Shown here one piece after another: positions 1-64,000 of a stretch of DNA of 64,000 bases. A program made the translations under genes and the position numbers. Each line of letters opens with the position of its first letter. Within the stretch, counting starts at the first letter, position 1. Origin of the DNA: Flavobacteriales bacterium (lineage in GTDB: Bacteria; Bacteroidota; Bacteroidia; Flavobacteriales_D; Crocinitomicaceae); contig CANMUN010000006.1 of NCBI GenBank assembly GCA_947500875.1, positions 1 through 64,000 on the forward strand, given 5' to 3'. The notes below the pieces were generated by a model. It saw nothing but the letters and a program-made list of their open reading frames with translations. It did not search any database and was not told the origin of the DNA.

Positions 1-333
1 ATGGATAGCACATCGGTAACGATAGGGGCGAATTTGGGTGCGACGTATTATGTGCCGAACACGTTCACTCCGGACGGGGATAAATTTAACCAAGTGTTTT
101 TACCAACATTTTCAACGGGAGTATCCTCGGAAGGCTATGAGATGGTGATCTACAACCGATGGGGTGAGGTGATGTTTGAGACGCATAACATGCAAGTAGG
201 CTGGGACGGTTCCTACGGATTGGAAGGATTGGATTGTCCCACTGGAACGTACACCTATAAGATTAATTTTGTATTGGTTAACGGTGGCCAAGAACGAGTT
301 ATTCTAACGGGCCACGTAAATTTATTGCGATAA
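1..333 (+). CDS. T9SS type B sorting-domain protein, C-terminal fragment
   Basis: Only the last 110 residues are in the window; the gene almost certainly starts upstream of base 1, so the ATG at base 1 is probably internal. What is visible is a gliding motility-associated C-terminal (type B) sorting domain: YYVPNTFTPDGD, then IYNRWGEVMFET, GWDGSYG, and a final beta strand ending GHVNLLR. In this family the domain directs export by the type IX secretion system and attachment at the cell surface. It is closely similar to the C-terminus of the next gene, so the two look like tandem paralogues. The N-terminal function cannot be judged. Confidence 0.9.
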   Translation: MDSTSVTIGANLGATYYVPNTFTPDGDKFNQVFLPTFSTGVSSEGYEMVIYNRWGEVMFETHNMQVGWDGSYGLEGLDCPTGTYTYKINFVLVNGGQERVILTGHVNLLR

Positions 334-348
334 AAGCAACGTAAACGA

Positions 349-378
349 TTGAATTAACGTTTGGGTAATGTAAATTTG
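349..378 (+). promoter_or_regulatory. Bacteroidetes-type promoter for the 395-2845 gene
   Basis: TTG at 349-351, 19 nt spacer, then TAAATTTG at 371-378, matching the TTG/TAnnTTTG promoter of Bacteroidetes. The box ends 16 nt before the ATG at 395, so the tandem paralogue probably has its own promoter. Confidence 0.6.
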
Positions 379-394
379 ACACATAGATGAAGCA

Positions 395-2845
395 ATGAAA
401 AAAATATTACTCTTTATCGTCCTTTTAGTATTTTGTAATACAGGGTTTTCCCAAACGCAAATCAGTGTTGGAAATCAGTTAAACAACTTCTCAGGGATGA
501 TTCGAGGCTATCACTTTACCGCCCCGACGAATTTCACCATTTGTGGTTTGGAGGTTCCGACGACAGCATCCAACGGCTTACAGACGGTACGTGTTGTTCG
601 TTTTAATGCTGCTGCGCCGCCTGCATTTCCTGGCACAACGAATAATTTCGTTCAATTATTTAGCGCCACGAATCAACCTAACGGAATCATTCCTTGTAAT
701 ATTTCAATTACCGCAGGACAAATTATTGGGGTTTACGGTGTTCGGGGAAATTGCGTTAACACGTATGGGTCGCCGAATTTTGTTACCAGCATCCTTGGTT
801 TTCCAACAACCCTTTCGCGAAGTGGAATGCAAAGTTGTCCAACCGGAGGTCAACCAATGGCCAATATTTGGTCAGAAACGTTTTACAACATTGGAAGGAT
901 TTGGATGTACATCAACTGTTGCGCCGCACCAACAGCAACCGCTTCGAATAACGGGCCTATTTGCGCCGGAGGAAACTTAACCTTATCCGCGAATCCTACG
1001 CCGGCATTGCCGCTTGCAGGAGTGTATACCTACAGCTGGACCGGACCGAATGGGTTTACTTCCAACCAACAAAATCCTACCATTGCAAATCCAACGGCTG
1101 CTGCATCCGGAACGTATACGGTTACGATTAATTCGAATTGTGGATCGGTCAGTGCAAGCACACAAGTAACCGTAAATCCAACCCCCAACCCAAGCATTAC
1201 CAATAATACTGGTACGACGATCATAGATTGTAATGCTCCAGTAATTAATGTTACCGCAAACGGAGGCGGAACCTATTCTTGGGACAACGGACTCGGAACG
1301 AATGCAAACGCTTCAATAACGACAGCAGGGACTTTCACGGTGACCGTTACGAACGCCCAAGGCTGTAGCAACACGTCATCTATTACGACAACCGTTGCCC
1401 CGGTTCCTACGGTGACGGTCAATGATGCAACCATTTGTACCGGACAATCTGCCACCTTAAATGCGGTAACCTCGCCTGCGGGAGGAACCTTGACTTGGAG
1501 CAATGGTCAAACCACCAATTCGATAACGGTCAATCCAATGCAAACAACTTCCTACACCGCTACTTACACTTGGAATGGTTGTTCTGATACTGATTCCATT
1601 TTAGTAACCGTTAACCCAACACCTACGGTTTCGGTCAACAGTGATACCATTTGCAACGGCGACACCACCCAATTAATCGCTACTCCGGATTTACCTGGAG
1701 GAACATATTTATGGTCCAATAATCAAACAACCCAAGCCATAAATGTAAACCCTGGATTACCAGGAACAACGTATTCAGTAACTTACACGTTAACGGGTTG
1801 CACCGCTCAAGCGTCAGGAACGGTTACGGTTAATCCTGTTCCGGTATTATCCATCGCACCGTTAGTAATGTGTTATGGAGAGACAGGCACAATAACAGCG
1901 GTTCCAAACCTTCCTGGAGGAACGTTTCTGTGGTCTCCAAACAATCAAACAACGAATTCAATCATGGTTGCTCCTTTAGTTACAACTACCTATCAAGCGC
2001 AATATACCTTAAACAATTGTGTGAGTAATTTAGCCAACGGTTTGGTAACGATAAAACCGCTTCCGGTGATGGACTTTAGCTTGGATACAACATGGGGATG
2101 TATCCCATTAAATGTTACCATGTCCATTGATGCTCCTAACCCAAATACAACCTATCAATGGGTTTCAACCAATAATTTTACAGGAAGCGGTGCTTCAGTG
2201 CAAAATCTCTATGCCGCTGGGGGGTGCTATTCCATTTTTGTTGTGGGAACGTTGAACGGGTGTGTTGATAGTGCTTCAATGTTGAGCGCTGTATGTACGG
2301 AAGGATTTCCCACGGCTGAATTTTCGTCCAACGTGGCGGTTTTTACAGAGTCTTCACAAACCGTGGAATTTACTAATACAAGCATTGGAGGGGTAACCTA
2401 TTTTTGGAATTTTGGCGACGGCGAAACTTCAACAGAGTTCTCACCATCCCATTTCTTTCTAGGAACCCAATCAGGAGCGGAAATTACTTTAACGGCATCA
2501 ACCTCTTTCGGATGTTCGGATAGCACGAAACTTACTATTGGCGCTCAAGTAGGAGGACTATATTATATTCCGAATGCCTTTACACCGGACGGTGATCCCT
2601 TCAACCCTCATTTCAAGCCGTTATTCCCAGTGGGCTTTGATCCCTACAATTACAGCATGTTAATTTATAACCGTTGGGGCGAAGTCGTTTTTGAAACTAA
2701 CAACCTTGAGGTTGGTTGGGATGGTTCTTATGGGACTGAAGGACTTGACTGCCCTCCTGGGGTTTACACGTACTACATCAACATCAAAATGCCAGATGTC
2801 GATAAAATCGTTCAGTTTGTTGGACATGTTACCTTGGTTCGGTAA
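395..2845 (+). CDS. T9SS type B sorting-domain surface protein with Ig-like and PKD modules
   Basis: Predicted secreted surface protein of 816 residues. It has a lipid-less signal peptide (about residues 1-19, ending FSQ), a unique N-terminal beta-rich region to about residue 175, then a series of Ig-like repeats (each with a T-V-x-P-x-P linker and a cysteine-containing x-C-x-G strand). A PKD domain lies at about 643-722 with FWNFGDGE near residue 668, and a type B T9SS sorting domain at about 724-816 (YIPNAFTPDGD, IYNRWGEVVF, GWDGSYG). The architecture fits an adhesin or matrix protein; no catalytic domain is visible. The sorting domain is nearly identical in layout to that of the truncated upstream gene. 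Substrate or binding partner unknown. Confidence 0.9.
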   Translation: MKKILLFIVLLVFCNTGFSQTQISVGNQLNNFSGMIRGYHFTAPTNFTICGLEVPTTASNGLQTVRVVRFNAAAPPAFPGTTNNFVQLFSATNQPNGIIPCNISITAGQIIGVYGVRGNCVNTYGSPNFVTSILGFPTTLSRSGMQSCPTGGQPMANIWSETFYNIGRIWMYINCCAAPTATASNNGPICAGGNLTLSANPTPALPLAGVYTYSWTGPNGFTSNQQNPTIANPTAAASGTYTVTINSNCGSVSASTQVTVNPTPNPSITNNTGTTIIDCNAPVINVTANGGGTYSWDNGLGTNANASITTAGTFTVTVTNAQGCSNTSSITTTVAPVPTVTVNDATICTGQSATLNAVTSPAGGTLTWSNGQTTNSITVNPMQTTSYTATYTWNGCSDTDSILVTVNPTPTVSVNSDTICNGDTTQLIATPDLPGGTYLWSNNQTTQAINVNPGLPGTTYSVTYTLTGCTAQASGTVTVNPVPVLSIAPLVMCYGETGTITAVPNLPGGTFLWSPNNQTTNSIMVAPLVTTTYQAQYTLNNCVSNLANGLVTIKPLPVMDFSLDTTWGCIPLNVTMSIDAPNPNTTYQWVSTNNFTGSGASVQNLYAAGGCYSIFVVGTLNGCVDSASMLSAVCTEGFPTAEFSSNVAVFTESSQTVEFTNTSIGGVTYFWNFGDGETSTEFSPSHFFLGTQSGAEITLTASTSFGCSDSTKLTIGAQVGGLYYIPNAFTPDGDPFNPHFKPLFPVGFDPYNYSMLIYNRWGEVVFETNNLEVGWDGSYGTEGLDCPPGVYTYYINIKMPDVDKIVQFVGHVTLVR

Positions 2846-3066
2846 TAAGGATTGTACAACGGTTCATTGAATCAGTCTTTTCTAATACCATTGTTTAACA
2901 ACCTAGTTGAGGATATTTCTCATTTAATCAGTTGTCTTAGTAAACCAAAGATTTTATCGAATGTTTAGTGTAATAAATGGAGCCGTTTCTACGTTTAGCG
3001 ATTCACTTCTAGGTTAATAAAAAATATTAGCCTTAGGAACGTAGCCTTACATTAAAGAAAGCGATC

Positions 3067-3744
3067 ATGAAAATACTAGTGGCAGAGGACGATGAAAACT
3101 TAGGTGTTTTGTTGTGTGATTTCCTGCAATCGAAAGGTTATACGGTGAAGTTGGCCGTGGATGGAAAAAAAGCAATCGCTATTTATCGACAAGAACCGGG
3201 CAGTTTTCAGTTTATAATTTTGGACGTGATGATGCCTGAAAAAGATGGTTTCGCTGTTGCCAAGGAAATTCGGTTGATTGATAAAAAAACCCCTATCCTG
3301 TTTTTGACGGCTAAAAATATGGAGCAAGATCGTTTGAAGGGCTTTGAGTTGGGAGCGGACGATTATTTAACCAAGCCTTTTGCGACGGAAGAATTAAGTG
3401 CCCGCATCAATGCAATACTCCGTAGAACCCAACCGAATGGAATATCGTCACAGGTTCCAATTGGCCTATTCAACTTCAATAAAGCCCAAAGCCTGCTTTT
3501 AAAGGGCGATAAATCGACCAAATTAACCACTAAAGAAAGTGCTTTATTAGCGCTTTTAGCCAATAACATTCACGAGGTGGTTGATCGTCAAGGGGCATTG
3601 AGAGCGATTTGGGGCGACGATAGTTATTTTAACGGAAGAAGCATGGATGTATATATTGCTAAACTCCGAAAATTATTAAGAGATGACCCAAGCGTTCAAA
3701 TTGTAAATGTTCACGGGGTTGGTTTTAAGTTGATGGTGAAATAG
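3067..3744 (+). CDS. OmpR/PhoB-family response regulator (orphan)
   Basis: Two-component response regulator of 225 residues. The receiver domain (about 1-120) shows the acidic pocket EDDEN near the N-terminus, the phospho-acceptor Asp in FIILDVMMPEKDG, and the conserved Lys in TKPFATEEL. The C-terminal part (about 130-225) is a winged-helix DNA-binding domain of OmpR type (LTTKESALLALLANN, ending VHGVGFKLMVK). No histidine kinase is adjacent. The gene stops 14 bp before the polysaccharide flippase, so it may be co-transcribed with it and may control envelope polysaccharide genes; that is inference from position only. It has no clear TAnnTTTG promoter in its 220-bp upstream gap. Confidence 0.92.
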   Translation: MKILVAEDDENLGVLLCDFLQSKGYTVKLAVDGKKAIAIYRQEPGSFQFIILDVMMPEKDGFAVAKEIRLIDKKTPILFLTAKNMEQDRLKGFELGADDYLTKPFATEELSARINAILRRTQPNGISSQVPIGLFNFNKAQSLLLKGDKSTKLTTKESALLALLANNIHEVVDRQGALRAIWGDDSYFNGRSMDVYIAKLRKLLRDDPSVQIVNVHGVGFKLMVK

Positions 3745-3758
3745 GCTAATTTTACCGA

Positions 3759-5204
3759 ATGCAAAAGCGGTTTATTTCAGGAATTCTGGTTTCCTTGTCA
3801 TTAAATTTACTGATTAAACCCTTTTCCGTTTTAGTCATTGACGCAGGCATTCAGCGCGCTCTTGGAAATGCGGTTTACGGAAAGTATTTTGCCCTTTTAT
3901 CGTTAACGCTAATTGCTAATGTTCTATTGGATCTTGGGATTAATAATTTCACGGTTCGGAACATCGCTCAGGACGAAAAGCGAATTACCCATCATTTAAA
4001 CAACATTGTTCTTTTTAGAATTCTGATGTTTATCTTGTATACAGGAGCAGTACTTCTTTTCGCTTATATTTTTGGCTTGACGCAAAATAATGAGAACGTT
4101 TTATTTTTATTGATTTTTAATCAGTTTTTAGTTCAAAGCATTGCGCTGTTACGAAGTTTTTTTGCAGGGCAACACCGTTTTTTTCTTGATTCTCTGCTTT
4201 CGGTTCTAGATCGAGCCCTATTAATCGTGATCGTTGGGTTTGCCTTCCTTCAATTTCCCACATGGATAACGATTGATTTTTTCGTATTGGTTCAATGCAT
4301 ATCATATTTAATTACCCTTTTGGTGGGTGTTTTTTTTATTCGACATTCCATCCGATGGTCTGCACTCACCTTGAATAAGGCCTATATTAAATTAGTTTTG
4401 ATGGAGAGCCTTCCGTACTCTATGTTGGTTTTATTCATGCTGATTTATAACCGTGCCGACACGCTGTTGTTGCGCCTACTTGCGGTAGATGGAGCTTATG
4501 AGGCGGGCGTTTATGCACAAGGTTTTAGGTTATACGACGCCATGTATATGGTAGGTTTTATTTTCGCATCCGTTCTTTTTCCAATGTTCAGCCGCATGTT
4601 ACATCAAAAAGACCCGATGATCAGTGAATTGATTTTGGTTTCATCAAGGTGGTTGGTCGGAGGGGTTTTAGCCACAGTGTTTGTTGCCATTGAAAATGCT
4701 GATTTTCTATTAACGTTATTGTATAAAGACCAAGTAACCGAATCTTCCAGCTTTGTTTTTATCGGATTGATGCTAGCGTTTCTCGCCATGAGCTTCAATT
4801 TTATTTATGGAACCTTATTAACCGCAAATGGTAGTTTAAGGGTATTAAATCGAATTTCTGGTTTCGCAGCGTTGGTTTCCGTCGGCCTAAATGTGTGTTT
4901 AATACCTTTATACGGGGCTAAGGGCTCTGTAATAATAGCAGTACTCACTCAGGTTCTGGTTTCTTCATCGCTCGTATATTACTCCTATAAAAAGATTGCC
5001 TTTCGAGCGGGATTGGTAGATTGGATTCCTTTGATCTTCTTTGTAATGTACTTAGGTTGTTTTCATTTTTTAACGCCAGCTTTTCCTAAGTTTTCGGCTC
5101 CACTTGCTTCGGTTTTCGTTGTTGTATTTGGAGCATTTTGGTTCTCCATTTTGGACATCAACAGCATTTATCGCTTGCTAATTAAGAAGGAAGTTGCTCA
5201 ATAA
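3759..5204 (+). CDS. Polysaccharide flippase (Wzx/MATE-like)
   Basis: Integral membrane protein of 481 residues with about 12-14 hydrophobic helices throughout, typical in length and layout of polysaccharide biosynthesis (Wzx/RfbX) flippases that move lipid-linked sugar units across the inner membrane. The N-terminus (KPFSVLVIDAGIQRALGNAVYGKYFALLS) matches the usual family start, where a Gly-rich first helix precedes Y-G-x-Y/F. It sits 14 bp after the response regulator and 60 bp before the chain-length protein. Together with the two downstream genes it forms a flippase, chain-length and polymerase/ligase trio. A TAATTTTA box lies only 4 nt before the ATG, a weak leaderless promoter candidate. 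Confidence 0.85.
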   Translation: MQKRFISGILVSLSLNLLIKPFSVLVIDAGIQRALGNAVYGKYFALLSLTLIANVLLDLGINNFTVRNIAQDEKRITHHLNNIVLFRILMFILYTGAVLLFAYIFGLTQNNENVLFLLIFNQFLVQSIALLRSFFAGQHRFFLDSLLSVLDRALLIVIVGFAFLQFPTWITIDFFVLVQCISYLITLLVGVFFIRHSIRWSALTLNKAYIKLVLMESLPYSMLVLFMLIYNRADTLLLRLLAVDGAYEAGVYAQGFRLYDAMYMVGFIFASVLFPMFSRMLHQKDPMISELILVSSRWLVGGVLATVFVAIENADFLLTLLYKDQVTESSSFVFIGLMLAFLAMSFNFIYGTLLTANGSLRVLNRISGFAALVSVGLNVCLIPLYGAKGSVIIAVLTQVLVSSSLVYYSYKKIAFRAGLVDWIPLIFFVMYLGCFHFLTPAFPKFSAPLASVFVVVFGAFWFSILDINSIYRLLIKKEVAQ

Positions 5205-5240
5205 ATAAAGGACTTTTTCGTTAAGTCGGTGCTATTCACG

Positions 5241-5248
5241 TATCTTCG
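5241..5248 (+). promoter_or_regulatory. Candidate -7 box TATCTTCG for the chain-length gene
   Basis: TATCTTCG differs from TAnnTTTG at one position and lies 16 nt before the ATG at 5265. No strong -33 element is evident. Confidence 0.35.
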
Positions 5249-5264
5249 CACTTGATTTTTAAAT

Positions 5265-6257
5265 ATGGAAGAAAATCTTAACGCTTTATCTAATGGTACC
5301 ACGAGACTTCTTCGTTTTTTGTGGTCTCGTCGTAAACAGCTTATTTTATTCAGTTGTGCAGCATTTGTCGTTTCAGCGATTGTAGCTTTTTTGATGACGC
5401 CGTTGTATTTAAGTACGGCCATTGTATTTCCTGCAGCCACTAGCAGTGTTTCTTTTTCAGAACAACGGAATGCAAAAGCGGCAGCCATGGATTTTGGAGA
5501 AGAAGAGCAGGCCGAGCAGCTCGTGCAAATCCTTCAAAGTTCACGGATTAGGGATAAAATCATTAAGGAATTTAACCTTTTTCAACATTATCGCATCGAT
5601 GCAAACGCAACGAATAAAAACCACAAGATCAATGAAGCATATAACAACCATATTTCGTTCAATCGTACGCGTTATGGTTCTATTCGTATCGACGTGTTAG
5701 ATGAAAGCCCGAAACTGGCGGCAAAAATGGCGAATAAGATTGTGGATTTAATTGATACCGTGAAGAATGAAATGATTTCTGAACGGACGCTCCCCGCTTT
5801 TAAAGTCAACGAACGAAAGTTAATTCAAATGAAAAAAGATCGCGACGCGATTTTAAAGAAACTTGATAGCCTTGCGGATTTAGGGGTTATTGCGTTGGAC
5901 GTTCGTTCTAATTTGTTTCAAGCCTATGTTGATTCGAAAAACCCTAAGGACCGAGAAGAATTAAAGAAAAAAATCGATATTAACATGAAGTATGGTGCCA
6001 TGTACGATGGATTAGAATACATGAGAAACGAGAAAATCGTTAAAATCGAAGACTTCAATGTTTCCTACGAACAGGCAGAATCGGATGCAAATACGAAATT
6101 CAACCATAAGTTTGTTGTTGAAAGAGCAGTAGAAGCCGATAAAAAAGACCAACCTAAGCGATTGATAATTATTTTAGTTGCGACCATTTCTGCGTTCATT
6201 TTTGCAGTGTTTGCCCTGTTATTTTGGGAAAAATATAAGGAGTTTAAAAGCATGTGA
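5265..6257 (+). CDS. Wzz-like polysaccharide chain-length determinant
   Basis: 330-residue protein with a membrane helix at about 25-45 (LILFSCAAFVVSAIVAFLM), a long charged periplasmic region with coiled-coil character (about 150-280), and a second helix at about 300-320 (LIIILVATISAFIFAVFALLF) followed by a short positive tail. This two-helix layout is that of Wzz/GumC-type proteins, which set the length of O-antigen or capsule chains. It lacks the C-terminal tyrosine-kinase domain found in some relatives. The stop overlaps the start of the next gene by 4 bp, supporting translational coupling with the polymerase/ligase. Confidence 0.8.
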   Translation: MEENLNALSNGTTRLLRFLWSRRKQLILFSCAAFVVSAIVAFLMTPLYLSTAIVFPAATSSVSFSEQRNAKAAAMDFGEEEQAEQLVQILQSSRIRDKIIKEFNLFQHYRIDANATNKNHKINEAYNNHISFNRTRYGSIRIDVLDESPKLAAKMANKIVDLIDTVKNEMISERTLPAFKVNERKLIQMKKDRDAILKKLDSLADLGVIALDVRSNLFQAYVDSKNPKDREELKKKIDINMKYGAMYDGLEYMRNEKIVKIEDFNVSYEQAESDANTKFNHKFVVERAVEADKKDQPKRLIIILVATISAFIFAVFALLFWEKYKEFKSM

Positions 6258-7681
6258 TGCGCACTAGGGCTTTAGTTACCATTGTTTTGGGTTCCGTATT
6301 AGGCTTTCTTTTAGCCTATGTTTTCCAATTCGGATGGTATCTCGCCCTTGTATTTCCATCGGTTATTGCGCTGCTTTACCTAGCGATATACCACACTCAA
6401 ACCGTGTTTATTTCTCTTGCTTTTTTCACCCCCTTGTCCGTCAATATTGAGGAATATACGGACAGTTTTGGATTGTTTTTACCAACTGAAGCCATCCTTT
6501 TTGGACTCATGCTACTCCTTTTGGCAAATAAAATAAAATCCGATGGTATGGGTTGGATCGAATATCAACACCCTTTATTCTTAATGCTGTTTCTTTACTT
6601 GAGCTGGTTGGTCATTTCATCCATTCCAAGCTCAAACCCCTTGGTTTCGTTTAAAGCGTTGTTGTCGAAATTGTGGTTCTTGGTGCCTTGTTTGCTCTTT
6701 GCTCATCTGTTTTTTACCGATTGGCCGGCAATCCGACGGTTTTTTTGGTTTTTTACCTTTGGCATGGCCTTGGTGGTAATCTATACGATTGTTAACCATG
6801 CTGGCTATAATTTTGGCGAAAAAGAAAGCCACTGGGTAATGTCACCGTTTTACAAGGATCATACAATTTATGGTGCTGCTGTTGCCCTTGTAATACCTTT
6901 TCCAGTGATGTTATTTCTATCAAATCGACAATCACCTTTGAGCTCTGCTGTATTATTGGCATTGTTCGTCATCATTCTTCTGGGGCTGTATTTTTCGTAC
7001 ACACGGGCCGCTTGGTTAAGTGTTTTCGGCGCAGCGGGGGTGTTGGCTTTAGTGTATTTCCGCATTCATTTACGTTGGGTTTTACTCGGAGTTTTATTTG
7101 CTGCCGTTGTGTTTATCAAATTCGGCGATCAAATTCAAATGGAGTTGGCTCGTAATAAAGTAGAACATACGACCGAGTCTTTTGATGACCGCTTAAAGAG
7201 CGCGACGAACGTCACCACGGACGCATCCAATCTGGAGCGCATTAATCGATGGGCGTGTGCCATAGAAATGTTTAAAGAGCGTCCTGTTTTTGGCTTTGGA
7301 TTAGGGACCTATGCGTTTGAATATGCACGGTTTCAAGAACCCGAAAATTTAACCATCATTTCCACCAATTTTGGAGATATGGGTAATGCCCATAGTGAAT
7401 ATTTAAGCGCTCTTTCAGAAACGGGTTTTTTAGGGTTATTGTTGCTATTAGGTTTTATATTCACCGGCTTTTATTACCTTATTAAGTTGATTCAACGGTC
7501 TAGACAACAGGATCGTCAAGTTTTTGTGGTGGCTTGTGGGATCTTATTTTCATTATCTACCTATTTCATTCATGCCTTTCTAAACAATTTTTTAGACACG
7601 GATAAGGCAGCAATCCCCGTTTTTACCATGTTCGCCTTAGTATTGATCCTTCAGCGGTTTTTACTTCTTCAGCCAAAGTGA
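6254..7681 (+). CDS. O-antigen ligase/polymerase family membrane protein
   Basis: 475-residue protein with about 10-12 hydrophobic segments and one large hydrophilic loop in the C-terminal half (about 285-380). The loop carries ERINRWACAIEMFKERPVFGFGLGTY and a later GNAHSEYLSALSETGFLG. The R-W-x-x-A-x-x-M-x-x-x-x-P-x-x-G-x-G-x-G and H-x-E/N-x-L motifs are typical of the Wzy_C/WaaL (O-antigen ligase) fold. It could polymerise repeat units or ligate polymer to a carrier; sequence alone does not decide. The start overlaps the Wzz-like gene by 4 bp. Its 3' end overlaps the convergent envC-like gene by 21 bp. Confidence 0.82.
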   Translation: MMRTRALVTIVLGSVLGFLLAYVFQFGWYLALVFPSVIALLYLAIYHTQTVFISLAFFTPLSVNIEEYTDSFGLFLPTEAILFGLMLLLLANKIKSDGMGWIEYQHPLFLMLFLYLSWLVISSIPSSNPLVSFKALLSKLWFLVPCLLFAHLFFTDWPAIRRFFWFFTFGMALVVIYTIVNHAGYNFGEKESHWVMSPFYKDHTIYGAAVALVIPFPVMLFLSNRQSPLSSAVLLALFVIILLGLYFSYTRAAWLSVFGAAGVLALVYFRIHLRWVLLGVLFAAVVFIKFGDQIQMELARNKVEHTTESFDDRLKSATNVTTDASNLERINRWACAIEMFKERPVFGFGLGTYAFEYARFQEPENLTIISTNFGDMGNAHSEYLSALSETGFLGLLLLLGFIFTGFYYLIKLIQRSRQQDRQVFVVACGILFSLSTYFIHAFLNNFLDTDKAAIPVFTMFALVLILQRFLLLQPK

Positions 7682-8950
7682 AGGGTTTAAGGGAGTTGTA
7701 TCTATTCCACTGACGCTGTGAATTTCAAAATGCAGTACGGATATATTTCCTTCGGTTAACAGTACGCCGAGGTTTTGCTTAGTACTTACTATTTGTCCAA
7801 CACTTACAGCAACCGAACTTAAATTGCTATAAACGGATCGATAATTGCCGTGCTTAACAATTACGACCTTTCCTGCCCCAGCAATACTAAAAACGGAACT
7901 TACTTCGCCGTCAAAGACCGAGCGAACGCTCGCTCCTGCGCTGCAAGATAAATCGATGCCATTGTTGTTTTCGTATACATCTTTTAGGGTTGGATGGGCA
8001 TTCTTTCCAAATTTACTGGTGACGGAACCCCCAACTACGGGGGAAGGCAGAAGTCCTTTGTTCGCCTCAAAGTTTTTTCCAGCAACCGCACCCTCCGATG
8101 AAAGCGTTTCAGGCTTATAGGTTGTGGTTGGTGCAGTGGTTTTTCCGGTGCTCTCGGATGGCTTCACCGGTGTTGTATTTGTTTTTGGCTTGGCAGCTTC
8201 TTTGGCTTTTCTGCGCTCTTCTTCTTTTTTAGCCTCTGCTAAAATGGCCGATTGAATTTTTGACTCGATGTTTTTTCGCTTTTTTTCGGCTTCATTCAAT
8301 TGCGCAAGCAAGGCGATTTCATTTAATTTGAGTTTTGCATACGTCTTTTCTTTTTGTGCCTTATCAGCCTCAATCTTTGTTTTTTCTTCTTTTTTCTCGT
8401 TGAGTGCAAGTTCTTTGTAATTTTTTTGCTCTTCAATGGCATTGATTTCTCGGGCAATAAGATGTTGATTTTGTTGAATCATTTCCATTTGCCGACGATG
8501 CAATCTCGCAACTTTTTTTAAGTAGTCATGGCGGTGCAAGGCTTCTTGGTAGGACCTTGCGGAAAGCAGAAACATGAGCCGCCCCAAGTTGTTTCGTTTT
8601 TTATAGGCATAACGCAACATTTGTTGGTATTGTTTTCGAAGCTTTATTAAGCGATCCTTCAGACGAGTGATTTCGTTTTTTTTAGAAATCATTTTAATTT
8701 CTGCCATTCTTACTTGGCTATCGAAAACACGCACAAGCGCTTCACGACTTTTGATTTGGTTGTCCAATAACACAACTTCATTCAACGAGTTTTTCGTGTT
8801 CGTTTGAACTTGCTTGAGTAAACTTTTGGTTTGAGCTATTTTCTTCTCTAGGTTTCGCTGTTCCTTTTTTAAATTATCCGGACTTTTTTGGGCAAAGGCA
8901 TAAAAACCCAATAAAAAGTAGAGTGCTAGAAACTTATGGGCATTTTTCAT
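7661..8950 (-). CDS. EnvC-like LytM/M23 factor with degenerate active site
   Basis: The start is placed at the ATG at 8950, giving a proper signal peptide (MKNAHKFLALYFLLGFYAFAQ); an in-frame ATG at 8989 lies deeper in the upstream gene. The mature protein has a long coiled-coil region (about 22-260), a low-complexity Thr/Pro/Lys linker, and a C-terminal LytM domain (about 310-429). Two metal-ligand histidines of active M23 peptidases look replaced: the HxGxD site reads NNGID, and the HxH site reads VLH. This fits EnvC-type activators, which switch on amidases rather than cut peptidoglycan. It is the last gene of the dut operon and overlaps the DUF4292 gene by 17 bp. Confidence 0.85.
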   Translation of the reverse strand: MKNAHKFLALYFLLGFYAFAQKSPDNLKKEQRNLEKKIAQTKSLLKQVQTNTKNSLNEVVLLDNQIKSREALVRVFDSQVRMAEIKMISKKNEITRLKDRLIKLRKQYQQMLRYAYKKRNNLGRLMFLLSARSYQEALHRHDYLKKVARLHRRQMEMIQQNQHLIAREINAIEEQKNYKELALNEKKEEKTKIEADKAQKEKTYAKLKLNEIALLAQLNEAEKKRKNIESKIQSAILAEAKKEEERRKAKEAAKPKTNTTPVKPSESTGKTTAPTTTYKPETLSSEGAVAGKNFEANKGLLPSPVVGGSVTSKFGKNAHPTLKDVYENNNGIDLSCSAGASVRSVFDGEVSSVFSIAGAGKVVIVKHGNYRSVYSNLSSVAVSVGQIVSTKQNLGVLLTEGNISVLHFEIHSVSGIDTTPLNPSLWLKK

Positions 8951-9725
8951 AATCTGCAGGGATTTCAAGGGAAATATCTTGAGGAACATTTAATTCAAAG
9001 CGATCTACCATTAATTTGACGGTAGATTCGTTGCCGTTATCTATAACCGTAATCACCGTGGAGGATGGTGTTGCAATACGGCCTATATTCCAACTAAGGT
9101 AAGTGATGTTCATCCTTCTTCCGTCGGATAATTGAAGGATTTGCTCAACGATCCTGTTGGTTTTTTTATGGTAGCTGTAACGTACTGTAAGAGCATTGTC
9201 AGTTTGCAAATACGTAACAGTATCAATCCGTTGATCCGTCAGTAATTGCAGCGAGTTTGTGGTAGTATATGCAACGGGTAAACCAAGAAACAATTCCTGA
9301 AGGTTGTCCAGGGATAATTCAATTCCCAGAAGTTTTTTGAGCGATGAAATAGGCTGTTCTGCGTAACACCTGTCTTTTTTGTTAAGGTATACCAGCTTGT
9401 CTTGGGTAATAAGGCTATTAATAAAAGGTATTCCCGCAAAAGAAATAAGCGCATTGGCAGCACTGTCGTTGGCACATTTCAAACTTAATTTAACGCTTAA
9501 TTTTCGGTCTTTATCGGCATAGTTAACGCTGAATTTTCCATAATACCAGCGCCATACTTGACCGTGAATACTATCCAAAACGGGAGAGCGTAAGGATTCC
9601 TTTTCCGGTGACAATAGTGCATTCTCCAAGGGTTGTGCGTTAATTACCGATGTTTTCTTGGAACATGCAGCGGTCATTAATAAAAATAGGCCCAAGAATA
9701 AATTTGATTTTAATAATTGATTCAC
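8934..9725 (-). CDS. DUF4292-type lipoprotein
   Basis: I use the GTG at 9725: it overlaps the stop of the TPR gene as GTGA and gives a clean lipoprotein signal, MNQLLKSNLFLGLFLLMTAAC, with lipobox LMTAAC. A longer frame from an ATG at 9782 would run 57 bp into the upstream gene. The 263-residue product has the features of the Bacteroidetes DUF4292 family: an N-terminal W-x-Y-G-K-F segment and beta strands throughout, reminiscent of LolA/LolB-like lipid-binding folds (inference). It lies between a TPR lipoprotein and an EnvC-like factor, so a cell-envelope role is likely, but the function is not known. Confidence 0.8.
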   Translation of the reverse strand: MNQLLKSNLFLGLFLLMTAACSKKTSVINAQPLENALLSPEKESLRSPVLDSIHGQVWRWYYGKFSVNYADKDRKLSVKLSLKCANDSAANALISFAGIPFINSLITQDKLVYLNKKDRCYAEQPISSLKKLLGIELSLDNLQELFLGLPVAYTTTNSLQLLTDQRIDTVTYLQTDNALTVRYSYHKKTNRIVEQILQLSDGRRMNITYLSWNIGRIATPSSTVITVIDNGNESTVKLMVDRFELNVPQDISLEIPADYEKCP

Positions 9726-11389
9726 GGTGTTTTCTTGCGTAATTGATAAGAATAGTTCCCCTTTTCTGCTGCGGACTTCCACAGTTGTTTAGCTAGGACG
9801 GTGTTTCCTTGTGCATGAGCAATATCTCCTAAAATTTCCATTCCAAACCGCTCAGGATATCCGTTTTTCATCGCTTTTTCTATCCACTCTTGTGCCCGAG
9901 AATAGTTCTTTTGCGAAAAGCCCTGTTTTGCTTTTAGCGCCATAAAATATCCTTGATTAGGGTCATGCTCCATACAATTCAAAATGAGTGAATCCACAAA
10001 AGTTACAAGTTCTGTATTAAGAAGAAGGTTTTCAGCTATTTCTGCTTTTAACACAAAGTTCTTGGGAACTTTTTGAAAGATACCATTCAACGTTGCTTTA
10101 ATGGAAGCCGAATTACTCGAAGAAGCAAGGGATTGATAAGCCATGAACTGCGCTTCAAGATCCGGGTCATTGATAACGTAGTTTTTACCCGTTTCGAATG
10201 CCAAACTTGCTTCCTCTATCCGGTTTAGTTTGAACTGTGAAATACCGAGCATCAAATATGGAAAAGGCTGTAAAGGAAATAATTCCACGCATCGCGAACT
10301 ATTAAAAAGGAGAGTGTCCCAAATTTCTTCTCGAAAACCAATCATTAACACGGGGTTCCAAACTGGAAATGCATTGGGATTTATGGTCAAAGCATGTAGG
10401 TAATGGCCGAGAGCCAAAAAGGGTTCGTCGCACTTCAACATTAAGTCGCCCGCAAGGGTGTTGGCAACAAACTCGTTTGGGTTTTGATCAAGAAATTCCA
10501 ACGTAGTTTTTCGGGTTTCATCCTCGCAACCGAAGGTCTTATTTTGATTTAATAAGATTTCCGCCTTTTTTTCCATCGGCAAACCCCTTAAAAGCACAGA
10601 TTCGTTCAGGAGTCGTTGACCTTCTTTACTTTGACCGATTTGGATTAAATAGTTACCGTACAAATAACGTGCATAGCCGTTTTCAGGATCAGAAGAACAG
10701 AGGTCTTTTAACAAACTCATGGCCTTTTCCGTTTGTTTCTGCTCTAAGTATAAATCAATTAATGGCGCTAATAAGCGTGGCTCCATAGAAAACGCAACCA
10801 GCCCTTTTTCAAGGGTTTCTCGGGCCTTATCCCATTGCTGTTGCATTTGGAAAACGCGGTATTTATCAAGGCATAATTCAATGGATTCCCCTAAATACTT
10901 TTCTTGGAGGACAAGTACCCTTGATGCTCCTTTGTAGTCTTTTGCCTTGAGGTAATTTTCAAAACATGCAAAGTAATGTTCCGATTCGTAGGGAAAGGTT
11001 TTTATTAGTTTTTCGTAGGTTTCTCCGGCTTTTTTAAAATCTCCAGTCGCACTGTACATGTAGCCAATTTCACGGGTTATGAATTGGTTTTTGGGGTCTG
11101 CATTCCCTGCTTTTAGTAAGAAATTTGACGCTTCTGACCAATTTTCTTGGTCAAAATAAATCTTCGATACGAGGTACAGTGCCGCATCGTTGGTTGGGTT
11201 TAATTTTAAGACCTCTTGGCTAGAATTTAAAGCGCTTTGGTAATCTTGTTTAAAATAAAAACGAACCGCCTCATGGTATTTCTGTGCCTCCAAAAATGCA
11301 GTGGAGGAACGGTTACTGCTGCTTGATTCAGACGATTTACATCCAACCAAAACGGCAAACAAAACCATTAAAACCAAATACTTAACCAT
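9722..11389 (-). CDS. TPR-repeat lipoprotein
   Basis: The start is taken at the ATG at 11389, giving MVKYLVLMVLFAVLVGC with lipobox LVGC; an in-frame ATG 18 bp upstream gives a less typical signal. The 555-residue product is composed of tetratricopeptide repeats from about residue 35 onward (for example AVRFYFKQDYQSALNSSQEV, NDAALYLVSKIYFDQENW, NQFITREIGYMYSATGDF). TPR lipoproteins of this kind usually scaffold envelope complexes. It overlaps the nucleotidyltransferase stop by 8 bp and the DUF4292 start by 4 bp, so all three are probably co-translated. The specific partner is unknown. Confidence 0.85.
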   Translation of the reverse strand: MVKYLVLMVLFAVLVGCKSSESSSSNRSSTAFLEAQKYHEAVRFYFKQDYQSALNSSQEVLKLNPTNDAALYLVSKIYFDQENWSEASNFLLKAGNADPKNQFITREIGYMYSATGDFKKAGETYEKLIKTFPYESEHYFACFENYLKAKDYKGASRVLVLQEKYLGESIELCLDKYRVFQMQQQWDKARETLEKGLVAFSMEPRLLAPLIDLYLEQKQTEKAMSLLKDLCSSDPENGYARYLYGNYLIQIGQSKEGQRLLNESVLLRGLPMEKKAEILLNQNKTFGCEDETRKTTLEFLDQNPNEFVANTLAGDLMLKCDEPFLALGHYLHALTINPNAFPVWNPVLMIGFREEIWDTLLFNSSRCVELFPLQPFPYLMLGISQFKLNRIEEASLAFETGKNYVINDPDLEAQFMAYQSLASSSNSASIKATLNGIFQKVPKNFVLKAEIAENLLLNTELVTFVDSLILNCMEHDPNQGYFMALKAKQGFSQKNYSRAQEWIEKAMKNGYPERFGMEILGDIAHAQGNTVLAKQLWKSAAEKGNYSYQLRKKTP

Positions 11390-12392
11390 GATATTCGCAA
11401 TAGTCACCTAAACTTACATCCAGCGCTTTTCCTTGAACCAAGGCTTTCGAACCAATCATAGAACCTTGTAAAACCGCATGTGTAATGTGACAATCCTGTT
11501 GTATGAGGCTGTTGCTAATGCAAGAGTTTTCGATTTTCGTTCCTTTACCAATGCTTACAAAAGGCCCAATTACCGCATTGGTTATTTGTACGTTTTCGCC
11601 AATAAAACAGGGAGGAATGATCACGGAATTGGTTTGGATAGCGCTATTGGACACTAAGAGCTTTTGGTCCATGGCATCAAAATCCAAAACACGGGCATTT
11701 GTTTCAACTGTTACGGTTTTATTTCCACAGTCCATCCACTCGGTTACTTCTCCTGGCTTAAAGATTACGCCTTTTTCGGTGAGCCTTCTTAGGGCGTCGG
11801 GTAATTGATATTCTCCACTTTTAATAACATTGTGGTCCATTAGGTAGTTGAGTTCCCTTAATAAGTCTTCACCTCTTTGTACGTAGTAAATACCAATCAT
11901 TGCTAAATCTGAAACAAAGGTTTGAGGCTTCTCCACGTAATCTACAATGGAACCCTCGGAGTTGAGCTTTATCACGCCAAATTGTTCCGGATTAGGAATT
12001 TTTTTAACCCACAAAATGCCTTCATCTTGTGAACTGATGGAAAAGTCTGCCCTGAAAAGGGTGTCCGCAAATGCAACCACAACGGGGCCCTCTAAGAGTT
12101 CTGCTGCGCAATGAACCGCGTGCCCAGTACCCAAGGGCTCCAATTGATGGAAAATTTTCCCTTTGGCCCCAAATTTTTCCGCAATGCTGCAAAGTTCTTG
12201 CTCAACTTCTTTTCCAAAGTCACCAGTTACAAAACCGATGGTTTGGATGTTTTTACCGCACACCTTCGCAATGTCTTCTACTAGGCGATGGACAATAGGA
12301 ATTCCTCCAACGGGAATGAGCGGTTTTGGTACCGTTAAGGTGTGAGGCCTTAAACGACTTCCTCTACCGGCCATTGGGATGATTATATTCAT
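11382..12392 (-). CDS. Sugar-1-phosphate nucleotidyltransferase with left-handed beta-helix tail
   Basis: The start is at the ATG at 12392 (MNIIIPMAGRGSRLRPHT), 7 bp after the dut stop. The N-terminal Rossmann-like domain has the signature G-x-G-x-R-L-x-P-x-T and PKPLIPVGG that binds nucleotide and sugar phosphate, then VVAFADTLF in the position of the metal-binding Asp. The C-terminal region (about 245-336) has hexapeptide-like repeats (NAVIGPFVSIGKGTKI) of a left-handed beta-helix. This architecture occurs in glucose-1-phosphate thymidylyltransferase-like and mannose-1-phosphate guanylyltransferase-like enzymes; the nucleotide and sugar used cannot be told from the sequence. Second gene of the dut operon. 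Confidence 0.85.
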   Translation of the reverse strand: MNIIIPMAGRGSRLRPHTLTVPKPLIPVGGIPIVHRLVEDIAKVCGKNIQTIGFVTGDFGKEVEQELCSIAEKFGAKGKIFHQLEPLGTGHAVHCAAELLEGPVVVAFADTLFRADFSISSQDEGILWVKKIPNPEQFGVIKLNSEGSIVDYVEKPQTFVSDLAMIGIYYVQRGEDLLRELNYLMDHNVIKSGEYQLPDALRRLTEKGVIFKPGEVTEWMDCGNKTVTVETNARVLDFDAMDQKLLVSNSAIQTNSVIIPPCFIGENVQITNAVIGPFVSIGKGTKIENSCISNSLIQQDCHITHAVLQGSMIGSKALVQGKALDVSLGDYCEYHG

Positions 12393-12399
12393 GGTCTTA

Positions 12400-12834
12400 T
12401 TAGTTAACACCGGTACTTCCAAAACCACCAGCGCCTCTTTCCGAGCGGTTTAAGGTGGCTTCTTCGTTCCAAGTAATTTGAATAATCGGACAAAACACAA
12501 GTTGGGCGACTCGTTCACCGGGAGCAATGATCACGGTTTCTAACGAATGATTGATCAGTATAACACCCACTTCTCCACGGTAATCAGCATCAACCGTTCC
12601 CGGAGAATTTACGACGCTAATACCCTTTTTTAAAGCCAATCCGCTCCTTGGACGAACCTGGCATTCTATGCCCTGTGGGATTTCCAAATAAAGCCCGGTT
12701 GGAATTAACGCTCGTTCTCCTGCCGCCAGTTCAATGGGCTGGCTGAGGTGCGCGCGCACATCCAACCCAGAAGCCCCCGCGGTTTCATAGTTGGGCAAGG
12801 GGAATGAGCTTCTATTAACAACTTTTACAATCAT
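12400..12834 (-). CDS. dut: Deoxyuridine 5'-triphosphate nucleotidohydrolase
   Basis: 144-residue trimeric dUTPase that converts dUTP to dUMP and pyrophosphate, keeping uracil out of DNA and feeding thymidylate synthesis. All five conserved motifs are visible: AGASGLDVRA (1), PRSGLA (2), GTVDADYRGEVGVIL (3, with the uracil-pocket Tyr and catalytic Asp), GERVAQLVF (4), and the C-terminal arm RGAGGFGSTG (5). It is the first gene of a five-gene minus-strand operon (dut, nucleotidyltransferase, TPR, DUF4292, envC-like). A TAATTTTG box lies 15 nt upstream. Confidence 0.97.
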   Translation of the reverse strand: MIVKVVNRSSFPLPNYETAGASGLDVRAHLSQPIELAAGERALIPTGLYLEIPQGIECQVRPRSGLALKKGISVVNSPGTVDADYRGEVGVILINHSLETVIIAPGERVAQLVFCPIIQITWNEEATLNRSERGAGGFGSTGVN

Positions 12835-12849
12835 GAACTAAATCTTATT

Positions 12850-12857
12850 CAAAATTA
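12850..12857 (-). promoter_or_regulatory. -7 box TAATTTTG upstream of dut
   Basis: On the minus strand, TAATTTTG matches TAnnTTTG and ends 15 nt before the dut ATG. It is the likely promoter of the five-gene operon. Confidence 0.5.
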
Positions 12858-12934
12858 GAGAATACCTAAAGCGGTTTCTTGGGTAGGATAGAACTTTAAT
12901 TAACAATGAAACGTTTAGAATGGGTCAAACCTGC

Positions 12935-12942
12935 TACCTTTG
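12935..12942 (+). promoter_or_regulatory. -7 box TACCTTTG, 6 nt from the M48 protease start
   Basis: Perfect TAnnTTTG match followed by only CATTAA and then ATG at 12949. Transcription normally starts about 5-7 nt after this box, which would put the first base at or next to the start codon (leaderless mRNA). Confidence 0.55.
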
Positions 12943-12948
12943 CATTAA

Positions 12949-13740
12949 ATGAATTCAGCTCAACGAATAGGTATTATTGGTGCGGTTTTGTTTTTATTCG
13001 CAAGTTGTGGAAGTTTGGGCAATAACCTAAACGTTTTCACTTTAGAAGATGATATATCCCTTGGACAACAAGTGGTTGCGGAAATTGAAAGCGATAGCAG
13101 CGGAATGGTCCTTTTAGACTCTGCAAGCAATACCAAGGTTTATTCGTATTTGTATGCCATTCGGGATACGTTATTAAACAGTGGATCTGTAACATACCGT
13201 ACCGAGTTTCCTTGGAGAATTAGGGTTATACACGATGATTCCACCCTTAATGCTTTTTGTGCTCCAGGCGGCTACATTTATTTTTTCACAGGCATTCTCA
13301 AATTTTTAGAGTCAGAAGATCAATTGGCTGGAGTGCTGGGGCACGAAATGGGGCATGCCGATTTGAGGCACAGTACCCGCCAACTCACAAAAATGTATGG
13401 GGTTCAAACGCTTTTAGGCCTTATTGCGGGAGATAGAGCGTTGATTAAAGACATAACCGGTGCAATCATTGGTCTTTCGTTTTCAAGAAATCATGAAAAA
13501 GAGGCTGATGAAAGTTCGGTGCGTTTCCTTTGTTCAACAAGGTATTCAGCGGATGCCGGAGCTCGTTTTTTTGAAAAGATCAGTGCAAGAGGGGGAAAGA
13601 ACCCGCCAGAAATTTTAAGTACGCACCCTGATCCAGGGAACCGAATCGAAGCTTACCGCCAAATGAAATTAACCTTAGGATGCAAAGGAGACGAAACGTT
13701 TAAGGATCGGTATCAAGAAACCATGCGGTTTTTGCCCTAG
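12949..13740 (+). CDS. M48-family zinc metalloprotease, lipoprotein
   Basis: 263-residue peptidase of the BepA/LoiP-like M48 group. The N-terminus is a probable lipoprotein signal (IIGAVLFLFASC). The zinc site HEMGH is in VLGHEMGHADLRH, and the third ligand Glu lies in RNHEKEADE. STHPDPGNRIEAYR near the C-terminus is typical of M48B proteins. Such enzymes degrade misassembled outer-membrane proteins in the periplasm. It stands alone as the first gene of a rightward set, 28 bp before serS. The promoter box is unusually close to the start codon. Confidence 0.92.
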   Translation: MNSAQRIGIIGAVLFLFASCGSLGNNLNVFTLEDDISLGQQVVAEIESDSSGMVLLDSASNTKVYSYLYAIRDTLLNSGSVTYRTEFPWRIRVIHDDSTLNAFCAPGGYIYFFTGILKFLESEDQLAGVLGHEMGHADLRHSTRQLTKMYGVQTLLGLIAGDRALIKDITGAIIGLSFSRNHEKEADESSVRFLCSTRYSADAGARFFEKISARGGKNPPEILSTHPDPGNRIEAYRQMKLTLGCKGDETFKDRYQETMRFLP

Positions 13741-13768
13741 AACGGAATGTGTAATTTTAAATGAAGGA

Positions 13769-15040
13769 ATGTTAGAAGTATCAAGAATTCGAAGTCACAA
13801 AGAGGAAATCGTTCACGCGTTGTCCAAAAGAAATTTGGACGCTCAAGAAATACTAGAACGCATTTTAAAAATTGACGCAGAATGGCGCAGCTCTAAGCAA
13901 TCGTTGGACGGTGTGTTGGAGGAGTCGAATGCCCTTGCGAAAAAGATTGGAGCCTTGTTCAAGGAGGGCAAGCATGAAGAAGGCAATCAACTCAAAGAGA
14001 GAACAGCAGAATTAAAAGAGCAAGAGGCTCAACTGAAAGGACTGTCTGAGGAAAAAGAAGCGGATTTGCATCAATTGCTTTTAATGTTGCCGAATACCCC
14101 CTGCCGTGAAGTAAAACAAGGAAAAGATTTAAACGACAATGAAGTAGTATTTCTAAAAGAGCCATCAACGACGTTTTCTTTTCATGCCCAACCTCATTGG
14201 GACCTTTGCAAGGAAAAGGGAATCATAGATTTTGAATTAGGGGTCAAGGTTTCCGGTGCCGGTTTTCCTTTTTATCGCGGTAAAGGGGCTAAATTACAGC
14301 GCGCTTTGATTTCATTTTTTCTAGATGAGGCTGCGGATGCCGGCTATGAAGAATATCAGGCGCCTTTGTTGGTGAACGAAGCAAGTGGTTTTGGCACCGG
14401 CCAACTTCCGGACAAAGAGGGTCAAATGTACCACGACGCTGCGGACAATTTATTTTTAATACCCACCGCCGAAGTTCCACTCACAAATATCTTTCGGGAC
14501 GAACTAATACCCACCCCAGATTTCTCGTTTAAATTATGCGGATATACCCCTTGCTTCCGCAGAGAGGCGGGGTCCTACGGCAAGGATGTTCGAGGATTAA
14601 ATCGACTTCATCAGTTTGACAAAGTAGAAATTGTACGTATCGAACATCCTGACAATACCGCCAAGGCATTGGATGAAATGGTGGATCACGTCAAAGCCCT
14701 GTTGGAAAAACTAAATTTACCATACCGAATACTTCGGCTTTGCGGAGGAGATATGGGGTTTGCTTCGGCAATGACCTATGATTTTGAGGTATACTCTGCC
14801 GCACAGGAAAAATGGTTGGAGGTGAGTTCCGTGTCTCGTTTTGATACGTTTCAGGCAAATCGATTGCGTCTTCGTTTTAAGGACGAAGCGAAGAAAACGC
14901 GCCTTTGCCATACGTTAAATGGTTCGGCATTGGCTTTGCCCAGGATCATGGCGGCGCTTTTGGAAAACAACCAAAACCAAGAGGGCAACATTTCAATCCC
15001 CCCCGTTTTACATAAATATACCGGCTTTGATACGATTTAA
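13769..15040 (+). CDS. serS: Seryl-tRNA synthetase
   Basis: 423-residue class II synthetase that charges tRNA-Ser (and tRNA-Sec where present). The N-terminal coiled-coil arm (about 30-105) that grips the long variable arm of tRNA-Ser is clear. The catalytic domain has motif 2 (FRREAGSYGKDVRGLNRLHQF) and motif 3 (NGSALALPRIMAALLENNQ), plus the TAEVPLTN substrate loop. Length is normal for the family. The 3' end overlaps the TTG start of the following small lipoprotein by 14 bp. Confidence 0.98.
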   Translation: MLEVSRIRSHKEEIVHALSKRNLDAQEILERILKIDAEWRSSKQSLDGVLEESNALAKKIGALFKEGKHEEGNQLKERTAELKEQEAQLKGLSEEKEADLHQLLLMLPNTPCREVKQGKDLNDNEVVFLKEPSTTFSFHAQPHWDLCKEKGIIDFELGVKVSGAGFPFYRGKGAKLQRALISFFLDEAADAGYEEYQAPLLVNEASGFGTGQLPDKEGQMYHDAADNLFLIPTAEVPLTNIFRDELIPTPDFSFKLCGYTPCFRREAGSYGKDVRGLNRLHQFDKVEIVRIEHPDNTAKALDEMVDHVKALLEKLNLPYRILRLCGGDMGFASAMTYDFEVYSAAQEKWLEVSSVSRFDTFQANRLRLRFKDEAKKTRLCHTLNGSALALPRIMAALLENNQNQEGNISIPPVLHKYTGFDTI

Positions 15041-15575
15041 TACTTCCCTTGCCTTAGGAGGGTGCTTGTTGTGGGTTTTGTTCGCGTGTTCTGACCTTCG
15101 CCAAAAAGATCAATTGCGGGCCATTGATCGGCTCTTAACAGCGTTGGATAGCCTTCAAAAAGTTACAAGCGATCAATTTCCGGATTCCATTAATCGAATG
15201 AGAATGAACATGATGCATGCCGAAACGTCGTTAAAAAATAAATTGGTCCTTGACTCGGTAGATAGAGCCTATGCTCACGATATGGACACCTACAAAAAAG
15301 CGAGAAAGAGCATCGGTAAATTGAACACCTATTACGTTGAGTTGAAAGCGGCGATAACGAAAGAAAGGAAGCAACTGAAAACCCTGAGAAAGGACGTAAA
15401 AAACGGTTGGGGAAAGAGGGATAGGTACGACAAGTATATTCAATCGGAACAAGAAAACTTAAAGGTTTTAAGAAATAGGTCGTCAGAACTTTTACAAAAA
15501 GCCGTTACCATTGGGGACACGTATCGTTTATTACATCCGAAAATGGTCGATATACTCAACAACTTGGAGCAATAA
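15027..15575 (+). CDS. Small lipoprotein of unknown function, TTG start
   Basis: I place the start at the TTG at 15027, inside the end of serS, because it yields MIRFNTSLALGGCLLWVLFAC, a good lipoprotein signal with lipobox LFAC. The nearest in-frame ATG is about 110 bp further into serS and gives no signal. The 182-residue product is mostly charged helix with coiled-coil character (for example KKARKSIGKLNTYYVELKAA, TKERKQLKTLRKDVKNG). No family recognised. It is followed 7 bp later by a TPR protein with a signal peptide, and the two probably form an envelope-associated unit. Confidence 0.7.
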   Translation: MIRFNTSLALGGCLLWVLFACSDLRQKDQLRAIDRLLTALDSLQKVTSDQFPDSINRMRMNMMHAETSLKNKLVLDSVDRAYAHDMDTYKKARKSIGKLNTYYVELKAAITKERKQLKTLRKDVKNGWGKRDRYDKYIQSEQENLKVLRNRSSELLQKAVTIGDTYRLLHPKMVDILNNLEQ

Positions 15576-15582
15576 TTCTGTG

Positions 15583-17397
15583 GTGAAAAAAATTATGTGG
15601 TTGGTTTGTTTCTTCCTTGGGTCTTTTGGAGTCAAGGCTCAAACAGAAACGGACATTCAATTGGCCCAATATTATTACTTAAACGGAGAATTTACAAAGG
15701 CCTTGGTTTATTATGAGACGTTGTACAGCAGCTCGCCAAGCAAGGTTTATTTTAGCCGTTACTTGGATTGCTTAGTGAATACTGGGGATAAAAAAGGAGC
15801 AGAAAAGCTCTTTAAAAAACAGGTTTCAGCCAACCCATCAGATGTCTTGTTGAAAATTCAATTCTACTTTTTTTACAAGGGCATTGAGGAGGAAGATAAA
15901 GCCAAGAAGATCAAAAACGAACTGCTGAAACAAGATTTCTTTGACCCCAAGGAAATACAAGATGTTCTCAACAACTTGTTGGCAATCGATGAATTTGAAT
16001 GGGCTGTTGACTTCATTGATAAAGCCAAGAAAAACGTTAAATATTATCCTTTCGAATTGTGGTATGCGCAGATATGCACTGCGAAGGGAGAGAAAATTAA
16101 TGCGCTTGAGTATTATTTGGCCGCGCTTTCGCGCAAAAGCTCACTTAAAGAACAAATTCAGCTGGAAATTGGGGCGTCATTTGATTTTTCGGTGGAATCG
16201 GAAGAGCTTAAACAGGTAAAAAACTCCTTTCTTGTGGCAGGTCAAAAAGACCCCTCCAATACCGTGTATACGGAAATGTTAATATGGTTTTTTCTTCAGA
16301 GCAAAAACTTTAATGCGGCATTTCATCAATGCGTTGCTTTTGAAAAGAGAACCCAAGGAGATGGACGACAGTTGATTGATTTTGCAACAACCTGTTTGGA
16401 GAATTACGAGTATGATTTGGCGGTTAAGGCTTTAAATGAGGTTATCAATCAAAACTTATCGTTAAAAATTGAGGCCCAGCAATGGAAATTATCCGCATAT
16501 TTTAAGCAAGTTACTTCTTTTCGAAAGTTCACGGACCAGGAGATGAATAGCATTATTGCCGATTATGAGCAGTTTCTTTCGAACAAGGATATTTTGCGCT
16601 ATGGTTCGGATCGAATTGTTTTAGAGTATGCCGAGATTTTAGGGTTTTATGCGAACCAAGCGCCGAAGGCAAAAAAATTCCTTGAGGACAAGGCCTTGGA
16701 AAAGGGTTTAACCGACATGCAAAGGGCAAAAATAAAGTTGAAATTAGCGGATGTCTGTGTTATCCTCGATAGCATTTGGGACGCCTCGCTGTTATATATG
16801 CAGATCAACGATGCTTTCAAATTTGAACCGATTGGAAATGAAGCAAAATTCAAAAATGCTCGTATTTTTTATTTTGACGGGGAATTCGAATATGCCCAAT
16901 CTCAATTGGATGTTCTAAAACAAGCAACTTCTCGTTTCATTAGCAACGACGCCATCCAACTCTCCCTGCTCATTTTGGAAAATTATGGATTAGACAGTAA
17001 TTATGAAGCCATGAGTGCCTATGCTAAAAGTGAGTTGCTTCTGCTTCAACGAAGGTACCAAGAGGCCTTTCAATGGATGGATACAATTGCACAAAATTTT
17101 CCGCAATCCGTGCTGAACGATGACCTCCTTTATTTAAAGGGAAAAGCTTTTTTGCAACAAGGCTCGTTCGACCAGGCTCTGGATTACTTTCAACGATTAG
17201 TTTCCACTTATCCAACAGAATTGCTGGCCGATGACGCGCTGTTTCAAATTGCGAATATCCAAGAAATGCACCGAAAGGATTACGAGGCGGCAAAAGAAAG
17301 CTACCTTAAAATTATCGATCAATATCCTGGGAGCATCTACACCGAGGAGACGCGGTTAAGAATTCGACGGCTTAGGGGTGATGTTATACCGGATTAA
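15583..17397 (+). CDS. Secreted TPR-repeat protein
   Basis: The start is taken as the GTG at 15583, which gives VKKIMWLVCFFLGSFGVKAQ, a lysine-led signal peptide; an ATG four codons later (15595) is the alternative. The 604-residue protein consists of tetratricopeptide-like repeats, clearest at both ends (IQLAQYYYLNGEFTKALVYYE, near residue 25; DLLYLKGKAFLQQGSFDQAL and DALFQIANIQEMHRKDYEAA, in the last 100 residues). The C-terminal outer repeats resemble YbgF/BamD-type TPRs. Likely periplasmic scaffold; partner unknown. Its stop overlaps the convergent acyl-CoA dehydrogenase stop by 4 bp. Confidence 0.8.
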   Translation: MKKIMWLVCFFLGSFGVKAQTETDIQLAQYYYLNGEFTKALVYYETLYSSSPSKVYFSRYLDCLVNTGDKKGAEKLFKKQVSANPSDVLLKIQFYFFYKGIEEEDKAKKIKNELLKQDFFDPKEIQDVLNNLLAIDEFEWAVDFIDKAKKNVKYYPFELWYAQICTAKGEKINALEYYLAALSRKSSLKEQIQLEIGASFDFSVESEELKQVKNSFLVAGQKDPSNTVYTEMLIWFFLQSKNFNAAFHQCVAFEKRTQGDGRQLIDFATTCLENYEYDLAVKALNEVINQNLSLKIEAQQWKLSAYFKQVTSFRKFTDQEMNSIIADYEQFLSNKDILRYGSDRIVLEYAEILGFYANQAPKAKKFLEDKALEKGLTDMQRAKIKLKLADVCVILDSIWDASLLYMQINDAFKFEPIGNEAKFKNARIFYFDGEFEYAQSQLDVLKQATSRFISNDAIQLSLLILENYGLDSNYEAMSAYAKSELLLLQRRYQEAFQWMDTIAQNFPQSVLNDDLLYLKGKAFLQQGSFDQALDYFQRLVSTYPTELLADDALFQIANIQEMHRKDYEAAKESYLKIIDQYPGSIYTEETRLRIRRLRGDVIPD

Positions 17398-18581
17398 GCT
17401 TCACGCGTGAACGCAGCTATTCCTGTGATGTCCATTCCGGTAATTAACAAGTGAATGTCATGAGTCCCCTCGTAGGTGACAACAGATTCCAAGTTGGCCA
17501 TGTGCCTCATCATGGAATACTCGCTGGTAATCCCCATCCCTCCATGAATTTGCCGTGCCTCGCGTGCGATGTTAAGGGCAATTTCCACGTTGTTTCTTTT
17601 GGCCATAGAAATTTGCGCTGAACTGGCTTTACCTTCGTTTCTTAACTGCCCAAGTCGGTAGGTGAGCAACTGAGCCTTGGTTATTTCGGTAAGCATTTCT
17701 GCCAGCTTTTTCTGAATCAATTGAAAGGCTCCAATGGGATGTCCGAATTGAATTCGTTCTTTGCTGTAGCGTACGGCTTGGTCGTAACAATCCATCGCCG
17801 CTCCAATCGCGCCCCATGCAATACCAAAGCGCGCAGAGTCCAAGCAGCTGAGTGGTGCACCCAAACCGCTACGACCCGGAAGGATGTTTACTTTTGGAAC
17901 CCGAACGTTTTCAAAGACTAGTTCTCCGGTCGATGAAGCTCTAAGGGACAATTTTCCATGCATTTCTGGGGTTGAAAATCCTTCCATGCCGCGTTCAACA
18001 ATCAATCCGTGAATCCTACCGGTCTCATCTTTCGCCCAAACAACCGCGATATCTGCAAAAGGAGCGTTGGAAATCCACATTTTGGCACCGTTCAGTATAA
18101 CGTAATCTCCGTCCTCCTTAAAATTCGAAATCATCCCGCCGGGATTGGAACCAAAGTCAGGCTCGGTCAAACCAAAACACCCCATCATTTCTCCCGTTGC
18201 TAATTTTGGAAGGAATTTTTGTTTCTGTTCTTCAGAACCATACTTCCAGATAGGGTACATAACAAGCGAACTTTGCACCGATGCAGTTGAACGCAAACCG
18301 GAATCGCAGCGTTCCAATTCTTGCATGATAAGACCGTAAGAAATTTGATCCAGTCCCGCACCTCCATATTCAACAGGAATGTACGGCCCAAAAGCACCAA
18401 TTTCACCGAGTCCTTTAAGTAAATGCATCGGGAAAGTTGCCTTTTCGTAGTGTTCGTCAATGATGGGAGAAACCTCTTTTTTCACCCATTGTCTCGCTGC
18501 ATCTCGGATAAGCTTGTGTTCTTCGGTGTATAAATCATCTAGAAGGTAATAATCTGGATGTTGGAATAAATCTGTTTTCAT
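17394..18581 (-). CDS. Glutaryl-CoA dehydrogenase-type acyl-CoA dehydrogenase
   Basis: 395-residue FAD enzyme; the start is at the ATG at 18581 (MKTDLFQHPDYY). It shows the FAD-binding segment CFGLTEPDFGSNPGG, AKMWISNAPFADIAVVWA, and near the C-terminus ARQIHGGMGITSEYSMMRHMANLE and VTYEGTHDIHLLITG. The Glu in YEGTHDIH aligns with the catalytic base of glutaryl-CoA dehydrogenases, which convert glutaryl-CoA to crotonyl-CoA in lysine and tryptophan breakdown. The assignment within the acyl-CoA dehydrogenase family is good but not proven. A tryptophan dioxygenase lies elsewhere in the window (39049-40017), which would be compatible. A TATCTTTG box lies 18 nt upstream. Confidence 0.88.
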   Translation of the reverse strand: MKTDLFQHPDYYLLDDLYTEEHKLIRDAARQWVKKEVSPIIDEHYEKATFPMHLLKGLGEIGAFGPYIPVEYGGAGLDQISYGLIMQELERCDSGLRSTASVQSSLVMYPIWKYGSEEQKQKFLPKLATGEMMGCFGLTEPDFGSNPGGMISNFKEDGDYVILNGAKMWISNAPFADIAVVWAKDETGRIHGLIVERGMEGFSTPEMHGKLSLRASSTGELVFENVRVPKVNILPGRSGLGAPLSCLDSARFGIAWGAIGAAMDCYDQAVRYSKERIQFGHPIGAFQLIQKKLAEMLTEITKAQLLTYRLGQLRNEGKASSAQISMAKRNNVEIALNIAREARQIHGGMGITSEYSMMRHMANLESVVTYEGTHDIHLLITGMDITGIAAFTREA

Positions 18582-18599
18582 GCGATGGAATTGTTGCCG

Positions 18600-18607
18600 C
18601 AAAGATA
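18600..18607 (-). promoter_or_regulatory. -7 box TATCTTTG for the acyl-CoA dehydrogenase gene
   Basis: Perfect TAnnTTTG match on the minus strand, ending 18 nt before the ATG at 18581. Confidence 0.55.
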
Positions 18608-18642
18608 AACATATTGAATCGGGAAATGGTTGAAGAATCCAT

Positions 18643-18650
18643 TACTTTTG
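18643..18650 (+). promoter_or_regulatory. -7 box TACTTTTG, 6 nt from the DUF4271 start
   Basis: TACTTTTG matches TAnnTTTG and is followed by TAAAGC then ATG at 18657, another leaderless candidate. The divergent box for the dehydrogenase lies only 36 bp away. Confidence 0.5.
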
Positions 18651-18656
18651 TAAAGC

Positions 18657-19301
18657 ATGATATTTTACGAGCGATTTCCGTTGATCGAGAATTGGTTTTT
18701 TTTGGGGTTTTTGCTCCAGGTTTTGATGTTGGGCATTGTGCATTATCGGATTGAAGGTTCATGGGTGACGGTCTTTTTGAATTCCGGAAGACCATCCACC
18801 TTGCGTGCTCGACAATCGCTGGATAAGGCGTCGGTTCGCGTACTGCTTTTGAACGTAGCAGTAAGCACGATGTTTTTTGTTGCCAAGTTTCTTGTTCTTG
18901 ATTTTTACCTTAATACGTCCTTCGTTATCGCGATTTTGATAGCAGTATTGAGTTTTTTGATTTGGCATTTCGACTATTTGTTCCTGTGGTTTTTCATTCA
19001 ACACTCTCCTTCTAAGTCGGTATATGAAGGAAATGTATGGTTGTGTTTACTGGGAATCATCGTGGTTGTTTTTAATTTTTTACAGTTCTTTATTGCACCC
19101 TCTTCTGCGGTTTTGTGGTCGCTGCTGCTGCTGGTATTCGTTGTGTTTTGTATTCGCTTAAGGGTTTTAGTGGTTGGCACCAAAAACACAGGGTTTTTAT
19201 GGTATTATTTTATTTTATACCTTTGCACCGCATATGTGATTCCAAGTATTTTGATTTCAAAGTATTATGATGCACATTGGTTGGATTTTCTAACACCTTA
19301 A
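18657..19301 (+). CDS. DUF4271-type integral membrane protein
   Basis: 214-residue protein with about six hydrophobic helices (for example WFFLGFLLQVLMLGIVHY, VLLLNVAVSTMFFVAKFLVL, SLLLLVFVVFCIRL). It matches in size, topology and gene context the DUF4271 family of Bacteroidetes, which is commonly paired with a HemD-like gene, as here (9 bp gap). Function unknown; the pairing suggests a link with tetrapyrrole or cell-envelope processes, which is inference only. Confidence 0.75.
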   Translation: MIFYERFPLIENWFFLGFLLQVLMLGIVHYRIEGSWVTVFLNSGRPSTLRARQSLDKASVRVLLLNVAVSTMFFVAKFLVLDFYLNTSFVIAILIAVLSFLIWHFDYLFLWFFIQHSPSKSVYEGNVWLCLLGIIVVVFNFLQFFIAPSSAVLWSLLLLVFVVFCIRLRVLVVGTKNTGFLWYYFILYLCTAYVIPSILISKYYDAHWLDFLTP

Positions 19302-19310
19302 TCGTGGGTT

Positions 19311-20057
19311 TTGGCAATTAAATCAATCCTTATTTCGCAACCTAAGCCTGAAGGAGACAAGTCTCCTTATTATGAGTTAAGGGATAAATACAACATCAAG
19401 GTAGACTTTAGGTCGTTTATAAAAGTTGAAGGGGTAGATGGTAAAGATTTCCGGGCTCAAAAGGTAAATCTTAGCGAACACACGGCCATTATCTTAACAT
19501 CAAAAATTGCCGCAGATCACTTTTTTCGCATTGCAGAGGACGCGAGATTTGAGGTTCCTGAAACTATGAAATATTTCTGTATCTCTGAGGCGGTAGCCAA
19601 GTACTTGCAAAAATTCATCCCTTACCGCAAGCGGAAAATCTTTTTCGGGCAGCAAACCATCGACCAGCTAGCAGAGGTGATGAAGAAGCACAAAAATGAA
19701 ATTTTTTTACTCCCATGTACTGATATTTTACGTGATTCGATTCCTGAAACATTAATTCAACACAAGGTGAATTTTACCAAGGTAGTGTTGTATCGTACCG
19801 TTGCGGCCGATTTATCTGATTTGGAAAATGTTTATTATGATATGTTGGTTTTCTTTAGTCCGGGCGGAATAGAGTCGTTGTTTAAGAACTTTCCGGACTT
19901 CAAACAGAACAACACCGCCATTGCTGCCTATGGGGAAAGTACAGCGAACGCAGTGCTAAAAAACAACCTCCGGCTCGATGTAGCGGCACCTCATCCACAA
20001 GCGCCGTCAATGGTTGGGGCTATTGAGCTGTTCATAAAGGAAAAGCTCAAGAAGTAA
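19311..20057 (+). CDS. hemD: Uroporphyrinogen-III synthase (HemD-like)
   Basis: 248-residue protein with the bilobal layout of HemD: a first half with VNLSEHTAIILTSKIAADHFFRI (the typical D-x-x-I-F-T-S region) and a second with YDMLVFFSPGGIESLFKNFPDF and AAYGESTANAVLKNNLRLDVAAPHPQAPSMVGAI, matching the S-P-x-x and P-x-P-x-x-x-x-x-x-A-I signatures. It closes hydroxymethylbilane to uroporphyrinogen III for heme synthesis. The start is a TTG at 19311; no ATG fits. The 3' end overlaps the convergent sirtuin gene by 11 bp. HemD sequences diverge strongly, so the call rests on motif layout and the DUF4271 partner. Confidence 0.8.
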   Translation: MAIKSILISQPKPEGDKSPYYELRDKYNIKVDFRSFIKVEGVDGKDFRAQKVNLSEHTAIILTSKIAADHFFRIAEDARFEVPETMKYFCISEAVAKYLQKFIPYRKRKIFFGQQTIDQLAEVMKKHKNEIFLLPCTDILRDSIPETLIQHKVNFTKVVLYRTVAADLSDLENVYYDMLVFFSPGGIESLFKNFPDFKQNNTAIAAYGESTANAVLKNNLRLDVAAPHPQAPSMVGAIELFIKEKLKK

Positions 20058-20739
20058 GTATTTCCCTCAATTTTTTCATGCCTTCAACTGCCGTTGCTAC
20101 CAAACAGGTGAATCTTCTCGGAACGTCAAGTTCATGCGCGTTTGGGTCAACTAAGTAGGCGTCGCAGTCAGGGTTTAAATAATGAATAAGACCAGCGGCA
20201 GGATAAACCAACAACGAGGTTCCTATTACCACAAAAATTTCCGCCTCTTGAACGAGCTGTAGCGCCTGCGAATACATTGGAACATCTTCGCCAAACCAAA
20301 CGACATGTGGCCTAAGACGATAACCTTCAGGACATTTATCGTGATGGCTGAGCTCCCAGCCGTCGATGGGATAGTAGGTGGTTTCTTGGTTCGGCCCGCT
20401 GGACTTTGCCAAACGAATGTTGCCGTGTAAATGCAAAACATTGGAGCTCCCTGCTCGCTCATGCAGGTCGTCTATGTTCTGAGTGATTACTAATACCTCG
20501 TAGGAGTTTTCCAATAAAGCAATAATGCGATGTGCCTCGTTCGGAGAACATTCGATGATTTGTTTCCTGCGCTCGCTGTAAAAGCGGCTAACCAATTCAG
20601 GATTAGCCTTCCAAGCCTCCGGGGTAGCAACTTCTTCAATGCGGTGGTTTTCCCAAAGACCATCCGCCCCACGAAACGTTTTAACGCCGCTCTCAGCGCT
20701 CATGCCTGCCCCGGTAAAAACCACCAGTTTTTTTTTCAT
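20047..20739 (-). CDS. cobB: Class III sirtuin, NAD-dependent protein deacylase
   Basis: 230-residue Sir2 protein; the start is at the ATG at 20739 (MKKKLVVFTGAGMSAESG). It has the NAD-binding GAGMSAESGVKTFRG, the TQNIDDLHERAG and HLHGN motifs with the catalytic His, and VIGTSLLVYPAAGL. FYSERR carries the Tyr-x-x-Arg pair that reads succinyl/malonyl groups in class III enzymes, so desuccinylase activity is likely. Only one cysteine remains in the region of the zinc ribbon (DKCPEG), so the four-cysteine zinc site is absent. An A9 run follows the start codon. Confidence 0.9.
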   Translation of the reverse strand: MKKKLVVFTGAGMSAESGVKTFRGADGLWENHRIEEVATPEAWKANPELVSRFYSERRKQIIECSPNEAHRIIALLENSYEVLVITQNIDDLHERAGSSNVLHLHGNIRLAKSSGPNQETTYYPIDGWELSHHDKCPEGYRLRPHVVWFGEDVPMYSQALQLVQEAEIFVVIGTSLLVYPAAGLIHYLNPDCDAYLVDPNAHELDVPRRFTCLVATAVEGMKKLREILTS

Positions 20740-20756
20740 ATTCCAAATAGAAACAT

Positions 20757-20764
20757 TAAATTTA
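20757..20764. promoter_or_regulatory. Palindromic TAAATTTA between divergent genes
   Basis: TAAATTTA reads the same on both strands and sits 17 nt from the sirtuin ATG (minus) and 21 nt from the thioredoxin-like gene ATG (plus). It matches the -7 box TAnnTTTG except for the last base, so it could serve either direction. Weak evidence. Confidence 0.25.
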
Positions 20765-20785
20765 CACAAACTTAAAATTTTAACG

Positions 20786-22243
20786 ATGAAAAAATTATTA
20801 TTCTCTCTTGCTCTTCTTACTGGCGCAGCGTCTTACGCTCAAACACCGGTTGGAACGGTAGTAAGCAACTTCACGTTGACTGATATCAACGGAACTTCGC
20901 ATTCATTATTCGATTACCTTGACCAAGGTAAAATGGTGGTTATTGACGTTTCTGCTACTTGGTGTGGGCCGTGCTGGTCTTACCACGGAACGGGCGCGTT
21001 GAATAATTTTTACAACCAATACGGGCCTTCTGGATCCAACCAAGCGATGGTGTTCTTTGTAGAAGGAGATCCTCAAACAACCTTGGACCAGTTGAATGGT
21101 ATAGGAGCAAACACTCAAGGAGATTGGGTTACTGGCCAAAATATGCCGATCATTAATTTAGCAAATCAAGCGTCTTTTGAGAATTCAGGAATGACCATTG
21201 ATTATTTTCCTGAAATGTACGTGATTTGCCCTAACCGTCAAATTTTAAAATCAGGAGTCGCAGGCGGGATTGGAACCTTAAACAATTTGATAAGTTACCT
21301 ACAACAATGTCCCCCTCCTGCTTCAAACCCAGCAGACGTTGCAGCGATTTCTTATGAAGGAAGTTTGACGCACTGTGAGGGTTCATACACTCCTTCCGTG
21401 CAAATTCAAAACAACGGAACATCTCCGTTAACTGCCGCTACTGTTACCATTACTCAAGGTGGAAATACGGTTTCTACAGGAACGTATTCAGGTAGCTTAG
21501 GTACTTACGGTGTAGCAACGGTGAATTGTTCACCCATTGCTAACTTTAACGGAGGAGCGTTAGCGGTTTCCGTTACAACAGCAGGCGATGCTGCGGTAGC
21601 AAACAACAGCGTTTCAGCAACCGTTGCCTTGGCGACTTTAGCTGCTAACCAGTATGTTACAGTTAAAATCACCACTGACCGATACGCTTCTGAAACTTCA
21701 TGGACTATTAAAAACTCTGCTGGAGCGACTGTGGCATCCGGAGGTGGTAGCTGGACAGATTTAGGAGCCAATGGAGTAACAGTGCGTCCTCCAGTTCAAG
21801 TTCAACTAAGCGCTAACCAATGCTATGACTTTGAAATTCTTGATTCATACGGAGACGGAATATGCTGTGCTTACGGAGCAGGATCTTATTCAGTGGAAGA
21901 TGCACTTGGAGCGGTTCTTTGCAGCGGAGGTGAATTTGGTGATGCTGAAGAAAAGCCGTTTAAAACAGGTGCTTTAGGGGTTAAAGAAGAATTCATCGCT
22001 GCGATGAATGTGTATCCAAACCCTGCAAACGAAGCAATCAACGTTTCTTTCGAAGCAGAAAATGCAGATTACAGCATTGAGGTACTTGATATTCAAGGAC
22101 GCGTTATCGCTGTTCAATCCATGAACAACGCCAATGGAACTCAAGTGGTTTCTTTTGCTACTGAGAACATGGCAAAAGGAAGTTATATCGTTCGTATTTC
22201 CAGCGAAGGACTTTCGACAACTAAAAACGTTGTAGTTCGTTAA
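20786..22243 (+). CDS. Secreted thioredoxin-fold protein with T9SS type A sorting domain
   Basis: 485 residues starting at the ATG at 20786. Order: signal peptide 1-19 (ending SYAQ); a thioredoxin-like domain (about 22-170) with active site WCGPC (Cys60 and Cys63) and a FPE in the cis-Pro position; a CARDB-like beta domain (about 195-280, PSVQIQNNGTSPLTAATVTI); a second beta domain with a calcium-site-like YGDGICCAYG; and a type A T9SS sorting domain (about 405-485, MNVYPNPANEAINVSFE, ending KNVVVR). Probably a surface or secreted protein with thiol-disulfide chemistry outside the outer membrane. Followed by a strong terminator. Confidence 0.88.
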   Translation: MKKLLFSLALLTGAASYAQTPVGTVVSNFTLTDINGTSHSLFDYLDQGKMVVIDVSATWCGPCWSYHGTGALNNFYNQYGPSGSNQAMVFFVEGDPQTTLDQLNGIGANTQGDWVTGQNMPIINLANQASFENSGMTIDYFPEMYVICPNRQILKSGVAGGIGTLNNLISYLQQCPPPASNPADVAAISYEGSLTHCEGSYTPSVQIQNNGTSPLTAATVTITQGGNTVSTGTYSGSLGTYGVATVNCSPIANFNGGALAVSVTTAGDAAVANNSVSATVALATLAANQYVTVKITTDRYASETSWTIKNSAGATVASGGGSWTDLGANGVTVRPPVQVQLSANQCYDFEILDSYGDGICCAYGAGSYSVEDALGAVLCSGGEFGDAEEKPFKTGALGVKEEFIAAMNVYPNPANEAINVSFEAENADYSIEVLDIQGRVIAVQSMNNANGTQVVSFATENMAKGSYIVRISSEGLSTTKNVVVR

Positions 22244-22267
22244 TTCTAGATAGACACCTTAAAATTA

Positions 22268-22290
22268 GGGGGCTTCGGCCCCCTTTTTTT
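22268..22290 (+). terminator. Rho-independent terminator, UUCG tetraloop
   Basis: GGGGGC, TTCG loop, GCCCCC, then seven T. It lies between the thioredoxin-like gene and the convergent hflX gene and could act in both directions, more weakly on the minus strand. Confidence 0.9.
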
Positions 22291-22296
22291 GTGGAC

Positions 22297-23448
22297 TCAG
22301 TATAAAAAGTTGTTGTAGGGATATCGTACTTTGAAGATTTCCTTAACCTCTTGATAAATGGTTTCTCTGAATTCTTCAACGTTTGATTTTTGAACAGCAG
22401 AAATGAAGATGCAGGGCCTTCCGCCAAGTTTTGCCATCCAAGTACGCTTTAACTCATCTAAAGATACCTCGTCGGACAAAGCATCGATTTTATTGAAAAC
22501 AATCACGGTTGGTTTTTCCACTTTGTCGATCTCTTGCAGGGTGCTATTTACGGTGATAAAATGTTCTTCAAAATTGGGATGGGATAAATCCAACACGTGT
22601 ATTAATAGGTCTGCTTCTCGAACTTCGTCCAAGGTGGATTTGAATGATTCTAATAAGGGTTGAGGTAGTTTTCGAATAAAGCCAACGGTGTCGGTGAGAA
22701 GGAAGGGTAAATTTTCAATGACGACTTTTCGAACCGTGGTGTCGAGCGTTGCAAAGAGTTTATTTTCTGCAAATACTTCAGACTTTGAAACAAGGTTCAT
22801 GATCGTGCTTTTACCGACATTCGTATATCCTACCAGGGCAACCCGAACTAATTGTCCGCGGTTTCCTCGTTGGGTGGTCATTTGCTGATCAATTTCTTTT
22901 AACCGATCCTTCATCAAAGCGATTCGTTGCTGAATAATTCTTCGGTCCGTTTCTATTTGCGATTCCCCGGGGCCCCGCATACCAATGCCTCCTTTCTGCC
23001 GCTCAAGGTGCGTCCACATTCTTGTAAGCCGAGGAAGCATGTATTGCAGTTGTGCCAGCTCAACTTGTGTTTTTGCTTGAAAGGTGCGGGCTCTTTTGGC
23101 GAAAATATCAAGAATTAAAATACTTCGATCGATGATTTTCAGATTTAATTCGCGTTCAATATTCCTTAATTGGGAAGGACTGAGTTCGTCATCGAAAATG
23201 ACGGCATCGATTTCGTTCAAAGCGGCATACGACTTGATTTCGGCCAATTTTCCTTCCCCAACATACGTTCTTGGATTCGGATATGGCAGTTTTTGCGTAA
23301 AAGAAAAAACGGCTTTTGCCCCAGCGGTTTCCGCTAAAAACGCCAATTCGTCTAAGTACTCATGAGTTAAACGGGCATCAAGATTCCCCTGTATGACTGC
23401 AACAAGAATGCATCTTTCTTCAATTTCGTCAATCGTTGCGTGGGCCAT
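22297..23448 (-). CDS. hflX: GTPase HflX
   Basis: 383-residue ribosome-associated GTPase that splits stalled ribosomes. The N-terminal HflX domain (about 20-190) contains YVGEGKLAEI, DDELSPSQLRNIE, LDIFAKRARTFQAKTQVELAQL and the glycine-rich GGIGMRGPGESQIETDRR. The G domain has GYTNVGKST (G1), DTVGFIRKLP (G3) and FNKIDAL (G4). Length normal. It abuts the cytochrome c gene with no gap and ends the lepA-led minus-strand group. Confidence 0.96.
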   Translation of the reverse strand: MAHATIDEIEERCILVAVIQGNLDARLTHEYLDELAFLAETAGAKAVFSFTQKLPYPNPRTYVGEGKLAEIKSYAALNEIDAVIFDDELSPSQLRNIERELNLKIIDRSILILDIFAKRARTFQAKTQVELAQLQYMLPRLTRMWTHLERQKGGIGMRGPGESQIETDRRIIQQRIALMKDRLKEIDQQMTTQRGNRGQLVRVALVGYTNVGKSTIMNLVSKSEVFAENKLFATLDTTVRKVVIENLPFLLTDTVGFIRKLPQPLLESFKSTLDEVREADLLIHVLDLSHPNFEEHFITVNSTLQEIDKVEKPTVIVFNKIDALSDEVSLDELKRTWMAKLGGRPCIFISAVQKSNVEEFRETIYQEVKEIFKVRYPYNNFLY

Positions 23449-23781
23449 TTAGTTGCGCAATGAGATTACATAAGTAACAAGTGAATCATAGGATGATTGT
23501 TCTGTTATGATTCCTTTGAAGGCAGGCATAGCGTTTTTACCGTTTCGAACAATGGTTTGAATAGCAACGGGATTAAGGAAGCTAGCACGGAGGTTTTTGG
23601 CTCCTGATACTCCAAGGTCGCCTTGTTCTCCATGACAACTGGCACAATTTAACAGGTACAACTCTTGCCCCGTTCTTCCACCTGGCTCACGGACCCAAGT
23701 GGCATCCGAATTCTCCGAGCAGCTAGAGCATAGCCACAGCATTAAAACCAAGCACCACCTAAATTCGCTCTGAACGGCCAT
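23449..23781 (-). CDS. Small c-type cytochrome, probable lipoprotein
   Basis: 110-residue protein with one heme c site CASCH (LLNCASCHGEQGDLG) and a likely axial Met in NAMPAFKG, the layout of a class I monoheme cytochrome c. The N-terminus is hydrophobic and ends in a cysteine-rich LWLCSSCSENSD, probably lipidated although the lipobox is not ideal. The start overlaps the upstream membrane protein gene by 40 bp, so a later start is possible. With its neighbour it may form a small electron-transfer pair; partners unknown. Confidence 0.82.
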   Translation of the reverse strand: MAVQSEFRWCLVLMLWLCSSCSENSDATWVREPGGRTGQELYLLNCASCHGEQGDLGVSGAKNLRASFLNPVAIQTIVRNGKNAMPAFKGIITEQSSYDSLVTYVISLRN

Positions 23782-24173
23782 GGAATACTTGCTAAAATGA
23801 TAATGAGACCTATGAGATAAAACATTTTAATCGGCTTGAATTTTTCTGCGGCGGTTTTCGCTCTTTTCGATTTGCTGTAGCCGATGGTAATCAAAACAAC
23901 GGCAATTAACATCCCCGCAAGGTGCTCCATCCCGTAAAAACGATACACAGCATCTTTCATCCAACCTTCAAAAAACTTGACTTTGGGGGAAATAAAGTAC
24001 AGAATTAGTCCCATAATGAGTTGCAGGTGGAGGATTACCATAGAGAATAAATTGACGAGTTTCTCGCGCTTGTTGAATTCTTTTGAGGTAAAAGCATTAT
24101 AGATGGCCCAAAGAATTAAAATTAAGGCTACCCATCGTAGGCCAGAATGTGCGGATTTAAGTGCTTCGTACAT
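23742..24173 (-). CDS. Cytochrome b-like four-helix membrane protein
   Basis: 143 residues with four hydrophobic helices (SGLRWVALILILWAIYNAF, LFSMVILHLQLIMGLILYFI, MEHLAGMLIAVVLITIGY, MFYLIGLIIILASIPWPF). Histidines at or near helix ends (AHSGLRW, LHLQ, MEHLAG) could bind heme b, as in the Bacteroidetes proteins usually labelled cytochrome B. It lies between lepA (12 bp gap) and a cytochrome c gene (40 bp overlap), which supports a redox role. Heme binding is not shown by the sequence. Confidence 0.7.
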   Translation of the reverse strand: MYEALKSAHSGLRWVALILILWAIYNAFTSKEFNKREKLVNLFSMVILHLQLIMGLILYFISPKVKFFEGWMKDAVYRFYGMEHLAGMLIAVVLITIGYSKSKRAKTAAEKFKPIKMFYLIGLIIILASIPWPFRANLGGAWF

Positions 24174-24185
24174 ATTGTTTTTATG

Positions 24186-25982
24186 TTAGTCGTTTAATTT
24201 TAAGACGGCGAGGAAAGCCTCTTGCGGAACCTCCACGCGACCCACTTGGCGCATACGTTTCTTCCCTGCCTTTTGTTTCTCTAAAAGCTTTCTTTTTCGC
24301 GTAATATCGCCGCCGTAACATTTAGCGGTAACGTCTTTACGCAGGGCCTTGATGGTTTCACGTGCAATAACTTTTGCTCCAATGGCTGCTTGAATGGGAA
24401 TTTCAAATTGCTGTCTTGGGATTAACTCGCGCAATTTCAGGCAGATTTTTTTCCCTAAATCAAAGGCATTACTTCTGTGAACAAGCGCTGAAAGCGCATC
24501 AACTTGTTCTCCATTGAGCAATAAATCCATTTTCACCAAATCCGATTCTTTATATCCAATGGGGTGGTAATCGAACGATGCATACCCTTTCGAAACCGTC
24601 TTCAACCGGTCGTAAAAATCAAAAACGATTTCCGCTAGAGGCATTTCAAAGGTGATTTCTACACGGTCTTGCGTAAGATATACTTGGTTTTTAAGCTCTC
24701 CTCTTTTCTCAATACAAAGGGTCATAATTGAGCCAACAAATTCTGACTTAGTAATGACCTGTGCTTTGATGTAAGGTTCTTCAATTCGGTCGATTCCTGA
24801 AGGGTCCGGCAGTTCAGAGGGGTTGTTAACAATGAGGGAGGTGTCAACATCACGTTTCATAAACGTATGGTAAGACACGTTGGGAACGGTTGTAATCACG
24901 GTCATGTTGAATTCGCGCTCAAGACGTTCTTGAATTATCTCCATGTGCAGCATTCCTAAAAATCCGCATCGGAATCCAAAACCAAGTGCAGCAGATGACT
25001 CGGGTTCAAAAACTAATGAAGAATCATTCAGCTTTAATTTTTCCATCGAAAATCGAAGCTCTTCGTAATCTTCGGTGTCTACGGGATATATTCCGGCGAA
25101 AACCATGGGTTTTACGTCCTCAAAACCTTTGATAGCCACATCACAAGGCCTTTCTGCTGAAGTTATCGTATCGCCAACCTTTACCTCATTTGCTGCTTTA
25201 ATTCCAGAAATAATGTAACCAACATCGCCTGCTTTCACTTCTTTTTTGGGAAGCAGGTCCATTTTCAAGATACCCACCTCGTCGGCATTGTAATCTTTTC
25301 CCGTATTAAAAAAACGTACTTTTTGACCTTTTTTTATGACTCCATTTCGCACCCGATAATAGGCAATAATTCCTCTAAACGAATTAAATACAGAATCAAA
25401 AATCATCGCCTGAAGAGGCGCTTCTTCATCACCTTTCGGGGACGGGATGCGGTTAATAACGGCTTCCAAAATTTGATCAACTCCTAGACCTGTTTTGCCA
25501 GAAGCAGGAATGATTTCTTCTGGTTTACAGCCGATTAATTCAATGATTTGATCGGCAACTTCTTCCGGCATTGCGCTCGGTAAATCCATTTTATTCAGGA
25601 TTGGAATGATCTCCAAATCATGCTCGAGGGCTAAGTAAAGGTTTGAAATAGTTTGAGCTTCAATTCCTTGAGACGCGTCAACAATAAGTAATGCGCCTTC
25701 GCACGCGGCAATCGAACGTGAAACCTCGTAGGAAAAATCGACATGTCCGGGAGTATCGATCAGGTTCAACACGTAATCTTCCCCACGAAAGTGATAATTC
25801 ATTTGGATTGCGTGGCTTTTGATAGTGATTCCGCGCTCACGCTCTAAATCCATATCATCCAATGCTTGGTCTTGCATTTCCCTATCTGAAATGGTGTTAG
25901 TTGCTTGGAGCAATCGATCTGCCAAGGTGCTCTTGCCGTGATCGATGTGGGCAATAATGCAAAAATTGCGAATGTTTTTCAT
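24186..25982 (-). CDS. lepA: Elongation factor 4 (LepA)
   Basis: 598-residue translational GTPase that back-translocates or remodels stalled ribosomes. The G domain begins [22 protein letters not shown] and continues [26 protein letters not shown] and NKMDLPSA. The LepA-specific C-terminal domain is present ([44 protein letters not shown]). Length typical. A TAACTTCG box ends 7 nt before the ATG. Confidence 0.98.
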
Positions 25983-25989
25983 GGAGTTG

Positions 25990-25997
25990 CGAAGTTA
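25990..25997 (-). promoter_or_regulatory. -7 box TAACTTCG, 7 nt from the lepA start
   Basis: One mismatch to TAnnTTTG; separated from the ATG by seven bases on the minus strand. Possible leaderless start for lepA. Confidence 0.35.
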
Positions 25998-26030
25998 CAA
26001 TAAGTCTTGATATTGTAGCAAAACAGCACC

Positions 26031-28412
26031 TTATTTAATCACGTTAATGTGACCCGTCATTTGTTGTTCTTGCGATCGGTTTTTTCGGTAAATGAGCTTC
26101 CACGTATAGGTGCCATCAGGAACCAGCATGCCCTTGTAGGTGCCGTCCCAGGCAAAATCTAACTGGTCCGAAAAAAACAAGCGCTCCCCCCAACGGTTAA
26201 AAACTTCAATGTTTATCCATTCAACCCCGATAAAACTGCCTGAGAAAAATTCGTTAAATCGATTGCCGTCGGGAATGAAGGTATTGGGAATATATATGTA
26301 AAATTCCTCCTCAATATAAATAGGTTTAGTAATGCTGTCGATGCAACCGTTAATATCTGTTGCAATTAAAGTAATATAATATTCGCCATAAGGGCTAAAG
26401 GTATGGGTAGGATGAATTTCATAGGAACTCCCGCCGTCACCAAAAAACCAGGTGTATCCATAACCGTTCACCGTTGTGTTGTAAAATGAAACGGGTAAGT
26501 TTTCGGTTGGGTTATTGGTAAGTATGGTAAAGTCCGCATTGGGTTTAACTATCTGTACTTGAGTAAAACCACTTACTGTGAAAGTTTGGCATTCATCCGA
26601 AACCAGTGCTTGGTAGCTGTTGGTGCTGCTGGGATATACCCAAATCCCAGGAGTTGTTGCTCCGTTAGAAGGCCATGAATAGTAGTAATTTCCATAGCCG
26701 CCGCTCGCTGTTACACTGATGAAGGCGCTATCCCCTTGGCAGATGTACTGGGTTGGGGTCATTTGAAGGGTTAATGGTAAACTGGTGATAAAATAGTTTA
26801 CGGTATCACTCAGGGTATTTCCACAACCGTCGGTTAGCGTTACGACATATTGGCTCGTGGTGCTTGGACTTACGGTTAATGAATCAACCGAGGAAAGTAA
26901 AACCCCATTGTTTCGCCATTGAAACGAATAATTCCCATTGCCTCCTGAAACTTGGGAATAAAACGTATGAGAAATAAACGGACAGATTTCGGTTACATCG
27001 TTTGAAACCTGCAGCGTTAATGGCGGGAATACAGGAACACTTACCCAACAGGAGTTACTTACCGTTTGTCCCGAACAATTATCGGAGACTTGGACAAAAA
27101 GCTGTTCGGTGTTTTGAGCAGTAAATGAAATGGACGAGGTGGTTGCTCCAGTGCTCCAAAGGTAGGTGTAAGGGGTAATTCCTCCGCTGACCTGAGCATT
27201 GATGGTTAGTGGTAAGTTGGGGCAAAGCAGGGTGGTGTCGTTAAGAATAACCGAAAGAGGAGGAACATCTTGAATGAAAAGATTCAAAGGTATTGGGGTA
27301 ATATTACCACAAGGGTCAGAAACGTTAAAGTCGATAATTATGGTTTCCAGTCCTTCGGTAAAAGCATCCGATAAGGCGTTGATTTGAAAGGTGTACACGG
27401 ATTGCCCAGGAGCAAAGGTAACAGCATTCGGCACGCCGCTGTAGTCCAATCCTGACGTTGCTGAACCCGTTATAACCAAGGGGATGGTTAGAGCGCTGTT
27501 TAAGTTGTTTTGCCGTGTTACATTCACTGTTGCTGTGACACATCCTTCGGCCATCCAGTCGGGATTTTGAAAAACCTGCTGTGACAAGGTGTGGGTAACA
27601 ACGACAGGGGTAGCGGTACTCAAACTGTTCGCCTCTAAAAAAATACCAGAATCCCAGGCTCCATCCCCCACGTCAGCGATGGCAAGAATTAAGTGATAGG
27701 TTTCTCCACATTGAACTTGAGATACCGCCTCAAGAACATCGGTAAAACCGTCGTATTGAATGAAATTTGGGGAAGCATTGTAAGGAGGAGAATTTCCATC
27801 GCCATTCGTGTTGTAAAACGCTTGATTGGTAATGGCATTAACGTTGTTAATGGAGACAACTCCTCCTCCGTTTGGTAGTTGAGCAATGTTTTGGAGTCCA
27901 ACAATTCCTGGCCCAGATATAAAAAAACCGAAAACGTCGTTGTAGGTAGAATTGTTCGGCGGGGCAAATTCTGGATATTCCTCAGAACCAAAGACGTATT
28001 TGAATTTAACAGTGTCTGCATAGGGAACAAAGTCAAATTCAAGAATAGCGGCGTTAAAAGTGGGGGTTCCTCCAATAATACCCGATAAAATACCAGACCC
28101 AGGCATGTTGTTGTCGGTACCCGCTGATGGCGAATTATTCGGTCCTTGGGGCCCAGAGCCGTTTGGTAATACGGTGCCCGTTGTCATGACAATTCCCTGG
28201 TTTATTCCAAGGTTGGTGCCTGCCGCAGTAAATGAACCGATGGCCGTTGGGCTACCATTGTACAAGATGTTACTTACCGTAACGCCGGGACCAATTAAGA
28301 CGTTTTGCACTAAATTTTGGGGGCTTTGTCCGGTGTTGGTAATGAGTTGCGCATGGATTTTATGGCAGAATACCATAACGAAAAACCAGTAAAATGCAAC
28401 GCGTCGTCTCAT
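26031..28412 (-). CDS. Choice-of-anchor L / PKD surface protein with T9SS type B sorting domain
   Basis: 793 residues. Order: signal peptide 1-22 (ending HAQ); choice-of-anchor L domain (about 25-260) with FVFGSEEYPEFAPPNNSTYNDVFGFFISGPG split around the invariant GSEEYPEF; a Calx-beta-like domain (about 290-380); three or four Ig-like/SprB-like modules (about 385-635); PKD domain with WFFGDGGSS near residue 655; type B T9SS sorting domain (about 705-793, IYIPNTFIPDGN, VFNRWGERLFF, ending HINVIK). Such proteins are exported to the surface and often form adhesive layers. No enzyme domain. The -7 box TATATTTG lies about 55 nt upstream. Confidence 0.9.
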   Translation of the reverse strand: MRRRVAFYWFFVMVFCHKIHAQLITNTGQSPQNLVQNVLIGPGVTVSNILYNGSPTAIGSFTAAGTNLGINQGIVMTTGTVLPNGSGPQGPNNSPSAGTDNNMPGSGILSGIIGGTPTFNAAILEFDFVPYADTVKFKYVFGSEEYPEFAPPNNSTYNDVFGFFISGPGIVGLQNIAQLPNGGGVVSINNVNAITNQAFYNTNGDGNSPPYNASPNFIQYDGFTDVLEAVSQVQCGETYHLILAIADVGDGAWDSGIFLEANSLSTATPVVVTHTLSQQVFQNPDWMAEGCVTATVNVTRQNNLNSALTIPLVITGSATSGLDYSGVPNAVTFAPGQSVYTFQINALSDAFTEGLETIIIDFNVSDPCGNITPIPLNLFIQDVPPLSVILNDTTLLCPNLPLTINAQVSGGITPYTYLWSTGATTSSISFTAQNTEQLFVQVSDNCSGQTVSNSCWVSVPVFPPLTLQVSNDVTEICPFISHTFYSQVSGGNGNYSFQWRNNGVLLSSVDSLTVSPSTTSQYVVTLTDGCGNTLSDTVNYFITSLPLTLQMTPTQYICQGDSAFISVTASGGYGNYYYSWPSNGATTPGIWVYPSSTNSYQALVSDECQTFTVSGFTQVQIVKPNADFTILTNNPTENLPVSFYNTTVNGYGYTWFFGDGGSSYEIHPTHTFSPYGEYYITLIATDINGCIDSITKPIYIEEEFYIYIPNTFIPDGNRFNEFFSGSFIGVEWINIEVFNRWGERLFFSDQLDFAWDGTYKGMLVPDGTYTWKLIYRKNRSQEQQMTGHINVIK

Positions 28413-28467
28413 GTCAAGTAGTAAACGATTAAAAACGCAATTCGTTGTTAAAAGTTAACCTTTTTCA

Positions 28468-28475
28468 CAAATATA
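28468..28475 (-). promoter_or_regulatory. -7 box TATATTTG for the choice-of-anchor L gene
   Basis: Perfect TAnnTTTG on the minus strand, 55 nt before the ATG at 28412 and just after the stop of the ABC transporter gene. Confidence 0.5.
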
Positions 28476-28479
28476 CGAC

Positions 28480-30315
28480 TTAAGAAAGCCCTTGCAAAGC
28501 GCAAAGCCGGTAATAATGCCCTTGATGCTTCATGAGTTCATGATGCGTTCCTTCTTCCACGATGCATCCCTTATTGAGCACAAGAATCCGATCCGCATTC
28601 ATTACTGTGCTTAGGCGATGTGCAACGATCAAACTTGTTTTTCCCTCCATGAGTCGCTCAAGCGCCATCTGAACCAACCTTTCAGATTCGGTGTCTAGCG
28701 CCGATGTCGCCTCGTCCAAAAGTAGAATCTGAGGGTCCTTATATATGGCCCTAGCAATACTTATTCGTTGTTTTTGCCCTCCTGACAATTTGTTTCCTCT
28801 GTCGCCAATGTTGTAATCAAAGCCACCTTCTAGCTGAAGGATAAATTCGAAAGCGTTGGCATTTTTAGCTGCGTTTTCCGCACGCATTCTATCCGGATTT
28901 GGATCTCCAAAAGCAATGTTGTCGAGAATCGAACCGTTGAATAAGAGGGAATCTTGGGCCACAATACCAATCATCGCCCGAACACTGTCAATCGTTAACT
29001 CTTTGATGTTTTGACCATCAATCGTGATTGCACCTTCTTTCGGGTCATAAAAGCGAGGGATTAAATCCAACAACGTAGATTTACCGCTCCCTGACTCCCC
29101 AACAACCGCAATGGTTTGTCCTTTATGAACGGTAAAATCGATGTTCCGAAGAACCGGTTCGTTTTGGTAACTGAACGAAACCCCTTCAAACGAAAGCGTT
29201 TGGTTAAGGGTCGAAATCGCACGAGCATTTGGGGCATCAACAATTCGTTCATCTTGATTTAGCACCTCTTGGATTCTGTCCAAGGAGACTTTTGCTTTTG
29301 CCATATTGGCTAGAGCGTTTGATACCGATTGAATGGGGCGAAGTAATTGTGAGAAAACGATGATAAACGTCAAAAACATTTCCCCACTCAATCCAGAAGC
29401 CGTTTTGTTCAGGATCAAAATCCCACCAAACCAAACCAACAACACCATGATTAAAGAGCCCAAGGTTTCGTTGATCAAGGGCGCCAAATCTTTCTTTCGA
29501 AAGGTTTTCGTAATCAGGTTTTGATGGGTTAAATTGACCGACTGAAAACGATGGTTGATGAACGAGATGGCTCGAAAGGCTTTGATAATTCGAATGCCGT
29601 GCAATGCTTCGTCCATAGAAGAAAACAGCAATCCTGTTTGTTCTTGACCTTGTTTTGCCGTCCGCTTTAAACTCTTGTTGATGCGAGAAATCACGAAGGC
29701 GGATATCGGAAGCAGAAATAAAGAAAAAAGGGTGAGCTCAGGGCTCAAGATAACCAAGGTAATCAAGTTGATAAGAATCGCAATGGGTTCTCGGAACACC
29801 AATTCCAAAAGACTTACCACCGCAATTTCAATTTCACCAACATCGCTGTTCATTCGAGCCATTAAATCCCCTCTTCGCTCGCTGGAATGAAACGATAATG
29901 GCAGGATGAGAATCTTTTCAAACATTTTGTTGCGCAGATCTCTTACTACAACCATTCTAAGTTTAGATTGATGCCAAACAGCTCCGTAGCGGAAAAGATT
30001 TTTAAGAAAAAACACAATAAAAACAGTGAAACAGACCATCATTAGTGCCGTCTTAGGGTCCTCTTTAACTAGGCTACTCATGAAATAATTGTAGGAATCC
30101 TTGCAATATTTTCCCACGTCAAAAAGATGTTCGGGAGCAGAAGGCATTTCGTAGTTGGAGGAGGAGGAGGAATTGAAAATCAGCTGTAAAACGGGGATAA
30201 ATAGCACCAAGGACAATAAATTGAAAACCACAAACCACAAATTATAAGCAATGACTTTTAAGGCCGTTGTGCGGTATTCAAAGGTGAGCCTGTAAATTTC
30301 CCGTAGATCTTTCAA
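28480..30315 (-). CDS. MsbA-like ABC exporter (fused membrane and ATPase domains)
   Basis: I favour the TTG at 30315 (LKDLREIYRLTFEYR), giving 611 residues, because a TATCTTTG box lies just upstream at 30324-30331; the first ATG at 30429 would overlap the divergent rbfA gene by 45 bp. The membrane domain (about 20-330) has six helices; the ATPase domain (about 350-611) shows Walker A GESGSGKST, the Q-loop VAQDSLLFNGS, signature LSGGQKQRISIARAI and Walker B ILLLDEATSALD, then the switch His in IVAHRLST. Exporters of this type flip lipid A or other lipids; the substrate is not certain. A soluble extension with SSSSSNYEMPSAPEH lies between helices 1 and 2. Confidence 0.9.
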   Translation of the reverse strand: MKDLREIYRLTFEYRTTALKVIAYNLWFVVFNLLSLVLFIPVLQLIFNSSSSSNYEMPSAPEHLFDVGKYCKDSYNYFMSSLVKEDPKTALMMVCFTVFIVFFLKNLFRYGAVWHQSKLRMVVVRDLRNKMFEKILILPLSFHSSERRGDLMARMNSDVGEIEIAVVSLLELVFREPIAILINLITLVILSPELTLFSLFLLPISAFVISRINKSLKRTAKQGQEQTGLLFSSMDEALHGIRIIKAFRAISFINHRFQSVNLTHQNLITKTFRKKDLAPLINETLGSLIMVLLVWFGGILILNKTASGLSGEMFLTFIIVFSQLLRPIQSVSNALANMAKAKVSLDRIQEVLNQDERIVDAPNARAISTLNQTLSFEGVSFSYQNEPVLRNIDFTVHKGQTIAVVGESGSGKSTLLDLIPRFYDPKEGAITIDGQNIKELTIDSVRAMIGIVAQDSLLFNGSILDNIAFGDPNPDRMRAENAAKNANAFEFILQLEGGFDYNIGDRGNKLSGGQKQRISIARAIYKDPQILLLDEATSALDTESERLVQMALERLMEGKTSLIVAHRLSTVMNADRILVLNKGCIVEEGTHHELMKHQGHYYRLCALQGLS

Positions 30316-30323
30316 TTCTTGTA

Positions 30324-30331
30324 CAAAGATA
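30324..30331 (-). promoter_or_regulatory. -7 box TATCTTTG for the ABC exporter
   Basis: Perfect match on the minus strand, ending 8 nt before the TTG used as start. If functional, it rules out the longer frame starting at 30429. Confidence 0.5.
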
Positions 30332-30371
30332 CATTTTGTATTTCTTAAGCGGAACAAGGTATTAAGATTCG

Positions 30372-30379
30372 TACCTTTG
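30372..30379 (+). promoter_or_regulatory. -7 box TACCTTTG, 5 nt from the rbfA start
   Basis: Perfect TAnnTTTG match followed by ACCTC and ATG at 30385. Lies 41 bp from the divergent exporter box. Confidence 0.55.
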
Positions 30380-30384
30380 ACCTC

Positions 30385-30720
30385 ATGAGTTCGGTTAGAC
30401 AACAAAAAATTGAAGCGGCTATTCGCCAAGAACTTTCGATGGTTTTATTAACCAAATCAGGTGATATTACGATGGGGGCTATGGTTTCAATAACCGTGGT
30501 GAGAATTACCTCCGATCTTTCGCTTGCGCGATGTTACTTAAGTGTCTTTGGCAGCGCAGAGCCGCCCAAAGTATTGGAATCCATCAACAACCATGCGGGG
30601 CCCATCCGCAAGGAAATTGGAATACGGTTGAAGAACATGCGAAAAATCCCCGAATTAAGGTTTTATATTGATGACTCGCTCGATTATGCTGAGAACATCA
30701 ACAGTTTGTTAAAAAAGTGA
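30385..30720 (+). CDS. rbfA: 30S ribosome-binding factor A
   Basis: 111-residue KH-like protein needed for 16S rRNA 5'-end maturation and cold growth. Family features: N-terminal RQQKIEAAIRQELSMVLL, central ITVVRITSDLSLARCYLSVFG, and KNMRKIPELRFYIDDSLDYAENINSLL at the C-terminus, which is the L-R-x-x-P-x-L-x-F-x-x-D-x-S signature. Length normal. Its stop overlaps the GTG start of the following permease (GTGA). Confidence 0.95.
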   Translation: MSSVRQQKIEAAIRQELSMVLLTKSGDITMGAMVSITVVRITSDLSLARCYLSVFGSAEPPKVLESINNHAGPIRKEIGIRLKNMRKIPELRFYIDDSLDYAENINSLLKK

Positions 30721-31946
30721 ATTTAAAAACGCTTTTTTATATTGCATTTCGGCTGTTAATTTCCCGTCAAAAAATGACGGCAGTTAATGTTATTTCATGG
30801 ATTGCTGTTGTGGGAATGGTAATTTCCTCGGCGGCGATGGTGATTCTTTTATCGGCGATTAATGGCATTGAAGGGATGATTGAGGAGCTGTATTCTTCGT
30901 TCGATCAAGAAGTCGTGGTTCGCTCCCAAAGCGGAAGAAAAATGGATCTTGAAAAAGCCAAGGAATATCAAACGTATGGAGCGGGACTCAATGGAGTATT
31001 AAACTCAAGTCTGTTCGTTCAAGATCGGGTAATTTTGCGCAACAAAAAAAAATGGAGTAATGCTGAATTGTGGGCAACTGAGTCCTCTTTTATGCACATG
31101 AGCGAAATCCGTTCCGATAAACATCTAATTAACGGGTCATTGAAACCCCAAAACAATGCATTCATAGGTGTGGGTTTGGCCAACAAGCTCATGCTGCGAT
31201 CCATGAATCAACAGAAGCAGCCGGTAGTGCTTTATTTTCCCAAACAAAACAAAAAGGTGCGGTTTGGAACAGCCCCATTTCATCAGCGCGTTATCTCGCT
31301 AAACGGGGCGATTGATTTTAATAAAGAGGTCAACGACAACGTGCTATTGGTTCCGCTGGATTGGGTAAAACCCATGAATCACCAACAAGTGTCTGGTGTA
31401 TTATTTTCAACGACTCCTCAAAATAAAAATGAAGTAAAACATGCACTAATACGTAAATTCCCTGGTCAAGTAGCAGTATTGACTAATTTGGAAAAAAACG
31501 AATTGATTTTTAAGACAAGCCGATCGGAAAAACTAATTGTGCTCATCATACTTCTGTTCGTTTTCATCTTGTCGTTGTTTAATCTGGCAGCGACCATAAC
31601 CATGACGTATTTAGAAAAGAAATCCAGTTCCATTACCTTATACAGTTTGGGTTTGTCTCATATTAATTTACGGAATTTGTACTTTTTTCTTGGCGCTTAC
31701 ATTGTGTTGTTCGGGGTGTTTTTGGGGCTTTTGTTAGGAGCGGTTTTGGTGGGAATTCATGAGCGATTTGGAATAATAAGGCTTCCCGGTTCTGCCGATT
31801 TTTTCCCTTCGAATTTTTCTTGGTATCAAACCGCTGAGGTCATGCTTGTCCTATTATTCTTGGGTGCCATGGTTGCATTCATAACCTCAACCTATCTCAT
31901 CAAACCCTCGCGAAAAGAAAGTAGAAGTTTGAGTTTGGAGGAATAA
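30717..31946 (+). CDS. FtsX/LolC-like ABC transporter permease
   Basis: 409 residues starting with a GTG that overlaps the rbfA stop. Topology is one N-terminal helix (AVNVISWIAVVGMVISSAAMVILL), a large periplasmic domain (about 50-260) and three C-terminal helices (LIVLIILLFVFILSLFNLAATI, LYFFLGAYIVLFGVFLGLLLGAVL, VMLVLLFLGAMVAFITSTYLI). This is the MacB/LolC/FtsX permease fold. Members extract lipoproteins or couple to other envelope tasks; the partner ATPase is not next to it. The rbfA-permease pair is common in Bacteroidetes. Substrate unknown. Confidence 0.85.
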   Translation: MNLKTLFYIAFRLLISRQKMTAVNVISWIAVVGMVISSAAMVILLSAINGIEGMIEELYSSFDQEVVVRSQSGRKMDLEKAKEYQTYGAGLNGVLNSSLFVQDRVILRNKKKWSNAELWATESSFMHMSEIRSDKHLINGSLKPQNNAFIGVGLANKLMLRSMNQQKQPVVLYFPKQNKKVRFGTAPFHQRVISLNGAIDFNKEVNDNVLLVPLDWVKPMNHQQVSGVLFSTTPQNKNEVKHALIRKFPGQVAVLTNLEKNELIFKTSRSEKLIVLIILLFVFILSLFNLAATITMTYLEKKSSSITLYSLGLSHINLRNLYFFLGAYIVLFGVFLGLLLGAVLVGIHERFGIIRLPGSADFFPSNFSWYQTAEVMLVLLFLGAMVAFITSTYLIKPSRKESRSLSLEE

Positions 31947-31952
31947 TTTTAA

Positions 31953-31960
31953 TATCTTTG
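31953..31960 (+). promoter_or_regulatory. -7 box TATCTTTG for atpD-atpC
   Basis: Perfect TAnnTTTG, 23 nt before the atpD ATG at 31984 and 6 nt after the stop of the permease. Confidence 0.6.
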
Positions 31961-31974
31961 CACAAAATTTTTAA

Positions 31975-33480
<1,506 letters not shown>

Positions 33481-33720
33481 ATGAAACTCGATATATTGTC
33501 ACCGGAAGAGGAGGTTTTTTCAGGTGAAGTGGAAACGGTTTCCCTTCCTGGGATAACTGGTCGCTTTCAGCTGTTGAATCATCACGCGCCCATTATTTCC
33601 GCTCTTGCGAGTGGGACCATCTCTTATGTTCTGAAGGAGGGTAAAAAGGAAACGAGCCTTGAAATTAAAGGCGGCGTAGTTGAAATGCTTAACAATTCTG
33701 TGGTTATTCTTATTGATTAA
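33481..33720 (+). CDS. atpC: ATP synthase F1 subunit epsilon, short form
   Basis: 79 residues, starting directly after the atpD stop. It covers only the N-terminal beta-sandwich of epsilon (LDILSPEEEVFSGEVETVSLPGITGRFQLLNHHAPIISAL, split by family motifs) and lacks the C-terminal two-helix inhibitory domain. Short epsilon subunits occur in Bacteroidetes. The missing helices imply that epsilon-type auto-inhibition of ATP hydrolysis is absent or different. Confidence 0.93.
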   Translation: MKLDILSPEEEVFSGEVETVSLPGITGRFQLLNHHAPIISALASGTISYVLKEGKKETSLEIKGGVVEMLNNSVVILID

Positions 33721-33775
33721 CCCGTTAACCGTTGTTAATATTGTATTTCGATTTTAGCAAGCGCATTTGTTTGCT

Positions 33776-33783
33776 TACCTTCG
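33776..33783 (+). promoter_or_regulatory. Candidate -7 box TACCTTCG for uppS
   Basis: One mismatch to TAnnTTTG, 14 nt before the uppS ATG. Probable promoter of the envelope cluster. Confidence 0.4.
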
Positions 33784-33797
33784 TGCATTAAACCATC

Positions 33798-34532
33798 ATG
33801 TCCAAAGCCTTAGACTTTAATAACATCCCTAGCCACGTAGCCATTATTATGGATGGAAACGGTCGTTGGGCAAAGGCTCATGGTGAAGAGAGGTTGTTTG
33901 GTCATTCAAACGGTGTTGACTCGGTAAGGGAGGCCTTAAAGTGCGCGCGCGAACTTGGTATTAAGTACCTTACGTTATACGCCTTTTCCACAGAGAATTG
34001 GGCGCGCCCTGAATCAGAAATTCAAGGGTTAATGCAATTGTTAGTGGCATCGATTCATAGTGAACTAGAGGGGTTGTGCGAAAACGGAGTTCGTTTAAAA
34101 ACAATCGGCGATGTTAGCAGGTTGCCCAAGGACTGTATAGACAGCCTGCAAGAAGCCGTTGAGAAAACGGAGGCGAACAAGGATATTACCCTCATTTTAG
34201 CGCTCAATTACTCCTCAAGAGATGAAATAATTCGGGCATGTAATCGTTTGGCGGCTAAAGTAAAGTCAGGAGCATTGAATCCAGGAGAAATAAAACAAAA
34301 GGACGTTGAGGAAGCCTTGGATACGGTGAACATTCCTGATCCAGAGTTATTGATTAGGACCAGCGGTGAATTCCGGGTAAGTAACTTTCTGCTTTGGCAA
34401 CTTGCTTATGCTGAAATGCATTTCACTAAGGTGTTTTGGCCAGAATTTAGGAGAGAACATTTTATAGAAGCGATTTCTGATTTTCAGTCGCGCGAAAGGA
34501 GGTTTGGGAAAACTTCGGAACAAATAAGTTAA
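33798..34532 (+). CDS. uppS: Undecaprenyl diphosphate synthase
   Basis: 244-residue cis-prenyltransferase that builds the C55 carrier lipid for peptidoglycan and surface polysaccharides. Signature IIMDGNGRWAKAHGEERLFGH with the catalytic Asp and pyrophosphate-binding Gly-Asn-Gly-Arg, TLYAFSTENWARPESEI, and near the C-terminus PELLIRTSGEFRVSNFLLWQLAYAEMHF. Typical length. Four bases separate it from bamA. Confidence 0.97.
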   Translation: MSKALDFNNIPSHVAIIMDGNGRWAKAHGEERLFGHSNGVDSVREALKCARELGIKYLTLYAFSTENWARPESEIQGLMQLLVASIHSELEGLCENGVRLKTIGDVSRLPKDCIDSLQEAVEKTEANKDITLILALNYSSRDEIIRACNRLAAKVKSGALNPGEIKQKDVEEALDTVNIPDPELLIRTSGEFRVSNFLLWQLAYAEMHFTKVFWPEFRREHFIEAISDFQSRERRFGKTSEQIS

Positions 34533-34536
34533 CGGT

Positions 34537-37077
34537 ATGAAAATTAAGCTATTCTTTATTTTATCGCTTTTTTTTCTTGTTGGCGTTCGCGCTCAAAGTA
34601 CGTTCAGTGAATTGTCCGCCACCCCACGTCAGTATGAAATTGGTCCGATACGCATTGTAGGGGCAGACAATTTTGACCATCAGGCCATTAAGGCAGTAGC
34701 TGGATTGCGTCAAGGACAAATGATAACAATTCCCGGTGATCAAATCAGTAAGGCAATACGTAATCTATGGAAAGAAGAGCTGTTTTCAGACATTGGGATT
34801 GATCTCGATAAGGAGATTGAGGGGGTTGTTTACTTATCCATACGATTAACTCCTCGCCCGAAATTATCGAGGTTCAAGTTCAAGGGAGTTCCAAAGAGAG
34901 AAGCGGATAAATTGAAAGAGGAAATCGACTTGTTTGCGGGTAAAACGATAACGGAGAACATGATTTATCAAACCGACGCAAAAATCAGAGGATATTTTCG
35001 GGAAAAAGGATATTACTCCATCAAGGTCCAAATTCAAAGGGAAAAGGATACTATCATGAATAACTCTGAGGTGTTTTTGATTGATATTGACCGCGGGGTT
35101 AAGGTGGGCATTAAAACCATCAACATCGAAGGGGTTAGCAGTGTGCCAAAATGGAAGCTGTATTTGGCAATGAAGGATACCAAACGAAAATCCATACTTC
35201 GTTTATTCAAACGGTCAAAATATACCCTTTCCACCTATGAAAAGGACAAAAAAGCGATGTTGGAAAAATTTTATAAGGTTGGTTTAAGGGATGCCCGCAT
35301 TGTTCAGGATACGGTTTACTTTAAAGACCCGAAGAATTTAGTAATCCAATTATCTATAGACGAGGGAAATAAATACTATTTTGGCGACTTTGAATGGTTT
35401 GGCAACAGTAAATACCGCTCAACCTTTCTCGATTCAATTCTAGGGATTAAAAAAGGGGATATCTACAATAAAACGTTATTGGATAAGCGTTTAAACGGGG
35501 GAGAGGACGGACGAGATATTGCTTCATTGTATATGAATAAAGGGCATTTGTTCTTTCAAATATTTCCAGTTGAAACGGGTGTTTCTGGTAATTACATCAA
35601 TTATCAGTTTCGAATTTATGAGGGAAAAGAAGCGCGCTATGGTGAAATCGTTTTAAAAGGCAATACCAAAACTAACGACCAAGTTGTTTTTCGTGAAATC
35701 AGGACCAAGCCGGGAGATTTGTTCAATAAGGAGGACATCATGCGTACCCAAAGAGAACTTTCCCAACTAGGGTTCTTTAATGACCAAACGATGAAGGTCA
35801 ATCCAATGCCGAATCCTGAAAAGGGCACGGTAGACATTGAGTATATTGTGGAGGAAAAGTCTTCGGACCAAATTGAACTCTCGGGGGGATATGGTGGAGC
35901 TGGGCCGGGGGGAGCCGGAAGGGTGATAGGAACTTTGGGATTAACCTTCAACAATTTTTCAACCCGAAACATTTTCAAAAGATCTGCTTGGACACCCCTT
36001 CCAGGGGGCGATGGACAACGGCTTTCCATTCGAGCCCAGTCGAATGGGCGCTTTTATCAGGGGTATACCTTTTCTTTTACCGAACCTTGGTTAGGCGGTA
36101 AAAAACCCAATGCGCTTTCTTTTTGGATTAATAATACCTCTTTATCCTCCAACGGCCTGTTCCGAACGAATCCGGCCTACAACGGGATTTCAATTTCCGG
36201 CGTCGGGGTTGGATTGCAGCGAAGAAAGAAGTGGCCAGATGATTATTTCACCGCCTATTATGAATTGAGTTACCAGTATTATGATGTGGTTAACGACTTC
36301 CGTTTCCCCCTTTTTCCGAAGGGATATTCGAACGATATCGCTTTAAAATATGTCCTACAAAGGTCTTCTGTTAGTGCGCCCATTTACCCCCAAAGCGGTT
36401 CGAATTTTACGTTTACCGCAAAATCGACCTTACCGTATTCCTATTTTCAAAAGGACGTCGACTATTCACAAGCAAGCATTGCCGAGCGGTATTATTTTCT
36501 TGAGTATTTTAAATTTAAGTTCACAGGAGAGTGGTACACCCCTTTAAGTCCAAATAGAAAACTGGTACTAATGTCTCGTTTTGGATTTGGATATATTGGC
36601 GCGTTCAATGCTGCTCGAGGAATTACGCCCTTCGATCGGTTTACCATGGGCGGTAGCGGTTTAACAGGGGTCAATCAGTTAGGAGGCCGAGAAATCATAG
36701 CGCTTCGGGGTTACGAAGATCAGGCGGTTTCTTCCGGTGCGTCAGATCCAATAATCGCTAAATACACCTTGGAACTTAGGTACCCCATCTCATTAAATCC
36801 ACAGGCCACGTTTTTTGTAACCAGTTTTTTAGAGGCGGGAAATACGTATCCAACGTTCAAGAATTTTAATCCATTCAACGTTAAGCGAGCTGCAGGAGTT
36901 GGAATTCGAGTGTTTTTGCCGATGTTCGGAATGTTGGGATTGGATTATGGCCTTGGTTTCGATCGATTGGATTCGTGGGCTTCGGGGTATAATGGCCCTT
37001 CCGATGCGTCGATTCAAAAGAAAGGGTTTTATCCAAAATTAAGTTTCACGATTGGCATGAACCTTGGTGAGTTGTAG
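34537..37077 (+). CDS. bamA: Outer membrane protein assembly factor BamA
   Basis: 846 residues. Signal peptide about 1-19 (LFFILSLFFLVGVRAQ), five POTRA domains (about 25-430; for example IRIVGADNFDHQAI, LSRFKFKGVPKREADKLKEE, YYFGDFEWFGNSKYRSTFL, ARYGEIVLKGNTKTNDQVVF), then the 16-strand barrel (about 450-846) beginning after a Gly-rich GGYGGAGPGG and containing FTMGGSGLTG and LRGYEDQAVS, the V-R-G-F/Y loop-6 motif. It inserts beta-barrel proteins in the outer membrane. Flanked by uppS and two Skp-like chaperones, a classic Bacteroidetes arrangement. Confidence 0.97.
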   Translation: MKIKLFFILSLFFLVGVRAQSTFSELSATPRQYEIGPIRIVGADNFDHQAIKAVAGLRQGQMITIPGDQISKAIRNLWKEELFSDIGIDLDKEIEGVVYLSIRLTPRPKLSRFKFKGVPKREADKLKEEIDLFAGKTITENMIYQTDAKIRGYFREKGYYSIKVQIQREKDTIMNNSEVFLIDIDRGVKVGIKTINIEGVSSVPKWKLYLAMKDTKRKSILRLFKRSKYTLSTYEKDKKAMLEKFYKVGLRDARIVQDTVYFKDPKNLVIQLSIDEGNKYYFGDFEWFGNSKYRSTFLDSILGIKKGDIYNKTLLDKRLNGGEDGRDIASLYMNKGHLFFQIFPVETGVSGNYINYQFRIYEGKEARYGEIVLKGNTKTNDQVVFREIRTKPGDLFNKEDIMRTQRELSQLGFFNDQTMKVNPMPNPEKGTVDIEYIVEEKSSDQIELSGGYGGAGPGGAGRVIGTLGLTFNNFSTRNIFKRSAWTPLPGGDGQRLSIRAQSNGRFYQGYTFSFTEPWLGGKKPNALSFWINNTSLSSNGLFRTNPAYNGISISGVGVGLQRRKKWPDDYFTAYYELSYQYYDVVNDFRFPLFPKGYSNDIALKYVLQRSSVSAPIYPQSGSNFTFTAKSTLPYSYFQKDVDYSQASIAERYYFLEYFKFKFTGEWYTPLSPNRKLVLMSRFGFGYIGAFNAARGITPFDRFTMGGSGLTGVNQLGGREIIALRGYEDQAVSSGASDPIIAKYTLELRYPISLNPQATFFVTSFLEAGNTYPTFKNFNPFNVKRAAGVGIRVFLPMFGMLGLDYGLGFDRLDSWASGYNGPSDASIQKKGFYPKLSFTIGMNLGEL

Positions 37078-37117
37078 TAATTAAGAATATTGTTGTAAAT
37101 TCGCTTTCATCAATTCT

Positions 37118-37633
37118 ATGATTAAAGTATTTAGCCTTTTTCTTTTTCTTGGTATTTTTCAATGGGGTTTAGGTCAGTCTTTTGCCTTCATTGATTCCGA
37201 TTATATCTTATCCAGTATCCCGGAATACACGGAATCGAAAGAGAAATTGGATAAGCTCGCTGAAACGTGGACCAAAGAAATAGAAGATCGATTGAATGTG
37301 TTGAAAACGCAAAAAGACAACTTTAACAAAGAGGAAATATTGTTGCCTGCAGAGGAGAAAACCAAAAGAAAGTCTGAAATTGATAAATTGGAAAAGGAAA
37401 CGGTGGATTTGCAAACACAGCGTTTCGGGTTAAACGGAGATTATTTTCTCAAAAGGCAAGAACTCATCAAACCCATTCAAGATCGGATTTACACCGCTAT
37501 GAAAAAGGTTGCGAAAGCCGAGGGATATACTTTTGTTTTTGATAAGGCGAACCAAAGCACCTTGATTTACGGCGATAAAGACGCCGACATCAGCAACAGC
37601 GTTCTAGAAGAAATGGGTATAACTAAAGAATAA
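37118..37633 (+). CDS. OmpH/Skp-family periplasmic chaperone (first copy)
   Basis: 171 residues with signal peptide (VFSLFLFLGIFQWGLGQ), the OmpH start FAFIDSDYILSSIPEY, a long alpha-helical hairpin (about 35-130), and a C-terminal YTFVFDKANQSTLIYGDKDADISNSVLEEMG. Skp-like trimers hold unfolded outer membrane proteins for BamA. A second paralogue follows 3 bp later. Confidence 0.92.
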   Translation: MIKVFSLFLFLGIFQWGLGQSFAFIDSDYILSSIPEYTESKEKLDKLAETWTKEIEDRLNVLKTQKDNFNKEEILLPAEEKTKRKSEIDKLEKETVDLQTQRFGLNGDYFLKRQELIKPIQDRIYTAMKKVAKAEGYTFVFDKANQSTLIYGDKDADISNSVLEEMGITKE

Positions 37634-37636
37634 TAA

Positions 37637-38164
37637 ATGAACAACATGAAACGACTTTTCATCCTCCTGGTTTTAACATTAACTGGTTTTACAGCCTCCG
37701 CTCAAATGAAATTGGCCCACGTCAATTCACAGCGATTATTGGATTCCCTTCCCTCGTATATCAAAGCAGAAACAGACTTAAAGAAATTTCAAGACGACGG
37801 CGTCGCCGAGTTAGGGATATTGGAAAAGCAAATCAATGACGCTTATGTAAAATTAGACGGAATGAAGGACAACCTTACTCCAACCATGTTTAAAATTGAA
37901 CAAGAAAAAATCATGGGAATGGAACAGCGTTATCAGCAAACGCAATCTTTGTTGCAGCAGCAGCTGCAAACTTTAGCAAACGAATACAACCAACCCATCC
38001 TTGATCGATTGCAAAAAGCGGTTGAAATTGTAGCAGATCGCAAGAAAGTTAATTACGTATTGGATACCTCCAAACTGCTCTATTCCAAGGCCGGGATTGA
38101 TATTACCATGGAAGTTAAGGCGGAATTGTTGAGACTCGACGCGGAAGCGTTGAAAAAACCATAA
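37637..38164 (+). CDS. OmpH/Skp-family periplasmic chaperone (second copy)
   Basis: 175 residues from 37637, or from the ATG at 37646 (MKRLFILLVLTLTGFTASAQ), which is the better signal peptide. After KLAHVNSQRLLDSLPSY comes a helical hairpin rich in Gln and Leu (QQTQSLLQQQLQTLANEYN) and the conserved NYVLDTSKLLYSKAGIDITMEVKAEL. Paralogue of the preceding gene; two copies after bamA are usual in the phylum. Ends 10 bp before a terminator. Confidence 0.92.
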   Translation: MNNMKRLFILLVLTLTGFTASAQMKLAHVNSQRLLDSLPSYIKAETDLKKFQDDGVAELGILEKQINDAYVKLDGMKDNLTPTMFKIEQEKIMGMEQRYQQTQSLLQQQLQTLANEYNQPILDRLQKAVEIVADRKKVNYVLDTSKLLYSKAGIDITMEVKAELLRLDAEALKKP

Positions 38165-38173
38165 TTTAACAGC

Positions 38174-38193
38174 AAGGGCCTCGGCCCTTTTTT
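38174..38193 (+). terminator. Rho-independent terminator after the second ompH gene
   Basis: AAGGGC, CTCG loop, GCCCTT and a run of T. It separates the uppS-bamA-ompH cluster from murI, whose GTG start is 10 bp downstream. Confidence 0.85.
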
Positions 38194-38202
38194 ATTTTCG
38201 AT

Positions 38203-39030
38203 GTGTTGAAAGAAGGTAAAATAGGGGTATTTGATTCAGGTTTCGGTGGCCTTACGGTTCTTCGTTCAATGGTAGATCTGCTGCCGAATTACCCTTTTAT
38301 CTATTTCGGTGATAATGCTCGAGCACCCTATGGGAATAAATCGTTTGATTTAATCTACGAGTATACGCTTGAGGGGGTTAATTTTTTATTCGATAAAGGC
38401 TGCGAACTCGTTGTATTAGCCTGTAACACCGCTTCTGCAAAAGCACTACGAACCATCCAACAAAAGGACCTGCCAAGGATTGCCCCTTCAAAACGGGTAC
38501 TGGGTGTAATTCGTCCAAGCACCGAGGAAATCGCTTCGTTTACCCGCTCAGGGTTTGTTGGTATTCTAGGAACCGAAGGTACCGTTAAATCCGAATCTTA
38601 CCTACTGGAATTGGCCAAAATAAGCCCCAATTTACAAGTGTTTCAGCACGCATGTCCTCTATGGGTTCCGTTAATTGAAGAACGCCAATACGATACGGTG
38701 GCGGGAAAAATGATCATTGCATCAGACATTGACCTGCTTTTCAAGCAAAATAAGAACATTGATACGATTTTATTGGCATGTACCCATTACCCCATTATTA
38801 AATCAATCATTCATGAGGCAGTAGAACAAAGAGCGAGCATCATTGAGCAAGGACCATTGGTGGCATTAAAGTTGAAAGATTATTTAACACGTCACCCCGA
38901 AATGGCATCTCGCCTAGGCAATGAACAACCCGTCGAATTTTATACTACCGAAAGGGAAGATTATTTTAACCAACACGCCTCGGAAATTTATGGATCTATA
39001 ATTAAGTCCCAACAAATTCAATTATCTTAA
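38203..39030 (+). CDS. murI: Glutamate racemase
   Basis: 275 residues, starting with GTG at 38203 or TTG at 38206; the ATG at 38201 is out of frame and stops at once. MurI makes D-glutamate for peptidoglycan. The two catalytic cysteines are in VLACNTASAKAL and LLACTHYPII, and the substrate motifs FDSGFGGLTVL and YFGDNARAPYG are present. No promoter box is obvious between the terminator and the start, so it may be expressed by read-through. Confidence 0.95.
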   Translation: MLKEGKIGVFDSGFGGLTVLRSMVDLLPNYPFIYFGDNARAPYGNKSFDLIYEYTLEGVNFLFDKGCELVVLACNTASAKALRTIQQKDLPRIAPSKRVLGVIRPSTEEIASFTRSGFVGILGTEGTVKSESYLLELAKISPNLQVFQHACPLWVPLIEERQYDTVAGKMIIASDIDLLFKQNKNIDTILLACTHYPIIKSIIHEAVEQRASIIEQGPLVALKLKDYLTRHPEMASRLGNEQPVEFYTTEREDYFNQHASEIYGSIIKSQQIQLS

Positions 39031-39048
39031 ATCTCAATCATTCAGGAA

Positions 39049-40017
39049 ATGGAAATAACAAAAGAATTGGAAGACCGCCTTCGGTTATTAAATGCAAAAT
39101 ACGAGGCAATAGGACAGGATTTAATCTCTTACCTCGACGGATTATTGTATTCTGAGGTAACCACTTATTGGGACTATATTCAGCTTGACACCTTGTTAAG
39201 CCTTCAAAAACCGAAAACCAGCTTTCCCGATGAGGTGGTTTTTATCGGGTATCATCAAATTACGGAACTGTATTTTAAGTTGGCCATCCAAGAATTGGTG
39301 TGTTTAGGAAAAGAAACGGAACCCACCAAGTCGTCTTTTTTAATGAGATTGAATCGTGTAAACCGTTATTTCGATGCGTTGATTCGAAGTTTTAGCATAA
39401 TGGTAGAGGGGATGGACCAAAAAGAGTTCTTGCGTTTTAGAATGGCCCTTTTACCGGCAAGTGGTTTTCAATCCGTTCAGTATCGACAGATTGAACTGCA
39501 TAGCACCGATTTAATTCATTTAGTGACCTCCTCCAAACGGGATGAATTCACAGAAGATGACGCCCCAGAGAAAATGTACCCATTCATCTATTGGAAGTAC
39601 GGAGCTACGGAACAACTAACCGGAAAAAAGACGCTGACGTTAACCCAATTTGAGGTGCGTTATGACGAGGAATTATTGGAACTTTCAGAAAAATGCAGTA
39701 ACACGAACCTTTGGCAAATTTACAAAAGACTCTCCCCAGAAGATCAAAACGACCCGAAAGTCATAGAGGCTTTAAAAACAAACGATTTAAATGTCAATGT
39801 ATATTGGCCTTTGGCACATTATAAATCAGCGGTACGCTATTTGTCAAAAAGCGGCGAAGACATAGCTGCTACCGGTGGTACGAATTGGCAGAAATACCTG
39901 CCTCCTAAATTCCAAAAACGGATTTTTTATCCGGCATTGTGGAGCGCTGAAGAAATTGCTTCTTGGGGAAAAGGTTGGGTTGAAGAGCAAATCAGAAGCC
40001 TGCTTAAAGGGCTTTAA
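39049..40017 (+). CDS. kynA: Tryptophan 2,3-dioxygenase
   Basis: 322-residue heme dioxygenase that opens the indole ring of tryptophan to give N-formylkynurenine. Motifs: SYLDGLLYSEVTTYWDYIQLDTLLSLQ, YHQITELYFKLAIQEL (with the heme-site His region), LLPASGFQSVQYRQIEL (split in this note), and the C-terminal ATGGTNWQKYLPP, corresponding to the substrate-binding G-T-G/N-G-S/T loop. No other kynurenine-pathway gene is adjacent. The end overlaps the convergent peptide-binding gene by 14 bp. Confidence 0.92.
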   Translation: MEITKELEDRLRLLNAKYEAIGQDLISYLDGLLYSEVTTYWDYIQLDTLLSLQKPKTSFPDEVVFIGYHQITELYFKLAIQELVCLGKETEPTKSSFLMRLNRVNRYFDALIRSFSIMVEGMDQKEFLRFRMALLPASGFQSVQYRQIELHSTDLIHLVTSSKRDEFTEDDAPEKMYPFIYWKYGATEQLTGKKTLTLTQFEVRYDEELLELSEKCSNTNLWQIYKRLSPEDQNDPKVIEALKTNDLNVNVYWPLAHYKSAVRYLSKSGEDIAATGGTNWQKYLPPKFQKRIFYPALWSAEEIASWGKGWVEEQIRSLLKGL

Positions 40018-41683
40018 TGTATGCGGATCTAAGGTCAATAGTGCCAATAGGCGATATAATGGCACCTCTTGCCCTGAGGTTTTGAATGATGATGTAATCT
40101 TCGTAAAGAAGGGGTAACACCCAATTTTCTTCATTTAATATTACATCGCAATTGGTAAAGTAGTTGTTTTGTTTTGAAGTGGTTTTTTCCTGAATGGCCA
40201 AGGTGTAGTTGACGTCATAAATCGACGAATTAATTTTAGGCAATAAGGTGTTTTGTTCCTGGTTTATCGGGTTTTTACTAAAAAACAAGCCAAAATACGC
40301 ATCCGCATCCGCATAATCCGGATTCAATCCCAGCTTCCAAATATCCGCCTTGCCATTTTTGATTGCGCTTAGCCTTCCTTCTTGATCCACCCAATGCAAT
40401 TCCACACGGATGTTGAGGGTGTTTTTAAGTTGATTAACGACATACTTGCAATATTTTTGAACTTGTTCTATGTCCTTCCCAACGGAATAAAAAGATAGCG
40501 TTGGAAAAGGATTGTGCATTCCGAACCCTGCTTCTGCCATTAGTTTTTTACCCAGTGCAACATCAATCGAGGTTTTGGGGATCATGGAATTGTCGTAGTA
40601 GAAGGATGGAGGGGCAATTCCTTGATTGGCGGCTATTCCATCGCCGTTCAACAACTCGTTAGCCATATAGTTTCGGTCGATAACTAAATCAATCGCTTTG
40701 CGGACCCTTGAATCCACAAAACACGCGTTCCTTTGGTTTAACACGATTAAAGAGACCCTGCTCCCGGGAACCACATGTACCTTGTGAGCAAAAGGGAGGT
40801 CTTTTTTTTGGTTATTCAGCGGAGTGAAAATGCCGTTGATTTTCTCGGTAGGCAATTCGAAAAGAAAATCGATTTGTTGGCGCTGAAAGGCTAAAATTTC
40901 CTCTTGAGTATTGGAATAGACTTTGTATCTGATTTCGTCGAGGTATGGTAAGGAGTTTCCGTAGGAATCTTTTTTCCAGTATTTGGGGTTGTACGTAAGC
41001 ACGATTTCGTTGAGCGATGAAGACTTTAATGAGAAAGGACCTGTACCAATGGGGTGAAAGCGTATGTCATCCTTGTAGTAGGTTAAAGCTTGTTTAGAAA
41101 AAACGGCATATTTCGAGCTGCTAAGTAACTTAGGGAAATTATAATTTGGTAAGTTTAGGGAAATTTCGATGCAATAAGGGTTGATTATTTTTATACCGCT
41201 AACCGTTTTTGTTTTTCCAATAAAATAATCCTCGGACCCTTTAATTTTTCCGATCAGACCGTTACTTGATTGATTTAAAAAAGAGGAAGCACAGGCCAAT
41301 TCAAGGGTTGTTTTTACGTCTTCTGCCGTCATCTCGTTGGACGCAGAACCAAAACAAGGGTCCGTAAAGAAGGTCACGCCTTTTCTTAAATAAATCAAAA
41401 GTACGCGGTTGTTTTTCCATTCATATCGTTCCGCTAAGCGTGGAATTGCGTTATTGCTGGAATCATTTAAATCAAAAAGCGGCTCAAAAACATTGCACAG
41501 CATTCTATGCGAATATATGTCGTCGTTGTATAAAGGAAAGAAGGTCTTTATCGGTGATGGAAGCGACAAACTTAAGGTGTCTCCATACCTAACATTCCCT
41601 CCTAGCGATTTTCGAGTACCCCGATGGGTACACGCAACCAGGGTTAATAAGGCAATCCAAAAAGCGAATTTTAATCCGGTCAT
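40004..41683 (-). CDS. Peptide/nickel-type ABC substrate-binding lipoprotein (SBP_bac_5)
   Basis: 559 residues with a lipoprotein signal (LKFAFWIALLTLVAC). The body is a family 5 solute-binding protein: LFDLNDSSNNAIPRLAERYEW, FHPIGTGPFSLKSSS, VRKAIDLVIDRNYMANELLNGDGIAANQGIAPP (split motifs), and a C-terminal VVNQLKNTLNIRVEL. No permease or ATPase gene is nearby, so it is an orphan binding protein; oligopeptide is the family default, ligand unknown. The start overlaps the FG-GAP protein stop as ATGA. Confidence 0.85.
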   Translation of the reverse strand: MTGLKFAFWIALLTLVACTHRGTRKSLGGNVRYGDTLSLSLPSPIKTFFPLYNDDIYSHRMLCNVFEPLFDLNDSSNNAIPRLAERYEWKNNRVLLIYLRKGVTFFTDPCFGSASNEMTAEDVKTTLELACASSFLNQSSNGLIGKIKGSEDYFIGKTKTVSGIKIINPYCIEISLNLPNYNFPKLLSSSKYAVFSKQALTYYKDDIRFHPIGTGPFSLKSSSLNEIVLTYNPKYWKKDSYGNSLPYLDEIRYKVYSNTQEEILAFQRQQIDFLFELPTEKINGIFTPLNNQKKDLPFAHKVHVVPGSRVSLIVLNQRNACFVDSRVRKAIDLVIDRNYMANELLNGDGIAANQGIAPPSFYYDNSMIPKTSIDVALGKKLMAEAGFGMHNPFPTLSFYSVGKDIEQVQKYCKYVVNQLKNTLNIRVELHWVDQEGRLSAIKNGKADIWKLGLNPDYADADAYFGLFFSKNPINQEQNTLLPKINSSIYDVNYTLAIQEKTTSKQNNYFTNCDVILNEENWVLPLLYEDYIIIQNLRARGAIISPIGTIDLRSAYIKAL

Positions 41684-44514
41684 TCGTGCTCCGAAAGCTT
41701 AATTATTTTTTCAGTGAAAGACCATCCTTGTTTGGAAAAGTGCAGATAGTATACGCCTTCGCTAAGGCCTTGCACCGATATTTGACTCGCCGTATTGCCT
41801 TGGTTGATTTTTGAGCCTTGAACATCGAAAAGAGTCCAAGCATCAATGTTTTCCGAGAAATTGAGCGCATCCACCGTTGGATTAGGATAGACCTGGACCT
41901 GAAGGATATTTGTTGGAATCATCCCCAAAATTCCTATAAAAACGCTATCCGTAATTACACAATTATTTGCATCGGTTACGGTTACGGTATACCAATCTTT
42001 CGTTAAGTATACGGCAGTAGCGTTCGTTTGCTGGCTGGGGTCATTCCATGTATAAGAATATGGCTGAGTTCCCCCGAACACATTGGCGGTTGCCGTACCA
42101 TCAAGAGCGCTTAAGGTACTTTCCGGCGTTGAAGTGATGGTTATGGATAGGGCAGCCGGGGAATTAATCGTTTGAACATAGATTTGAGAGACACAATTGT
42201 TGGAATCGATAATGCTAATGGGATAGGTTCCCGCTCCTAAGGAGTCGATGGGATTCGTGACTGTTAGGCCGTTTGATTGGTAGGTATAGGCTCCAACTCC
42301 TCCGGCTGCCAAGATTTGGATAGAACCATTGTTTGCATCGAAACAGGTTTCATGGGCAACAGCAAAAGTTGCGGTAATGCTATCCGGCTGATTTACGGTG
42401 AATTGCAAGGTGTCGTAACAGGGCCTTGAATCGCTGGCATACAGGGTATAGGTTCCCGCAGATAATGAAGGTAAAACGGGAGTTGCATTTCCATTACTCC
42501 AAGTATAAGTTAATCCAGAAGCTCCACCAGGGGTTACTTGAATAGAACCGTCGTTGAGACCATTGCAACTAACATCCGTAATTTGACTGCCTCCAACAAC
42601 AGGCGATGCATAAGGAATGAAGACAGAGTCTACCACGATGCATCCATCCGGATGGGTAATGGTTATGGTTGCCCAACCTTCTCCTAGGGTGTAGTTGGGC
42701 TTTGTGGTAATTCCATTTTCCCAAAGAAAAACGCAGGTGCTGAACATGCACGGACAACCAGAGCTGTTCACTACCGCCTGACCATTGGTATCTCCGGGAC
42801 AGGTTGGCGAAACAATTCCACCGAAGGTGATAACATACGGATCCACCAAGGTTGTTGTGTAAATTTCAAAACAATTGGCGTTGTCCGTAACTTGCAGCGT
42901 ATAGGTGCCAGCAGGAACATTGCTTAATTGAGCAGCGGTACTGCCGTTCGACCAAACGTAAGTGTAGGGAGGGGTGCCAAGATTGACGGTTGGAATAATC
43001 GAACCCGTCGCTGTACCATTACACGTAGGTTGTGTGACATTGACGCTTGAAATTAGACTTCCGGGCCCACAATTCGTGGTGGTGTTAAAGTACTCGCCGG
43101 TATTGATGGTTCCTAAATAACTTCCCCAAGCTATTCCTGGGTTGGGAAAGGACGTGTTGTTTAATTCTAATTTTCGAGCATAGACGCCTTTCCATCCGGT
43201 TGGATTCAGGCTATCTTTTTTCACCAAATAGACAAGGTCAACATTTGCGTCGCCGTCGATGTTTGCAAACAAGGGCGTCGACCCTAAGTTCACCCCGGCA
43301 ACGGTAGGCGTAAGTGTTTGGATCGTTTGAGAGACAAAATCAAAGGACTGCAATCGATGTTTCCAGTATCCGTTCTCGAAATAATTAACGGAAAGTACAG
43401 CTTCATCCCTTCCGTCGTTGTTGAGATCAATGGCATTGCCGGAGGCGAATTGTAGGCTACCAATGCTGTCTTTAAACACCACTTGGCCGGATGAGCCATC
43501 GAGCATCACCTGGTAGTAGTCGGTATATCCCGAGCTTGTTCCTTTCGCCAAGCTTAAAAAGACATCCGGCGAAAGGTTTCCGGTAAAATTTCCAATAACG
43601 GGTTGCGCGCTAGACTCGGTATTAGGTAGGTCATAGCTCCACTGAACACTTAGATCGCCTCCTTTTATTTTGTGGACCGCTCCGCTGTAGGATTGGACGT
43701 ACATAAAAGCCTCTCCGATGGCCGTTTTGTAAAAAGATGCCGGCGCGATGAATCCAAAGTTGGCATCAGATACAATAGGAATTGAGGGAGCCAGGGTGTT
43801 GTTCAATAAACTCATCAACGGACAGATCCAAAAACTGCCGCCTAAAGTTTCTCCTCCGGTACCGTATAGGACATGTTTCGTGCCGGTTCCGTTCAGGTCT
43901 ACCACAATCGGAGAACAGTAGGTTTCTGCGCTATCGGGCACCACGGCTTTTGCAATTAAGTTCCCGTTAACGGTGTTAACCACCATTAAATGCCCCGGCG
44001 GCCTGTTGGTTTCCCAAACGGGTGCGGCGTGATCGCCTCCGTTGGCGACTATCAGATCAGGTACACCATCTCCGCTGACATCATCAATCCATTGCGGATT
44101 GTAAAAATTATAGAGGCCGCTGTCTCCAGGATTCACGTTGTAGGGAAAATAATCCCAGATTAAACTTCCGTTTTGTCCGTTGATAGCTAACAGCTGAGCC
44201 TGGCGACCCACCATGAATACGTCTTTTATGCCATCGTTGGTGATATCCAAGAACAAGGCGCTACCAAACACTTCGTTTCGTGCTGGACGTTTCCAGAGGA
44301 GGGTACCGTCATGGCCATTGACGGCCATAATTCCATTGTTGCTGTAAACGCCATCCGTTCCACCCCCAAAAACAATGTCCTTGACCCCGTCATTGTTCAA
44401 ATCGCAGGCCCTTGGCGAAGACAGGGTAGGAATCGAATCAATAAAAAACTGCCAGTTTTGGGCAGATAACATTCCGCAAATTCCTAAAGAAAAGGTGAGT
44501 AATATGGTTTTCAT
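41680..44514 (-). CDS. FG-GAP / SprB-repeat surface protein with T9SS type A sorting domain
   Basis: 944 residues. Signal peptide 1-18 (ending LSAQ). An N-terminal beta-propeller (about 20-475) with calcium-binding-like D-x-N-x-D-G repeats (DLNNDGVKDIVFGGG, DITNDGIKDVFMVG, DVSGDGVPDLIVANGG, DLNNDGRDEAVLSV). Then about five SprB-like modules (about 490-840; T-x-P-T-C-N-G-x-x-x-G-S-I, Y-x-W-S-N-G, AGTYTLQVTD). A type A T9SS domain ends the protein (about 865-944, VQVYPNPTVDALNFSE). The combination suits a large surface protein; SprB modules occur in gliding adhesins. Function otherwise unknown. A TACCTTTA box lies about 25 nt upstream. Confidence 0.9.
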   Translation of the reverse strand: MKTILLTFSLGICGMLSAQNWQFFIDSIPTLSSPRACDLNNDGVKDIVFGGGTDGVYSNNGIMAVNGHDGTLLWKRPARNEVFGSALFLDITNDGIKDVFMVGRQAQLLAINGQNGSLIWDYFPYNVNPGDSGLYNFYNPQWIDDVSGDGVPDLIVANGGDHAAPVWETNRPPGHLMVVNTVNGNLIAKAVVPDSAETYCSPIVVDLNGTGTKHVLYGTGGETLGGSFWICPLMSLLNNTLAPSIPIVSDANFGFIAPASFYKTAIGEAFMYVQSYSGAVHKIKGGDLSVQWSYDLPNTESSAQPVIGNFTGNLSPDVFLSLAKGTSSGYTDYYQVMLDGSSGQVVFKDSIGSLQFASGNAIDLNNDGRDEAVLSVNYFENGYWKHRLQSFDFVSQTIQTLTPTVAGVNLGSTPLFANIDGDANVDLVYLVKKDSLNPTGWKGVYARKLELNNTSFPNPGIAWGSYLGTINTGEYFNTTTNCGPGSLISSVNVTQPTCNGTATGSIIPTVNLGTPPYTYVWSNGSTAAQLSNVPAGTYTLQVTDNANCFEIYTTTLVDPYVITFGGIVSPTCPGDTNGQAVVNSSGCPCMFSTCVFLWENGITTKPNYTLGEGWATITITHPDGCIVVDSVFIPYASPVVGGSQITDVSCNGLNDGSIQVTPGGASGLTYTWSNGNATPVLPSLSAGTYTLYASDSRPCYDTLQFTVNQPDSITATFAVAHETCFDANNGSIQILAAGGVGAYTYQSNGLTVTNPIDSLGAGTYPISIIDSNNCVSQIYVQTINSPAALSITITSTPESTLSALDGTATANVFGGTQPYSYTWNDPSQQTNATAVYLTKDWYTVTVTDANNCVITDSVFIGILGMIPTNILQVQVYPNPTVDALNFSENIDAWTLFDVQGSKINQGNTASQISVQGLSEGVYYLHFSKQGWSFTEKIIKLSEHE

Positions 44515-44601
44515 TTTAATTGGCCTGTTGTTCAGTCTATAAAGGTAAATAATAAAGGTTAACTATAAAAGATGTCTTTTTGCAGACGTACAATTAAGTA
44601 T

Positions 44602-44609
44602 TATCTTTG
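44602..44609 (+). promoter_or_regulatory. -7 box TATCTTTG for the tRNA-Arg locus
   Basis: Perfect TAnnTTTG, 10 nt before the first 56-bp repeat and 122 nt before the tRNA. The primary transcript would then include both repeats. Confidence 0.55.
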
Positions 44610-44619
44610 CCTTCAATTT

Positions 44620-44731
44620 GGCTCCGTGGCGCAACTGTCCCTATTGGGTATTTCAGTTGCTCACTCGCCAAAAATGGCTCCGTGGCGCAACTGTCCCTGT
44701 TGGGTATTTCAGTTGCTCACATGCCAAAATT
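44620..44731 (+). repeat. Two tandem 56-bp repeats, each starting with the tRNA-Arg 5' end
   Basis: Units 44620-44675 and 44676-44731 differ at only a few bases. Each opens with GGCTCCGTGGCGCAACTGT, which is exactly the first 19 nt of the tRNA at 44732, in the same spacing, so the tRNA is the third period. After base 19 the units diverge from the tRNA and instead fold as a hairpin: GCAACTG pairs with CAGTTGC 16 nt later, an inner CCC pairs with GGG, and the outer TGGC can pair with GCCA. Confidence 0.9.
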
Positions 44732-44805
44732 GGCTCCGTGGCGCAACTGTATAGCGCATCAGATTTCGGCTCTGAGGGTTGCAGGTTAGAATCCTGCCGG
44801 GGTCA
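44732..44805 (+). tRNA. tRNA-Arg(UCG)
   Basis: 74 nt without encoded CCA. Acceptor GGCTCCG pairs with CGGGGTC (two G-U pairs) plus discriminator A; D stem GCGC/GCGC with loop AACTGTATA; anticodon stem TCAGA/TCTGA with loop TTTCGGC, anticodon TCG reading CGA (Arg); variable loop GGGTT; T stem GCAGG/CCTGC with loop TTAGAAT. Two normally invariant bases differ: G19 is T and C56 is A, which together could still form a U19-A56 tertiary pair. All stems are intact, which argues for a functional gene. Confidence 0.85.
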
Positions 44806-44812
44806 CAAAAGG

Positions 44813-44842
44813 AAACCCTGATGGTTACATCATGGTTTTGTG
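44813..44842 (+). terminator. Terminator after tRNA-Arg
   Basis: AAACC-C-TGATG, GTTA loop, CATCA-T-GGTTT with one internal mismatch, followed by T-rich sequence (TTGTGTTTTG). Starts 8 nt after the tRNA. Confidence 0.6.
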
Positions 44843-44947
44843 TTTTGTATTGTGTCGACAATTCATTGGCGTAAACAAATAAAAACACAAAACAGAGTCT
44901 TGTGAAACAAGGCTCGGGTTTCTATGCTTGGTATGAACCAATCCAAC

Positions 44948-44970
44948 GGAACACGCGGTAGCGTAATCCT
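44948..44970. repeat. 23-bp direct repeat, copy 1
   Basis: Perfectly identical to 45077-45099. It contains ACACGCGGTAGCG followed by TAATCCT. In copy 2 the last bases run straight into the tRNA 3'-end copy. No coding sequence recognised around it. Confidence 0.85.
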
Positions 44971-45076
44971 GAGCGACTATCAACAAAAAACAAACTCCCG
45001 CGTGCCTTCGATACGTCCATCGGCCTACTCAGTCGACGCGGAAAGGGGTTTTAGCTTGTTATGTAACTCCCAACGC

Positions 45077-45099
45077 GGAACACGCGGTAGCGTAATCCT
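45077..45099. repeat. 23-bp direct repeat, copy 2
   Basis: Identical to 44948-44970, 129 bp downstream of it. Its 3' end overlaps the tRNA 3'-end remnant. GGTAG, a 7-nt loop and CTACC here could form a T-arm-like stem. Confidence 0.85.
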
Positions 45100-45114
45100 A
45101 CCGGGGTCACAAAA
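45094..45114 (+). other. Copy of the tRNA-Arg 3' end (remnant or att-like repeat)
   Basis: 21 bp matching 44790-44810 with one mismatch (CCTACC for CCTGCC), including the acceptor 3' strand CCGGGGTCA and the following CAAAA. It lies 304 bp downstream of the tRNA and is followed at once by a second terminator. This is the pattern expected when something inserts at a tRNA 3' end and duplicates it. Confidence 0.75.
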
Positions 45115-45146
45115 AAGGATATCATTGGGTATCCTTTTGATTTTTT
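45113..45146 (+). terminator. Terminator after the tRNA 3'-end copy
   Basis: AAAAGGATA, TCATTGGG loop, TATCCTTTT (perfect 9-bp stem), then GATTTTTT. It is stronger than the one directly after the tRNA, and may be the original tRNA terminator, now displaced. Confidence 0.85.
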
Positions 45147-45466
45147 AAGCTACAAGTTGGTAACTGAATCCACGACGAGAAAAACAGTGCCTCAAAGCAC
45201 AAAAAGCCAGAGCAACCATTGGTAAACATATTAAAAATTTAGTTGGGCGAAAAAGATAACGACAGATTTGAAGAATGGATAAAACTCTAGTATCCTCATT
45301 GATTTCGAATTTATGTGATGTTGGGTTAAGAGGACTATTCAAACCGCTTGAAATTTGTAAAAGAAAAAACATGACGGATTTATCGCTGTGACTACGGTTT
45401 AAAAGGGGCACCAAAACATGGACGATAATCTACTTGAGGATTAAGGGATTTGTCGTGTATAAGAAA
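45147..45466. other. 320-bp gap with no recognised feature
   Basis: AT-rich sequence between the displaced terminator and the 69-residue membrane protein gene. An 89-codon open frame on the minus strand (45145-45414) has no recognisable motif and overlaps the terminator, so I do not call it. It could be decayed mobile DNA, but nothing in it is identifiable. Confidence 0.4.
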
Positions 45467-45676
45467 TTATCTTAACCCCTTTAATACACCTAAAGCTTGT
45501 GATCCAAACCATAGAATAACTGCGATTTTAACACCCAGCAAGGTTTCTACCCCCCAAGCCCAATACAGGATCAATGATCCAAAAAACAAAAAAGCACCCG
45601 CGCGCGCGCCCCACTTTGACCCTACACTTACGATTCCAAACCAATTTCTAGCGAACCAACTTTCTTTTTTTTCCAT
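45467..45676 (-). CDS. Small membrane protein, unknown
   Basis: 69 residues: a polar, Trp-rich start (EKKESWFARNWFGIVSVGSKWGAR) and two hydrophobic helices (AGAFLFFGSLILYWAWG and VKIAVILWFGSQALGVL). It begins 5 bp after the stop of the DGR-repeat protein, so the two are probably co-transcribed. No family recognised. Real-gene status rests on the operon spacing and the credible membrane-protein composition. Confidence 0.6.
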   Translation of the reverse strand: MEKKESWFARNWFGIVSVGSKWGARAGAFLFFGSLILYWAWGVETLLGVKIAVILWFGSQALGVLKGLR

Positions 45677-45681
45677 GGATT

Positions 45682-46596
45682 TTAATCTTCCTTGTCCAAA
45701 TTAATCCAAATGTATAGGATGTAATTTATAAGTTCTTTTTCTGATAAAACGTTGCGGAGCGCTTCGAATAGCGCCAAGTGTTCCGCATTAACAAAGGTCA
45801 ATTCAAGTGTCTCGGAATAACCGTTGGGACGAACTACTTTTCTTCTATCGCGTCCTTGGTTCCATGTCCAACCCGAATTCGGTCGCGCCACTATTCTGCC
45901 ATCGGCTCCTTGTTCCCAAGTCCAACCTGAGGATGGGTAAACTACTTTGCGTCCATCTTTTCCTTGCGACCAGGTCCAATGGTAAGGCTTGGCGACTTTA
46001 CGCCCATCGTTACCTTGTTCCCAAGTCCAATTGTTGGGCCGAACAACCCTTCTACCATCCCGTCCCTGTTCCCAAGTCCATCCGGAATAAGGCCGAACAG
46101 AACGCCTTCCATCGGTTCCGGCTTCATAGGTCCAGTTGCTGTAAGGTCGCGGAACCCGCCTTCCGTCGTTCCCTTTTTCGGTGCTCCAACCGCTGTATGG
46201 ACGGATGATTTTTCGTCCATCTTCCCCTTGTTCAACGGACCACCCCGAAGAGGGATATGGTACTTTGCGCCCATCTTCCCCTTCGGTCCACAACCATTCG
46301 TAAGGAGCCGCTACCGTTCGGTTATCCCTTCCTGCGGTTCTTCGCCAATGGCTTGGATAGGCTACGACTCTACCATCAGCCCCTTCGAAATACGAGAAAT
46401 TGAGATTAACCTGCTGAACGGTAACCAACCCCGTGTACAAATCAATTTTGACGCTAGTTTTTAGCGTGTTTTGTTCTTTGGATTTGTTTCCGGTATCAAT
46501 ACCAAAAATCTGTTCGGTACTTGGGATACTAGGCAACCACTGCCCGAAAACGACACTTAGATGGAAAATAAAAAGATAACGTACTGAAGCAATCAA
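45682..46596 (-). CDS. Secreted protein with eleven W-x-E-x-G-x-DGR repeats
   Basis: 304 residues, no family recognised. N-terminus looks like a signal peptide (IASVRYLFIFHLSVVFGQ). From about residue 72 to 255 there are eleven tandem repeats of 17-18 residues with the pattern G-W-[ST]-x-E-x-G-x-D-G-R-x-V-x-[RKY]-P-x-S, for example GWSVEQGEDGRKIIRPYS and GWTWEQGADGRIVARPNS. The first and last copies are degenerate (GRDNR, GRDRR). A helical, acidic C-terminal tail of about 45 residues follows (LELTFVNAEHLALFEALRN). The regular Trp, Gly and Arg spacing suggests a repetitive beta fold that could bind an acidic partner or glycan; that is inference. It sits between two small membrane protein genes on the same strand. 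Confidence 0.8.
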   Translation of the reverse strand: MIASVRYLFIFHLSVVFGQWLPSIPSTEQIFGIDTGNKSKEQNTLKTSVKIDLYTGLVTVQQVNLNFSYFEGADGRVVAYPSHWRRTAGRDNRTVAAPYEWLWTEGEDGRKVPYPSSGWSVEQGEDGRKIIRPYSGWSTEKGNDGRRVPRPYSNWTYEAGTDGRRSVRPYSGWTWEQGRDGRRVVRPNNWTWEQGNDGRKVAKPYHWTWSQGKDGRKVVYPSSGWTWEQGADGRIVARPNSGWTWNQGRDRRKVVRPNGYSETLELTFVNAEHLALFEALRNVLSEKELINYILYIWINLDKED

Positions 46597-46635
46597 AAGC
46601 CTGACACTAAATCACGAGGGTTTAGAACAAGGAAA

Positions 46636-46797
46636 TTAGGGCTTTTTTTCTTCGTCAAGAATGCGTTTAGGACGGAAACGCTCGAAAATATCAATGGTAA
46701 TCCAAAAGGGAACAATAAATCCCAATAGGAAAAACAATAACCAAAACGCCATTCCGAAAATTAAAAGGAATAAAACCAGTCCGTAATTGTCAAGCAT
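46636..46797 (-). CDS. 53-residue membrane protein, unknown
   Basis: Short gene starting at the ATG at 46797 and ending TAA at 46636. The product has a hydrophobic segment of about 26 residues (YGLVLFLLIFGMAFWLLFFL and on to FIVPFW) and a charged C-terminal tail (DIFERFRPKRILDEEKKP), the expected layout of a single- or double-pass small membrane protein. It lies 39 bp upstream of the DGR-repeat gene on the same strand. No family recognised; comparison with relatives would settle whether it is real. Confidence 0.5.
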   Translation of the reverse strand: MLDNYGLVLFLLIFGMAFWLLFFLLGFIVPFWITIDIFERFRPKRILDEEKKP

Positions 46798-46801
46798 AGT
46801 T

Positions 46802-46809
46802 TAACTTTG
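46802..46809 (+). promoter_or_regulatory. -7 box TAACTTTG for fumC
   Basis: Perfect TAnnTTTG match, 44 nt before the fumC ATG at 46854. Confidence 0.5.
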
Positions 46810-46853
46810 TATGGTACAAAATTAAGGATAAATCAATAACAAAAACAAATTCA

Positions 46854-48251
46854 ATGGAATTTAGAATTGAAAAAGATACCATGGGGGAAGTGAAGGTTCC
46901 CGCAAGGGCTTATTGGGGAGCTCAAACAGAGCGATCACGCAACAACTTTAAAATTGGCAACGAGGGATCCATGCCAAAAGAGATTATTCACGCATTTGCT
47001 TATTTGAAAAAAGCAGCGGCTCATGCGAACCATCAACTAGGAGTGCTCATCATCGAGAAGCGGGATTTAATTTCGGCAGTATGCGATGAGATATTAACCG
47101 GAATGCACGATAATGAGTTTCCTTTGGTGATTTGGCAAACAGGATCAGGGACCCAGTCCAATATGAATTGCAACGAGGTGATTGCCAATCGCGGCCATGT
47201 GTTAAGCGGAGGAAGTTTATTCGATGAGCAGAAAGCCTTGAATCCTAACGACGACGTGAATAAATCTCAATCTTCAAACGATACGTTTCCCACGGCCATG
47301 CACATCGCGGCCTACCATCAAACGGTCGACATAACTTTGCCCGGCTTAACCCATTTGAGAGAGGTGCTTCATCGAAAGGCCGTCGATTTTAAGGACATCG
47401 TTAAAACCGGAAGAACGCATTTTATGGACGCAACACCCCTGACCTTGGGCCAAGAATTCAGCGGTTACGTTGCCCAAATTGATGCTTCGATTCGTTGCAT
47501 TAAAAACGCCTTAGAGGCGGTAACGGAGCTCGCCCTCGGAGGCACAGCTGTAGGTACGGGATTGAACACTCCCAAAGGTTATGATGTGTTGGTGGCTCAA
47601 AAGATCGCCGATTTTACCGGCCATCCCTTTGTGACGGCAGCCAATAAATTTGAGGCATTGGCAGCGCATGACGCCATGGTAGAACTCTCTGGCGCATTGA
47701 AAAGAGCAGCGGTGGCCTTGATGAAAATAGCGAACGATATTCGAATGTTGTCCTCGGGTCCGCGTTGTGGCATTAGCGAAATTATTATTCCGGATAACGA
47801 ACCCGGGTCGTCGATCATGCCTGGGAAGGTGAATCCAACGCAGCCGGAGGCATTGACCATGGTATGTGCTCAAGTAATGGGCAACGATGTGACGGTTTCC
47901 ATTGGAGGCTCTAACGGCCATTTTGAATTAAACGTTTTTAAACCGGTAATTGCGTCCAATGTTTTAGAATCCGCAAGGCTGTTGGGAGACGCATGCGTTT
48001 CTTTTGCGGACAAATGTGCTCAAGGCATTGAACCCAATTTGCCGGAAATTAAAAAACACCTCAATAATTCTTTGATGCTCGTTACCGCCTTGAACACGAA
48101 AATAGGGTATTATAAGGCGGCAGAAATTGCGAAATATGCGCATAAAAACGGCACCACGTTGAAAGAAGCCGCGGTGCATTTGGGACACGTTACCTCAGAA
48201 GAATACGACCTTTATGTCGTCCCGTCAAAAATGATTGGGTCCATGGATTGA
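46854..48251 (+). CDS. fumC: Class II fumarate hydratase
   Basis: 465-residue iron-independent fumarase of the TCA cycle (fumarate to malate). Family motifs: [71 protein letters not shown], and the superfamily signature [13 protein letters not shown] with the catalytic Ser loop. Length normal. Followed 45 bp later by icd, giving a small TCA-cycle pair. Confidence 0.97.
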
Positions 48252-48269
48252 AAACCCTTGGAGAAATTG

Positions 48270-48277
48270 TAATTTTG
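48270..48277 (+). promoter_or_regulatory. -7 box TAATTTTG for icd
   Basis: Perfect TAnnTTTG, 19 nt before the icd ATG at 48297, so icd may be expressed separately from fumC. Confidence 0.5.
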
Positions 48278-48296
48278 CACAACAAAATAATTTAAA

Positions 48297-49529
48297 ATGA
48301 CGAAAATCAAGGTAAATAACCCGGTGGTTGAGCTCGACGGGGATGAAATGACAAGAATCATATGGAAATTCATCAAGGAAAAACTCATTCTTTCCTACTT
48401 GGACCTTGAGATAAAGTACTTTGATTTAGGTATTGAAAAGCGCGACGAGACCAATGACCAAATTACCGTTGATGCCGCGGAAGCTATCAAGAAGTATCAG
48501 GTAGGCATCAAATGCGCCACGATTACACCGGATGAGGCCAGGGTTAAAGAATTTAACTTAAAATCCATGTGGAAATCGCCTAACGGTACGATTCGAAACA
48601 TTTTAGATGGCACCGTTTTCCGGGAGCCCATTGTTATGAGCAACGTGCCTCGACTTGTGACCAATTGGACCGCACCCATTATTGTTGGACGTCATGCTTT
48701 TGGAGATCAGTATCGAGCAACCGATGCGGTTTTTAAAGGCAAAGGTAAACTAACCATGACGTTCACTCCGGAAGACGGGGGTGAGGTGCAACAATTTGAA
48801 GTCTATAATTTCAAAAGCGACGGTGTTGGAATGGCAATGTACAATACCGATGACTCAATTCGCGGTTTCGCACGCAGTTGTTTTAACGTTGCATTATCAA
48901 AAGGTTGGCCCTTATACCTTTCAACGAAAAACACCATATTAAAAAAGTATGATGGTCGCTTCAAAGACATTTTTGAAGAAATTTTCCAAGCAGAATTTAA
49001 ACAAGCGTTCGACGAGAAAGGCATCGTTTATGAGCATCGACTGATTGATGACATGGTCGCCTCCTCCTTGAAGTGGAGTGGAAAGTTTGTTTGGGCTTGT
49101 AAAAATTACGACGGTGACGTTCAGTCGGATTCCGTGGCGCAAGGTTTTGGGTCTTTGGGATTAATGACTTCTGTTCTGGTAACGCCTGACGGCAAAATCA
49201 TGGAGGCTGAGGCGGCTCACGGCACCGTTACTCGGCACTTTCGGGACCACCAGGCAGGCAAAAAAACGTCAACCAATCCAATTGCTTCGATTTTTGCATG
49301 GACAAGGGGCCTTGCCTTCCGCGGGAAATTGGACGGAAATCAGGAACTCATCGATTTCTGCCAAGCACTTGAGCAAGTGTGCGTTGAAACGGTTGAGTCG
49401 GGAGTCATGACCAAAGACCTTGCGGTTTGTGTTCATGGAAAGGACGTGAAACATGGAGAGCATTTTGTCTACACGGAAGAGTTCTTGAATGCCATAGACG
49501 CGAACTTGTCGAAAAAACTACAACGTTGA
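48297..49529 (+). CDS. icd: NADP-dependent isocitrate dehydrogenase, homodimeric eukaryotic-like type
   Basis: 410 residues; oxidises isocitrate to 2-oxoglutarate. The sequence is of the subfamily shared with eukaryotic IDH1/IDH2: [20 protein letters not shown], the substrate loop [36 protein letters not shown], and the NADP site [20 protein letters not shown]. Length fits that subfamily rather than the E. coli type. Confidence 0.96.
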
Positions 49530-49543
49530 TTTAATATTTAATC

Positions 49544-50932
49544 ATGCGGATATTTTCATGGTTACCGGTTGTTGCACTGTTAGTTACTGCTTGTAAAAGC
49601 ATTGAGCCCACGGTTCCTCAAAATTCGGTCAAACCGATACCCCCTTTAGTTCCAGAGGTTTCCAATGTTTCCATTCCCATTGAAATAGACCTAAAAACCT
49701 ACCTTAACGACGCTGAAAAATCCCTTCCAAAATCTTTTTCGGGTAAAAATGAACAGTGCGAAGGATTAAGCACTTCTTATTATTTCACGCGTGAAAAAAT
49801 TAATTTTAAGGGAAGCGGAAATGCCATGTCCTATTCGGTTAATGGAGCTCTTAAATTGAAGTTGAACTACTGTCCAAAATGTCAATATCTTCTGGATGAA
49901 AAAGGGAGCTGTGTGATTCCAAGGGTTTATTTAAGTTGCGGCGACGATGAACCGATGCGAAGGTTTACCCTGGACTATTCAACCAGCATAAAAGTGGGTT
50001 CGGATTATACCTTTAATACTTCTACATCGCTGAAAAAGTTCCAGCTGTTGGATCCTTGCCAAATGACCATTGCGAATATCGACGTGACATCCGACGTTGA
50101 AAAAGAAATTAAAAAACAGTTGGTCGGGTTACAATCAGAAATCGATAAGCAATTCAAAGCAATTGACATTAAATCATCCGCAAAAGAAGCGTGGGATTTG
50201 TTGCAGGACCCTAATTTAGTGCCTGGATACGGTTATTTAAACTTGAATCCGTCTTCTTTGGCATTGAGCGATATTAAATTGGTTGACAAAAAGGCTACCT
50301 TAGGACTCAGCATCGATATTTCTCCTTCGTTCACGACTGAAAAACCCGTCGTTAACAAGTTGTCCTTACCTGTTTTGGGAAGCTCCACAAAGTCTTCCGG
50401 TTTAAACTTTGGCTTAGATGTCGTCTTATCGTATGACTCACTCACAAGTTTTGTGCGGCAATCCTTTGTTGGTCAAATCTTTGAAGTGAAGCGAAAAAAA
50501 ATAAAGGTGGATGATATTCAAGTGTCCGGATCAAAGGACAATAGAATTGTATTGAAAACGACCATTTCCGGATCCAAAAAGGGGACTATATATTTATTGG
50601 CACAGCCCGTTTTAAACGATTCATTGAAGCGCATGGAGCTGAGGAACGTGGATTTTGATGTTGAAACCAAGAGTTTATTGATGAAGTCCGCGAAATGGTT
50701 TTTCAATTCGAAGATTATTGATTTAATTGAGAAGAATGGGAATTTCGATTATACATCAATGGTCGAGGACATGAAAACCGAAGTAAATAATTCCCTTAAC
50801 CAGGAAATTAGTAAAGGCGTAAAAATGAACGGGGCGATTAATTCCTTTGAATTAAAACAGCTGTATTATACCACGTCGCATTTGGTGTTACGCGCACGCT
50901 TGAGCGGGAATTTGAAACTTATTCTTGAATAG
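49544..50932 (+). CDS. DUF4403-type lipoprotein
   Basis: 462 residues with a lipoprotein signal (RIFSWLPVVALLVTAC, lipobox VTAC). The mature protein is beta-rich with an N-terminal SNVSIPIEIDLKTYLNDAEKSLP, a CPKC pair near residue 105 (KLNYCPKCQYLL) and a region resembling TULIP-like lipid-binding proteins. It matches DUF4403 proteins of Bacteroidetes in length and in the SxVxIPIxIxLxxLxxxxE start. Function unknown. Confidence 0.75.
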   Translation: MRIFSWLPVVALLVTACKSIEPTVPQNSVKPIPPLVPEVSNVSIPIEIDLKTYLNDAEKSLPKSFSGKNEQCEGLSTSYYFTREKINFKGSGNAMSYSVNGALKLKLNYCPKCQYLLDEKGSCVIPRVYLSCGDDEPMRRFTLDYSTSIKVGSDYTFNTSTSLKKFQLLDPCQMTIANIDVTSDVEKEIKKQLVGLQSEIDKQFKAIDIKSSAKEAWDLLQDPNLVPGYGYLNLNPSSLALSDIKLVDKKATLGLSIDISPSFTTEKPVVNKLSLPVLGSSTKSSGLNFGLDVVLSYDSLTSFVRQSFVGQIFEVKRKKIKVDDIQVSGSKDNRIVLKTTISGSKKGTIYLLAQPVLNDSLKRMELRNVDFDVETKSLLMKSAKWFFNSKIIDLIEKNGNFDYTSMVEDMKTEVNNSLNQEISKGVKMNGAINSFELKQLYYTTSHLVLRARLSGNLKLILE

Positions 50933-50958
50933 TCCGTTCTAATCTCCAAAACCAGGAG

Positions 50959-52095
50959 ATGATTAAATGGTTTACGGTACTTTATTTTTGCTGTGTGGCC
51001 CTGTTTTGGTGCAATGCGCAGTCCGACTACACGAAATGCGATGGAAATATTGATATCAACCCCAATGTTACCTACGATCTTTCGTTTAAAGGTAAAAAAG
51101 GTAAAGACAAGAGCGGTATAAATTACTATTGTAATTTACCGTTATCAAGTAACAATTTCATTTACTTGCATTATTTTCCGTTAAACGACGGACAAATTTC
51201 TCTCAATTACTTCCATAATGAAGATTCATTGGTAATGTTTTTATTTGAGGTTCCTCCTACCTACGATTGCAGTTCAATTGCCAATAAGAAGGCGAAATTA
51301 GTTGCTTGTGAATTCAGGAGTTCACATGACACGACAGCAAAATCATACCAAGTTTATGGAAAAAGAAACTATTATTTAGTGTTACACCGAGACCCGGATA
51401 AAAACGCCTCGGTATCGTTTCGTTTGAATTATGCTGCGGTAAATGCAGAAGGTAAAAGCATTAAGGATTCCCTTATGTTGAATATGGTTGGCAGCTTCGA
51501 TTTGCCTGTATACGAAATTCATGTGCGCAATTCGTTAACACGAGAACCTGTTGTATCTAAAATTGTTATTCTCTCCTCAAGTTTATTGGACGGAACGTAT
51601 CGTGGTTCTGAAGTATTGTTAAACAATCAAAAGAAACTCAACGCAACGCTACAATTGACGGCTGAGGGCTATTATCCTAAGGACATTACGCAGCATACTA
51701 TATCGGCTACTGGACAGATAGACACCTTTCTATTAACACCGATTACCCACGGTTCAATCACCAAGTTGGATGATATATTTTTTATGGGTGGTCTTGCCAT
51801 TATATTGGATGAGTCTTTACCTCGCCTCAAGAAATTAAGGGATTTCTTAGTCCTCAATGAAAGTGTGTCAATCGAAATTCAAGGGCATGTTAACGATGAT
51901 GGCTCCAACTCCATTAGTTCGAAGAGGTTATCGAAAAAGCGCGCCAAAAAAATCATGGAGTATTTAATTAATAGTGGTGTGAGTTCTAGCAGGCTTTCAG
52001 CGGTTGGCATGGGGAATACTCAACCCGTTTTTGCAAATCCTGAAACGGATGAGCAAAAAGAAGCGAACCGAAGGGTGGAAATAAAGATTAAATAA
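50959..52095 (+). CDS. OmpA-family outer membrane protein
   Basis: 378 residues. Signal peptide about 1-20 (ending CNAQ), a beta-rich middle, and a C-terminal OmpA-like peptidoglycan-binding domain (about 265-378): VSIEIQGHVNDDGSNSISSK, LSKKRAKKIMEYLINSGVSS, LSAVGMGNTQPVFANPETDE and NRRVEIKIK. It links the outer membrane to peptidoglycan. The gene ends exactly next to the stop of the convergent DUF420 gene (no gap). Confidence 0.88.
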   Translation: MIKWFTVLYFCCVALFWCNAQSDYTKCDGNIDINPNVTYDLSFKGKKGKDKSGINYYCNLPLSSNNFIYLHYFPLNDGQISLNYFHNEDSLVMFLFEVPPTYDCSSIANKKAKLVACEFRSSHDTTAKSYQVYGKRNYYLVLHRDPDKNASVSFRLNYAAVNAEGKSIKDSLMLNMVGSFDLPVYEIHVRNSLTREPVVSKIVILSSSLLDGTYRGSEVLLNNQKKLNATLQLTAEGYYPKDITQHTISATGQIDTFLLTPITHGSITKLDDIFFMGGLAIILDESLPRLKKLRDFLVLNESVSIEIQGHVNDDGSNSISSKRLSKKRAKKIMEYLINSGVSSSRLSAVGMGNTQPVFANPETDEQKEANRRVEIKIK

Positions 52096-52665
52096 CTACG
52101 CGTAGAACGGAGCAATCATCCAATAAACAATCACGCCAGTTACAGCAACATAAAGCCAAATAGGAAAGGCGTATTTCACCAATTTCTTGTGGCGATCAAA
52201 ATTACCTGCCCATGCTTCAAGATATGCGAATAGAACGAGTGGAATCACCGCCATGCTAAGCAAAATGTGGGAAACAAGAAGCACAAAGTAAATCCATCGG
52301 AAATTTCCCGCAACCAACAATTCTGATTCGGATAGTAAGCCGTCTTTATTGGAGTCTCCATAATAGGTGGGGTCAGAGGTTAAATGGTACGCAACATAAC
52401 ACCCCAAAAAAAGAATGGACAACAACAAGGCAAACCGTACCAGTTGACGATGCAATGCAATGTTATTCTTTTTCACCGCCCATAATGCACCAATCAAGCA
52501 AACCGCCGTAATGGCATTGAAACTGGCATAAAGTGGGGGTAAAAAATCAAGATTTCCGGGGATTCTGATGCGGAAAAGCGCTCCTACCACAATGGGAATG
52601 AGAACAGATACAGCAATAATGATCTTTTTATAAATCGGTTTTTTTTCGGGTGGTAAGATATTCAT
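52096..52665 (-). CDS. DUF420-family membrane protein (oxidase-linked)
   Basis: 189 residues with about five hydrophobic helices (IIIAVSVLIPIVVGALF, LYASFNAITAVCLIGALWAV, RFALLLSILFLGCYVAYHL, WIYFVLLVSHILLSMAVIPLVLFAYL, LWLYVAVTGVIVYWMI). DUF420/CtaM-like proteins accompany heme-copper oxidase genes and are needed for oxidase assembly in some bacteria. Last gene of the oxidase operon; it overlaps the SCO gene by 38 bp. Confidence 0.8.
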   Translation of the reverse strand: MNILPPEKKPIYKKIIIAVSVLIPIVVGALFRIRIPGNLDFLPPLYASFNAITAVCLIGALWAVKKNNIALHRQLVRFALLLSILFLGCYVAYHLTSDPTYYGDSNKDGLLSESELLVAGNFRWIYFVLLVSHILLSMAVIPLVLFAYLEAWAGNFDRHKKLVKYAFPIWLYVAVTGVIVYWMIAPFYA

Positions 52666-53302
52666 GGTACAGCATGTTTAGTTCTTTAACCATTCTAAGG
52701 TATTCTTGTTCATTTACGGTCATGTCTAAGTTGGTAACGGCATAGACCCCCCTCACATATCCTTTTGCATCAACCAAGGTAAACGCCCCTGAGTGAGCAT
52801 AACCACCCGCCGACAAGGAGTTTTTCCCGGCGAAAACCATGAAGTGTTCAATTCCCAGACGGTGGGTTTCCGTTTCGTTGCCCGTTAATAAATCCCAATT
52901 TTCTTTCGGCAATTTATGAAAGTTTCGGTATTGTTTTAAGACGTGAGGCCGGTCGTTGCCTGGGTCAATGGAAAAGGATAACAACTGAAGGTCTTTTTTC
53001 AGGTCCGACGAGATTTCTCGATGTAATCGGAGTAATTGCTTGTTCATGATGGGGCAAACAGTCGGGCAAGAAGTAAAAAAGAACTCTACCAACCACATTT
53101 TACCTTGATAGTTTTGGTTACTTACCTTTATCGAATCTTGGTTAAGATAGGAGAATTGAGGAATTTTATGGTATACCGTATCGTTGCCGGTTTTCGAATA
53201 AACCACATCGTATTGCCCCAAGTACGGTAATTTGGGGGTTGTTGGATTGCACCCTAACAGAACGATGAAACTTAGGCTAATGAGCAGCGCGTTCTTTATC
53301 AT
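52628..53302 (-). CDS. SCO1/SenC-family copper chaperone, lipoprotein
   Basis: 224 residues with a lipoprotein signal (ALLISLSFIVLLGC). Thioredoxin-like SCO fold with the copper-binding pair in FFTSCPTVCPIM and the third ligand His in GGYAHSGAFTLVDAKG. It delivers copper to the CuA site of cytochrome oxidase. It overlaps the divergent SCO paralogue upstream by 26 bp and the DUF420 gene downstream by 38 bp. Confidence 0.92.
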   Translation of the reverse strand: MIKNALLISLSFIVLLGCNPTTPKLPYLGQYDVVYSKTGNDTVYHKIPQFSYLNQDSIKVSNQNYQGKMWLVEFFFTSCPTVCPIMNKQLLRLHREISSDLKKDLQLLSFSIDPGNDRPHVLKQYRNFHKLPKENWDLLTGNETETHRLGIEHFMVFAGKNSLSAGGYAHSGAFTLVDAKGYVRGVYAVTNLDMTVNEQEYLRMVKELNMLYHEYLTTRKKTDL

Positions 53303-53942
53303 ATTGTTTTAATAGCAAGGCCAAACTTTCTTTCATCCTACGAACGAGTCCTTCTTGGTTGCCTTTTAGCACCATTCTCAGTTGATTTGTTTTATCAACC
53401 AGTAAGATTAATTCTTGAAATGCTTGTCCCCCGTAATATGTTTCCCCAACTTGCAGGAGGTTCTGTCCATTTCGAGAAATGTTATAAAGTTCTTTTGCGT
53501 CGCCTTGTGCAAGAATCCAAAGGTCCGGTTGATAACCTTCAACTTGACTGGATAGGGTTTCTTGTAAATCTTGTATGTTTGAAGCGGGATTGCCTTTGCC
53601 GTCTGTTACAAAAGATATAATACGAACTTTCTTGAGTTGTTTATGGCTGTTTTTTCGGAGGTGCTGGTAGAGTATTTGATTGACGTGCCAAAAAGATACA
53701 GCACATTCGTAGGGACAGGACTTTTGTAAGGTGGTTATAAGAATGACTTCATCCTTGAATTCTTTAGAGGATCTTTTCTTTCCGCTCGCATCCGTAAATT
53801 CATAGGAAGGAAGTTTAGCAAGAACGTCAAGGTTTTTAAAATTATGACTGCACCCTCTCGTAGCAATAAAAACCAAGAATGCTGCTGGGCCGAATACCAA
53901 CAGAAAGCCAAGGATGTTCCGTTGCTTTCTGAAAAAGGACAT
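53277..53942 (-). CDS. SCO-like thioredoxin-fold protein lacking the copper-ligand His
   Basis: 221 residues anchored by an N-terminal helix (ILGFLLVFGPAAFLVFIA). It keeps a C-x-x-x-C pair (LQKSCPYECAVSF), but the position of the copper-ligand His of SCO proteins reads AFQELILLVDK (Phe instead of His). It therefore looks like a paralogue that may act as a thiol-disulfide reductase for the oxidase subunits rather than a copper donor; this is inference. Begins 2 bp after the subunit IV gene. Confidence 0.78.
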   Translation of the reverse strand: MSFFRKQRNILGFLLVFGPAAFLVFIATRGCSHNFKNLDVLAKLPSYEFTDASGKKRSSKEFKDEVILITTLQKSCPYECAVSFWHVNQILYQHLRKNSHKQLKKVRIISFVTDGKGNPASNIQDLQETLSSQVEGYQPDLWILAQGDAKELYNISRNGQNLLQVGETYYGGQAFQELILLVDKTNQLRMVLKGNQEGLVRRMKESLALLLKQYDKERAAH

Positions 53943-53944
53943 GT

Positions 53945-54310
53945 TTAGGAGAAATAAGATAACACACCTTTAATATAAACGGCTTCCCACAAGGCGATAA
54001 AAATCAAATAAAGAATAAAGATGAAATAAGGCACCAATATAACATAACGCAACCATGGCCGCTCATCTCCTAAGTGCATAAAAACAATAACAATGTAGCC
54101 TGCTTTCAAGAGGGTAAGAACAACAAAGGCCCACTTGACTAAAGGCCAAATCGAGGCATCTTGTTTAATTACTGCCCCTAGAAAAACCTCCAAAACGGTA
54201 ATAGCCGTTAGTAAAATCGTAACAAAATAGATTTTCTTACGGATTACTTTACCTTTATCTTCGTCGTGGTGCGCGTGCAATGAATATTCGATGAGATCAT
54301 CTCTTTCCAT
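53945..54310 (-). CDS. Cytochrome c oxidase subunit IV-like protein
   Basis: 121 residues, His-rich N-terminus (EYSLHAHHDEDKGKVIRKKI) followed by three helices (IYFVTILLTAITVLEVFLGAVI, LVKWAFVVLTLLKAGYIVIVFMHL, WLRYVILVPYFIFILYLIFIALW). This is the prokaryotic COX IV (CtaF/CyoD-like) layout. Position between subunit III and the SCO genes supports it. Confidence 0.88.
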   Translation of the reverse strand: MERDDLIEYSLHAHHDEDKGKVIRKKIYFVTILLTAITVLEVFLGAVIKQDASIWPLVKWAFVVLTLLKAGYIVIVFMHLGDERPWLRYVILVPYFIFILYLIFIALWEAVYIKGVLSYFS

Positions 54311-54334
54311 GAGAATAAATTTTTAGATTAAAAA

Positions 54335-55366
54335 TCAGATTAAGTAAAAGAAGGTAAACACAAATACCCAAACTAAATCTACAAAGTGCCAGTACAATCC
54401 GGTTTTTTCTACCATTTCATAATGACCTCTTTTGTGGTAAGTTCCCGCAACAACGCCCAAACAAATGATGATGTTGATAACTACGCCAGAGAATACGTGA
54501 AATCCGTGAAATCCCGTAATGAAGAAAAAGAACTGAGCATATTGTTGAGGGCCGTACTCATTTTGTTTTAGGTTGGCGCCGTAAATCACTCGGTTCGATT
54601 CTCCAGAATACAAGGCACCATAATAGAGGTCATGTGCCTGTTTACCTGTAATCATCCGGTGTTCTTTGTCTGACTTATAGCGGCTTCCGCTTTTCTTAAT
54701 AATTAAGGTTAAATCGTGATCTTTGGCTTTGTTGATTTTTGCTTTGGAACCATCGTGCAGCGTAATTATTTCATTTTCAATGTGCCCAGCTGCTGCCGCA
54801 TGTTGGAACGTGTGCATTAAATCTTCTTTTATAACTTCTCCTTTTTTATGATGACGTCCAGCAACCGTTACGGTAAAGTTTTCAATTTCTCCAAAATGTC
54901 CTTTAACAATGGCCACAGAACCATCGGACAGTTCCACTTTACCAAATTCAGATCCGTGAATAAAATGGTACCATTCCCAAGCCTGAGAACCCACAAAGAA
55001 AAAGCCCCCAATGATCGTGGCAATCATCCATTTTATCACCCCTTTTTTGTCCATTCGATGGCCGGCTTCCACCGCTAAAACCATGGTGACAGAAGAAACG
55101 ATGAGAATGAAGGTCATCAAGGCCACGTACAATAGCGGGTATCCGTGACCCAAAAAAGGCAAGGAATTAAACGTTTCCTCACCAATGGGCCAAGCTTCAA
55201 GGCAATCATGACGCGTAAAGCCGTAGGCAACTAACAGTCCACCAAACGTCAATGCATCTGAAATCAAGAAAAACCACATCATCATTTTACCATAACTCAC
55301 TTGGAAAGGAGATTCTTTTCCCCCCCAAAGCGCTTTCTGATCAAGTTGTACCGAATGACCGCCCAT
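54335..55366 (-). CDS. Cytochrome c oxidase subunit III (second copy, with soluble insertion)
   Basis: 343 residues of the COX3 family with helices around 30-50, 70-95, 108-130, 275-300 and 320-343. Signature segments: YGKMMMWFFLISDALTFGGLLVAYGF, QAWEWYHFIHGSEFG, FFFFITGFHGFHVFSGVVIN and HFVDLVWVFVFTFFYLI (split motifs). About 130 residues of soluble sequence (about 135-260) are inserted after the third helix. A similar insertion is usual in Flavobacteriia. Subunits I and II are not in the window. Confidence 0.9.
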   Translation of the reverse strand: MGGHSVQLDQKALWGGKESPFQVSYGKMMMWFFLISDALTFGGLLVAYGFTRHDCLEAWPIGEETFNSLPFLGHGYPLLYVALMTFILIVSSVTMVLAVEAGHRMDKKGVIKWMIATIIGGFFFVGSQAWEWYHFIHGSEFGKVELSDGSVAIVKGHFGEIENFTVTVAGRHHKKGEVIKEDLMHTFQHAAAAGHIENEIITLHDGSKAKINKAKDHDLTLIIKKSGSRYKSDKEHRMITGKQAHDLYYGALYSGESNRVIYGANLKQNEYGPQQYAQFFFFITGFHGFHVFSGVVINIIICLGVVAGTYHKRGHYEMVEKTGLYWHFVDLVWVFVFTFFYLI

Positions 55367-55388
55367 TTTCTCTAATTTTTTTGCAAGT

Positions 55389-56471
55389 TTAATGAATAAA
55401 ATTGAAAAAGAGGAATAAATACAACCACAAAAGGCCTAAAAAATGCCAGAACATTCCTGAAAGCCTCAAGGACAAGGTGTTTTCTTGGGAATAGCGGTTG
55501 GTAAGAGCATTTTTAAGGGTAAACATCAAGTAAATCAAGGCACCAATGATGTGAAGAAGATGGGCAAAGGTGATGACATAGAGGAAAGCACTTGAGTTGT
55601 CGGAAGTTTCTTTAGCCCGAAGCTGGGCAGTTTCACTTAATCGCTGTCCCTTCGACCAAAACCCACCGTCTTTATACTCCAATTTGTTTCCTTTTAAGTA
55701 AACGTCAAAATCTTTTCCAATCGACCCTTTGATCATGAAATGCCCACGACCAAGGGTTACATTCATCGCCATTTTACAGAGACGTATTTCGTCCAAATGG
55801 GTTAAGGGAGTTGAGTCGTTTTTATACAGCCCACCGCTTTTAATCATCAGGGGCAATTGATTATAATACAAGGTATATTTTTTGCTGGGGAAGGCCTTCA
55901 AACGCTCACTCTGTTGTGCGAAAATCACCTGTTCTGGAATGGCATAATGTTTCATGTACTGTTGAAATTCTTCCATTTCTTTTTGAGAAAGCTTGGTGCC
56001 TTGACAGTAAAAATCGTTGCCATCAACCGTGATTGGCTGGTGGTTTCTGTACACCATTAAGGTGTCCCCATAACGGCCGTCGTTGACTAAAATCTCAGGA
56101 TAAGACCAGTACATCGATGGATTGTAAATCCCTCGATCTACCAATTGCCGATATCCTTTGAACTGAAAAACCACAAAGAGAACGCCCAAAGCAAAGGTTA
56201 CAACCATTAGAATTTTCATGCTAGCAACGGCTCCTTTTTTGAGTTGATGAACGGCCATCAAGAACGTGGCCGAACTCAAAGCAATAACCAAGGTGCTTAA
56301 ATAAAAACCGGAAGGCATCGGATATCTCAACCAAAACCCGCCCCCCATACTTACATAATAGGCGGAAGTTAGTCCTGCAAAAAACATTACAATGGCAAAA
56401 ATTCCCACGTAAACCAGGTTCTTTTTCATTTTTTCTTTAACCTCGGGGGCTAATTGATTCGAATAATCCAT
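55389..56471 (-). CDS. Cytochrome c oxidase subunit III (first copy, with large soluble insertion)
   Basis: 360 residues; the start is at the ATG at 56471 (MDYSNQLAPEVKEKM). Helices at about 15-38, 48-70 and 78-98 (VYVGIFAIVMFFAGLTSAYYV, GFYLSTLVIALSSATFLMAV, ILMVVTFALGVLFVVFQFKG), then a soluble stretch of about 180 residues, then two more (SSAFLYVITFAHLLHIIGALIY, SGMFWHFLGLLWLYLFLFFNFI). The helices match a short subunit III of about 190 residues; the inserted domain (PITVDGNDFYCQGTKLSQKE, FDVYLKGNKLEYKDGGFW) roughly doubles its size. Confidence 0.85.
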   Translation of the reverse strand: MDYSNQLAPEVKEKMKKNLVYVGIFAIVMFFAGLTSAYYVSMGGGFWLRYPMPSGFYLSTLVIALSSATFLMAVHQLKKGAVASMKILMVVTFALGVLFVVFQFKGYRQLVDRGIYNPSMYWSYPEILVNDGRYGDTLMVYRNHQPITVDGNDFYCQGTKLSQKEMEEFQQYMKHYAIPEQVIFAQQSERLKAFPSKKYTLYYNQLPLMIKSGGLYKNDSTPLTHLDEIRLCKMAMNVTLGRGHFMIKGSIGKDFDVYLKGNKLEYKDGGFWSKGQRLSETAQLRAKETSDNSSAFLYVITFAHLLHIIGALIYLMFTLKNALTNRYSQENTLSLRLSGMFWHFLGLLWLYLFLFFNFIH

Positions 56472-56487
56472 GACGTTAGCGTTTAAA

Positions 56488-57396
56488 TTATATAACCTTA
56501 GTAAAAACATAGGTGAATTGAATCACCGGCAAATAAACAAACGAAGCGAACATTAGTTTTTTGGCCGATGAATCATCGCACAAATTATAAAGCCGAAACG
56601 ATTTAAAGTAAAACCAAACCCCCAATGCGCCAACGATGATCAGTGAATAAATATTGGTAAGGTTTAAGAGCCATGGTATTAGGCTAATCGGAATTAGGAA
56701 GGCAGAGTAGAGGGAAATGAGCAACGCCGTTTGCTTTGACTTTCCCGACCGAGAGGGCAATAAAAAATAACCCGCCCGTAGATAGTCGTCGTGCATGGCC
56801 CAAGCAATCGCCCAAAAATGAGGAAATTGCCACATGAATTGTACAAAAAACAACAGGCCTGGAATAAATCCGAAAGAACCGGTTTGAGCAATGGCGCCCA
56901 ACATGGGCGGTATAGCTCCCGGAAATGCTCCGACAAAAACGGCCCAAGGAGTTCTGCTTTTCAAAGGAGTGTAAACGAATGAATAGGAAATGAATGCCCC
57001 AAGGCCCAATAAAAAGCTAGCGGTGTTAATGCTGAGCAGAAAATATGATCCAACCAATAAGAACACAATGCACAACACAACCGCATTCACCACAGATATT
57101 TCTTGAGTCACCAAAGGGCGGTTTTGAGTTCGCTTCATCAGGGAGTCTTCCTCTCTCTCCAAGATCTGGTTGGTTCCGTTCGATGCTGCGGTAACAAAAA
57201 AACCACCTAAACACAGCTTCAACACAACAAATAGGTCGCTACCTCCCATGAAAAGATATCCCGATAATGCGGAAATAATCACCAAAAACGACAGGCGGAA
57301 CTTAGTGAAAAGGAGATATGGTTTGAGATGTTTCAAGAAAGCAACGATACTTGCCGCAAAAATACGAAATAAAACAGCGAATTGCATCATGAACAT
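56488..57396 (-). CDS. ctaB: Protoheme IX farnesyltransferase (heme O synthase)
   Basis: 302 residues; starts possible at ATG 57396, 57390 or 57387. UbiA-family prenyltransferase converting heme B to heme O for the oxidase. Motifs: YLLFTKFRLSFLVIISALSGYL, SNGTNQILEREEDSLMKRTQNRPLV (the N-x-x-x-D-x-x-x-D-like aspartate/glutamate site), and FVQFMWQFPHFWAIAWAMHDDYLRAGY (the second site), split here. About eight helices. First gene of the oxidase operon, divergent from dxs. Confidence 0.95.
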   Translation of the reverse strand: MFMMQFAVLFRIFAASIVAFLKHLKPYLLFTKFRLSFLVIISALSGYLFMGGSDLFVVLKLCLGGFFVTAASNGTNQILEREEDSLMKRTQNRPLVTQEISVVNAVVLCIVFLLVGSYFLLSINTASFLLGLGAFISYSFVYTPLKSRTPWAVFVGAFPGAIPPMLGAIAQTGSFGFIPGLLFFVQFMWQFPHFWAIAWAMHDDYLRAGYFLLPSRSGKSKQTALLISLYSAFLIPISLIPWLLNLTNIYSLIIVGALGVWFYFKSFRLYNLCDDSSAKKLMFASFVYLPVIQFTYVFTKVI

Positions 57397-57430
57397 TCTC
57401 GATGAAAAGGTGTTTTAACCATTTATTCCT

Positions 57431-57438
57431 TAACTTTG
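57431..57438 (+). promoter_or_regulatory. -7 box TAACTTTG, 6 nt from the dxs start
   Basis: Perfect TAnnTTTG followed by TGTATA and ATG at 57445. A TTG in this box is in frame with dxs but is promoter sequence, so the ATG is the better start. Confidence 0.55.
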
Positions 57439-57444
57439 TGTATA

Positions 57445-59400
57445 ATGAATAGCAGTTACAGGGCCGGCCCCAATTTATCCCAAATAAATACCCCAGAGGA
57501 TTTAAGAAAAATCTTCAAACCCGAAGAATTAGTTCATGTTTCTTCTGAGTTGAGGCAATACATTGTGGATGTTATTTCTGAAATCGGCAACAGCCATTTT
57601 GGTGCGAGTTTGGGGGTAGTTGAATTAACCGTTGCCTTGCATTATGTTTTTAATACGCCAGAGGACCAATTGGTTTGGGATGTGGGTCACCAAGCCTATG
57701 GCCATAAAATACTCACCGGAAGAAGGGAAAAGTTCCATACCAACCGATTGAAAGGCGGAATTTCGGGGTTTCCAAAAAGATCGGAAAGCGAATACGACAC
57801 CTTTGGAGTAGGACATTCTTCCACCTCCATATCTGCGGCATTAGGCATGGCCGTGGCAAACCGACACTTGGGGAATAAAGATCGTCACCACATTGCCGTT
57901 ATTGGCGATGGAGCGATGACAGCGGGATTGGCTTTTGAAGGGCTGAATCACGGAGGGTTTGAAAAAGACGCGAACCTCTTGGTGGTTTTGAATGACAACT
58001 GCATGTCCATCGATCCGAACGTGGGCGCTTTAAAGGAATACTTAACCGACATCACCACATCGCATACGTACAACAAAGTGAAAGAGGAAGTTTGGAATTG
58101 GTTGGGCGTGATTTCGAAGTTTGGTCCGGACGCGCAGAAAATCGCCTCCAAAGTTTCGACGGCGTTAAAAGGCTCATTGTTAAAACAATCTAACCTTTTC
58201 GAAGCCTTGAATTTCAGGTATTTTGGCCCGGTGGACGGTCACGATGTGGAAGGATTGGTGAAAGTGTTGGAGGATCTGAAGGATATTCCTGGACCTAAAA
58301 TTTTGCATTGTTTGACGAAAAAAGGTGCGGGTTACAAGTTTTCAGAAGAAGGCAACCCTACCAAGTGGCATGCCCCAGGTATTTTTAACAAAGACACCGG
58401 AGAAATCGTAAAGGTGGTGCCAATAGGACCCCAAACCCCGAAATATCAAGACGTGTTTGGCCATACTATTGTAGAATTGGCAGAGAAAAACCCTAAAATT
58501 ATGGGGGTAACCCCGGCGATGCCAAGCGGGTGCTCATTGAATATTATGATGAACGCAATGCCGAGTCGTGCTTTTGATGTTGGAATTGCTGAGCAACATG
58601 CGGTGACGTTTAGCGCGGGATTAGCAACCCAAGGGTTGGTTCCTTTTTGCAACATTTATTCCTCGTTCATGCAGCGCGCCTTCGACCAAGTTTTACACGA
58701 TGTAGCCCTTCAAAATTTGAACGTGGTATTCTGCCTCGACCGAGGAGGACTGGTTGGAGCAGACGGAGCAACCCATCACGGTGCTTACGATTTATCCTAC
58801 ATGAGATGCATTCCAAACATGGTGGTATCGGCCCCTATGAATGAGCAAGAACTGCGCAATTTAATGTATACGGCTCAATTGGAGAATCAAGGGCCATTTT
58901 CCATTCGTTATCCGAGAGGAAATGGTGTAATGACCGATTGGAAAACCCCGTTAGAAGAAATCCCAGTTGGCAAAGGCCGAAAAGTTTCTTCCGGCGAAGG
59001 TGTTGCGATTTTGACGATCGGTCATCCCGGGAATTTTGCGCTAAAAGCCATTGAGTTGTTAGCAAAACAAGGATTAAAACCAGCCCACTATGACATGCGA
59101 TTTGTGAAGCCTATCGATGAGACGCTGTTGCATGAAGTATTTGCAAAATTTGACAAAGTCATTACGGTTGAAGACGGATGCCTGATGGGCGGGTTCGGGT
59201 CTGCGGTCTTGGAATTTATGGCAGATCGAGGGTATAAGGCTGAAGTGGTGCGTCTAGGTATTCCGGACGAGTACATTCATCATGGAACTCAAGAAGAATT
59301 ATGGGCGGAATGTGGCTTTGATGCTGAGGCCATTGCTGCGGCAGTCGAAAAAACACTTTTGGTTAAGAGTACAAAAAGCGTCTCTGGTCAGGTAGGTTAA
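57445..59400 (+). CDS. dxs: 1-deoxy-D-xylulose-5-phosphate synthase
   Basis: 651-residue thiamine-diphosphate enzyme, first step of the MEP isoprenoid pathway (pyruvate plus glyceraldehyde 3-phosphate). Motifs: VWDVGHQAYGHKILTGRR, VIGDGAMTAGLAFEGLNH (thiamine site G-D-G), LNDNCMSIDPNVG, then GVTPAMPSGCSL, DVGIAEQHAVTFSAGLA with the catalytic Glu, and DRGGLVGADGATHHGAYDL. The C-terminal transketolase domain ends GTQEELWAECGFDAEAI. Normal length. Its product also feeds undecaprenyl synthesis by UppS. Confidence 0.97.
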   Translation: MNSSYRAGPNLSQINTPEDLRKIFKPEELVHVSSELRQYIVDVISEIGNSHFGASLGVVELTVALHYVFNTPEDQLVWDVGHQAYGHKILTGRREKFHTNRLKGGISGFPKRSESEYDTFGVGHSSTSISAALGMAVANRHLGNKDRHHIAVIGDGAMTAGLAFEGLNHGGFEKDANLLVVLNDNCMSIDPNVGALKEYLTDITTSHTYNKVKEEVWNWLGVISKFGPDAQKIASKVSTALKGSLLKQSNLFEALNFRYFGPVDGHDVEGLVKVLEDLKDIPGPKILHCLTKKGAGYKFSEEGNPTKWHAPGIFNKDTGEIVKVVPIGPQTPKYQDVFGHTIVELAEKNPKIMGVTPAMPSGCSLNIMMNAMPSRAFDVGIAEQHAVTFSAGLATQGLVPFCNIYSSFMQRAFDQVLHDVALQNLNVVFCLDRGGLVGADGATHHGAYDLSYMRCIPNMVVSAPMNEQELRNLMYTAQLENQGPFSIRYPRGNGVMTDWKTPLEEIPVGKGRKVSSGEGVAILTIGHPGNFALKAIELLAKQGLKPAHYDMRFVKPIDETLLHEVFAKFDKVITVEDGCLMGGFGSAVLEFMADRGYKAEVVRLGIPDEYIHHGTQEELWAECGFDAEAIAAAVEKTLLVKSTKSVSGQVG

Positions 59401-59418
59401 TCGAATTATGTTGTATTT

Positions 59419-59436
59419 TGGTCAAAATTTTGACCA
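59419..59436. promoter_or_regulatory. Perfect 18-bp palindrome TGGTCAAAATTTTGACCA, operator candidate
   Basis: The palindrome ends on the A of the transporter's ATG (59436). A near-consensus -7 box TATTTTGG (59414-59421) overlaps its left edge, so a bound protein would block transcription or initiation. The Nudix-type regulator encoded two genes downstream is the obvious candidate, by proximity only. Confidence 0.6.
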
Positions 59437-60860
59437 TGAAAAAAACCAATTTTAGCGCTTTCGGAGCGTTAATCATTATTTTCTTTTTCTGGGGTTTTGT
59501 CGCCTCAAGCAACGATATTTTGATCCCTGTCTTCAAAAGCGCTCTGAATTTAAAACAGGAAAAAGCACAGCTGATATCCGTCGCTTTTTACATTGCTTAT
59601 ACGGTAGGCTCTTTACTGTATTTTCTTTTATCAGCTCTGTTAAAAAAAGATTTACTTAAAATTTTAGGCTACAGAAACGGTTTGGCAATCGGTTTAATCA
59701 TTTCGGCTTTGGGAACTCTTCTGTTCATTCCCGCTGCAGACAATGCTTCTTTCAGTTTGTTGCTCGCAGGTTTATTTACCGTTGGAATTGGTTTTGCTTT
59801 ACAGCAAATTGCTGCGAATCCATTGGCCATAAATATGGGCGACCCGTCAACCGGAAATTTGCGCTTGAGTTTGGCTGGTGGAATCAACAACGTTGGAACC
59901 ACCATCGGACCCGTTTTGGTTTCTTTTGCCATTTTTGGTGCTGCAGGAAGTGGCAATACATCGTTGGAACTTTCTGCGGTAAAAGTGCCCTATTTGGTTT
60001 TAGGGGCAGCTTTTTTAGCAGCAGCAGTTTTTTTTAAATGGTCCAAAGTACCCGACCAAATTTCTGACGACAGTGATACATCCGCCCAAGTTTCCGTTTT
60101 AGAAGTGGTAAAGAAACCTCAAGTCCTTCTCGCAATGATCGCGATTTTTGTTTACGTTGGGGTAGAAGTTGCCACGGCCAGTAATTTGCCTGAGTTTATG
60201 AAGCAGAAACTTGGCACGAACGAAAGTGAAATTGCACCTTTTGTATCCTTATTTTGGGCAAGCTTGATGATAGGTCGTTGGTCTTCAGCCGCTGGAGCCT
60301 TTGGTGTTTCGAACGAGTTAAAGCAAAAATTGAGTTTGCTGCTTCCTTTCATCGCATTCGCGATTTTTATGCTGGTAAACTACATTGCAGGACACAACGT
60401 TCAGTTGTTTTATCCCTATTTGTTTTTGGTGTTAGTTTTAATGCTTGCCGATGCATTTACTGGGGGAAATCCCGTTCGGCAACTGGTGGTTTATTCCATT
60501 TTAGGGGCCCTATCCCTGGTCGTAGGAATTTTCGCGAGTGGAATGGTAAGCGTTTTTGCATTCATTGCTGTGGGGCTTTTTTGTTCCACCCTCTGGCCTT
60601 GCATTTTTACGCTGGGGATTGCTGGGCTCAACGAAAAAACCAATATGGCATCCAGTTTAATGATCATGATGATCATGGGGGGGGGATTTATTTCTCAATG
60701 GCAAGCTTCGTTGGGGAATTTTTCCGCCGTAGGCATTCAGGGCTCGTATTGGCTTGGCGTTTTTTGCTTTGCTTATCTTGCGTTTTTTGCTGTAACCGTT
60801 AGTAGAATGTTGAAAAAACAAGGCATTAACGAGGTCGCTCCCTCGGATACGCCACATTAA
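59436..60860 (+). CDS. FucP/GluP-type sugar:H+ symporter (MFS)
   Basis: 474 residues from the ATG at 59436, about 12 helices. Family features: FGALIIIFFFWGFVASSNDILIP at the start (the F-x-x-W-G-x-x-x-x-x-N-D-x-L motif), LQQIAANPLAINMGDPSTGNLRLSLAGGINNVGTTIGP (split), and LPEFMKQKLG in the loop between halves. Relatives take up L-fucose, glucose, galactose or similar; the substrate here is unknown. A run of nine G at 60677-60685 lies in the codons for three glycines in a C-terminal helix. The gene is 35 bp after dxs but carries its own palindrome. Confidence 0.88.
   Translation: MKKTNFSAFGALIIIFFFWGFVASSNDILIPVFKSALNLKQEKAQLISVAFYIAYTVGSLLYFLLSALLKKDLLKILGYRNGLAIGLIISALGTLLFIPAADNASFSLLLAGLFTVGIGFALQQIAANPLAINMGDPSTGNLRLSLAGGINNVGTTIGPVLVSFAIFGAAGSGNTSLELSAVKVPYLVLGAAFLAAAVFFKWSKVPDQISDDSDTSAQVSVLEVVKKPQVLLAMIAIFVYVGVEVATASNLPEFMKQKLGTNESEIAPFVSLFWASLMIGRWSSAAGAFGVSNELKQKLSLLLPFIAFAIFMLVNYIAGHNVQLFYPYLFLVLVLMLADAFTGGNPVRQLVVYSILGALSLVVGIFASGMVSVFAFIAVGLFCSTLWPCIFTLGIAGLNEKTNMASSLMIMMIMGGGFISQWQASLGNFSAVGIQGSYWLGVFCFAYLAFFAVTVSRMLKKQGINEVAPSDTPH
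60677..60685 (+). repeat. G9 homopolymer inside the transporter gene
   Basis: Nine consecutive G encode Gly-Gly and the start of Gly (GGG GGG GGA). A one-base slip would frameshift the last 60 or so codons. Preceded by a short Met/Ile codon repeat, ATGATC twice. Confidence 0.9.
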
Positions 60861-60869
60861 AAACGAGGC

Positions 60870-61565
60870 ATGTACAAAATTGAATTTTCCGATTTTTTTT
60901 CGTCCGCTTTTTCAGTTGACTGTTTAATTTTTGGTTTTACAGAGGGCAAAATCAAAACGCTTTTGATAAAGAGATCCATCGAGCCCTACAAAGATTATTG
61001 GGCAATTCCAGGTGATTTGGTTTATCCTGATGAAGATTTACCGCTGGCCGCCGAACGCATTCTGCGCGAATTAACCGGCTTAACGAATGTGCAAATGCAC
61101 CAAGCCCATACCTTTGGCAGCCCCTCTCGGCACCCGCAAGGCCGAGTAATCACCATTGCATATTACGCCTTAGTACGGATTGAAGAATTATCCATAAAAG
61201 CATCCTCATGGGCGGATGAAGTGCGTTGGGAGCCTGTGCTAGAAGTCGGTGATTTAGCGTTTGACCACAATGAAATTCTAGAGGCCACCTTTGATCGGCT
61301 TAACAAACAACTTTCCATTGAGCCCATTTGCTTTGAGTTGTTGCCTGAGAAGTTTACTCTAAACGAATTTCAACAGTTGTTCGAGTATTCCAAAGGCATT
61401 CCGTTCGATAAGGCCAATTTCAGAAAAAAAATTAAAGGCATCCCTTTAGTCAAACATACGGAGAAACAAACGAATGTAAAACACCGCCCCGCCAACCTTT
61501 TTTCCTTTAATACTTGTAAGGAACTGGACCGCCTTGAAGAGAATGAATGGGCTTTTAAAATGTAA
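60870..61565 (+). CDS. Nudix-fold transcriptional regulator (NrtR/AraR-like)
   Basis: 231 residues. N-terminal Nudix domain (about 10-145) starting VDCLIFGFTEGKIKTLLIKRS. The Nudix box at about 49-72 reads PGDLVYPDEDLP then AAERILRELTGL: against G-x5-E-x7-R-E-U-x-E-E-x-G-U it keeps the Gly, first Glu and Arg, but the R-E is R-I and the second E of E-E is Leu, so catalysis is unlikely. The C-terminal part (about 155-231) fits a winged helix (FTLNEFQQLFEYSKGI, FRKKIKGIPLVKHT). This architecture is that of sugar- or NAD-sensing Nudix regulators such as AraR of Bacteroides. Position between a sugar transporter and a SusC gene points to sugar control. Confidence 0.85.
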   Translation: MYKIEFSDFFSSAFSVDCLIFGFTEGKIKTLLIKRSIEPYKDYWAIPGDLVYPDEDLPLAAERILRELTGLTNVQMHQAHTFGSPSRHPQGRVITIAYYALVRIEELSIKASSWADEVRWEPVLEVGDLAFDHNEILEATFDRLNKQLSIEPICFELLPEKFTLNEFQQLFEYSKGIPFDKANFRKKIKGIPLVKHTEKQTNVKHRPANLFSFNTCKELDRLEENEWAFKM

Positions 61566-61575
61566 GCACCATAGA

Positions 61576-61594
61576 TATTGTAATAAATACAATA
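61576..61594. promoter_or_regulatory. Inverted repeat TATTGTA-N5-TACAATA upstream of susC
   Basis: Perfect 7-bp arms with a 5-bp spacer, followed at once by a 14-bp palindrome AATATAATTATATT (61594-61607) and then a TATATTTA box (61602-61609). Could be a regulator site for the susC promoter, but the region is very AT-rich and the motif differs from the transporter palindrome. Confidence 0.3.
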
Positions 61595-61660
61595 ATATAA
61601 TTATATTTACCTCATTCAATTGGTTTAAAATTAATTGAACGGTTAATTTTTACTTAGATC

Positions 61661-61680
61661 GCAGGGAGGCAACTCCCTGC
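61661..61680 (+). other. GNRA-capped hairpin in the susC leader
   Basis: GCAGGGAG, loop GCAA, CTCCCTGC: a perfect 8-bp stem with a GNRA tetraloop, ending 21 nt before the susC ATG. No T run follows, so it is not a terminator. A regulatory or stabilising mRNA structure is likely. Confidence 0.7.
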
Positions 61681-61701
61681 AAAGTAACTTAAACGAATGC
61701 A

Positions 61702-64000
61702 ATGAAACCATTATTTATACTGCTCAGCTTATCGCTAACTTTTTTTTCAATGGCCCAGAACAGGACCGTTACGGGAAAAATAATAAACGACGCCAATGAA
61801 CCGTTAGGATTCGCTAAAATCACGTCCAAATCCCCGAAGGGAAACGCACTCTCCCAAGCCGACGGAACCTTCAGTATGGTATTAAAGGACACCTCCTCCG
61901 CAAAAGTATCGATTACCTTTTACGGATATGAACCACAAGAATTGACCATCGGTCCGGGTTCGCAAGAGCTGAATGTTGTCATGAAGCCGGCGTTTTCTGA
62001 AAAGAATGAAATCACCGTTATTGGCTATGGAGAAGCAAAAAACAAAACACTTACCGGCGCCACATCCAAGGTAGATGGGGAGGACATTGAAAAGATGAAC
62101 ATGTCGCGAATGGACCAAGCCTTACAAGGTCAAATGGCAGGAGTCAACATCTCAACAAACTCAGGGTCTCCGGGAGGAAGTGCGAATATTCGCATTCGCG
62201 GCTTAGGAACTTTTGGCGACAACGACCCCTTGATTTTAGTGGACGGCATTGTTTACGATTCCCAGGGATTGAATGCCTTAAATCCTTCTGACATTAAATC
62301 CATCACCGTCTTAAAAGATGCGATGGCCGGTATTTATGGAGTCCGTGCGGCCAACGGGGTTGTGTTAATCGAAACGAAGAACGGTGCAATTAACCGTAAA
62401 CCAACCATTGAATACAACGGTTATTTTGGCTTGCAAGAAACCTCTAAAAAACTCGACCTTCTCCGTGCTGACGAATATGCGGTCATTAAAAATGAAATGT
62501 TTGCAATGGGAGGTCAGGCAATGCCATTTAACAATGTTAATGTCGGTAAAGGTACGGATTGGCAAGACCAGGTATTTACACGTTCACCAGTACAAAGCCA
62601 TAACATTTCGTTGAACGGGGGAACTTTGGCAACCCGTTATTCCATTGGTTTAGGTTATTTCAACCAAGACGGAATTGTAGGTGGCGCAAAATCACACTTT
62701 GACAGGTACAATGCAAGGTTGAATTTTTCAACCGATTTATCCGATAAGTTAAAATTGAATTCGGTCCTGTTATTTTCCTCAGAAGGCCGAAACACGTTGC
62801 CAGAAAACGGAATCGGTTCGGTTTTGTACAACGCGATTAATGCTTTTCCAACGGAGCCGGTCATCTCCCCCATGGGCAATTACTCCTACATGGAAGAAGT
62901 AAGCGACATCATCAACCCCGTTGCCCAAATCATGAATACTTACAATTGGAACAAAGCACAGAAATTTGTCGGAAAGGAAGAATTTATATTCAAACCCCTC
63001 TCCTTTTTAACGTTTACGAATCGATTTAATTACAATGTGGCTTTGGTTGATTCAAAGGTCTTTTCGCCGCTGGTTTGGTACGGAGACGGTAAATATGCCA
63101 ACACGGCTTTAAATGCTCAACTGGTGTCTCCTACGGTTGAGCTGGCAACCGGTGTTGAAATAGATCGGGGAGCGGCTGTTTATGAGGAACGAAATACCTA
63201 CACCGATTTATCCTATGAGGGATTTGTGAATTACGATCAAGTTTTTGCAAAAGATCATCAAGTAAAGGCTACAGCTGGTGTTACTATTTTCCAACGTGAG
63301 GGTAATTCGTTGAATGGAGTAGCTTATGGTATACCGAATAACGACGTAAATTATGCCGATATTTCAGCCAACTCTACGCAAGGTGGATTTTTAAACAATA
63401 CTGGTTCTTGGGAGTTTACCGAGCGTTTGGTCTCAGCATTTATGAGGGCGGAATATGCGTTCAAAGAAAAATACCTTGTTTCGGCCGTTGTTCGACGTGA
63501 CGGTTCAAGCAAGTTTGGACCGAATAGCCGTTTTGGGACCTTCCCGTCCTTCTCTGCGGGATGGTTGATTTCGGAAGAATCGTTTTTTAAATTCAAACCC
63601 ATCGACTTATGTAAATTGCGGGTGAGTTACGGAATATCAGGTAATGATCAAATTCCGAATTTTGCGTACCGTGCGCTCCTGAACGGTGAAGGGGTCTATG
63701 TTTTTGATGACGTAATTACCCAGGGAGTAGCTATTGGACGTCCAGCTAATCCGGATTTAAAATGGGAAACAACCCGTCAATTGAACATTGGTCTTGACTT
63801 ATCGTTTTGGAAAAAACTTTCCTTTTCTACCAATTATTTTATTAAAAACACCTACGATTTATTGTTTCAACCCGACGTTTCTGCGTTGATGGGGTCTTAC
63901 GGTCCAGGTGGATACCCGCCGGTGATTAATGCGGGTAATGTTTCGAACAAAGGCTGGGAAATCGAGTTAGGGTATCGGTCTGATAGGACCAAAAAGTTCT
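61702..64000 (+). CDS. SusC/RagA-type TonB-dependent receptor, partial
   Basis: The frame is open from the ATG at 61702 to the window end (766 codons, stop not reached). A signal peptide (PLFILLSLSLTFFSMAQ) precedes a carboxypeptidase-like domain (about 20-105, VTGKIINDANEPLGFAKI), then the plug domain (about 115-235: ALQGQMAGVNISTNSGSPGG, IRIRGLGTFGDNDPLILVDG, VLKDAMAGIYGVRAANGVVLI), then barrel strands. The G-x-G-x-x-x-N-x-x-P-L-x-x-x-D-G and A-x-x-Y-G-x-x-x-x-N-G-V motifs are diagnostic of SusC proteins, which import oligosaccharides with a SusD partner. SusD would be expected just downstream, outside the window. The upstream ATG at 61696 is followed by an immediate stop. Confidence 0.93.
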   Translation, partial: MKPLFILLSLSLTFFSMAQNRTVTGKIINDANEPLGFAKITSKSPKGNALSQADGTFSMVLKDTSSAKVSITFYGYEPQELTIGPGSQELNVVMKPAFSEKNEITVIGYGEAKNKTLTGATSKVDGEDIEKMNMSRMDQALQGQMAGVNISTNSGSPGGSANIRIRGLGTFGDNDPLILVDGIVYDSQGLNALNPSDIKSITVLKDAMAGIYGVRAANGVVLIETKNGAINRKPTIEYNGYFGLQETSKKLDLLRADEYAVIKNEMFAMGGQAMPFNNVNVGKGTDWQDQVFTRSPVQSHNISLNGGTLATRYSIGLGYFNQDGIVGGAKSHFDRYNARLNFSTDLSDKLKLNSVLLFSSEGRNTLPENGIGSVLYNAINAFPTEPVISPMGNYSYMEEVSDIINPVAQIMNTYNWNKAQKFVGKEEFIFKPLSFLTFTNRFNYNVALVDSKVFSPLVWYGDGKYANTALNAQLVSPTVELATGVEIDRGAAVYEERNTYTDLSYEGFVNYDQVFAKDHQVKATAGVTIFQREGNSLNGVAYGIPNNDVNYADISANSTQGGFLNNTGSWEFTERLVSAFMRAEYAFKEKYLVSAVVRRDGSSKFGPNSRFGTFPSFSAGWLISEESFFKFKPIDLCKLRVSYGISGNDQIPNFAYRALLNGEGVYVFDDVITQGVAIGRPANPDLKWETTRQLNIGLDLSFWKKLSFSTNYFIKNTYDLLFQPDVSALMGSYGPGGYPPVINAGNVSNKGWEIELGYRSDRTKKF

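Follow-up and report, generated by a model that had tools for sequence, protein, structure and literature searches.

The elbow pair G19-C56, which RNase P, synthetases, modification enzymes and the ribosome all encounter, is taught as a near-invariant feature of tRNA. Reviews covering the canonical class I elongator tRNA call C56-G19 pairing conserved (PMC7912444, PMC7609411), and in the sections of these two reviews that bear on the question we found no natural Watson-Crick substitute for it. Swaps of this kind have been engineered with function kept: serylation of human mitochondrial tRNA-Ser(UGA) is restored by A19:U56 or C19:G56 (PMC10412605), and a review of protein-only RNase P lists an A19/U56 double mutant among the substrates that are cleaved well (PMC5039416). 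Natural departures from the standard D-loop/T-loop contact are represented by tRNA-Pyl, tRNA-Sec and mitochondrial tRNAs (PMC7609411), and sequence comparison has shown eukaryotic tRNA-Ala to have unusual, isotype-specific forms of two otherwise conserved tertiary pairs, 15/48 and 54/58 (PMC7566577).

The tRNA-Arg(UCG) gene described here shares with the canonical class I elongator the cloverleaf, the length of the T-loop and the availability of G18-U55, U54-A58, U8-A14 and R15-Y48, but its 19-56 pair is U-A. In contrast to the engineered swaps, which are laboratory mutants, the swap in tRNA-Arg is natural, fixed and recurrent, and takes the U-A form. The eukaryotic tRNA-Ala pairs differ in that they concern other positions, are not Watson-Crick and are confined to eukaryotes, not having been observed in bacteria according to PMC7566577. 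In tRNA-Pyl and many mitochondrial tRNAs the loops are remodelled or the contact is lost; in tRNA-Arg(UCG), by contrast, the letters of one pair are changed and the rest is standard. No description of a natural U19-A56 or A19-U56 pair in bacterial tRNA-Arg was found in the open-access literature that we searched, subscription papers and tRNA databases being outside its scope; the sequences are public, and it is possible that the swapped elbow has been noticed before.

This is the only tRNA gene in the window, by which we mean the whole 64,000-nucleotide stretch that was analysed (Table 1). ARAGORN reports tRNA-Arg(tcg) at 44732-44806 with the anticodon at position 35. Read by hand, the acceptor stem is GGCUCCG/CGGGGUC, the D-stem GCGC/GCGC, the anticodon stem UCAGA/UCUGA, the T-stem GCAGG/CCUGC and the variable loop GGGUU, and all stems are intact. 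The D-loop, AACUGUAUA, is read as A14 A15 C16 U17 G18 U19 A20 U20a A21, and as it holds a single G, this G must be G18, the partner of U55. The T-loop UUAGAAU supplies U54 U55 A56 G57 A58 A59 U60. Judged by the letters, U8-A14, A15-U48 (of the R15-Y48 type), G18-U55 and U54-A58 are all possible, and 19-56 is the only tertiary pair that is off canon. The features that mark a bacterial tRNA-Arg are present, namely C35 with U or G at 36 (here UCG), A20 in the D-loop and A or G at 73 (here A73, at 44805), whereas those that would mark a tRNA pseudogene, broken stems and changes unshared by relatives, are not. The original prediction that U19 and A56 occur together in a gene with every stem intact was thus upheld by the hand reading, ARAGORN and Rfam. 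The covariance-model run that it had suggested gave a full-length match of RF00005 at 60 bits (E 1.8e-10, against a cut-off of 29 bits), which agrees with the 7-4-5-5 paired arms and standard loops of a class I elongator, and the elbow letters were read as U19 and A56.

Table 1. Positions of the tRNA gene, its elbow and its surroundings within the window
Feature	Position	Strand	Remarks and basis
tRNA-Arg(UCG) gene	44732..44805	+	74 nt, no encoded CCA; ARAGORN, Rfam RF00005
Anticodon UCG	44766..44768	+	ARAGORN
G18 and U19 of the D-loop (canonical G18 G19)	44749..44750	+	Sequence; pattern match starting at 44749
A20, main bacterial arginine identity determinant, next to U19	44751	+	Sequence; role from PMC9976931
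A56 of T-loop TTAGAAT (canonical C56), predicted Watson-Crick partner of U19	44787	+	Sequence, covariation
Bacteroidota-type promoter match, TTTG-N19-TATCTTTG	44579..44609	+	Pattern
First 56-bp unit: first 19 nt of the tRNA and a fold-back tail	44619..44674	+	
Second 56-bp unit, adjoining the tRNA on its 5' side; 93% identity to the first unit	44675..44730	+	
Displaced copy of the tRNA 3' end, 20/21 nt, attachment-site-like	45094..45114	+	

Between the promoter match, a pattern found by chance in 0.5% of shuffled 320-nt stretches, and the tRNA lie two tandem 56-bp units (44619-44730), each of which starts with an exact copy of the first 19 nt of the tRNA, followed by a tail that folds back on this copy (about -17 kcal/mol). 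From their position we infer that these units would lie in the pre-tRNA leader. Relatives carry three copies at this site (G036), two (G029 and G023), one (G006) or, in many cases, none, and many relatives without the units have a TAnnTTTG box 18-32 nt 5' of the tRNA. The units of G023 carry that genome's own D-stem variant, which suggests concerted evolution. On the other side, the displaced copy of the 3' end is located 304 bp downstream of the gene's own 3' end, against 169-173 bp in G036, G006 and G021, and such copies (in the window and in L612, L614 and L616) closely match the tRNA of their own genome. As the distance to the next conserved gene is 1.2, 2.8 or 4.0 kb in different relatives, an insertion hot spot is suggested. 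An open reading frame on the reverse strand (45682-46596, 304 aa) is built of YSGWTWEQGxDGRRVVRP-like repeats.

The host genome is a draft assembly of 2.5 Mb in 102 contigs (93% complete), in which 32 tRNAs exceed the Rfam cut-off. Among those host tRNAs that were read out, to which this comparison is confined, the T-loops are canonical with two exceptions, U19/A56 being present in Arg(UCG) and A19/U56 in Arg(ACG). The standard G19-C56 is seen in Arg(UCU) and Arg(CCU), and hence three elbow types are found among the tRNA-Arg genes of one genome. Genomes of the genus possess one ArgRS gene each, two matching segments belonging to one frame, and this single enzyme must therefore tolerate all three elbows if all are used. 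No Arg(CCG) was found, which leaves Arg(UCG) as the only host tRNA seen that is able to read CGG, a codon used 69 times among 15,648 codons in the open reading frames of the window. A second reader of CGA, about which the original prediction had asked, exists in Arg(ACG) if A34 is deaminated; none was seen for CGG.

Further evidence comes from the joint behaviour of positions 19 and 56 in relatives. Surveys with a CGN-Arg pattern that left both positions free, tallied by hand, returned 68 U-A, 60 A-U and 2 G-C elbows in the genus (130 matches, 86 genomes) and 50 A-U, 2 U-A and 79 G-C elbows in the phylum (131 matches, 296 genomes), with no mispaired elbow in the 261 matches combined. A pattern requiring both sites to be altered, blind to amino-acid type, gave 42 matches in 198 phylum genomes, all of them tRNA-Arg and all A-U or U-A, whereas a one-sided control, G19 with any non-C56, gave none in 149 class genomes. 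In a full table of all letters at both positions for 22 class genomes, the altered tRNAs were all Arg and all paired (11/11), against an Arg share of 26/110 in the others (Fisher 7e-7, uncorrected for relatedness). Matches in this table with GTTCAG or GTTTAG and C56 were considered as one-sided changes and rejected, as they come from valine tRNAs whose longer D-loop shifts the reading by one base. Positions 19 and 56 thus change together, and selection maintains the pair rather than its letters; by covariation 19-56 qualifies as a Watson-Crick pair, with rare exceptions in viral contigs. Some 60 species of the genus share U19-A56, a degree of conservation that places the combination far beyond chance.

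Changes at the same chromosomal site, identified by flanking genes, are found in both CGN isoacceptors of the genus. The ACG gene has A-U in G000, G376 and G016 and U-A in G372, G380 and G391, synteny in G391 being a little more distant than in G372 and G380; the UCG gene has A-U in G011 and U-A in G029. On an ArgRS tree, made by a quick method with long branches and used only as a guide, the states within the genus require one change for ACG and two for UCG. In several families of the class CGN-Arg tRNAs commonly have A-U, which is also present in some members of the genus, so that the U-A elbow of this lineage most likely arose from A-U.

These comparisons bear on most of what had been proposed from the sequence alone. 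That both members of the pair are changed and can still pair held, a one-sided change being absent from the 130 genus matches, the 131 phylum matches and, as G19 with non-C56, the 149 class genomes. The argument that two matching losses would not be expected in a dying gene also held, as we find neither a decaying gene nor an assembly slip. The implied G19-C56 ancestor needs correction, the state before U19-A56 in this lineage having probably been A19-U56, and so does the description as a rare natural variant, as most of the genus has U19-A56 as its fixed state and other phyla show it again. The strong tie of U19-A56 to tRNA-Arg could not be seen in that first reading.

This tie was seen in a type-blind scan for U19-A56 through a collection of 84,980 species' genomes. 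It gave at least 80 loci; of the 80 read, 78 are tRNA-Arg and 2 are tRNA-Ala. The Arg loci (one of which, L172, is truncated at a contig end and was read by eye) comprise the UCG, ACG, CCG, CCU and UCU isoacceptors and derive from Bacteroidota, Clostridia, Acidobacteriota, Proteobacteria, Spirobacillus and Cyanobacteria, one of the sources being Pseudanabaena cinerea FACHB-1277 (L186), a named isolate that belongs to another phylum. Among ten genomes reached through these loci and searched, one Acidobacteria genome has A-U in Arg(UCG) alongside U-A in Arg(CCU). The sole non-Arg loci among the 80 (L158 and L170) are tRNA-Ala(UGC) of Saccharibacteria, which combine U19-A56 with U20.

In viral contigs tRNA-Arg accounts for 55/57 distinct tRNAs with U-A, 89/109 with A-U and 16/21 with C-G, compared with 67/130 in the G19-C56 baseline. 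Phage tRNAs of this pattern are rich in Arg in any case (52% of the baseline), and measured against that baseline the Arg bias is very strong for U-A (odds ratio 26), moderate for A-U (4.2) and slight for C-G (3.0, p 0.03). A20 is retained in 205/207 altered viral tRNA-Arg. U19 accompanies A56 in 57 of the 61 distinct viral tRNAs that have A56, and the unpaired V19-A56 form is found in 17 viral contigs representing 4 distinct tRNAs. One of these 4 is a natural one-sided change, a prophage tRNA-Arg(UCU) with unpaired G19/A56, identical in 14 contigs (within L476-L491). The phage C19-G56 tRNAs (L447-L474), mostly Arg(UCU) and Arg(CCU), represent the fourth Watson-Crick form of the elbow.

The association is strong, not absolute. 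The idea that only Arg carries altered elbows was rejected, since shorter D-loops yield Gly and Ala cases and the viral baseline is already 52% Arg. A pattern whose D-loop is one base shorter picked up A19-U56 in a few class genomes, where it is carried by Gly(UCC), Gly(GCC) and Ala(UGC); several viral tRNAs other than Arg also have it. Members of one family (f22; G295, G287 and G522) have tRNA-Gly(UCC) with A19-U56 in up to three copies per genome.

We consider it very likely (probability roughly 0.85) that the gene encodes a working elongator tRNA-Arg(UCG) in which Watson-Crick U19-A56 replaces G19-C56 and preserves the elbow; expression, charging and structure are inferred, there being no such data. 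In this reading U19-A56 would sit where G19-C56 normally does, stack on G57 and close the contact between D-loop and T-loop, an inference that agrees with the mutants in the literature (PMC10412605, PMC5039416). RNase P, modification enzymes and the ribosome would still accept the elbow, which they may meet mostly by shape. The swap may be favoured in tRNA-Arg in that bacterial ArgRS reads the adjoining base, A20 (PMC9976931), in its N-terminal pocket and would have no need of the letters at 19-56. To some other synthetases (Ala, Leu, mitochondrial Ser) the elbow pair does matter, through contact or dependence: AlaRS directly contacts G19=C56 (PMC7566577) and LeuRS depends on G18, G19 and G19-C56 (PMC9976931). 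We infer that A20, kept in nearly all altered tRNA-Arg, is the leading clue to the preference, and that the letters at 19-56 may be free or even useful there. A20 permits the change and does not demand it, as tRNA-Arg containing A20 often retains G19-C56. When the ArgRS pocket residues (taken from PMC8975779) were aligned over A-U and G-C families, excluding one row in the wrong reading frame (L698), no difference tracked elbow type: F82 and N84 are kept, and E. coli F36 and Q40 are usually E and T in the class with any elbow, the first of these being variable within the genus. Position-20 dihydrouridine or structural bracing by A20 was rejected as the cause of the Arg bias, as neither accounts for C19-G56 or for the many A20 tRNAs with G19-C56.

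Among the alternatives, the one that survives best, and remains possible, is that the letters at 19-56 are a positive signal, an ArgRS determinant or a barrier against another synthetase, beyond mere tolerance. In its favour, U19-A56 is nearly confined to Arg (in the genome loci read as in the distinct viral tRNAs), and loss of G-C could block mischarging, given the AlaRS contact (PMC7566577) and the LeuRS dependence (PMC9976931). Against it, Arg(UCU) and Arg(CCU) of the same genomes still have G19-C56, and the use of three different pairs is odd for a signal that is read by its letters.

It is unlikely that the paired states were merely co-inherited in a few gene lineages, or spread by gene conversion between paralogues, so that the pair was rebuilt fewer times than the counts suggest. 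The counted sequences are indeed related and few changes are needed within the genus (one for ACG, two for UCG), but synteny shows a change at the same site in both genes, and U-A is present in five isoacceptors of several phyla with different stems. As for gene conversion, the anticodon and stems that lie between positions 19 and 56 in the switched ACG genes are still those of ACG genes, so that a single tract would not suffice.

A third alternative, that U19 and A56 are unpaired and free and the elbow is held by G18-U55 alone, is very unlikely; there is no structure, and U-A is weaker than G-C, but free positions would drift apart, and neither the CGN-Arg surveys (0/261 mispaired) nor the viral tRNAs with A56 (57/61 with U19) show this. 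A decaying gene or assembly errors with coincidental pairing can be all but excluded, for although the host genome is a draft and draft or metagenome assemblies also make up most of the relatives, the same U19/A56 occurs in 68 genus matches from independent assemblies with no mispaired form and in the Pseudanabaena cinerea FACHB-1277 isolate of another phylum, and the stems, the promoter match and the need to decode CGG are all intact.

The preferred reading, a working tRNA with a substituted elbow pair, means that nature repeatedly swaps G19-C56 for other Watson-Crick pairs, mostly in one amino-acid class, while the standard form is kept in the same genomes. It separates what the elbow requires, a pair, from what is custom, the letters; it provides natural test molecules for every factor that binds the elbow, and it raises the question of why arginine tRNAs are those affected. 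A bolder reading is possible, in which the letters at 19-56 serve bacteria and phages as a concealed signal linked to isotype. In this reading tRNA-Arg has been released from G19-C56 or selected against it, and either their synthetases or mischarging would keep other tRNAs to that pair. If this were true, the “universal” G19-C56 pair would reflect synthetase identity as much as RNA folding.
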